Assembly: GCA_947629255.1 (NCBI GenBank) | Contig: CANRDF010000011.1 | Span: 1-38,367, forward strand | From: an uncultured Bacilli bacterium | Lineage (GTDB): Bacteria > Bacillota_I > Bacilli_A > RF39 > UBA660 | Direction: 5' to 3' | DNA length: 38,367 bases | Part shown: one piece after another, positions 1-38,367 of the stretch | Layout of the letters: every line of letters begins with the position of its first letter | How positions within the stretch are numbered: the stretch's first letter is position 1 | Position numbers and translations under genes: made by a program | Notes under the pieces: model-generated | What the model was told of the DNA's origin: nothing | Databases searched by the model: none | What the model saw: only the letters and a program-made list of their open reading frames with translations

Positions 1-52
1 AAAAAACTCTCTATGAGCTCAATATTTATGGGCATTCTAGAGAGTTTTCTTA
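1..52. terminator. Stem-loop terminator downstream of recX (possibly bidirectional)
   Basis: Inverted repeat AAAACTCTCTA ... TAGAGAGTTTT with flanking A/T tracts; minus-strand reading ends in a U tract. Confidence 0.55.
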
Positions 53-162
53 TTTTGCAACTGACAAATACAAGATTTTTATAACGTGATTATACAACAT
101 TATATGAAACGTGTCAATTAAAAGTGTAAAGTGTAAAGTCAAAATGTAAAACTTAGCACTTG

Positions 163-924
163 TTATTCATCTAAGTTTATTTTAAATCCTTTCTGATAAA
201 GCTTTCTTTTTATTTGAAATTCTAATTCCTCACCTACATACTTTCGAGATAGTTTTTTTCTTAAACGTTCTTCTTCTTTTTTCATAAGTTCTAAACTGTT
301 TTCTAAATGAATATTTTCGACAATAGATGATGTGAGTTCATTGGAATAACCTAATGTATATAAATACTGAATAAGTTTTCTTTTAAATATTATTTCACTA
401 TCTTTTTTATTACTTTGAATTCTTTTTTGACATATTTTCTCAATTTTATTTTTCCATACTTCAAAAGTTACGTTTTTTAGACTATTTTCAATTGCTTCTT
501 TGCCTATTCCTAAATCGATTAAAGACTTTTCTATTTTCAAAGGGCCATTATTCGTAAACTTTACAATGTCATTTACATATGCATTTACATATCTTTCGTC
601 ATCTAAAAAATGATTGGCTTTTAATTTTTGAATCACTTGTTCTATTATTTCTTTGGAAATTTCATCTTTTTTTAAATAATTTTTCACTTCTTTTTCGGTT
701 CGCATTTTTCGATCTAAATAACTGCAACATTTTTGATAACTCATTTCCATTTCATTTTCTTTTTGGATTTCATTTATCTCTTTTTCTGTTAGCATCTTTT
801 TCAAAAAAACTTCATGATGAATCATCACACTTTCAAGTAAGATAAGACTTTCTTTGGAATCTAACACAACTTCATACATCGATTTTTTCTTTTTGATAAT
901 TTTTAAAATTTTCACGTCCATCAC
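163..924 (-). CDS. recX: Regulatory protein RecX
   Basis: ORF 253 aa; RecX-type three-helix repeats (SYLDRKMRTEKEVKNYL, VIQKLKANHFLDDERYVNAYV). Confidence 0.8.
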   Translation of the reverse strand: MMDVKILKIIKKKKSMYEVVLDSKESLILLESVMIHHEVFLKKMLTEKEINEIQKENEMEMSYQKCCSYLDRKMRTEKEVKNYLKKDEISKEIIEQVIQKLKANHFLDDERYVNAYVNDIVKFTNNGPLKIEKSLIDLGIGKEAIENSLKNVTFEVWKNKIEKICQKRIQSNKKDSEIIFKRKLIQYLYTLGYSNELTSSIVENIHLENSLELMKKEEERLRKKLSRKYVGEELEFQIKRKLYQKGFKINLDE

Positions 925-962
925 CGCTTCTATTATAAAATAATTTTATGAAAAAAACTACC

Positions 963-2111
963 TTACGGTAGCTCAATTTCAATATCACTTAATGGATAAG
1001 TGACACATGGATGAATGTATTTTAAATCCACATCTTTTTTTCTTAATGCTGATGTATCGGTTTTTACTGTTCCACTGATTAATTTACTACGACAATACCC
1101 ACATATACCAACAGTACAATGGACAGGGGCACTGAAACGTCCTTCTTCCATACTTTGGACTAAGGTTTGATTTGATTTACATGGAATCACAGTCACATTG
1201 CCTTTTTGATGAATCGTAAGTTCATAAGTTTCAACATCTTCTGTTTCTAATGATTCTCTAAATTCTTCATGACGAATAAACTTATTTGGAATATCCATTT
1301 TTACAAATACATCATTTAAAGCTTGATACATTGCGACTGGTCCTGATACAAAGAAGGTTTTTCCTTCAGGATTTAAGTTTCTTAATAAATCTTCATTGAT
1401 AAATCCGTATGGATAATCTTCTCGTTTTTCTTCACTTAATAAATAAGTTACTTTAAAATTTTTATTCTTTTTCGCAAGTTCATCAAATTCTGGTTTCCAT
1501 AAAATATCATTCACCGTTTTTGTTCCATAAATAAGCTCAATGCTTGATACTTTCTTCGTTCTTAATAAATCAACAATCATCGAACGAACTCCTGTAATCC
1601 CACTTCCTCCAGCAAGACATATGATATCACTAGAATCTCGTATTAAACTATAATGAAAATGGCCAAAAGGTCCATAGATCGTAAGCTTGTCATTTTCTTT
1701 ACACTCATGGCACATATAATGGGAAACAATGCCATTTTTTTCTTCTTGAATGGTAATTCGATATTCCTTTAAAGAGTTTGTATCTGAACTAATCGTATAA
1801 GGTCTTTTATAGATTCTTCCATTTGTATGTACCTCTAAAGTAATATAAGAACCTGCTTTAAAAGGTGGTAAATATTCACTATCTTCTCTTTTAAGCCAAA
1901 ATGATTTTGTATTTTCATTTTCTTCCACAATTTTTGTGACAACTACTTCCATTTTGGATGGATGAAAAGCAGAAACAAGGTTATTAACAGGATAATTGTA
2001 TTTTGGTAAATCTTTAGAAGAATGTTTAGTAATGTCACGTCTACCAAGGGATAGATCGTTAAATTTTTCAAATAACTTTTTTTGTTCCTTTTCCATTACA
2101 ATATCTTTCAT
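963..2111 (-). CDS. Ferredoxin-NAD(P) reductase-like protein with C-terminal 2Fe-2S ferredoxin domain
   Basis: FAD/NAD-binding motifs (RPYTISSD, LAGGSGITGVRSM) and CTVGICGYC...HPC cluster motif. Confidence 0.85.
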   Translation of the reverse strand: MKDIVMEKEQKKLFEKFNDLSLGRRDITKHSSKDLPKYNYPVNNLVSAFHPSKMEVVVTKIVEENENTKSFWLKREDSEYLPPFKAGSYITLEVHTNGRIYKRPYTISSDTNSLKEYRITIQEEKNGIVSHYMCHECKENDKLTIYGPFGHFHYSLIRDSSDIICLAGGSGITGVRSMIVDLLRTKKVSSIELIYGTKTVNDILWKPEFDELAKKNKNFKVTYLLSEEKREDYPYGFINEDLLRNLNPEGKTFFVSGPVAMYQALNDVFVKMDIPNKFIRHEEFRESLETEDVETYELTIHQKGNVTVIPCKSNQTLVQSMEEGRFSAPVHCTVGICGYCRSKLISGTVKTDTSALRKKDVDLKYIHPCVTYPLSDIEIELP

Positions 2112-2115
2112 CTTA

Positions 2116-3624
2116 TCACTCTCCTAAAGTTTTCATGGCTACATCTTCACCATTTAAATATGTAGAACTAAATCCAGATAATCTTGCTCCAAACCCTCCA
2201 CAGAATCGAAGCCCTTTAATTCTTGTTTCTTCTTCTTCACTGAAAGTTCTTGGTAATAAATTATCATATCCTTTCGCCATATACCCATAAATGACTCCAC
2301 TTGGATGACCCGTATATCTTGCAAAAGTCAGTGGTGTTGCAATTTCAATTTCTTCAATATATTCTCGAATCGAAATTCCTGTGGTTTCTTCAAAACTGCG
2401 AATTAAAAAGTCTGCAAGTTGTTCTTTCACATCAAAATAATTTTCTTTATTTACTAATTTATCAAATGCATCTCCAAAGATAAGAGAAGTAAGATTTAGG
2501 ATACATGTTCCTTCTGGAGAAGCCTTTTTATTCACAATATTTGGAACGACTCCGACAACATTTCCATGAAAAACCTCTTGCATTTTTTTATATTCTACTT
2601 TGCTATTTAAGTTATTAGACAGAAAATAAGTATAATGATGAAATCCTATTTCTTCACAAGAAGCATTAAGTCCTAAGTAAATGGAGACTCCTCTAGCTCC
2701 TAAAATCCTTTCATTTTCTAATTGACAGTTTTCAATTGGAACATTCTCTTTGGAAATCATTTTTCCATAAACTACTTTTGGGCTCAGGTTGGCGATGACA
2801 TGAGAAGTCGCGTAACTAGTATCTTTGGTTTGTACACCTGTTACTTCCCCATCTTCCACGTCAATTTTTTCTACTTCTGATAAGTAATAAATCGTTCCAC
2901 CAGCGTTTTTAAATTCATTTTCTAATACTCTTGATAATTCATGAGAAGTATATGTTGGAATCGCAGGTCCATAAAGGACATAAGAGTATACCATACTTGC
3001 ATAATGAACAAAACTTAAATCATCAATTGGACTACCAAGATAAACCCAGTAAGTCGATAAAATTTCAATCGCTTTTTTAGGCATCTTAATCTTTTCTAAA
3101 ACTGCATTCACTTTATAGGGGGCAAGTTGAACAAAATTAGGATATTTTTGATATAAGTCTTTCTCGTCTATCGCACCTTTCTCTGAATGCAAATAGGAAA
3201 GAGCATCTTGAATGTCTTCACATAATCCAAAAAATGTTGTCATCGAATCTCGACTACCAGGTACATATTCTTCCATTTTTTCAATAAAGTTATCCACTCC
3301 AACAGGCATAGAGTATTCATCTTTGGTTAATTTATCAACAACATGAAATGCTTCTTTGGCATGCATCATTTCTACTTTAGACTCAATTCCTAAACGTTCA
3401 AAAAGAGCATCTATCTCTCCTTTATTTCCTAGCTCTCCATATCCACAAAGTTCATGAAGGCTTGCATCAAATTCAAATCTTCCTCTTCGAAACGAAGTCG
3501 CGACTCCTCCTGGCGCAAGTCCTTTTTCTAAAATGAGTACATTCTTTCCCTTTTTCTGTAATGTTAACGCTGCGACTAAACCACCATTTCCAGCTCCTAT
3601 GACAATACAATCGAATTTTTCCAT
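2116..3624 (-). CDS. NAD(P)/FAD-dependent oxidoreductase (phytoene desaturase/retinol saturase-like)
   Basis: N-terminal GAGNGGLVAALTLQKKGKNVLILEKG dinucleotide-binding motif and C-terminal GLRFCGGFGARLSGFSSTYLNG. Confidence 0.85.
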   Translation of the reverse strand: MEKFDCIVIGAGNGGLVAALTLQKKGKNVLILEKGLAPGGVATSFRRGRFEFDASLHELCGYGELGNKGEIDALFERLGIESKVEMMHAKEAFHVVDKLTKDEYSMPVGVDNFIEKMEEYVPGSRDSMTTFFGLCEDIQDALSYLHSEKGAIDEKDLYQKYPNFVQLAPYKVNAVLEKIKMPKKAIEILSTYWVYLGSPIDDLSFVHYASMVYSYVLYGPAIPTYTSHELSRVLENEFKNAGGTIYYLSEVEKIDVEDGEVTGVQTKDTSYATSHVIANLSPKVVYGKMISKENVPIENCQLENERILGARGVSIYLGLNASCEEIGFHHYTYFLSNNLNSKVEYKKMQEVFHGNVVGVVPNIVNKKASPEGTCILNLTSLIFGDAFDKLVNKENYFDVKEQLADFLIRSFEETTGISIREYIEEIEIATPLTFARYTGHPSGVIYGYMAKGYDNLLPRTFSEEEETRIKGLRFCGGFGARLSGFSSTYLNGEDVAMKTLGE

Positions 3625-3706
3625 TCCCAGTCACCCTTATTCTATTTAAAGTATATCAAAAACAGCCAAAAATCACAAGATTTTTGTTATCATTCTTAGT
3701 ATATAA

Positions 3707-3733
3707 AAAAGAAAGAATCACTCTTTCTTTTTA
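3707..3733 (-). terminator. Rho-independent terminator of Rpn-like gene A
   Basis: AAAAAGAAAGA-atcac-TCTTTCTTTTT stem-loop at the gene 3' end. Confidence 0.6.
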
Positions 3734-4543
3734 ACACATGGCTGCACGTAGTTCTTGAATTCGTTTGATATCAATTTCCGTGGTATCAGCAATCTCTTCA
3801 TCGCTTTTTCCTTTGGCTATCATTTTTTGAATAAGACTATTTTCGCCTTTGGTAACTCCAGCATCTTCCCCACGTTCATAGTTCATTTTTCTTTCCCATG
3901 CATCATGGTCAAAAAAGGCTGGGTCTAACTCCGTATCCATTCTACTTGGAATATCAATACACATACTTTCCAACACTCCATTTCCTTTACTTATTTCTTC
4001 TCGTTCTTCCTGTGTCTCTGCTTTCAAAAATCTTAGAAGTCTTATGTAATCTTTACTTCTATTACGATTATAATCTACTTTTTCTAAACAGTCAAGTCTT
4101 ATTATCATCATACTGACATATTTATTTAATGGTTTTAAGGTTAAGCATTGTTCACAGACTTTTTCCATTTCTTCACTCACATGTCTTGCTATATTGATTT
4201 GAATGAGTTGTTTCTTTGGATGATACTTCTCTTGTTTCACTAACTTGTTATTTGAAAGTGTTATCATATAAGCTGTACTTTTGGCAAATGCTTTTCCATC
4301 TAAAGTAGTATAAGCTTCTAGGTTATAGATGACATCATCTGTTTCATAGACAATGTCACATCGATTGGTTTTCGATTCGATGTTTTCTCTTTCAAGTGTA
4401 CTTTCAAAAGTAAGTTTCCCATGTAAAGTGTTTTCATCTAAATCAAGTAAGACTTCTAACATGTATTCCAAATACCTTATGTTTTCTTGTCTTCCAAAGA
4501 AATCGAGAAATAAACGGTCTTCGATTAAACTATGTTCTTTCAT
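3731..4543 (-). CDS. Rpn family / PD-(D/E)XK nuclease family transposase-like protein
   Basis: N-terminal DRLFLDFFG..., nuclease core NRCDIVYETDDVIYNLEAY, C-terminal GKSDEEIADTTEIDIKRIQEL typical of the family. Confidence 0.8.
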   Translation of the reverse strand: MKEHSLIEDRLFLDFFGRQENIRYLEYMLEVLLDLDENTLHGKLTFESTLERENIESKTNRCDIVYETDDVIYNLEAYTTLDGKAFAKSTAYMITLSNNKLVKQEKYHPKKQLIQINIARHVSEEMEKVCEQCLTLKPLNKYVSMMIIRLDCLEKVDYNRNRSKDYIRLLRFLKAETQEEREEISKGNGVLESMCIDIPSRMDTELDPAFFDHDAWERKMNYERGEDAGVTKGENSLIQKMIAKGKSDEEIADTTEIDIKRIQELRAAMC

Positions 4544-4649
4544 GAAGTACTTCCTCCTCCCTTTTAGATTTTTAGAGGTCGAACAAAAGTCCCTCTATTT
4601 ATATATACAAAAAAAATTGTCGATTTCCTTTTTTTTTCGTGAAAAATCG

Positions 4650-4666
4650 TTCGACAAATTTCGACA
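4650..4666 (-). promoter_or_regulatory. Tandem TGTCGAA (Spo0A-box-like) pair, 10 bp apart
   Basis: Plus strand TTCGACAaatTTCGACA; starts at 4650 and 4660. Confidence 0.4.
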
Positions 4667-4697
4667 AATGCCCATTTTATGGGACCTTACAGGTATA

Positions 4698-4722
4698 TAA
4701 AAAAACTTAAGTTTTTAAGTTT
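4698..4722 (-). terminator. Rho-independent terminator of ferritin-like gene
   Basis: AAAAAACTTAA-gttt-TTAAGTTTTTT stem-loop with U tract. Confidence 0.65.
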
Positions 4723-4729
4723 TTTGGTT

Positions 4730-5233
4730 TTAAATTGCTAAACTTCCTTTTAATTTCATAAAAATTTCTAAATGAAGATATTCATCTTCTAAAATTCTTT
4801 TAATTGTTTCTTTTACATAAATATCGTCAATGACACTTAAAGCCATTTGATAATTTTTTATTGCTTGTTTTTCTTCTTCAATATTAATTTCTAAAATTGT
4901 TTTTAAATCAGTATCATAATAAATGAAATCGGAATTCCAATATGTTTTTTGATTATGACTTGTTTCACAGAACACTGGTTTACAACCTAAGAGTTCAATT
5001 GTTTTGCCAAGAATTTTTAAATGATGCATTTCTACAATGGAAATTTGTTTTAAAATGTATGCAATTTCTTCATCAGAAATCACAAAAGTTTCAAAACTAT
5101 ATTGTAGTACCGCGGTCAGTTCGCCTTCATTCGAAGCATACAAATAACTCAAAATGTCGGCAACTTCTTTGGATTTTCTTTCTACTTTAATTTTTGGATA
5201 AGGTTTATCTACTAGACAATTCAAAATCATCAC
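4730..5233 (-). CDS. Ferritin-like/rubrerythrin-fold diiron protein
   Basis: Carboxylate/His helices: GELTAVLQY, EMHHLKILG, EEEKQAIKNY, EDEYLHLEIF. Confidence 0.7.
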   Translation of the reverse strand: MMILNCLVDKPYPKIKVERKSKEVADILSYLYASNEGELTAVLQYSFETFVISDEEIAYILKQISIVEMHHLKILGKTIELLGCKPVFCETSHNQKTYWNSDFIYYDTDLKTILEINIEEEKQAIKNYQMALSVIDDIYVKETIKRILEDEYLHLEIFMKLKGSLAI

Positions 5234-5259
5234 CTAGTAGAAGTGTATGTAAAATTTTT

Positions 5260-6162
5260 TTATACAGAACTCTTTTTCTTTAATTTGGCCACAAAAAATC
5301 CTTCATAAAATTCATTTGGAAGTACACATAAAGTTCCATTTATTTTTGTGGGTAAAAGAGGAACTCCTTCTAAAGAAAGCGGGACAACCTCGCAATCCAA
5401 GTTTTTTAGAGCATACTCAATCACACTCTCATTTTCTTCTTCTAAAATAGAACAAGTCGAATACACCATCGTTTCGTTTGGATTCAATAAAGTTAAAGCT
5501 TTACATAAAAGTTTTTTCTGAGTCTCACTTATTTTTGCTATACTATCATTAGTAAGCATCGAACTCGTTTCCATATTTTTATAGGTAAGAGTCCCTGTCC
5601 CCGAACAAGGAGCGTCAAGTAAAATCTTATCAAATCGGAAGAAGGAATCTAAATTCCTGGCATCTTCTTTTAAAACTGTACAACACTTGACTCCCTGTTT
5701 TTCGATATTGTGTTTAAGTCGTTCGAAACGAGCCGTATTTTTTTCACAGGCCGTGATTCGACATAAGTTTTTTGCTTCCATCGCCATCTGAGTTGTTTTA
5801 GAACCTGGAGCCGCGGTCATATCTAAAACAGTCTCCTCTTGGTTTACACCCAAAAACAATACAGGTAACATTGAACTTAAACTTTGTAAATAAATCATTC
5901 CTTCTTTGTATTCCTCTAAGTCATAGAAGTCTTTCTCTTTTTTATTAAGAGCAATAAAGGCGACAGGATACCAAGAAACACTTTCTAACTGAAAACCTAA
6001 TTCTTTCAAATGTTTTAAAACGGATTTTACATCCCCTTTTAAAGTATTCACTCGAAATGTCGTGTAACGTTTACCTTTAAAACCATCAAAAATTTTTTGG
6101 CAAAGGTCTTCCCCATATTGACTTATTAACTTTTCTTTTAAAAATTCTTCTTTCATACTCAT
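5260..6162 (-). CDS. RsmB/NOP-family rRNA cytosine-C5 methyltransferase
   Basis: Motifs LDMTAAPGSKTTQMA, ILLDAPCSGTGTL, VYSTCSILEEENE. Confidence 0.9.
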   Translation of the reverse strand: MSMKEEFLKEKLISQYGEDLCQKIFDGFKGKRYTTFRVNTLKGDVKSVLKHLKELGFQLESVSWYPVAFIALNKKEKDFYDLEEYKEGMIYLQSLSSMLPVLFLGVNQEETVLDMTAAPGSKTTQMAMEAKNLCRITACEKNTARFERLKHNIEKQGVKCCTVLKEDARNLDSFFRFDKILLDAPCSGTGTLTYKNMETSSMLTNDSIAKISETQKKLLCKALTLLNPNETMVYSTCSILEEENESVIEYALKNLDCEVVPLSLEGVPLLPTKINGTLCVLPNEFYEGFFVAKLKKKSSV

Positions 6163-6869
6163 TACTTCTTACTTTTTACAAGTTGATATACTTCTTCATG
6201 GATATCATCTATAGAACGAATCTGATTATTTTTCACACATGACACCGTATCAAAGTGATATAGTTCGGCAAGTTCTAAATAAGCCTTCTCTCCTACTTTT
6301 AAATATGTTTCATTTTGTTCTACTTCATCTGGTTTCTCAGCTCGTTTCTTTTTTAACTCACAAGCATATTCATAAGGCATATATAAGAATATGGTTTGTG
6401 TGGGTCTTGGAAGTTCTAAAATATCATACTCTAATTGTTCAATTTTTTGATAGATTTTCTTTCTTTCTTCTTCCTCTAATAAAAGGCCGCCTCGATGAGC
6501 CATGTTACTCGTGACATAACGGTCAAGAATCACTGTAGCCCCCTCCTCTAAATATTTGTTAATCCGTGGCAAGTGATAACGACGGTCAGCAGCATAATAA
6601 CATAAAGCGGTAAGGGCATCGATATTTCCTCCACCCTCTCTAAAAAAGCTGTGAGTTTCCTTCAATAATTCTTCACACATCTGTGGTTTTCCGAGGACAC
6701 AAGCTCCGATGATTTGTCCTGTTGGTGAATCATACATTGGAAATGATAAAGTCTCGACAATCTCTCCTTCTCTTTTTAATCTTTCTACTAACTTTTTTGT
6801 CTGTGTTTCTTTTCCAGAACAATCGGTTCCTTCTATCACAATTAATTTTCCTTTTGGCATATCCTTCAC
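6162..6869 (-). CDS. tmk: Thymidylate kinase
   Basis: P-loop EGTDCSGKETQTKKL and LDRYVTSNMAHRGG; stop overlaps the next start as TAATG. Confidence 0.85.
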   Translation of the reverse strand: MKDMPKGKLIVIEGTDCSGKETQTKKLVERLKREGEIVETLSFPMYDSPTGQIIGACVLGKPQMCEELLKETHSFFREGGGNIDALTALCYYAADRRYHLPRINKYLEEGATVILDRYVTSNMAHRGGLLLEEEERKKIYQKIEQLEYDILELPRPTQTIFLYMPYEYACELKKKRAEKPDEVEQNETYLKVGEKAYLELAELYHFDTVSCVKNNQIRSIDDIHEEVYQLVKSKK

Positions 6870-6946
6870 TTCCTAAATTCATTTTATCATAGAATTTCTC
6901 ATTATGAAACTTGAAACTTTGACATATAATGACCTAGGAGGAAAAA

Positions 6947-7867
6947 ATGAAACCAGATTATGAATTTGGAAATAAATTTTATCAATATTATGATAAGATT
7001 GGTATCCAAGGGACAAAATATAAAATTTTAGCCCCTGAACAAAGTCAAGATAAGCAACCAGGTTTAGAAACTTTAATGTTTCCACAGCCTATCTTTGATA
7101 ATCCAAACTATGTGGGGAGTGGAAAACTAAAAGAAAAAGTCGCGATTATTACAGGAGGTGATTCAGGTCTTGGCAGAGCTGCAGCCATTGCTTTTGTAAA
7201 AGAAGGTGCAAAAGTGGTGATTCCTTATTTAAATGAACATGAAGATGCCAAGAACACCGAAGAATACATCAAAAAATTAGGTGGCGAGTGTCTTCTTCTC
7301 TCTGGAGATATCACAGACAAAAACTTTTCTAAAAAAATCGTCGAATGTACCTTGGAAAGATTTGGAACTATCAACATTTTAGTCAATAATGCCGGAGTCC
7401 AGTATCAGGCGGATTCTCTAGAAGAAATTAGTGAAGAACAATTTGATCAAACAATGAAAGTAAACATTTATGGGATGTTTTATTTAACAAAAGAAGTTTT
7501 ACCTCATTTACATTCAGGAGATTCCATTATCAATCTTTCTAGCGTTACTACATTCTACGGCGAACCACAGCTCATTGATTATGTCACGACAAAAGGAGCT
7601 ATTGTTGGCTTTACTAGAGCTTTAGCAAGAAATCTAGCTTTGAAAAACATTCGAGTCAATGCGATTGCCCCAGGATTTTTCTGGACCCCATTACAACCTG
7701 CTTGCTGGGTAGCTGAAAAAATACCATCTTTGGGGGCAGATGCTGCGATGGCAAGAGGTGCCATGCCTTACGAACTTGCTCCCACATTTGTATTTTTAGC
7801 AAGTGATGACTCTAGCTATGTGACAGGACAAGTGCTCCATAACAATGGTGGACAAGTTATGGGTTAA
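6947..7867 (+). CDS. SDR family oxidoreductase (general stress protein 39/YdaD type)
   Basis: KQPGLETLMFPQPIFDNPNYVGSGKL N-terminal extension, TGGDSGLGRA, NNAGVQYQ, YVTTKGAI; RBS AGGAGG. Confidence 0.9.
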   Translation: MKPDYEFGNKFYQYYDKIGIQGTKYKILAPEQSQDKQPGLETLMFPQPIFDNPNYVGSGKLKEKVAIITGGDSGLGRAAAIAFVKEGAKVVIPYLNEHEDAKNTEEYIKKLGGECLLLSGDITDKNFSKKIVECTLERFGTINILVNNAGVQYQADSLEEISEEQFDQTMKVNIYGMFYLTKEVLPHLHSGDSIINLSSVTTFYGEPQLIDYVTTKGAIVGFTRALARNLALKNIRVNAIAPGFFWTPLQPACWVAEKIPSLGADAAMARGAMPYELAPTFVFLASDDSSYVTGQVLHNNGGQVMG

Positions 7868-7903
7868 AAAAGAAGATAGTTTTTGATTCTATCTTCTTTT
7901 TTT
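7866..7903. terminator. Bidirectional terminator between convergent genes
   Basis: AAAAAAGAAGATAG-tttttgatt-CTATCTTCTTTTTTT. Confidence 0.75.
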
Positions 7904-7906
7904 GAA

Positions 7907-8146
7907 CTAAAAGACACCCGTTTCTTTCTTAAAATAATCTAAAAGTTCGGCAAAAATTTCTTTGTCTTCATTCTCATCTACGGTAAAAAGTTCTCCATCA
8001 CTTTCTGTGACAATAAGGACATCATCTTCTATCACTTTTTCTCCTTTCACAGGACAAAGTAAATAGTAAGTTTCTCCTTTTAGTTCTTTTTCATCATAAA
8101 CTAGATATTGAACTCCGTCTACTTCGATTAAATCTTCTTTTTTCAT
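7907..8146 (-). CDS. Small acidic protein, DUF1292-like
   Basis: 79 aa ORF; overlaps the upstream gene by 4 nt (ATGA), implying coupling. Confidence 0.5.
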   Translation of the reverse strand: MKKEDLIEVDGVQYLVYDEKELKGETYYLLCPVKGEKVIEDDVLIVTESDGELFTVDENEDKEIFAELLDYFKKETGVF

Positions 8147-10572
8147 CGACTATACCCCTTTTCTTGATTTATATTTTGAGCAGATACATAGAAAGTCACA
8201 TTGTCATCTACTTGTTTAGAATCTGTTTCGTATAATCCGTCTGCAACAGAACTTAAGGAAGTATTTAATGAAACCGCAGCACTTAAAACTTGATAACCAT
8301 TATTTATACAATTTTTTATTTCTTCATTTGATTTTGCGATTATAGCTTTACTTGAATCACTTGGATCTATAAAGGCTACTTTTAAGACGGCCATTTCTGT
8401 ATCAGGAGAATAATTTCCTTTAAAAACTCTTTGAAGTCCTGTCCTTGTATTCATTGTGTTTGGATCTTTCTCTACTAAGAAATCTGTATAAACATTTGCT
8501 CCTAAATCAATAGTGACTAAATCTCCAATATGTGGCCCCTTATAAGAATCATATAATGTTTCTTCGACTGGTGTTTCCACAACTTGTGTAGGTTCTTCTA
8601 TCGTTTCTTTTAAAGGTTCTTTTTTTATGTCATTAAACTTCTGATACATTGTAAGCATATCTTCTATTCTATCATTAGCAAGAGTTGGTTGTTCCACAGT
8701 TTCCACTGCCACAGTAGGTTCTTTTGAAACGGATTTCCATTTCATCGCTCCTGCTCCAATCATTACTAGAGAAACAATTCCAATTGCAGCATACATTACA
8801 TTTCTTTTATTGACTTTTTCCCATAAATCATGAGCTTTTTCGCGAATTACATGGAATGGCTTTCCGCCTTTTTTCTTCTTTCCTTTTAAAGATTCTAATT
8901 CTTGTTTTAATTCTTCATTTTCATGAGTTAAATTTTCAATTTGTTCTTTTGAGTCTCTAGCTGCAAACTTTAATTTCTCATTTTCTCTTAATAATCTTTC
9001 ATTTTCAGCTTTTAATGTTTCTAATTGTTTTTCTAACTTTTCTTGTTCACTTAATATTTCTTCATTTTCTTCTGCAGAAACGACATGATAAGTTTTGTTT
9101 ACAGGTACAGGTGCTGCGACAACAGGACTTGTTGTCATAAAATCATCTAATGTTAAGTCATCTTCTTCAGGAGTTTTAAAAATATTTGTATATTGATTTT
9201 GTGTTTCAATTTGTTCATCATTGTATGCGAATGGTAAATCAGTATTTGGAATAAAATGATCCACTTTAAATAATTCTTTGGCATGGTCATTTATATATCG
9301 ATAGATTGTTAAAAGATTTTCTTTTTCATCTGGATTCTTTAAATAATCTTGTTTTTTCTTATCATATAAGTATATAGCTTGAAAAATCATAGATAATTTA
9401 CTATAGAATTCTACATCCTTAGAATTTATTTTTAATTTATCAAATTCTGTTTGATAATCTTTTAAACTGGCCAAAAAAGTTTCTTTTTCATTTTCAAATT
9501 CTTGTGGATTTGTAATTTCTAATTCTCCCATATCATTTCCATTACTAAGAAGACCTTCATATAAGTTGTAATAAGGATATTTTTCATCATTTGTTGATTC
9601 TCTTGCTTTTTGAATATAATAAAGCATCTTTTTAAAGTTCTCAATTCTCTCGTCAAAATAACTAAATGATTTTAAAATGAATGGTGAAGTTAAAAAAGTA
9701 TCTAAATGATCTAAATAAGAATCATACTCGAGTGGTTCTTCCCCTAAATCTAATTTTGAAAGTTGTTCTCCTAAAGAATAAGTAAGACCATTTTCAAATC
9801 CATCCGAATAAACTGTAACAGCTTCATCCTGTTTATTTTTTTCTAATGGTTCTTCTATTGAAATTTCAGCATTTTTTTCTATTTTAGGTAACAAATTATC
9901 TTTATGATAAAACTGGTATAAATATCTTTCATACTCTTCATTTGTTTCTTCATAATTACGAATTCTTGGAATCACATCTTTTTCTTCTAATAAATCATTT
10001 TCTTGATAAGTAGCTTGGTAAAGAAGATTTAACTTATCTTGAATACTATGTAAAGTACTTACAACACTTTCTAATTCAGAAACATCTGTTTTGCCATCTA
10101 AGATAATCTTTTGTTTCTGTTGATCATATACAGTGATTAAATAAATCATTCTTGCATATTCTAAAGCTTTCTCCTCATTTAAAGCACTTCTGCCATTTTT
10201 TTGCAATTCATGAGCTTTTTCCATTTGACTCTCAATTTTAGAAAGTTCTTTATAATAATCATTTCTTTCTCTTTTCCAAGTTTCTAATTCTTCTAGAATT
10301 TCTCTTTTCTCTTCTTCATTAGTAGTTTCTTCCATTTTTTTGGTTAAATCACTAATAATTTCTTTAATTTCATGAAGTCCAGATAAAAAGAATACGAAAT
10401 CTTCTTCGATAGCCACTCTATTTTCTTTCTTGGTCTTTTGAGAACCATAGATTCCTAAACAAAACTTAACAAAATGAACATCTTTTTCTTTTAATTTTTT
10501 TATGAGTTCATCATTTTTAATAAGATTGTAAGACTCCATTCCATAACTCATATTTTCATTCATTTTTTCCAC
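8143..10572 (-). CDS. Large coiled-coil single-pass membrane protein of unknown function
   Basis: 809 aa; Glu/Lys-rich coiled coil, TM segment VMYAAIGIVSLVMIGAGAM, extracytoplasmic tail. Confidence 0.7.
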   Translation of the reverse strand: MEKMNENMSYGMESYNLIKNDELIKKLKEKDVHFVKFCLGIYGSQKTKKENRVAIEEDFVFFLSGLHEIKEIISDLTKKMEETTNEEEKREILEELETWKRERNDYYKELSKIESQMEKAHELQKNGRSALNEEKALEYARMIYLITVYDQQKQKIILDGKTDVSELESVVSTLHSIQDKLNLLYQATYQENDLLEEKDVIPRIRNYEETNEEYERYLYQFYHKDNLLPKIEKNAEISIEEPLEKNKQDEAVTVYSDGFENGLTYSLGEQLSKLDLGEEPLEYDSYLDHLDTFLTSPFILKSFSYFDERIENFKKMLYYIQKARESTNDEKYPYYNLYEGLLSNGNDMGELEITNPQEFENEKETFLASLKDYQTEFDKLKINSKDVEFYSKLSMIFQAIYLYDKKKQDYLKNPDEKENLLTIYRYINDHAKELFKVDHFIPNTDLPFAYNDEQIETQNQYTNIFKTPEEDDLTLDDFMTTSPVVAAPVPVNKTYHVVSAEENEEILSEQEKLEKQLETLKAENERLLRENEKLKFAARDSKEQIENLTHENEELKQELESLKGKKKKGGKPFHVIREKAHDLWEKVNKRNVMYAAIGIVSLVMIGAGAMKWKSVSKEPTVAVETVEQPTLANDRIEDMLTMYQKFNDIKKEPLKETIEEPTQVVETPVEETLYDSYKGPHIGDLVTIDLGANVYTDFLVEKDPNTMNTRTGLQRVFKGNYSPDTEMAVLKVAFIDPSDSSKAIIAKSNEEIKNCINNGYQVLSAAVSLNTSLSSVADGLYETDSKQVDDNVTFYVSAQNINQEKGYSR

Positions 10573-10616
10573 CTACTCATCTATTGTAAAAATTATAGCA
10601 CATATTATGGCAAAAA

Positions 10617-10639
10617 AAAAGGAGATTTTTTAATCTCCT
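10617..10639 (-). terminator. Terminator of CotY/CotZ-like gene
   Basis: AGGAGATTaaaaAATCTCCTTTTTTTTT in minus-strand reading. Confidence 0.65.
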
Positions 10640-11066
10640 AAACGCATTCTACGTAAGTGTCAGATAAACAACGAATCGCACATACACAATTTAAATCAAT
10701 GGTAAAGAATGAATTCGTTGCTACATATGGATTCAAGCTTGTAGGGTCTGGATTGGCTTCTAGAACTCGGCAAGTACAGCAGCAATTATCTACTTTTTCT
10801 ACTCTGAATACTGATGATGTAGTTCCACCTACGACTGGGTCTTTACTTGTTGGCATACTAAATGCAACTCCATTCGATCCACAAGTGTAAAGCTCAATTG
10901 GTCTAGTATTACAAATAAGGCAATTAGGTCCTCCACCAAGAACTGGTCTATCGCATGAATCCAAACATGAATCTGGACAAGCATTTTGTTGAAGTACTAA
11001 AATCACATTCAAAATTTCTGAAATGCAAGTTGAGCAGTTTGAATTACATGTTTCATTATTACACAT
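10638..11066 (-). CDS. CotY/CotZ family spore coat-like protein
   Basis: Cys-rich 142 aa protein; CISEILNVILVLQQNACPDSC N-terminus and VFRVEKVDNCCCTCRVL motif resembling CotY/Z. Confidence 0.75.
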   Translation of the reverse strand: MCNNETCNSNCSTCISEILNVILVLQQNACPDSCLDSCDRPVLGGGPNCLICNTRPIELYTCGSNGVAFSMPTSKDPVVGGTTSSVFRVEKVDNCCCTCRVLEANPDPTSLNPYVATNSFFTIDLNCVCAIRCLSDTYVECV

Positions 11067-11096
11067 ACATATTCCCCTTTCCTATATTCTCATTAA

Positions 11097-11123
11097 TAAT
11101 TTATGTGAATTTTTAAAATTAGT
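11097..11123 (-). promoter_or_regulatory. Candidate sigma-K-like promoter of CotY/Z-like gene
   Basis: Minus strand AC-N16-CATAAATTA, matching AC-N16-CATANNNTA; followed by RBS AAAGGGG and ATG at 11066. Confidence 0.4.
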
Positions 11124-11170
11124 GCAATTCTCTAAAAAATAGTGTATAATTTATTTGAGAGGGTGATCAA

Positions 11171-11489
11171 TGTGAGCGAATGGATTATTTATTTAATCAT
11201 TATACTCGTCTTACTTATTATTTCTTTAGTTGTTGCCAAACTCATGAAGAAAGATTTTCATTTAGAAGCAAATAAACTACTTGGTTATTTAGGCGGAAAA
11301 GACAACATCATTAATGCTGAATGTAACTTATCTCGTTTTAAAGTGATTTTAAAAGATGTTTCGATTGTCGACAAAGATGGGATTACAAAGTTAGGTGCAA
11401 AAGGGATTGTGGAAATTGATAATCAATTAAAAATCATTTTTGGAAGAGATGCCAAACAACTAAAGAAATATATTGATGAATTACTATAG
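11171..11489 (+). CDS. Membrane-anchored PTS EIIB-like domain protein (stand-alone)
   Basis: TM helix then LLGYLGGKDNIINAECNLSRFKVILKDVSIVDKDGITKLGAKGIVEIDNQLKIIFG; probable GTG start with RBS GAGAGGGTGAT. Confidence 0.65.
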
Positions 11490-11506
11490 TGTTTCTATAG
11501 TTTTTT
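11485..11506 (+). terminator. Terminator of EIIB-like gene
   Basis: CTATAGtgtttCTATAGTTTTTTT. Confidence 0.6.
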
Positions 11507-11785
11507 TATGTCTAGAATACTTGGTATCGATATTTTTTCTCCATCCATCGTAAGTAGATAACTTCCACTTTTTCCCACAATTTCTGTTTCAAAGACATCA
11601 TTTTTTGTTGTAATTTCTACTTTACTTTTATAAACAAAATCTTTACTTCCAAAAATTGAATCAATTTCTTTTAAAATATTTTTAGTTCCACCTCGATCTT
11701 CTAAAAGCTTACTATAAAACATTTCTTTATTATTATGTAAATCTTTTTCCATAGGATTTGCATAAACTTTTGGTAATTCTTTCAA
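11495..11785 (-). CDS. Hypothetical protein
   Basis: 96 aa ORF in an otherwise unoccupied interval; plausible codon usage. Confidence 0.5.
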   Translation of the reverse strand: MKELPKVYANPMEKDLHNNKEMFYSKLLEDRGGTKNILKEIDSIFGSKDFVYKSKVEITTKNDVFETEIVGKSGSYLLTMDGEKISIPSILDIKKL

Positions 11786-11828
11786 AATTCTTCACCTCAT
11801 TCTTATTTTATGATTAAAAGAGAAAATC

Positions 11829-12971
11829 ATGAAGCATACTATAAATATGAAAAAGAAAATGATAGGAAAAATTTTATTTTTTTGGATCCCTTTTCTAATG
11901 CTTTTAAGTATTAGTCTTTTACTCATGTATCATGCACGTTTTATCACGAATACCTATGCTCATCATTTTGAAAAACAACTCCTTTGGTTTAGTATTGGTT
12001 TTCTTCTTTTCTTTCTCATCAAATGGATTCCCATTAAAAAAATATTTTCTCTTAGCATCCCTCTTTATCTCATAAATCTTTTATTCCTTGTTTTAGTCTT
12101 AATTATTGGAACAAATGTGAATGGTGCGAAAGCTTGGATAGATTTTCATTATTTTAGTTTTCAACCAAGTGAACTGATGAAATTTTCACTTGCATTGTTC
12201 CTTGCTGATTTTTGTTCCCATAAGAAATGTCAAAACTATAAAGAAGAATTTATTCTTTTGCTTGAAGTTTTTATTCTCACCATTATTCCTTCTATTTTAG
12301 TTTTTTTAGAACCTGATACGGGTTCCATCCTATTCTATTTTTGTATTGCCCTTGCAATTCTTTGGAATAAAGTTCATAAAAGATGGTTTGTAATCATTGG
12401 CTTTCTTGCTCTATCTTTATTTGGAGCATTCTTTTATTTATTCTTTTTTCAAAAAGATTTGTTAATTTCGGTTATCGGCACAAGTATTTTCTACCGAGTT
12501 GACCGTCTTTTGAATCTCGGAAGTGGAATGCAAATTGAAAATGCTTTAATTGCTTTAGGAAGTGCCCCCTTCATGAGATGGAATCTCACTGAAACAGGAA
12601 TCTATATTCCTGAAGCTCCCACTGATTTTGTTTTTGCTTTAACATCTAATGTTTTTGGAATTATAGGAAATCTCTTCATCATTTTCTTATTTTTAATATT
12701 AGATTTTTATCTATTAACCTTTATGAAAAAAGAAAAAGATCAAACCAAAAAACTATTTTCTATTTCTTTTTTAAGTATCTTTATTTCTAGTCAAATCATT
12801 AGTATTGCGATGAATCTTGGACTATTCCCCATTATGGGCATTCCTTTACCATTTGTTAGTTATGGTGGCTCTTCTACCATTGTATTATTCTTATTCTTAA
12901 GTGTTTGCTTTTCTAAAAAGGGAAAAGGAAAAAAGAAAAAACAAGTTCCTATTGAAGTTTTAGTTATATAA
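11829..12971 (+). CDS. FtsW/RodA/SpoVE family protein
   Basis: Polytopic; GAKAWIDFHYFSFQPSELMKFSLALFLADF, LEPDTGSI, PLPFVSYGGSSTIVLF. Confidence 0.9.
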   Translation: MKHTINMKKKMIGKILFFWIPFLMLLSISLLLMYHARFITNTYAHHFEKQLLWFSIGFLLFFLIKWIPIKKIFSLSIPLYLINLLFLVLVLIIGTNVNGAKAWIDFHYFSFQPSELMKFSLALFLADFCSHKKCQNYKEEFILLLEVFILTIIPSILVFLEPDTGSILFYFCIALAILWNKVHKRWFVIIGFLALSLFGAFFYLFFFQKDLLISVIGTSIFYRVDRLLNLGSGMQIENALIALGSAPFMRWNLTETGIYIPEAPTDFVFALTSNVFGIIGNLFIIFLFLILDFYLLTFMKKEKDQTKKLFSISFLSIFISSQIISIAMNLGLFPIMGIPLPFVSYGGSSTIVLFLFLSVCFSKKGKGKKKKQVPIEVLVI

Positions 12972-12972
12972 A

Positions 12973-12995
12973 AAATGTAGACATAGCATCTACAT
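12973..12995. terminator. Bidirectional terminator
   Basis: AATGTAGA-catagca-TCTACATT between convergent genes. Confidence 0.55.
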
Positions 12996-13225
12996 TAGTA
13001 TGGTTGATAATAACTATAAGAATAATTTCCATAAGGGGCATTTGGATATGGTCTTGGTCCAAACCCAGGTCCTGGTCCAGGTCCATATGGTGCAACATTA
13101 TAAATAGGTCTTGGTCTTGTAAGTCCAACAGCAGCTCCTCCAATTAAAGCTCCTCCTAAAAAAGGTAATAAAAATTGACGGTCTCCAACAAATTGATTAT
13201 TCATAGGATATTGATAATTATACAT
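12995..13225 (-). CDS. Small Gly/Pro/Tyr-rich protein (coat/surface-like)
   Basis: 76 aa, GPGPGPGFGPRPYPNAPYGNYSYSYYQPY; RBS GAGAGGAG. Confidence 0.6.
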   Translation of the reverse strand: MYNYQYPMNNQFVGDRQFLLPFLGGALIGGAAVGLTRPRPIYNVAPYGPGPGPGFGPRPYPNAPYGNYSYSYYQPY

Positions 13226-13399
13226 ACATTCTACTCCTCTCAGTATAAAATATGTAAAAACTCACAAAGCTTAAGTTACAAATGCCTAGTTATTGAACAC
13301 CTCTGGTCACCATTGGTCAGCTAATGCCACTCATATTTTGTGTAAATATCACTCTGATATACTTTCTTTTTTCCAAAAAAATAATGAATATTTCATTCA

Positions 13400-13921
13400 T
13401 CATTTTTTAGAAGTACTTTTCTTTTTTGGTGACTTGCTTGATTTTTTAGGAGTGCTAGTCTTTTTTGTTTTTTTCTTTGATTTTGTATTTTTTTTCTTTT
13501 CTTCTTTTTTCTCTTCTTTATTTGTTTCCTCTTCTAATTCATCTAGAAATTCATGAAGTAATGTACTTGCACTTGACTTCACTTCTTGAACCGCTCTTTC
13601 AACAACGGGAGCTCCCTCTTCTTTGGCAAGTTTTATTAAATCATCACATTTTTCTTTTACAAAATCTACTTTTTCTTCTGCAACTTCTTTTGCTGTTACT
13701 GTATCTATTTGAGATAATTCCTTTTTTATTTCAGCAACTTTCTTTAAAAGATTTTCCTTGGTTTCTTCTATATCAATATCTTTTATAGTTTCCATTAATA
13801 TTGAAAAAGACTTTTTTAAATCATTTCTTGTCTCATTTCCCTCTTTAGGGGCAAGCAAAATTCCAAGTCCCGCTCCAACAAAAGCTCCTGTTAAAAAAGA
13901 ACGAAATCTTCCTTGACTCAT
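13400..13921 (-). CDS. YtxH domain-containing protein
   Basis: FLTGAFVGAGLGILLAPKEGNETR N-terminal motif; Lys/Ser-rich tail. Confidence 0.8.
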   Translation of the reverse strand: MSQGRFRSFLTGAFVGAGLGILLAPKEGNETRNDLKKSFSILMETIKDIDIEETKENLLKKVAEIKKELSQIDTVTAKEVAEEKVDFVKEKCDDLIKLAKEEGAPVVERAVQEVKSSASTLLHEFLDELEEETNKEEKKEEKKKNTKSKKKTKKTSTPKKSSKSPKKKSTSKK

Positions 13922-13923
13922 TC

Positions 13924-14223
13924 TTATTCATCCTTCTTTGAAATTTCTTTTTTACTTTTCTTTTTAGATGAGAAAAGATTTGCCACTACAGAAGTAATTC
14001 CTTCTACAACTTTATCGGTAACTAACACAATTTTATCCGTTGTTGTATCAATAATATGAAATAATCCATCTAAGGCTCTTACTTTTTCATTGACATTATC
14101 AACAACTTTTTCTACTTTGTCTAATGCAATTAAGCATTTAATAGCAAGGACAATTCCTATAATTAAGACAATAATTAATAATACATAAATCACAACTGGT
14201 AAAAAATCTAATAAAAAATCCAT
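13924..14223 (-). CDS. DUF948-like membrane protein
   Basis: N-terminal TM helix plus amphipathic repeat; adjacent to YtxH gene, a usual pairing. Confidence 0.55.
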   Translation of the reverse strand: MDFLLDFLPVVIYVLLIIVLIIGIVLAIKCLIALDKVEKVVDNVNEKVRALDGLFHIIDTTTDKIVLVTDKVVEGITSVVANLFSSKKKSKKEISKKDE

Positions 14224-14225
14224 TC

Positions 14226-15158
14226 TTATTCCTCCTCCTTATTTTCATACATAGAATCAATTAAGTGATATAAATCATTTTCCAATGTATCATCATTCTC
14301 TATTTTTTCTTCTTCTGTTTTTTCTTGATATTCATCTAAAACATCCATACTTAGCTTTTCTTCTAATTCTGGATCATTTTGAATTACAACATCATCATCT
14401 ATATGATCAAATAATTCTTTTTCTTCTGGTTCTTTTTCTATTTCTTTTTCATCTGGTACATCAATGGTATCAAAAGACGATCCTTCTAAAAGTTCATCAA
14501 TGCTTTTCTCTTTTGGCTTTTCTTTAACACTCTTTTCTTCTTTTTCTTGAACCACTTCTAACTGCCTTGTTTGCATTAATGTTCTTTCAATATCATCTTC
14601 TAAAGTACCAAATGCTTTTTTCCTTACATCGTCTACATCAAATGTCTTTTTTTCTTCTTTTTTTACAATGATATCTTCTTTTTTATAATTCTTATCTAGA
14701 ACTCCATACACTGGTGATATGACTGGTGACGGTTTAAACTTTCTTGATTCAATTCCTGTTGATTTTGAATCATATGCTCTTCCTTTAATTTCTTCTGCTT
14801 TATTCTTTTTTAGTTTCGGTTTTTCAGAATCAAACAGATTAAATCCCATTGTCTTTTTTGGTGGTTCTTCAACTGGTTTAGGTTCGGGCTCTAATTCATA
14901 AGTATGTTTCATCTCTTCAAATTCTTGGTCATCAAACATTGGGAAATCAAATGTTTTCTCGGCCTTGAATAAATCTCTATCACCTGTTAAATCTTCATCC
15001 ATACTACTTTCAAAGACATTTTTCTTTCTTTCTACTTTTTTCTCTTCGACAACGGGAGGAGATGCTTTTTTTGGTGGTTCCTCAATTGGAACTTCCACTT
15101 CTTCTTCCTCAAACAATACTGATTTTAACTTATTTAACAATCCCATGATTATCCTCAC
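14226..15158 (-). CDS. Acidic low-complexity hypothetical protein
   Basis: 310 aa Glu/Lys/Pro-rich ORF in the same operon. Confidence 0.6.
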   Translation of the reverse strand: MRIIMGLLNKLKSVLFEEEEVEVPIEEPPKKASPPVVEEKKVERKKNVFESSMDEDLTGDRDLFKAEKTFDFPMFDDQEFEEMKHTYELEPEPKPVEEPPKKTMGFNLFDSEKPKLKKNKAEEIKGRAYDSKSTGIESRKFKPSPVISPVYGVLDKNYKKEDIIVKKEEKKTFDVDDVRKKAFGTLEDDIERTLMQTRQLEVVQEKEEKSVKEKPKEKSIDELLEGSSFDTIDVPDEKEIEKEPEEKELFDHIDDDVVIQNDPELEEKLSMDVLDEYQEKTEEEKIENDDTLENDLYHLIDSMYENKEEE

Positions 15159-15167
15159 TCTCTTATG

Positions 15168-15821
15168 CTAACGAATAAAGTCTGGATCAACATTATTATC
15201 CTCTTCTTCGTAAGTTCCATATTCTTCTACAATTTGTAAATACCCACTTTCTGTATCAGCACTTTCAAAGATGTTATGCTCTACTTCATTCGCTTCTAAC
15301 ATATTCTCGCCCATCAAGCTTGTTAATACTTCATCTTGATAAGTAATAGAAGAAAGAATGGACATTGAATACGCAATCGCACTTTCAATATCTTCATTTT
15401 CTACTATCACTTCTATTTTAGCATAATTATACATGATTTCAACAAAATATTTTTCATTTTCTGTTTTTTTTATCTCAATATAGCCAAAACGATTCTCTTT
15501 TTCTAACTTTTTAGAATAAAAGACATCTTTCTTTTCTTCATATTTTTTTTGAATTCGATTATAATAACTCACCCTATCAACATACATATAATAAAGATCA
15601 TCTTTGACACTTAATATTTCATTACTTCCTTCATGATTTATAAGTTTGATTCCCTTTGGCAAATAGAATTTATAACCAGCTCGATAAGTATTTGCAATAT
15701 CAGCTGGAGAATTCATTGTCATCGATAAGATGTTCTCATAGCTATCATTTTCAATACTCGAACATCCACATGTTAAAAACAGGATTAAAAAGAATAAAAA
15801 AACTTTTTTCATCAATATCAC
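15168..15821 (-). CDS. Putative lipoprotein
   Basis: Signal peptide with lipobox LTCGC after MKKVFLFFLILF. Confidence 0.65.
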   Translation of the reverse strand: MILMKKVFLFFLILFLTCGCSSIENDSYENILSMTMNSPADIANTYRAGYKFYLPKGIKLINHEGSNEILSVKDDLYYMYVDRVSYYNRIQKKYEEKKDVFYSKKLEKENRFGYIEIKKTENEKYFVEIMYNYAKIEVIVENEDIESAIAYSMSILSSITYQDEVLTSLMGENMLEANEVEHNIFESADTESGYLQIVEEYGTYEEEDNNVDPDFIR

Positions 15822-15904
15822 CTATTCACATCAATAGTATATCAAAAAATTAAAAGATTGGAAAGAAGAAAAAAGATGCCTTAATTCGTGTTTAAAGGTT
15901 TGTC

Positions 15905-16534
15905 TTATTTTTTTACTGCTTTTACATAATTGATTTTATAACCTAAGTTCATAAATTTTTCTTCATATTCTGTTTTAATATTTGGAATATCACTACTAGC
16001 AAGATCTAAAGTTACTTTCTCTAAAGTATAGCCATGTTTACTGAAGTTTTCTAAACTATAAGCAAATAAACCAATATTGTCTGTCTTTTGAATGATTATC
16101 TTTTCCTCTTTAAAAATTTGGTCATATTCATTTAAAAGATCAGGACTTGTAAGTCTTCTTTTGGCATGTCTGCTCTTTGGCCATGGGTCCGAAAAGTTTA
16201 AATAAAGAGTTTCGATCTCATGATCAAAAACTTCATGAATGATAAAAGCATTAAAGCAAATAAATTTTAAATTTGGAATACTTTTATCTTCTAGTTTTTG
16301 AATGGCTCTTACTAATACACTTTCTTGGTATTCCATTCCAATAAAGTTGATATCTGGATGTTCTTGGGCCATATTTATTAAAAACTGTCCTTTTCCACAT
16401 CCTACTTCTAAATGAATCGGAGCAATACCAGAAAAAACTTTATCCCAACTACCTTTCTTCTCACAAGGCTTATCGATATAATAAGGACTTGAATTTAAAA
16501 TTTCTTTCGCATTTTTTACATTTCTTAAACGCAT
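15905..16534 (-). CDS. trmB: tRNA (guanine-N7-)-methyltransferase
   Basis: HLEVGCGKGQFL, LNFSDPWPKSRHAKRRLTSP; start at MRLRNVKNAKEIL. Confidence 0.93.
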   Translation of the reverse strand: MRLRNVKNAKEILNSSPYYIDKPCEKKGSWDKVFSGIAPIHLEVGCGKGQFLINMAQEHPDINFIGMEYQESVLVRAIQKLEDKSIPNLKFICFNAFIIHEVFDHEIETLYLNFSDPWPKSRHAKRRLTSPDLLNEYDQIFKEEKIIIQKTDNIGLFAYSLENFSKHGYTLEKVTLDLASSDIPNIKTEYEEKFMNLGYKINYVKAVKK

Positions 16535-16587
16535 TTTTATCACTTCTTTCTAGGTATTTACATATATTTATTTTAGAGGAGGACTTT

Positions 16588-16914
16588 ATGAAAAAAGAAC
16601 GTAATTCATTTTTTGAAAGTTCTAGTTATAATATGAATGCAATGGGAACCAATTTTAATACAATGAATCCAAATGCTTTCACTAATATGGGCTCTAACTT
16701 TTATGCAAATCAAAATATTCCGATGCCTTTACCTGTCATGCCAAATATGAATCAAGGAATGGGTATGAATGACACTTTTAATGAGCTTGAAAGTAGAATA
16801 GCAAAATTAGAAAGAAATATCAATCGTTTAGATGCAAGAATTAGTAAATTGGAAGGAAATAATTTCTATTCTAATACAACATACGAAAATGATGGCACGA
16901 TGTATATGGTATAA
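16588..16914 (+). CDS. Asn/Met-rich small protein with C-terminal coiled coil (coat-like)
   Basis: RBS GAGGAGGA then MKKERNSFFESSS...; LESRIAKLERNINRLDARISKLEG. Confidence 0.6.
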   Translation: MKKERNSFFESSSYNMNAMGTNFNTMNPNAFTNMGSNFYANQNIPMPLPVMPNMNQGMGMNDTFNELESRIAKLERNINRLDARISKLEGNNFYSNTTYENDGTMYMV

Positions 16915-16937
16915 ACAGTAATTTTTACTGTTTTTTA
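16913..16937. terminator. Terminator between convergent genes
   Basis: AACAGTAA-ttt-TTACTGTTTTTT. Confidence 0.65.
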
Positions 16938-18616
16938 ATGGTCACATATTTTTGATTTTTAGAATTTACAAATTCTTGGGTTCTTTTTAACATTCCATGT
17001 TCAATTAGAGGATTAAGATAATTTTTATTTAGATTCTTAATACTATTGAGATTTAGGTATTCAATTATTTCTTTAGATGATTTTGGAGTTAAACAATAAA
17101 GTAAAATTTTTCTTTGTACATTCATTTTAGGTGTTACTTGCATTTGTGAAATTGTTTTCCAAATTTGTGGGGTGTTTTCTAAAATTTGTGGGGTGTTTTC
17201 TAAAATTTCTGGGGTGTTTTTCAAAACTTCTGGGGTGTTTTCTAAAATTTCTGGGGTGTTTTTCAAAACTTCTGGGGTGTTTTTCAAAACTTCTGGGGTG
17301 TTTTTCAAAACTTCTGGGGTGTTTTTTGAAATTTCTGGGGTGTTTTCTAAAATTTGTGAATCAATTTGTTTGGACATACCATTTCGAAAAACCACTTTAA
17401 AACAATTCCTCAATTCATAAAATTCAGGTTCTGGAAGTCCCATTTTTTTCATTTCTCTTTTCATAGTAGGAATACCAGAATGTCTATTTTCTATTAGAGA
17501 GTCAACATTTTCCAAAAGATTTATTATAGTAGGATTTCTAGATTCCATCATGATATCTGTTCCTAATTGTCCAATTTTATTTGCTCCAAATAAAGATCCA
17601 GGGCTAATGATTTCTATACGGTCATGATACATATATACTTGAATATAAGCTCTTTCCGTTAAACAACTGTAATCCCTGTGGATTAAGGCGTTGACAACTG
17701 CTTCTCTTAAAGCTGCAATTGGATACTCCGGTATATCTACCCTTGTACCATCTTCTCGAATAATGACTTTCACTCGCATGTTTTTTTGTAAAAACTCTAA
17801 AGTTTGATATAACATATCTTCTAGAGTTCCTTCTACTCTTTTATTATCATCAAACCGTTGTCCTAACTCTCCTGTTTCTCCTAACTCCGTTCCTGGTACA
17901 GAAACACACGCTACAAAAAGTTGAGGATAAAATGATTGAGCATAATCACAAAAAACTAAAGTTCCTGCAAGAGTTGGATAAGCAATTTTATCTTGATTAT
18001 CAATAATTCCACTAATTTTTAATATTTTTTCTTCAGAAGAACCAGCAAAATTTGGCTTATTCTTTTTAAGTCTTTCTAAATAAGCTGCTAATTTCTTTTG
18101 GTTTAAATCTTCTAAAGTAGCTCTTCTATTTGGTCTTAAATCATCTTCAATATGTTTTTGATAACTTTGTAAAGCATAAATCTCATAATCGGTCATAAGT
18201 TCATCTCTATCACCAATTCGAATATAAGAACCCGCTTTTAATCCTTTTGGTTTATAATAACATGGTTTTTGATTTTGTGATATTTCATATATTTTTACTG
18301 CTACAATCATTTTACCTTCATATTCTAAAGGTAAAATATCGACTCTTGCAGAAGGCTCCATTGAATCGGAACATAAAGATGAAATTTGTTTTTGTAAGTC
18401 TTTTACATCGTAGACTCCTTCTGTCTCAAAATCTTTTTCTTCACTAAAACCAAACAAAATGATTCCACCATATTTATTAGAAAAACTTGAAATTGTATCA
18501 TAGCATTTTTTTGGAAATCCATGAAAAGCTGACTTTGCTTCTAATTGTTCTGTTTCTGTTTTATATTTTTTTAATGATTCAATCGCATCTAATACTTCTT
18601 GTTTCAAAATAATCAT
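16925..18616 (-). CDS. AlbA_2/Schlafen-like ATP-binding transcriptional regulator (RecG-like C-terminal fold)
   Basis: KKYKTETEQLEAKSAFHGFPKKCYDTISSFSNKYGGIILFGFSE; AALREAVVNALIHRDYS; repeat linker then winged-helix-like tail. Confidence 0.85.
   Translation of the reverse strand: MIILKQEVLDAIESLKKYKTETEQLEAKSAFHGFPKKCYDTISSFSNKYGGIILFGFSEEKDFETEGVYDVKDLQKQISSLCSDSMEPSARVDILPLEYEGKMIVAVKIYEISQNQKPCYYKPKGLKAGSYIRIGDRDELMTDYEIYALQSYQKHIEDDLRPNRRATLEDLNQKKLAAYLERLKKNKPNFAGSSEEKILKISGIIDNQDKIAYPTLAGTLVFCDYAQSFYPQLFVACVSVPGTELGETGELGQRFDDNKRVEGTLEDMLYQTLEFLQKNMRVKVIIREDGTRVDIPEYPIAALREAVVNALIHRDYSCLTERAYIQVYMYHDRIEIISPGSLFGANKIGQLGTDIMMESRNPTIINLLENVDSLIENRHSGIPTMKREMKKMGLPEPEFYELRNCFKVVFRNGMSKQIDSQILENTPEISKNTPEVLKNTPEVLKNTPEVLKNTPEILENTPEVLKNTPEILENTPQILENTPQIWKTISQMQVTPKMNVQRKILLYCLTPKSSKEIIEYLNLNSIKNLNKNYLNPLIEHGMLKRTQEFVNSKNQKYVTIKKQ
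17169..17357 (-). repeat. In-frame 21-bp tandem repeat, 9 units
   Basis: GGGGTG begins at 17169, 17190, 17211, 17232, 17253, 17274, 17295, 17316, 17337; encodes NTPE(V/I)L(K/E) heptapeptides. Confidence 0.9.
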
Positions 18617-18671
18617 TCCCTTCTAAAAATATTATATCAGGGAACGTTGCAATTGTCTAGTTTCTTCCACT

Positions 18672-20321
18672 TTAATTTCTGTTCCATTTTCCAAAAGTTA
18701 CTTTTTTTAAAATGCGATTTATATATTCTTTTCCAAATACTTGATCTAAGATTCCTCTTTTGTATGCAACAAAGATATAAACAAAGGCTCCAATGATAGC
18801 AATCACTGCAACATAGCAAATACATGAAAATCTTCTTGCAACATTAAATGGAATAAGCCATTTACAAAGTAAAACAACTCCAACCATCACAAGAGTCGGT
18901 ATACATATATTTCCTAACATTTTAAATGTTTCTTTATATTTTAACTGATGTTCTTTTCTTAAAATAATTAAAGTAGAAATTGCTGAAACAGAATAACCCA
19001 AAATACTTGCTAAAACAGCACCGATGAAAGGAGCGAACCCTAGACTATGACAAAGAAGCATTAAAGGAACATCTAAAATCGCATTTGTAGCATAACCAAG
19101 AATCGTTGTTAAATAGACAGCTTTAAATTTATTTAAACTTTGTAATGTCGAAGAAGTAATCATATAGAGATTAAAGAATAAAGACATGAAAATATAAACA
19201 GATAAGACTAGAGTTCCTAAATCCAAAACATCTGTTCCATAGAAGATACTCCATATAGGTCTTGCTAGTAAAGAAATTCCTAAAACCATCGGAATACAAG
19301 TTACAAAGACAATTTGCATTGCTTTATTAAAACGTTCTTCGACAATATCCCATTTCTTTAAGGTAAATGCTTCGACAATATTTGGAATTAGACTAACAGA
19401 TAACCCCATGGCAATTGCATTTACGACCATACTAATTTTTCCAGCCCAAGTGGTTACCGAACTTGCAATAAACTCCGCGGTTGCACCATCAAATCCTAGA
19501 AATTCCATCGTTCTTAAAATAAGAACCATATCTACAAAATTATAGATGGATACTGAAACATCAATGATAATAAATGGAATCGCATACCTAGCGATTTTCT
19601 TTAAAATTTCTCGGTTTGTAATCTCATCTTTTTTTGCAGAACCATCCATGCCTAATTCTTTTTTATGTTTTCTCATTTTCGTTAAAATATAGATAATCGC
19701 GGCAAGACCACCTGCGAATGCACCAAAAACAGCAATTCCTACAGATGTCGTTAAAGATAAATGAAAAACTTTTAGACCTAAAAAGCTTCCAATTAAAATC
19801 ACGGCAATTCTAACAGCCTGTTCAATCACTTGACTCATACTGGAAACATTAATGATATTGTGACCTTGCAAGTAGCCTTTCGAAACACTTAAGAAAGGAA
19901 TCACTAAAACGGCAAAGGAAACACAGCGAATAACAAATGTCACATCTTCTATCGTATTTCCCCCACTTAAGTTTCCAATAATTAAAGTCGCGAATGGTTT
20001 GGCAAAGAGAAATAAAAGAAGAAAAGCTACGATGGAAATGACATTAATAATTTTCTTTCCAACTTTGTAAGCCCTTACTTTGGCATCAATCATCCCAAGT
20101 GTATTATATTCTTTGATAATTTTCGAAATCGCCACAGGAAGTCCTGCTGAAGAAATATCTAAAAAAATGACATAAATGGTATAAGCATATGCATATAAAT
20201 CTCCCCCTTGAGCTCCTACCATCGCATAAAAAGGGATGACATAAAGCATTCCTAAAATCTTTGTAATAAATATTGCTACTGTGGCAATGACAGTTCCTTC
20301 AACAAAAGAACTTTTCTTCAT
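18672..20321 (-). CDS. Polysaccharide biosynthesis/SpoVB-like lipid flippase (MOP superfamily)
   Basis: 14-TM-like protein; FVEGTVIATVAIFITKILGMLYVIPFYAMVG, SAGLPVAISKIIKEYNTLG. Confidence 0.85.
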   Translation of the reverse strand: MKKSSFVEGTVIATVAIFITKILGMLYVIPFYAMVGAQGGDLYAYAYTIYVIFLDISSAGLPVAISKIIKEYNTLGMIDAKVRAYKVGKKIINVISIVAFLLLFLFAKPFATLIIGNLSGGNTIEDVTFVIRCVSFAVLVIPFLSVSKGYLQGHNIINVSSMSQVIEQAVRIAVILIGSFLGLKVFHLSLTTSVGIAVFGAFAGGLAAIIYILTKMRKHKKELGMDGSAKKDEITNREILKKIARYAIPFIIIDVSVSIYNFVDMVLILRTMEFLGFDGATAEFIASSVTTWAGKISMVVNAIAMGLSVSLIPNIVEAFTLKKWDIVEERFNKAMQIVFVTCIPMVLGISLLARPIWSIFYGTDVLDLGTLVLSVYIFMSLFFNLYMITSSTLQSLNKFKAVYLTTILGYATNAILDVPLMLLCHSLGFAPFIGAVLASILGYSVSAISTLIILRKEHQLKYKETFKMLGNICIPTLVMVGVVLLCKWLIPFNVARRFSCICYVAVIAIIGAFVYIFVAYKRGILDQVFGKEYINRILKKVTFGKWNRN

Positions 20322-20333
20322 ATAATCACTCTT

Positions 20334-20516
20334 TCATTCACTATAAAGAATCAGTGCTGAAAAGCAATAAATCTGGTCTTCCCCTTGAATCCCTATAGCA
20401 ACCTCATATTTAATATCTATTATATCACCAACTATCGTACTTAGAAAAGCATTTATTTTGACTTCCAATTCTTTTTCACTATTTTCATCAAAACATTTGA
20501 CTTTCATTTCCATCAT
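20334..20516 (-). CDS. Cse60-like sporulation protein (DUF2758)
   Basis: 60 aa; FDENSEKELEVKINAFL...IIDIKYEVAIG...QIYCFSALILY matches the family pattern. Confidence 0.75.
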   Translation of the reverse strand: MMEMKVKCFDENSEKELEVKINAFLSTIVGDIIDIKYEVAIGIQGEDQIYCFSALILYSE

Positions 20517-20601
20517 GTCTCCTCTCTTTCATTAAAACAAATTTTCTAGAAAAAGATTGTCGAAAGATGGAAAAATTGATACAATATTTTTGGTGATACA
20601 A

Positions 20602-20907
20602 ATGAAATCAAAATGGACCATAGGAATTATAGTTTTTTTAAGCATACTTTTAATCATAGGTATGGTTATTTATTTTAAATTGGATGTTTACTATGTTACT
20701 TTTGCTGTAGATGGAGCTTCCTATAAAGAATTAGATGTTCGAAAGAATACTAAAATTTCTGATATTCCAAAACCAGAAAAAGAAGGTTATGTTTTTATTG
20801 GTTGGTATGATGAAGAAGGAAATTTACTTGATTCTTCAACAGTTATTCAGAAAAATATTGTGTATTATGCTCGATGGGGTGAAATTGTAATTGAAGAAGA
20901 ATCTTAA
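20602..20907 (+). CDS. Membrane-anchored protein with one InlB B-repeat/Listeria-Bacteroides repeat
   Basis: TM then VTFAVDGASYKELDVRKNTKISDIPKPEKEGYVFIGWYDEEGNLL...YYARW; ATG preceded by GGTGAT. Confidence 0.7.
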   Translation: MKSKWTIGIIVFLSILLIIGMVIYFKLDVYYVTFAVDGASYKELDVRKNTKISDIPKPEKEGYVFIGWYDEEGNLLDSSTVIQKNIVYYARWGEIVIEEES

Positions 20908-20950
20908 AACTAATGATTCATATAAAAAGAAAAGCCGCCGACAGCTTTTT

Positions 20951-22708
20951 TTATATTTCATTTTTATGATTTTTCTTTTTTAAAACTAGGATATCTTCTT
21001 CTTTCAATGTTTCTAAAATGCAATCTTCATAAATTTTTAAAGCTAGCTTTTCTTCTTCATTATGATAAGTCATATTCTTTAGATCTTCTAACATAAATTC
21101 TTTATAAGACTCATAATATTCTTCTTTCATTGGAATACTCACATTCATAATTTTCATTTCATCATGTTCCATGAGAATATCTAATAATCCTCCTTCTATA
21201 AAGATTAAATAGAAATAGCATCTTTGAAAAAATTGCTTTTGATCTTCCTCTTGGATATTTTTGATTACATTTTGTAATTTAAAAAGAAAGATTTGAATCA
21301 CTCCAGTAAATACTCCTCTTAATTCCTCTTCTTCCATAAATTCTTTCATATCATCATAATATTCTTGTAATTCTATGTAATTTTCAGATGTTTTATATTG
21401 AGAATCAAATAAGCAATCTAAGAGAAATTGAACATTTCCCATTAAACCATTTAAAATTTCGGCAGCTTCTTCTTCTGTGATTTCTTCTACAATTTCTTCT
21501 TGCTTTTTTTGTAAAGTTATATTGTAATGATAAAGTAGATAGAAAATACGAATCTTGAAAAAATCTTCAATGATAGGATAATAGTCCGTATCATTTCGAT
21601 TCATTAATGCTTTGGTATATTGAATGATTTTAAAAGGAATAGGATAAGTGTCTTCTTCTTCATAACATAAATTCAAGTAATTTTCAAACTCTTCAATATC
21701 CGAAATAGAATCTAAAATATCACTTTCTTCTTTCTTTAAAGCATAGTATTCTGCGAGAACGACTTTATCATTTGCATTTTCCATTTTTCTTTCTAAAACA
21801 GAAAATAATTTTCTAGAAATCCCCATTAATTTTTCATAGGCTAATTCATAGGCAATTAATTCTTCTTCGCTTGCTGTAATAAGATCTCCTTCTATATTTT
21901 CATCATTTTTGGGTTCCTGTAAATCATCAATGTCATCTAAATCTTCATTTTCTATTTCTTGATATAACGATAAATCTTTTGATTTTGTCTTTAAATAATG
22001 ATTTAATTTTAAGATACTTCCAATCGTAAAAGAATTTTCTTTTTTAAGTAAAAAATAACTATTTTGAATTTGTAATAATAAATTGAGATGATATTTAGAG
22101 GGTACGACATTTAAAATTGCATCTAAATAATTTTCCCAAGCTTTTTTATCTTCGGAAATTAAATAGTCTAAAGTAACATTATAAATTTCTTGATTTAAAA
22201 GATTCATTAAAAATTTCATATCTTCTATTTTAAAATTTTGTTCGTCTCCTAGAAGATAAAAGTCTTCTATCTCCAGTGACTTTTGTAGTTCAGTACAAAG
22301 TAAATGTTCAAACGCGACAAAAGTGTGCCCTTTTTTCACAAGTTTAGCAAAGTATGGATTTCCCATAATTTTTTCCATCGTTTTATATTCAATTGTAGAA
22401 TGTTCTTGCAATGATAAAAATTGAATTCGTTCAAAAAGTTTATAATAAATTCTTAAAAGAACTGGACTTTTTCCACTTTCTATTACTGTATGTAAAAAGA
22501 TAAAATTTTGAGGTAAATTTTCTTTTTCTATTATTTGATCATATATTTGAATGCATTCTTTCACTGAAAAAGATTCTAAAATCTCTTTTTCTTTTTGAAA
22601 AAATTCTTCTAACAACGTATCTAAGTTTTCAGAAGGTTTTTGTTTCATTTGTTTATATATATGATACATATGGGTTTCTAATTTTGTAAGTTCTTCTAAG
22701 TCTTTCAT
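20951..22708 (-). CDS. Large acidic hypothetical protein
   Basis: ORF; likely start MKDLEELTKL with RBS GAGGGAG rather than the longer ORF-track start. Confidence 0.6.
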   Translation of the reverse strand: MKDLEELTKLETHMYHIYKQMKQKPSENLDTLLEEFFQKEKEILESFSVKECIQIYDQIIEKENLPQNFIFLHTVIESGKSPVLLRIYYKLFERIQFLSLQEHSTIEYKTMEKIMGNPYFAKLVKKGHTFVAFEHLLCTELQKSLEIEDFYLLGDEQNFKIEDMKFLMNLLNQEIYNVTLDYLISEDKKAWENYLDAILNVVPSKYHLNLLLQIQNSYFLLKKENSFTIGSILKLNHYLKTKSKDLSLYQEIENEDLDDIDDLQEPKNDENIEGDLITASEEELIAYELAYEKLMGISRKLFSVLERKMENANDKVVLAEYYALKKEESDILDSISDIEEFENYLNLCYEEEDTYPIPFKIIQYTKALMNRNDTDYYPIIEDFFKIRIFYLLYHYNITLQKKQEEIVEEITEEEAAEILNGLMGNVQFLLDCLFDSQYKTSENYIELQEYYDDMKEFMEEEELRGVFTGVIQIFLFKLQNVIKNIQEEDQKQFFQRCYFYLIFIEGGLLDILMEHDEMKIMNVSIPMKEEYYESYKEFMLEDLKNMTYHNEEEKLALKIYEDCILETLKEEDILVLKKKNHKNEI

Positions 22709-22852
22709 AACAAACTCCCTCTTTCCATTCCTATTATAATCGAAAGTGAATTTTCTGTAAACGAAAAAAAGAAAAAGAAGTGCAATTTTTTTCAATAATT
22801 TGTGAAAAATATGATATGATAATAATAAGAATAGAATTGGTGGTGTTAAACA

Positions 22853-24469
22853 TTGAAAAAAATCGTTATCTTAATTCAAAACAATGCCCTTCTATTTACT
22901 TATAAAACAAATCAAGTAATTCGTGAAGATTTAATGAATACCAATATTATTAGTGATTCTGAATTAGTTTTTAGTGATGATTATATATTAGAAAATGCGA
23001 AGCTTGTTCTTCCTTTTTTCCAAGAATTATGTGAAATGAATTCGATTGATACATTAACTTTTCAAAGCAATCGTCTAGCTTTATTTTTACTTGATTTCTT
23101 CAAAAATACCAAAGTAAGGACGATTAGAATTAAAAAACAAGAAAGTACTCTTTATGAGCTTTGTGAAAAAATGATTCGATTTAAAAATATTCGTGAGTTA
23201 GATTGTTATAGTATTCCTAATTACTTAATTGAGTTACTGGATAAACATCATATCAAAGTTACCACCCACAGCGAAATCCTCTATCTATCCGATTTCATGA
23301 AAGAAAACAAATTAGAACATTACTCCGAAATGTATTATCAAAGAAAGATTACCGTATATCATAAATTAACAGAAGAAGATCAGGCTGACTTAGAATCTTT
23401 CTTTAAAGTAAACAAGTATTTAAAAGTCATTGTTCTTCTAGAGTTTCACCGAGAAGACATTGAGTTTATTCTCGATTGTTTAAAAAATTATCGACTTAAA
23501 AATATTTATATTGAACTGCATACGAATATCACCAAGGAAGAAGATTTCCTTTATTTAAAGCAATTAAATAAAAATTATAAAACTCAAAAAATTGAAATTG
23601 GTCTTTATTACTCTGATGAATATTTATCAGACAACTTCATGAAACAAGTTATGATTAATACGATACGTTTAAGTGGAATTGTGATTGTTCTGTTTATTAT
23701 GGGAATGATTGGTTCGATTGCTGTTCGTAATTATACGTCTTTGCAAGAAGTAAGTTCGATTCAAGAGGAAGTTAAAAAAACAATGGATAACTCGGAAAAT
23801 ATGGATATTCCTGATAAAGACGAGACAAGTTCTTTAACAATTAAGAATAAGTATATTGCTTCCCTTTTAACCATTAATCCTGATGTTGTAGGATACTTAA
23901 AAGTGAACAATACAGCCGTTGATTATCCTGTTGTCGTAGGTCCTGATAACAAAGCTTATTTAAGAAAAAATTTATATGGTGAATATGATTATAATGGATG
24001 GGTTTTTATGGATTTTCGAAACTCTGATAAATTTTTAAATGATAATACGATTATCTATGGACATAATATGTATTACAGTGATGTTATGTTTGGAACTCTA
24101 CATAAAGCTTTAAGTGCTGATTGGTATAACAATCCTGAAAACTTAGTGATTTCTTTTAATACGATGTATGAAACGATGAACTGGCAAATTTATTCAATTT
24201 ATTCGATTCCAAAAACAAATGATTATTTAAAAGTCACTTTTACAGACGCTGAGAAAAAAATGGAATTTATTAATATGACAGAGGGTCGTAGTATAAAAGA
24301 TTTTGGAGTCGAAGTGACTGCAGAGGATCATCTTCTTACTTTATCCACTTGTACAGGAAGTAATTCAAGATTAGTCATCCATGCTAAACTTCTTTTGAAT
24401 ACGGAACCATCAGCTCCAGATTCTTCTGATAACGAGCCTCTTTCGGATTTAACTCAATTGCCTTCTTGA
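22853..24469 (+). CDS. Class B-like sortase with ~270-aa N-terminal domain preceding the TM segment
   Basis: TTG start; TM LSGIVIVLFIMGMIGSIAV; VDYPVVVGPDNKAYLRKNLYGEY, TIIYGHNM, TLSTCTGSNSRLVIHAKL catalytic motifs. Confidence 0.8.
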   Translation: MKKIVILIQNNALLFTYKTNQVIREDLMNTNIISDSELVFSDDYILENAKLVLPFFQELCEMNSIDTLTFQSNRLALFLLDFFKNTKVRTIRIKKQESTLYELCEKMIRFKNIRELDCYSIPNYLIELLDKHHIKVTTHSEILYLSDFMKENKLEHYSEMYYQRKITVYHKLTEEDQADLESFFKVNKYLKVIVLLEFHREDIEFILDCLKNYRLKNIYIELHTNITKEEDFLYLKQLNKNYKTQKIEIGLYYSDEYLSDNFMKQVMINTIRLSGIVIVLFIMGMIGSIAVRNYTSLQEVSSIQEEVKKTMDNSENMDIPDKDETSSLTIKNKYIASLLTINPDVVGYLKVNNTAVDYPVVVGPDNKAYLRKNLYGEYDYNGWVFMDFRNSDKFLNDNTIIYGHNMYYSDVMFGTLHKALSADWYNNPENLVISFNTMYETMNWQIYSIYSIPKTNDYLKVTFTDAEKKMEFINMTEGRSIKDFGVEVTAEDHLLTLSTCTGSNSRLVIHAKLLLNTEPSAPDSSDNEPLSDLTQLPS

Positions 24470-25460
24470 TATACTCGACTGCTTCTTTATAATGCTCTGT
24501 ATAAAAAGCACTTAAAGAAAGTAAATCATAAAAAGAATCATTCCAAGCAAATTCTTCAATAATATAGGATTTGCTTTTTTCTTTGATGTTTAAGGCTTCC
24601 TTTAAAATAGGGTACGCAAGGTCATAACGATTTATGATTTCATAAAAACTACCTAACTCAACATACGCTTCTCGTAAGTACGGTGCTTCTTCAATGGCTC
24701 TTTTATACCAAAATTCTGCTTCTTCTAAATATCCTTTGGCATAGTAGTCACGAGCTAAGAAACGCTCGGAAGCCGCCCTTTCATCTTTCCAAGTTGCTTT
24801 TGGGCAAGCAAGATGTTTATGTAACACTTCAATACTTTGATCCCACTTTTGATAAAACATATATTCTCTTCCTAAATAATGTAAGTTACGATCATCATCC
24901 GGATCTTCTTTAACACTCATTTCTAAAAGTGGTAAATAAGAACTTCGAGATTTGTTTGCATCAGGATAATGTTTTAAAGTAATAGGGACTTCCATAAATC
25001 GTTCTTCTTCATCACACTCTAGAACTTCATGGACAGGATGTACCCATTTATAATGATTTCTTTCATGTATTTTATCTAAAAGAAAACTCACGACTGGGTG
25101 ATCATTCTCATCTAACTTCCAATGATATTCATATCTTGCACGAGTTGGATGACTACGACTCCATGCCTCTTCTAGAAGTACTCGCCAACCTGGTACAAAG
25201 ACTTCATCTAAATCAGTACAAACGCAGATATCTGTATCTAATGGAACTTTCTCTAATGAAGCATTTCTAGCCTCATCAAAACGCCAAGGGTTAAATATAT
25301 GTTCATAAACTTTGACTCCTCTTTTCTTTAGCTTTTCCACTGTATCGTCAGTAGAGCCTGTATCTAAAACAATGATATCATCAGCTTCTTTCATTGAATC
25401 GACCCATCGACTCACAAACTTCGATTCATTTTTTGAAATGGCATAAACAACAATTTTCAT
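24384..25460 (-). CDS. Family 2 glycosyltransferase with C-terminal TPR repeats
   Basis: YAISKNESKFVSRWVDSMKEADDIIVLDTGSTDDT; TPR-like helical pairs in the C-terminal half. Confidence 0.85.
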   Translation of the reverse strand: MKIVVYAISKNESKFVSRWVDSMKEADDIIVLDTGSTDDTVEKLKKRGVKVYEHIFNPWRFDEARNASLEKVPLDTDICVCTDLDEVFVPGWRVLLEEAWSRSHPTRARYEYHWKLDENDHPVVSFLLDKIHERNHYKWVHPVHEVLECDEEERFMEVPITLKHYPDANKSRSSYLPLLEMSVKEDPDDDRNLHYLGREYMFYQKWDQSIEVLHKHLACPKATWKDERAASERFLARDYYAKGYLEEAEFWYKRAIEEAPYLREAYVELGSFYEIINRYDLAYPILKEALNIKEKSKSYIIEEFAWNDSFYDLLSLSAFYTEHYKEAVEYIKKAIELNPKEARYQKNLELMVPYSKEV

Positions 25461-25493
25461 ACTGTCCCTCCTAAAGTTATTTTATGCCAAAAG

Positions 25494-25520
25494 AAAAGCT
25501 TCGGTGTTTCGAAGCTTTAT
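25494..25520 (-). terminator. Terminator of proline-rich membrane protein gene
   Basis: AAAGCTTCG-aaacac-CGAAGCTTTT in minus-strand reading. Confidence 0.6.
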
Positions 25521-26914
25521 TCTTGCTCACATGTAAATCCTTTATCGATATAGAAATCTTCAATATCCATATCAAATGTTGGGAATTCATCTACATCGTA
25601 TATTTCTTCTAGGTCTTTTTCATCTACCTCTGATGAAACAGTGATGGAAGAATCTTCAGGATTTACTCGAATATTTCCAGTGTATTTATCAAAACTGTCT
25701 TCTGTAGCATCTTTAGCTGCATCCTCAAAACTTTCAACTGTTTCAAAACGATAATGTCTTGTTCTGTAAATATTATAAAGTTCTCCTAATGAATTGATAC
25801 CAAAACGATACGTATTACTGATTACAGCATCTTTATATTGATCAGAAGATTGATGGTTTTCAAAACAATTCAAATAATATTCAGGTGCATCTGCACTTAT
25901 AATTAATTGTCCTACTACCTCAACGGAATTCTCATTATTACTATCATCTTCTACTGTGAATGGCATTTCATAAGTTCCTTCTACACTTGTATCAATTTCT
26001 GTAAATTCCTCTGATAACAAATAGTGATATCCACTAAAATCATAAGCAAAATCTATAAAATTTTCTACAAATACATCTGCTTTGACGTCAACACCTGGAA
26101 CAGTTGCAAAAGGTTTTAATTTAACAACAGGAGGAGTTGTATCACTGACTGTTACTAATTGATTTTCTAATTTATATTGACCACAAGTAACTGTATATTG
26201 ATATGTTTTTGCTACTTTAGGATCTAAATCCGTGTAAACTTCACAACTATTTATATCTATTGGTGAAGAAACCGTTACAAATGAACTTGCTAAAGTTGTA
26301 TCGATATCTTCTCCTAATTCTATCATATCAAACTTAGGTGTAATTGTAATCGTATTTACAGGTTTTTTGGTTTGATTCATAAAGTAGTAAACTCCAAACC
26401 CTACAGCAGCCACTAGAACAACCACTAATACAAGAATGAGTGGATTTAATTTTTTCTTTGGCTTTTTTTCTTCCGTCGGTATACTTGGCGGTGTTGGAAT
26501 TCCTCCCATCATTTCTCCATTAGGTATTGGTCCTACTCCTGGTTGTACTGGTCCCATTGGTGGAATTTGGCCTACACTAGGTTGAGCAGGATTCATAGGC
26601 TCAGCGGAAGGTGCAGGATTAATCACTGTTTGAGCATTTAATGGCGTTCCCATAAGTGGCTCAGCTACAGTTGGTGTTGGAGGTGTTTCTGTAACAGGAG
26701 GTACAGTACCTTCTGGTTGTAAATTTACTGGTGCTTGCCCTGCTGGAGGAACTGGCGTTGGTTGTGGTGCCTCTTGTGGCATAGCAGGTGCGACTGGGAC
26801 AACAGATGGCCCTCCATTTTCAGGAACTGGTGGCACTTGTGGATTTGGTGCCATTCCTGGTGCTGTAGTTGGAGGAACTACAGAATTCAAATTTTGATTT
26901 TCATTATTATTCAT
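25517..26914 (-). CDS. Pro-rich cytoplasmic domain / single TM / Ig-like extracytoplasmic domain protein
   Basis: ~150 aa Pro/Gln-rich N-terminus, TM LILVLVVVLVAAVGFGVYYF, beta-rich DTTPPVVKLKPFATVPG region. Confidence 0.65.
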   Translation of the reverse strand: MNNNENQNLNSVVPPTTAPGMAPNPQVPPVPENGGPSVVPVAPAMPQEAPQPTPVPPAGQAPVNLQPEGTVPPVTETPPTPTVAEPLMGTPLNAQTVINPAPSAEPMNPAQPSVGQIPPMGPVQPGVGPIPNGEMMGGIPTPPSIPTEEKKPKKKLNPLILVLVVVLVAAVGFGVYYFMNQTKKPVNTITITPKFDMIELGEDIDTTLASSFVTVSSPIDINSCEVYTDLDPKVAKTYQYTVTCGQYKLENQLVTVSDTTPPVVKLKPFATVPGVDVKADVFVENFIDFAYDFSGYHYLLSEEFTEIDTSVEGTYEMPFTVEDDSNNENSVEVVGQLIISADAPEYYLNCFENHQSSDQYKDAVISNTYRFGINSLGELYNIYRTRHYRFETVESFEDAAKDATEDSFDKYTGNIRVNPEDSSITVSSEVDEKDLEEIYDVDEFPTFDMDIEDFYIDKGFTCEQE

Positions 26915-26985
26915 AATTCTACCCTCTTATTCTAAAATACAACTTAATTATACTAACTTTTTTTTAAAAGTGCAACCCTGATTTC

Positions 26986-28203
26986 TTAATTCGTTACTTT
27001 TTTTATTATTTCTTGATGTTCTAAAGAACCTATTATACTTTTATCTAGTTGTTTTTCTTCAGATAAGAATTGATATTTTATAGTTAGAATCTTTCTTACT
27101 GATTCATTGATCCGATCTTCTGAAATTCCATTTTGGACTATACTATTCTTTATCACTTGAATGGCATTTTCAGAACTTTTTGGCATTAAAAGAATATCTG
27201 CACCGGCCACAATAGCCATTTCATAAATTTCTTCTTCCGAATATTGATTCGTCAAAGCTTTCATATTTAAGGCATCTGTAATAACTATTCCTTCATAATG
27301 AAGTTCTTCTTTTAGTAAATCTTGAATGATCTCTTTTGATAACGATGCTGGCATATTTTCAGAAATAGAAGGAATGGCTAAATGCCCTATCATAATCATA
27401 GGAGCTTTTTTTTCTATGGCATTGATAAAAGGTAATAAATCTTTCTGCATTAATTCTTCCTTCGTTTTTGTAATAACTGGTAGATCATAATGGGAATCTA
27501 CTATTGTACTTCCGTGTCCTGGAAAGTGTTTATAAACAGGAATGACTCCAGCATCCATAAGGCCATTTCCCAAAGATATCCCCATCTGTGAGACTAATGT
27601 TGGATCCATACCAAAGCTTCGATTGCCCATAAAGCTTTCTTCATTTTCAATCACATCTAAAACAGGTGCAAAATCTAAATTGACTCCTAATGCAAGTAGC
27701 TCTTCAGCAATTACTTTTCCAACATCATAAGCTAGATTTAGATCTTTCGTATTTCCAAGATCAAGCATAGGTGGAACGTCAGTTGCTTGTATATCCGTTA
27801 AAGCCTTTAATCTCTGGACAGCTCCCCCTTCTTCATCCATAGCAATAAACATCGGAATATGTGCCGTATTTTTAATATCATCAATCAGCTTTTTCGTAGA
27901 ATCAAAAGTATTAATATTATTAGCAAATAGAATAAATCCGCCTGGTTGATAAGTTTCTAATTCTTCCTTTAATTCATCATCCATCTCTGTACCTTTATGG
28001 AATATAATCAACATTTGAGCAATCTTTTCTTCTAGAGTCATATTTTTTAAAGTTTCTTCTACTTTCACTTCCATAGGATCTGGAATGTTTGCATCACTTG
28101 GTTCACTCCAATCAACAAAATTCTTTTTTAAGAAAAACAAAATACCACTTCCAATAAACAGCAAAACTACAATTAATAGAATGCTTTTTTTCATATTTTT
28201 CAC
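26986..28203 (-). CDS. Glycoside hydrolase family 3 (NagZ-like beta-N-acetylhexosaminidase)
   Basis: KIAQMLIIFH, LDFAPVLDV, VYKHFPGHGSTIVDSHYDLPV, GIVITDALNMKAL. Confidence 0.9.
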   Translation of the reverse strand: MKNMKKSILLIVVLLFIGSGILFFLKKNFVDWSEPSDANIPDPMEVKVEETLKNMTLEEKIAQMLIIFHKGTEMDDELKEELETYQPGGFILFANNINTFDSTKKLIDDIKNTAHIPMFIAMDEEGGAVQRLKALTDIQATDVPPMLDLGNTKDLNLAYDVGKVIAEELLALGVNLDFAPVLDVIENEESFMGNRSFGMDPTLVSQMGISLGNGLMDAGVIPVYKHFPGHGSTIVDSHYDLPVITKTKEELMQKDLLPFINAIEKKAPMIMIGHLAIPSISENMPASLSKEIIQDLLKEELHYEGIVITDALNMKALTNQYSEEEIYEMAIVAGADILLMPKSSENAIQVIKNSIVQNGISEDRINESVRKILTIKYQFLSEEKQLDKSIIGSLEHQEIIKKVTN

Positions 28204-28250
28204 CTATTTAAGAATAACATAATTTTGATTTTTTGAAAATAGTTTTCATT

Positions 28251-29567
28251 TTATGGATTTAAACGATTTGGGCCTCTAAATAAGAATTGGGTTTCTTTCA
28301 CAGATGGAATCCCTAATAATAACATGGTGAGTCGATCGACTCCAATTGCAAAGCCACCATGTGGAGGACAACCATATTTAAAGAATTCTAAATAGAATTT
28401 AACATCGTCTTTTAATCCTTTTTCTTCCGCATTTTTCACAATTTCTTCATAACGATGCTCTCTTTGAGCTCCGGTTGTAATTTCTACACCTTTCCAAATT
28501 AAGTCATAACCTTGTAAAATACCATCTTTTCGCATATGATAAAAGGCTCTTTTCTCAGCAGGATAATCGGTAATGAAAATAAATTCATTTCCATATTTTT
28601 CCATTGATAATCTACCAAGTAATTTCTCTGCTTCGGTTGTCAAATCTACTTGTTCTTCTTCAGAAATGCTATAACCATAGTTTTCTTTAATTTCTTTGTA
28701 TGCTTCTTTTAAAGAAAGTTTTGGAAATGGCAATTTTGGAACAGTAATTTCCACTCCAAATAATTCTTTTATTTTTTCACCATAATTATCTTTCAAGTTT
28801 CTTAAAGCATACTCTAGCATTTCACTTTCTAAAGTCATGACATCATCAAAAGAATCAATATAACTAAACTCGACATCAAAGCTTGTAAACTCCGTTGCAT
28901 GTTTATTAGTATTTGAGTTTTCTGCACGGAAGCAAGGGCCTACTTCAAAAACTTTACTCATGCCACTTGCCATGGCCATTTGTTTATAAAACTGAGGACT
29001 TTGGGCTAAGTAAGCATCGCCATCAAAGTAATCAACATGGAAAACTTCAGAACCACTTTCACTTGCAGTTCCAATAAGTTTTGGGGTATGAATCTCTGTA
29101 AACTCATGATTATATAAGTATTCTCTTAAATATTTCACAAGTGCACTTTGGATTTGAAACTGAGCCATAACCCTATCATTACGCATATCAATAAAACGAT
29201 AATCTAGTCTTGTATCTAAAGTTGTAGTACTTAAGTCTTTAAATGAAAATGGTAACTCAGGTACACTGGTACTAGTGACTTCTACTTCACTTAAAAGAAG
29301 TTCACAACCATTTAGTTTTACTTTTTCATTTTCTGATAAAATTCCTCTTACTTTTACTGTACTTTCTAATGGAAGATTCTCAAACACTTCTAAGAATGGT
29401 TTATTTTTTTCTTCACTCTTTTCAATTGTCACTTGCACCTTTCCAGTAGAATCTCTAAGAATTACAAACATCACCCATTGTAAGTTTCTGATGCTATCGA
29501 CAAACCCACTGAAAGAGATTTCACTTCCTAAATAACTTTTTAAATCTTTGGCATATACTTTTTCCAT
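28251..29567 (-). CDS. aspS: Aspartyl-tRNA synthetase, archaeal/eukaryotic type (possible Asp/Asn-tRNA ligase)
   Basis: 438 aa, no bacterial GAD insertion; FRAENSNTNKHATEFTSFDVEFSYID; GFAIGVDRLTMLLLGI; C-term RGPNRLNP. Confidence 0.85.
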   Translation of the reverse strand: MEKVYAKDLKSYLGSEISFSGFVDSIRNLQWVMFVILRDSTGKVQVTIEKSEEKNKPFLEVFENLPLESTVKVRGILSENEKVKLNGCELLLSEVEVTSTSVPELPFSFKDLSTTTLDTRLDYRFIDMRNDRVMAQFQIQSALVKYLREYLYNHEFTEIHTPKLIGTASESGSEVFHVDYFDGDAYLAQSPQFYKQMAMASGMSKVFEVGPCFRAENSNTNKHATEFTSFDVEFSYIDSFDDVMTLESEMLEYALRNLKDNYGEKIKELFGVEITVPKLPFPKLSLKEAYKEIKENYGYSISEEEQVDLTTEAEKLLGRLSMEKYGNEFIFITDYPAEKRAFYHMRKDGILQGYDLIWKGVEITTGAQREHRYEEIVKNAEEKGLKDDVKFYLEFFKYGCPPHGGFAIGVDRLTMLLLGIPSVKETQFLFRGPNRLNP

Positions 29568-29589
29568 TTTTTTTCATTCCTTTCCATAG

Positions 29590-29792
29590 AAAAAGGTTCT
29601 AAATTTAAGGACGACTGGAAAGCCGCGGTACCACCTTAATTCATAGAACCTATGCACTTTTTCTTTTAACGCAGAAATGCGATTATTTTGCCTTGGTGTC
29701 TTTCCTTATTTCTTGTTCTTTGCTTTCACCTAACTCAAAGTCTCTTTTTCAACCAGAAAATAAGTACTATTCCAATCCATAATTTCTTTACG
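29590..29792 (-). promoter_or_regulatory. T-box leader upstream of aspS
   Basis: Minus-strand T-box sequence AAGGTGGTACCGCGG...CGTCCTT; terminator GGTTCTA...TAGAACCTTTTT; AGTA and GAC specifier-loop elements. Confidence 0.9.
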
Positions 29793-29798
29793 TGTTTT

Positions 29799-29827
29799 AT
29801 TATACACAAAACTTTTTGATTATTCAA
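29799..29827 (-). promoter_or_regulatory. Sigma-A promoter for T-box/aspS transcript
   Basis: TTGAAT-N17-TATAAT on the minus strand. Confidence 0.7.
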
Positions 29828-29925
29828 GGGGTTGTATTTTGGGTCTTTTCTAAATTTATCCAAAATAGGATAATTCGAAAAAAATTTGGAGTAAAACTAG
29901 TGGAAAATAGCAAATTTTTCTGAGT

Positions 29926-29952
29926 TTCGACACCATTCGACAAGATTCGACA
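29926..29952 (-). promoter_or_regulatory. Three TGTCGAA (Spo0A-box-like) sites at exact 10-bp phasing
   Basis: Plus strand TTCGACA at 29926, 29936 and 29946. Confidence 0.45.
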
Positions 29953-30012
29953 AAACTTGTCAAAAAAAACGGCCAAATTAGGCATTTTTAGCTATTTTTG
30001 GTCAAAATGAGT

Positions 30013-30053
30013 GCAAATTTTGAAAATTTGCTAAGCAGATTTTCAAAATCTGC
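30013..30053. repeat. Two adjacent 19-nt palindromes
   Basis: GCAAATTTTGAAAATTTGC (30013-30031) and GCAGATTTTCAAAATCTGC (30035-30053). Confidence 0.8.
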
Positions 30054-30131
30054 AAGGTTTTTGCCATTTTTGGCGTTTGCAAAGCCTCATTTTTTTTGAT
30101 TTAATGGTGAGCGGAAAGGAGGAATCCTCAG

Positions 30132-30968
30132 ATGAAAAATTTTTTAAATGCACGTTACGACAAAGTTTTTAAAGCAATCTTTGGTGATGAAGAAAATTTA
30201 GATTTAACCAAACGATTACTAGAACTGATCTTGCATAAAAAAGTGGAAAACATTAAAGTTCGTAATTCAGAACAGATCAAAAGGTATGTCTACGAACGTG
30301 GAAAAATCGTTGATTTAATTTTTGATGTGGATGGAAATGTCGTTCAAATGGAAATGAATAATGGCTATCCAACATGGTTACATTTCAGAAACTTCAATTT
30401 TTTTACAGTGATTATTAACAAAGATGCAAGAAAAGGAAGTAGCTATGAAAGCAAAAAAATTTATCTGCTCATTGATTTTACTTATGGACTCGGTTCAACA
30501 AAATCCTTGGAAACAGAATATAAGCTTCAATCTTCTGACCATAAAGAGTATCTTAGTAATGTATCTATTTTGGAATTTTCTATGGACGAAATAGGGAGAT
30601 TATGGTATACTGCAAGTGATGAAGATGCAAGAACACTATTTCGGTATTTATCCATATTTGATATGGATGAAGCTGAATTAAATGCACTTCCAAGAGGGGA
30701 AGATGAATTCATGGATAAGTTTAGAGACAAAGTCATAGAGTTAAATCAAGATGAAGAATTTGTGAGATTTGCAACTGATGAAGAAGACATGCAAATGATG
30801 CTCAATTCAGAACATACTGTAGGTCATGATGAAGGTCTTATTGAAGGACGTAAAGAAGAACGCATTGAAATTGCAAAATCTATGTTGGAAAAAGAATGCG
30901 ATATCTCATTGATTTCTGAAGTTACAGGTTTGTCTATCGAAGAAATTGAAAAGTTAAAAGAGGCCTAA
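30132..30968 (+). CDS. Rpn family / PD-(D/E)XK nuclease family transposase-like protein
   Basis: ARYDKVFKAIFGDEENLDLTKRLLELIL; RGKIVDLIFDVDGNVVQMEMNN; EGRKEERIEIAKSMLEKECDISLISEVTGLSIEEIEKLK. Confidence 0.88.
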   Translation: MKNFLNARYDKVFKAIFGDEENLDLTKRLLELILHKKVENIKVRNSEQIKRYVYERGKIVDLIFDVDGNVVQMEMNNGYPTWLHFRNFNFFTVIINKDARKGSSYESKKIYLLIDFTYGLGSTKSLETEYKLQSSDHKEYLSNVSILEFSMDEIGRLWYTASDEDARTLFRYLSIFDMDEAELNALPRGEDEFMDKFRDKVIELNQDEEFVRFATDEEDMQMMLNSEHTVGHDEGLIEGRKEERIEIAKSMLEKECDISLISEVTGLSIEEIEKLKEA

Positions 30969-30979
30969 AAGGCTTTTTT
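30960..30979 (+). terminator. Terminator of Rpn-like gene B
   Basis: AGGCCTaaaAGGCTTTTTT. Confidence 0.5.
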
Positions 30980-30994
30980 GTATTTTTATCAAAT

Positions 30995-32602
30995 TTAGAA
31001 ATAGTCATTTTTTTTAAATTTTCTGACTAATTTTTGGACTAAGCTTTTATCAAGATACGAATCTAGTTCTTCATCACTCAAGAAAAACTTGTTTTGTGAT
31101 GTGACTAAAGTATTTAAAGAACCATTTTCATCAAATACGGAAATTTGAAGTGATAAACAAAGAAGGATTCTTTTTGTTATTCCTACTAAATCTGTTTTTA
31201 ATATAAATAAATTAGAAAGAAACAAGTGTGAAATTCCTTTTTCTATCCATATCTCATAAACATTAAAGAAATTTGGAAGAAAAGATGCTGATATAACCTC
31301 TTCCGTTATGGGTAAACCATAACTTTCTATCTTTTGTATTTTTGATTTTAATACTTCATCACTCAACAATAATACCTCATTAAACATTTTACAATTTAAA
31401 GAATAATTTTTTAATAATTTATAATTGTTTTCTACTTGGTCTAAAACTGTTTTCTCTTGAAACAATAGGATATTCTGGATAAAAAAAGTTGCTGTTATTA
31501 TATTTGTAATTAAATATGGTGTTATTTTTTTTAAAAGATCTTTATCCATACATAAGATACGAAATAACTCTTCTTCTTTCAAATTATCAAAATAATTTTT
31601 GATAAAATTTAGTTTTTCTTCTACTTCTTCCATTTGCAAATTTGTTACTACTGAAATAAAATCTTGATTTTGAAAAAATGATATAGAATATTTTTGAAAT
31701 AATTCTCTTAATTTTGCTTCTTTGTTTCCATTATAGATTTCTAGTTCTTGTTCTACTTTTTCTAATATTCTTTGATTCCAAACTAAATACATGTTTTCCA
31801 TATTATCTAATATTTTTGGAGGAAGATACTTCATTTCATTTTCCGTTAATCTTAAATATCCTTTTAAGGGATGTTCTAGTTTTTTTAATAAACATTCACA
31901 AGCTTCTTGTCTTTTTAAAAATTCTTTTCGTTCATTTTTTATTTCTTTTTCTAAACTTCGATATTGATCTACAATGGCATTATAATTTTTTCTTAAACAA
32001 TTTGCTTCTTCTTTTGGAAACTGATGAATTGAAAAATCGGGGTCGTCATCTATATTACTTATAAGAATGGAATAGTAAGCAAAGAATCGAAAAGATTCTT
32101 TCTCCTCTTCGTTTAAAGAAAAAAGCATTTCCATTACAGAAGTAATTTCTTTTAAAGGCATTGGTGTTTCTTCTAAATAATCTAATAAATATTTTAGTGT
32201 AGAAGCACAGTCTTCTTCTTTTGTTTCATCTTGAAGAGTATCAAAAATATTTTGTAATTTGTCATTTTCAGAAGTATAAAAACATTGTTGTATTTTTTCT
32301 TGATTCTTTTTTCCTAATTTTTGAAAGTAAAGATAGAAACCACTCAGTTCTGAAAAATTATCTAGTAATCCTTTTTCCATGAATTCATCAATTTTAGTTG
32401 CTTTTTCTTGATAAGTATCTGGAGAATTCACAGATAAAGATGCTAGAAGTAAAGTGGCTGGATGCAAAGTATTCTCATCATTTGGTCTAAAAATATCATA
32501 AGCTAAAACTTGTTCATAATATTCTTTTAGACGAGTAAGGGGACTTATATATTCTTCTTTTAAAACTTCTTGTAACTCCTGTTTTATTTCTTCTATATTC
32601 AT
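30995..32602 (-). CDS. Hypothetical protein
   Basis: 535 aa Glu/Lys/Leu-rich ORF, directly downstream of the next gene. Confidence 0.6.
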   Translation of the reverse strand: MNIEEIKQELQEVLKEEYISPLTRLKEYYEQVLAYDIFRPNDENTLHPATLLLASLSVNSPDTYQEKATKIDEFMEKGLLDNFSELSGFYLYFQKLGKKNQEKIQQCFYTSENDKLQNIFDTLQDETKEEDCASTLKYLLDYLEETPMPLKEITSVMEMLFSLNEEEKESFRFFAYYSILISNIDDDPDFSIHQFPKEEANCLRKNYNAIVDQYRSLEKEIKNERKEFLKRQEACECLLKKLEHPLKGYLRLTENEMKYLPPKILDNMENMYLVWNQRILEKVEQELEIYNGNKEAKLRELFQKYSISFFQNQDFISVVTNLQMEEVEEKLNFIKNYFDNLKEEELFRILCMDKDLLKKITPYLITNIITATFFIQNILLFQEKTVLDQVENNYKLLKNYSLNCKMFNEVLLLSDEVLKSKIQKIESYGLPITEEVISASFLPNFFNVYEIWIEKGISHLFLSNLFILKTDLVGITKRILLCLSLQISVFDENGSLNTLVTSQNKFFLSDEELDSYLDKSLVQKLVRKFKKNDYF

Positions 32603-32604
32603 TT

Positions 32605-33576
32605 TTACATTTCCCCCTTTTTTAATATTCGTTTTATTTCTTCTGTTGTTTTATATTGTTCTTCTAAATATTCTGGATTATTTGCTAATTTTTTTAAAGA
32701 TTCAAATTGACTCCAAAAAATTTCTGCTCTATTTTTTAAACTTATCGCGTATCCTCCATCATATTTATCTTTTTTGACAAAAATATAAATAATAGCATAG
32801 ATGGTTTCACTCATTCTTTTAAAAACAATTCTTTCATGAAATCCTTTGACTTCTAATAAACCATTTAATTTTTGATTATTTTGGAATGCTTTAATATTTT
32901 TAAATGTACCATTTTGAATGGATTCTATAAGTTCTAAAAAAGTTTCATAAAATTTAACATCTATTTTTTTTATATCATTTAATGCATAGGTATTTCCATA
33001 AAAAGAGTCTAGATAAATAAGTTTGTTTTCCTCTTCTTCTACTTCTAATTCTTCTTTATGATCACGGTATTGTAAAACTTTAGAAAAACGATTTCTTTTT
33101 TCTTTTAATTCGTTTATAAATTCTAATTTTTCTTCTTCTGTTAATTCTTCTTCTTGTAAAAATTCTTCTATTTCTTTCATTTCTTTTAAACATTCTGCTA
33201 AAATTAAGTTCATAAGTAAATTGTATTGAGGATTGGTTGGTTTTGGAAGAGCATGAATGTAATCTGATTCGTTTTTACAACTTTGTAAAAGATTCCAATA
33301 AAAGGTAATATCTGTTTTTTCTTCTTTTTCTGGTTTTGCAACATATTCTTCTTGTATTTCCACATTTTTTGTTATCTTTTTTTCTTCCGTTAAGTTTTGA
33401 GAACGTTCTTTAAAACTTTTTAATTCCATTGTTTTTCTTCGATAAATTTCGGCATTATGTTTTTCTATTTGGGAAATCAATTCTCGATATTCTTCGTCAC
33501 TAAGGCCATTCATATCCATATCTAAAAAAGTATCGGAAGTAATAAAAACATTGTTGTATTTCTCTTCTATATCCAT
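32605..33576 (-). CDS. Hypothetical protein
   Basis: Start placed at MDIEEKYNNVF behind the GGGGG RBS-like run, shorter than the ORF-track start. Confidence 0.6.
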   Translation of the reverse strand: MDIEEKYNNVFITSDTFLDMDMNGLSDEEYRELISQIEKHNAEIYRRKTMELKSFKERSQNLTEEKKITKNVEIQEEYVAKPEKEEKTDITFYWNLLQSCKNESDYIHALPKPTNPQYNLLMNLILAECLKEMKEIEEFLQEEELTEEEKLEFINELKEKRNRFSKVLQYRDHKEELEVEEEENKLIYLDSFYGNTYALNDIKKIDVKFYETFLELIESIQNGTFKNIKAFQNNQKLNGLLEVKGFHERIVFKRMSETIYAIIYIFVKKDKYDGGYAISLKNRAEIFWSQFESLKKLANNPEYLEEQYKTTEEIKRILKKGEM

Positions 33577-33604
33577 ACGAAAAATACCCCCTTCACTGGT
33601 GGGT

Positions 33605-33633
33605 ATTTTAACATACTTGACTATTGATGTCAA
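33605..33633 (-). promoter_or_regulatory. Sigma-A promoter
   Basis: TTGACA-N17-TAAAAT on the minus strand. Confidence 0.6.
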
Positions 33634-33648
33634 ATAACTACCTATTGT

Positions 33649-33819
33649 CTATCTTACAATACATTTCTTGCCACAGAAGACTACTGCATATTCTTTTATA
33701 CTCTGTACTTTATCTAACTCTAATTCTTTATAATATCCTTTTTCTTTCATTTGATTTAATGCAACACTAGCTAAACTTTCCATTTCTTCTTCTTTATCTG
33801 CTATTTTAAATTTAAAAAA
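33649..33819 (-). other. Missing C-terminal nuclease segment of the preceding gene in the -1 frame
   Basis: -1 frame reads FFKFKIADKEEEMESLASVALNQMKEKGYYKELELDKVQSIKEYAVVFCGKKCIVR*. Confidence 0.85.
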
Positions 33820-35300
33820 TACACCCCCGTACTTCGATCAGTTTTTTCTACTAATACATCAAACCTTCCATTTCCTGCTTCCCTATTTGATTTTACAATA
33901 TAATTTGCATTTAATATAGCTCCAAAGATTCCTAACATATATCCATGATAAAAATTTTCTACTGTATCCATATAAGAAATACTTATAAGCAACTCATTTA
34001 AACTACTTTCCATAATATCTTTTCTATGTTCTTTAAAACCATCTGTAAATTTATCAATACACCTAAGAGTTTTTTCACTATCATCTAAATAATTATAGCT
34101 AATAATTTTTAAAAGTAATTCTTTCACTTCATGATTAGGTATTCTTACATATGTTTTATCCCCAAATTCATCTTTTACAATTTTATCTAACGTTAAATAG
34201 CCTGATGCAAACATTAAATTTAATATAGTGCCCAAATCTTGTTCTCTTTCAAAATCTAAATATGTTAATTTCTCATTATAACGAAATATACTACTTTCTC
34301 CTTGAATTAATTTTTCAATTTCTAGCTTATTTTCTTCATTTGTTTTATTAAGTAATTGAATAATTAATTCATTTCCTGATGTATTCATCCAATAAGACTT
34401 TAATATATGATCTTCTGCATAATTTAGGATACTCCAAGGATTATAAATGGAAGCACCCATAAAGTTATATCCATCATACATTGCTTTTACATTGCTCGTA
34501 AGTTCTAGTCCATAGTATTCAAGTAACTCTTTCGTTTCTTCTTCAGTAAAGCCGAAGGCTTCATTATAAGTAGGACTCATCATATCATAAATCTTTGGAT
34601 TATTTAAATCACTAAAAATACTTTCTTTACTGACTCTTAGAACTCCAGTCATGACTCCCATTTTTAAACTATCATTTCCCTTTAATGAACTTGATAAAAC
34701 ACTTCGTATTAAATCAATGACTTGGTCATAAACACCTTTTATATATCCTTCTTGAATAGGTACATCATATTCGTCAACTAATATAATAGTCTTTTTATGA
34801 TGATATCTTTCTAACCAATTAGATAACTGATAAATAGAATTTTTATATTCATCTTCATTTGCTTTGCCATCTCGAATATTTTTATACCTTTCAAGTTCTC
34901 CTTCATTTAATATTTCCATCAAATATTCTTTTTTAGTATAAACTTCTTGTATTTTAAAAACGAACTGATTATAAACACTTTCATATGTACTTTGTTTTAA
35001 ATCTTTAAAATCTAAAGTAATAACAGGATATGCCCCAAATTCTTTATAATATTCACTTTTTTGAATGGCAAGTCCATCAAATAAATGTTCATTCTCTTTT
35101 CTTTTATCAATATCAAAGAAATTGTCTAACATCGAAATAAACAAACTTTTTCCAAATCTTCTTGGTCTTGGATATAATACAACGTATGCTCCTTTTTCTA
35201 TTAAAGTTTCAATAGATTTTGTTTTATCAACAAAATAATAATTTTCTTCTATAAGAGTCTTAAAATTATCTATTCCAACTGGAACTCTTTTTAAATTCAT
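33801..35300 (-). CDS. AAA-ATPase-like/PD-(D/E)XK nuclease family ATP-binding protein, C-terminus frame-disrupted
   Basis: KRVPVGIDNFKTLIEENYYFVDKTKSIETLIEKG, YPRPRRFGKSLFISMLDNFF, ILVDEYDVPIQEG; ends abruptly at YFLNLK*. Confidence 0.88.
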   Translation of the reverse strand: MNLKRVPVGIDNFKTLIEENYYFVDKTKSIETLIEKGAYVVLYPRPRRFGKSLFISMLDNFFDIDKRKENEHLFDGLAIQKSEYYKEFGAYPVITLDFKDLKQSTYESVYNQFVFKIQEVYTKKEYLMEILNEGELERYKNIRDGKANEDEYKNSIYQLSNWLERYHHKKTIILVDEYDVPIQEGYIKGVYDQVIDLIRSVLSSSLKGNDSLKMGVMTGVLRVSKESIFSDLNNPKIYDMMSPTYNEAFGFTEEETKELLEYYGLELTSNVKAMYDGYNFMGASIYNPWSILNYAEDHILKSYWMNTSGNELIIQLLNKTNEENKLEIEKLIQGESSIFRYNEKLTYLDFEREQDLGTILNLMFASGYLTLDKIVKDEFGDKTYVRIPNHEVKELLLKIISYNYLDDSEKTLRCIDKFTDGFKEHRKDIMESSLNELLISISYMDTVENFYHGYMLGIFGAILNANYIVKSNREAGNGRFDVLVEKTDRSTGVYFLNLK

Positions 35301-35390
35301 AAGTATCCCTTTTTTCTTATATTCATTGTATCAAATATTACTTTATCATGCAAGAGACTTTGAACTAATTTCAATAAGTTGAATAATTTT

Positions 35391-35790
35391 TATAAATCAA
35401 ATTTTTTTGCAGAATACTCATTTACAATTTCCTCCTGTGGTATCACTTCATTATGTTTTTTATCATTTTCATGAAAATGATTTTACCATGATTTATCCAT
35501 GTGTGAAAGACTTACTAATTTAAAATCACTTGTTTCAAAAACATCATGTAATATGGAATCAATCGTTTCCTGTAAAAATGAATTCTCACTAAATATTGCT
35601 TCTACTCTTTGGACTTTTTGTTGCTCCTCTTCTGTACTTCTAAATAATTTTACCAGCCCAAAAGGCAAAGCAAAAATATAATGCTTTTTGCATTTTTATT
35701 GGTGTAATTTCTTTTAGATTATGAGTATACTTAGTATATTTCATTTTAATATAACAAGCTAAATCTTTTGCTTTAATTTCCAAACTTTTT
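35391..35790 (-). pseudogene. Degraded Panacea (DUF4065/SocA-like antitoxin) domain gene
   Basis: Fragments EIKAKDLACYIKMKYTKYTHNLKEITPIKMQKALYFCFAFWAGKI and SILHDVFETSDFKLVSLSHMDKSW in different frames, then an in-frame TAA and tail NHFHENDKKHNEVIPQEEIVNEYSAKKFDL. Confidence 0.7.
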
Positions 35791-35827
35791 CATTCTTATA
35801 ACCTCACTTTTTAAAAAAGAATACGAA

Positions 35828-38221
35828 TCAAATTTCTGATGCGTACTCTAATAATCTCATAAACATGGAAATAAATTTAGGATCTAATCCATTCTTCTTT
35901 AACTTACGAATAGCAATTCTTTTCTTATTCATTTCCATATCACTAAAGATAATGTTAGCAATCATCTCTTTTAAAGTTGTTTTAATTGCTAAATCACTAA
36001 TAATGGAATCAATATCTTCATGAATAAATCTTACAGCATCTATTTCAATATCTTTTCCTTTACAATTAATGGATAACTGACTTGTTGTACTTACATGTTT
36101 GACTTCGACGACAAAGTCTGCATCATCAACATAACTATTTGAAGTATAAACTTCTTTATCTAAGTAAACAACTACTTCATCAGCTTTTCTTGTATTTCTA
36201 AATCTGATACGATAATCTCTAAACTCAGGTATAATTCCACTTTTTCCTTCTGTTGGTCTAATAATTACGGTAAAGTTATTTTGCAAATAATTATAATCAA
36301 TTGCAGAAGTAATGTAATATCCTTTTTCATGTAAACGAGTCACCCCATCATCTTCATATAAATTATAAATATTACTTTTACCTGGGAATATGTGAATTTC
36401 CATACTCTTTGGGGCATCTGTTACATTTCGATTTTCTTCTAAGTCAGCTAAAGGAATAATAGAACCTGATTTTGCAAATACGGGATAATCTTCATCTTTA
36501 TAGAATGTTACATATCGTTTGTCTCCAGGAAACTTTTTCCCAGTTTTAAAATCATACCAAGTTCCTGCAGGTAAGTAAACACGATGGACGGTTCGATTCA
36601 TTAGTACATCTTTTGGAGAAGTAATTGGGGATACTAATAACTCGGAACCAAAAAGATATTCATTCTTATGATCTGGTTCATCATATAAAGCTGGATTATT
36701 ATAATAAATAGGTTGTATTAATGGAAGTCCTGTCTTATGATATTTATATGCTTCTGTATAAAGATATGGAATAAAGCGATGTCTTAAATTCATATAGTAT
36801 TTGACAATCTCTAAAGTTTTAACATCCCATTTCCATGGTTCTCTTTTATAGTATTTTCCCCCTTTACTTGCTAAACGAAATATTGGACTAAATGTTCCGA
36901 GTTCCACATAACGAACGTAAAGATCAGAGTCTTCCATACCGCCTAGATATCCCCCAATATCATGACTCCACCAAGTAAGTCCTTTATTAGAAGCCATCGA
37001 ATTAAAGTATGGTAATATTTTTAAAGTACTCCATGAGACAAGAGTATTCCCGCTGTAAAGAACAGGATACCTATGACTTGCAAGTAAACTATTTTTTGCA
37101 AGAACTAAACCTCTTTTTTCATCTGATTTTTTATAGTTTTCAAAATGATACCTTGTTAAAGCTCGAGGTGTATAAACATCTTTTGGATTATTATAATCAA
37201 GCCAAAAGAAATCAACACCCTTTTGTTCCAAAGGATTAATTAAATAATGAAAATAACAAGTAAGTAAAAACTTATCAAAAATATTAAATGGTATCGTTCT
37301 TTTATCTGTTAATCCTAAAGATCTTGCAATAATCTCATATCCATCTTCATGAGGCATAATACCTTCACTAGGATTGATTAAAAGACCAAGTTTTACACCT
37401 CTTTCATGTAAGTATTTGACAAAATAATCTGGATCACTAAATAAATTACGATTAAAAGTAAATCCTGTTTTATATTTCGATAAATCTCTTCCATCTTTTA
37501 AATGCCAAAATTCATCAAGTAATAAAACTGATACAGGTATCTCATGTTTATTAAAGTTTTGTAATAAATCATCAATATCATTAAAGTTATAAATTTCACT
37601 TTTATTCCACCATACTCCAAGAGCATATCGAGGAATTAAAGCAGGATATCCAGTCAATTCAAAATAATCTTTTAAACACAATCCAAAATCTCTTCGATAC
37701 ATAAAAACATAAGTATCAATTCTAGGAATTGTTGGGGGAATTAAAAAACCATCTTGATTGACAATCATCGATTTACTATCATCAATAGATACAAAACCAT
37801 CAACAGAATATAATCCCTTTTGATAATCAGGTTTATCTAAGTTAATCCCTAATCCAGATGTTTTAAAATTACGTACTTCTTTATTTTTCATTTGCCAAGT
37901 TTTATCTGTATTTAATAAATAAATTTCAATATTTAAAGATTCAAATGGTTTTTCTTTTTGATATTTTAACATAAAGTAATCTGTTGTTATTTCTAAGTTT
38001 TTATCATCTTGATTGACTTTAAACTGAGGTACAGGAAAATTACGATTTTGAACTTGTTCTGTTAAATCATCAAAAAACATTCCATCTTTATTATATTCGA
38101 GTCTTACAAGTCTTGGTGTAAGAACTGTAATACGATAAGTAGCCCCTTGAAAGATAGCTTCAGGTTTACTTTTCGCATTATTATAATCTGCTTTAAAATG
38201 TACATCTAATCCCGTATTCAT
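35828..38221 (-). CDS. Glycoside hydrolase family 31 protein
   Basis: LGVWWNKSEIYN, VSVLLLDEFWHLKDG, GVDFFWLDYNNPKD, WWSHDIGGYLGG, SPIFRLASKGG, YLFGSELLVSPI. Confidence 0.9.
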   Translation of the reverse strand: MNTGLDVHFKADYNNAKSKPEAIFQGATYRITVLTPRLVRLEYNKDGMFFDDLTEQVQNRNFPVPQFKVNQDDKNLEITTDYFMLKYQKEKPFESLNIEIYLLNTDKTWQMKNKEVRNFKTSGLGINLDKPDYQKGLYSVDGFVSIDDSKSMIVNQDGFLIPPTIPRIDTYVFMYRRDFGLCLKDYFELTGYPALIPRYALGVWWNKSEIYNFNDIDDLLQNFNKHEIPVSVLLLDEFWHLKDGRDLSKYKTGFTFNRNLFSDPDYFVKYLHERGVKLGLLINPSEGIMPHEDGYEIIARSLGLTDKRTIPFNIFDKFLLTCYFHYLINPLEQKGVDFFWLDYNNPKDVYTPRALTRYHFENYKKSDEKRGLVLAKNSLLASHRYPVLYSGNTLVSWSTLKILPYFNSMASNKGLTWWSHDIGGYLGGMEDSDLYVRYVELGTFSPIFRLASKGGKYYKREPWKWDVKTLEIVKYYMNLRHRFIPYLYTEAYKYHKTGLPLIQPIYYNNPALYDEPDHKNEYLFGSELLVSPITSPKDVLMNRTVHRVYLPAGTWYDFKTGKKFPGDKRYVTFYKDEDYPVFAKSGSIIPLADLEENRNVTDAPKSMEIHIFPGKSNIYNLYEDDGVTRLHEKGYYITSAIDYNYLQNNFTVIIRPTEGKSGIIPEFRDYRIRFRNTRKADEVVVYLDKEVYTSNSYVDDADFVVEVKHVSTTSQLSINCKGKDIEIDAVRFIHEDIDSIISDLAIKTTLKEMIANIIFSDMEMNKKRIAIRKLKKNGLDPKFISMFMRLLEYASEI

Positions 38222-38248
38222 AAGTCACCTCCTATTTATTCTTTTTAC

Positions 38249-38272
38249 ACAAAGAAGACGATTGGTTATAAC
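38249..38272 (-). terminator. Terminator-like stem-loop upstream of GH31 gene
   Basis: Minus strand AAGACGGTTATAACCAATCGTCTTCTTT. Confidence 0.45.
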
Positions 38273-38312
38273 CGTCTTTCATACATATTTATTTTTCAAT
38301 TGTTGATAACTC

Positions 38313-38367
38313 ACCGGGGAGCCGGGACGAACATCCGCCCGTCCAACGGCTCATGACTACCCCGCCG
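38313..38367 (-). ncRNA. 3' part of a GC-rich structured ncRNA, truncated by the window edge
   Basis: Nested stems CGGGG/CCCCG, AGCCG/CGGCT and GGACG/CGTCC in a GC-rich block inside AT-rich DNA; strand assumed from the downstream terminator-like hairpin. Confidence 0.5.

Follow-up and report, generated by a model that had tools for sequence, protein, structure and literature searches.

A bulged two-part hairpin, probably a variant of the DGR target-site type, at a contig end from uncultured gut Bacilli

Introduction

What does a short GC-rich block at the very end of an AT-rich contig encode? The window, meaning the whole stretch of DNA that was analysed (38,367 nucleotides, contig CANRDF010000011.1 of an uncultured Bacilli bacterium), closes with such a block, which an earlier sequence-only reading had taken for part of a structured noncoding RNA, with raiA-motif RNA as a candidate family and a chimeric contig end as the alternative. 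The element is described here as the target-site hairpin of a diversity-generating retroelement (DGR) in a variant form, with a bulged two-part stem and a position further from the variable repeat (VR). To our knowledge, experimental work on the DGR hairpin comes from one phage system; the present case, backed by covariation, belongs to chromosomal DGRs of gut Bacilli that have several targets, and its architecture and spacing differ from the published form.

In Bordetella phage BPP-1, the inverted repeat that lies 3' of the VR folds, as DNA, into a hairpin or cruciform of which the structure, not the sequence, is needed (Guo et al. 2011, PMC3240598), and deletion of the stem-loop severely impairs activity (PMC12875486). 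The published hairpin has a GC-rich stem of 7-10 bp and a 4-nt GRNA loop, and lies 4-34 bp from the VR end in eight phage-related DGRs, a distance called flexible and hence descriptive rather than defining (PMC3240598). Conservation of the hairpin on bacterial chromosomes is cited as unpublished data in the same work (PMC3240598). PMC10743442 and PMC6642488 contain nothing on the DGR hairpin as a nucleic-acid structure.

Fold and strand of the element

The GC content of positions 38313-38367 is 71%, compared with 29% in the preceding 100 nt, and none of the window's 55-nt stretches starting before 38200 exceeds 62%, which bears out the GC-rich block reported earlier. All paired arms of the sequence-only reading were likewise found at exactly the positions it gave (CGGGG 38315-38319/CCCCG 38360-38364, AGCCG 38320-38324/CGGCT 38347-38351 and GGACG 38325-38329/CGTCC 38340-38344), and its AA bulge was placed at 38345-38346. 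In correction of that reading, the structure is assigned to the minus strand, which folds with -30.1 kcal/mol (plus strand: -21.5). The z-score of the minus-strand fold is -2.0, and 9 of 200 shuffled sequences folded equally well; as this is only modestly unusual, and thermodynamic z-scores by themselves are too weak for identification, fold stability is weak evidence on its own and the comparison with other loci carries the case.

Read on the minus strand, the hairpin consists of an outer stem (GAGCCG/CGGCTC), a 2-nt TT bulge on the 5' side and an inner stem (GGACG/CGTCC) that is extended by G.U, G.U and C-G pairs and closed by the apical loop GGAU. It therefore combines an apical stem of 7-8 bp, G.U pairs included, with an extra outer stem, and it starts 5 nt past a stop codon. 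The features of this end of the window, with the evidence for each, are as follows:

38360-38367, minus strand: last complete codons GCG GGG and a partial codon of a DGR target gene running off the contig (in-frame identity with the orthologue end ...SPFQLTAG* in L120/G019:C32)
38357-38359, minus strand: stop codon TAG of the target gene (end of the open frame; matches the orthologue)
38319-38352, minus strand: two-part hairpin (fold, covariance model, pair counts, own versus swapped arms)
38301-38309, minus strand: DnaA-box-like motif TTATCAACA, 3' of the hairpin (motif common to four lineages)
38255-38278, minus strand: terminator-like hairpin AAGACGGTTATAACCAATCGTCTT, between the target gene and the GH31 gene (identical in the sister genome)
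35828-38221, minus strand: glycoside hydrolase family 31 (GH31) gene, downstream of the target gene, which fixes the synteny (Pfam PF01055, PF21365 and PF17137; orthologue 97% identical)

The terminator-like hairpin on the minus strand had been noticed before and is present, with its coordinates corrected from 38249-38272.

The gene beyond the contig end

The same 68 nt occur with zero changes in a sister MAG (G019, CANPXO010000032.1, uncultured gut Bacilli, isolate Lapin-004 bin27). At the sister locus, the target gene and its stop codon are followed by these identical 68 nt, then by the terminator-like hairpin also seen in the window, and then by the same GH31 gene (97%). This agreement in sequence and gene order between independent assemblies refutes a chimeric contig end, which was accordingly rejected. 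The target gene of the sister is a surface protein ending in a DGR VR, and this VR, in the orthologue of the window's gene, differs from the sister's template repeat (TR) at 19 of 28 adenines and at 3 of 68 other bases. Given the identical 3' end and the synteny, we infer that the window's own gene carries a VR as well, with the repeat situated beyond the contig end. The element itself belongs almost certainly to a DGR target gene.

The 68 nt also recur in the window's own genome (G000:C2:2151-2218, 97% identity), where they follow the stop codon of a gene for a 911-aa protein whose C-terminus reads ...YGVLPALYLSFSVSISGGTGTSSLPFQLTAG. The contig probably ends where it does because the 3' end of the target gene is a repeat present elsewhere in the genome. 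More distant GH31 orthologues are without such a target gene upstream, for which reason its arrival at this position was probably recent.

Conservation, covariation and association with target genes

A covariance model was built from nine hairpin copies and used to search 37 genomes of the genus. It returned 21 matches at E<=0.0011, and all 21 stand at stop codons of VR genes, although in a few of them, the window's copy included, the locus is cut by a contig end and only the tail of the gene is visible. Among the 17 distinct sequences, 97% of cells pair, both sides change in 6 of 9 pairs, and the covariation score is 0.558 (0.188 when shuffled and at most 0.132 in slid versions); the alignment behind these values was fitted to the structure of the model and so leans towards it. 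MAFFT misaligned two divergent hairpins, and the covariance-model alignment and arms split by hand were used instead. The outer stems differ in 14 of 15 examples, with Watson-Crick pairing at 94% for own arms and 46% for swapped arms; as splitting by hand favours perfect pairing, the swapped-arm control weighs more than the 94%. The element is thus genuinely structured and evolutionarily conserved, with compensatory changes in its stems, and to this extent the sequence-only reading is supported. The Rfam and covariation comparisons that it had proposed gave different outcomes: the stems covary, and Rfam covariance models gave no match for the element, raiA-motif RNA included, either at the gathering score or at E<=1, the one match within the window being a distant T-box.

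Association with target genes was also assessed family-wide. Relatives of the reverse transcriptase (RT) were present in 102 of 291 genomes sampled from the family, and about twenty of the loci examined had clean, adenine-only TR/VR pairs. A two-part, high-scoring hairpin follows the stop codon in 12 of 23 VR genes with TR/VR pairs, against 5 of 156 other ORF ends at the same loci (Fisher P 4e-9). The distance from the VR end to the hairpin start is roughly 75-110 bp. The G.U pairs in the apical stem are conserved; the apical loops read GGAT (window), GAAA (G024), GGTT, GTAA and GATT, some are of 3 or 5 nt, and many have a terminal T. The motif GGCGNNNGTC by itself was not specific. Where more than 500 bp separate TR and VR, it is the VR that the GC-rich hairpin accompanies and no comparable one precedes the TR, and a part in the template RNA was rejected on this ground.

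Two side observations concern repeats at such loci. Tandem TR arrays lie beside DGR reverse transcriptases of the family, two in G280 and about five in G177 (L085 2200-3500, L083 2920-3300). Two near-identical bulged hairpins stand about 150 bp apart (L083 789 and 946; L085 115 and 262), and only the first is at a target-gene stop.

DGRs of the window's own genome

The window's own genome contains a complete DGR (RT, Avd, TR and VR) on contig C47 (G000:C47), where the end of a target gene, a hairpin, the TR, an Avd-like ORF and the RT follow one another. The RT matched RVT_1 with E 3e-16; the Avd matched bAvd PF22296 above the cut-off (E 5e-13) and NCBIfam DivGenRetAVD below its cut-off (E 1e-16). 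Over 70 nt, TR and VR show 16 adenine mismatches and 0 others, and the hairpin after the stop of the C47 target gene is homologous to that of the window. The genome holds two reverse transcriptases and about a dozen further places like the variable region of the 911-aa protein. Near-identical hairpin copies stand behind several target genes and a decayed copy behind G000:C92 (decayed copies also occur in G024 and G025); the hairpin is missing from 11 of about 15 VR genes. Because so many lack one, the hairpin would not be strictly needed if the VR genes without it are still diversified. The occurrence of targets with and without a hairpin in one genome would make its effect on diversification readable from natural sequence data.

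A second, different DGR lies on G000:C89 (L022). It has its own Avd (above the NCBIfam cut-off) and an RT, and behind its target-like gene stands an 11-bp hairpin, at the base of which TTATCCACA is found. On G000:C2 (L003 1990-2125, minus strand), a TR without an RT nearby is situated between a target gene and mraZ-rsmH-ftsL; its 5' end is truncated, a Shine-Dalgarno-like AAAGGGGG precedes it, and it is readable as a 32-aa ORF. Most VRs of the genome fit the TR of the sister slightly better than this one.

Comparison with known systems

As in BPP-1 and related phage DGRs (PMC3240598), a GC-rich inverted repeat is found 3' of the VR, near or after the stop of the target gene; pairing is kept while the stem sequence turns over, and an apical stem of about 7 bp carries a 4-nt loop with an initial G. 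Unlike in BPP-1, an additional outer stem of 5-6 bp lies below a bulge of 1-2 nt on the 5' side, the apical stem contains one or two G.U pairs, and many targets within one genome lack the hairpin. The loops follow G-N-N-A/T rather than GRNA, to which GAAA (G024) conforms fully and GGAT, GGTT, GATT and GTAA in part. With about 75-110 bp to the VR end, outside the 4-34 bp of the phage set, the hairpin was filed as a variant and not as a plain member. It shares its side of the target repeat with the BPP-1 stem-loop (SL) reconstituted in E. coli (PMC12875486), and differs from it in coming from a chromosomal multi-target DGR of gut Bacilli and in being known from sequence. Group IIC introns, whose targets include terminator-like stem-loops (discussed in PMC3240598), also show retroelement targeting beside a stem-loop; no intron is present here, and information would be replaced, not inserted.

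Proposed role and alternatives

On the analogy with BPP-1, the element is quite probably the 3' target-site hairpin of a minus-strand DGR target gene and acts in retrohoming as it does there; that it promotes retrohoming is, by the same analogy, likely. The DGR reverse transcriptase together with Avd would copy the template RNA into cDNA mutated at adenines. The hairpin, folded as DNA into a hairpin or cruciform in one strand or in both, would keep the target locally open, and the cDNA would pair with the upstream VR and replace it. In the present genome, the C47 RT may act in trans on the window's gene. The function, the strand on which it is exerted, the binding partner and this action in trans are all carried over by analogy, and are to be set beside the observed position, association, structure and covariation. 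A point against a retrohoming role is the spacing of roughly 75-110 bp, given that longer spacers reduce function in BPP-1 (PMC3240598); another is that many loops have T at the end where GRNA has A. The apical G.U pairs speak for the sense strand, in the form of RNA or single-stranded DNA, and a pure DNA-cruciform role needs none.

More speculatively, the bulged two-part hairpin with its conserved apical GGC-GNNN-GUC could be a recognition element of a distinct kind, specific to one strand, which the DGR complex binds as RNA or ssDNA. It would mark selected targets and be carried along when target genes are duplicated, so that a single RT acting in trans would diversify marked genes more often than those of the same genome that lack the mark. 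We hold this more specific proposal to be doubtful.

It is unlikely that the hairpin works at the level of the target-gene mRNA, by forming a 3'-end structure that stabilises the transcript, ends transcription or separates the mRNA from the template RNA. Its start a few nt past the stop codon would suit such a role, yet a comparable hairpin is found at so few of the control ORF ends, and in the window a separate terminator-like hairpin follows. The conserved apical G.U pairs and the stronger fold of the sense-strand RNA (-30.1 versus -21.5 for the antisense) point towards RNA, while the G-initial apical loop resembles that of DGR hairpins. A T run is present about 9 nt past the stem in G024 but absent from the window's copy and most others, and an intrinsic terminator was rejected for this reason.

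That the hairpin is a passenger, copied along with duplicated target genes and with no present role, is very improbable: the near-identical copies behind several target genes and the decayed ones in G000:C92, G024 and G025 are in keeping with it, and the stems have nevertheless stayed paired across genera while many changes arose on both sides, which needs selection and largely refutes it. As for the readings that the GC-rich island in an AT-rich genome had suggested, a structured noncoding RNA standing by itself (raiA-like or new) and a chimeric end, these can practically be dismissed, since Rfam gives no match at E<=1, every strong relative is attached to a DGR target gene at its stop codon, and the independent assembly has identical sequence and synteny.

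Further observations

The target-site hairpin adjoins a DnaA-box-like motif, TTATYNACA, in four lineages (0.0065 expected per 45-nt stretch, for a motif picked after being seen). The sites are 38301-38309 of the window (minus strand), L021 302-310, positions 3' of the hairpin in L030 and L031, and L022 at about 2261-2269. The T-box leader of the window (29604-29788, minus strand; Rfam RF00230, E 6e-23) precedes a gene at 28251-29567 for an aminoacyl-tRNA synthetase, which looks like an asparaginyl/aspartyl-tRNA synthetase.
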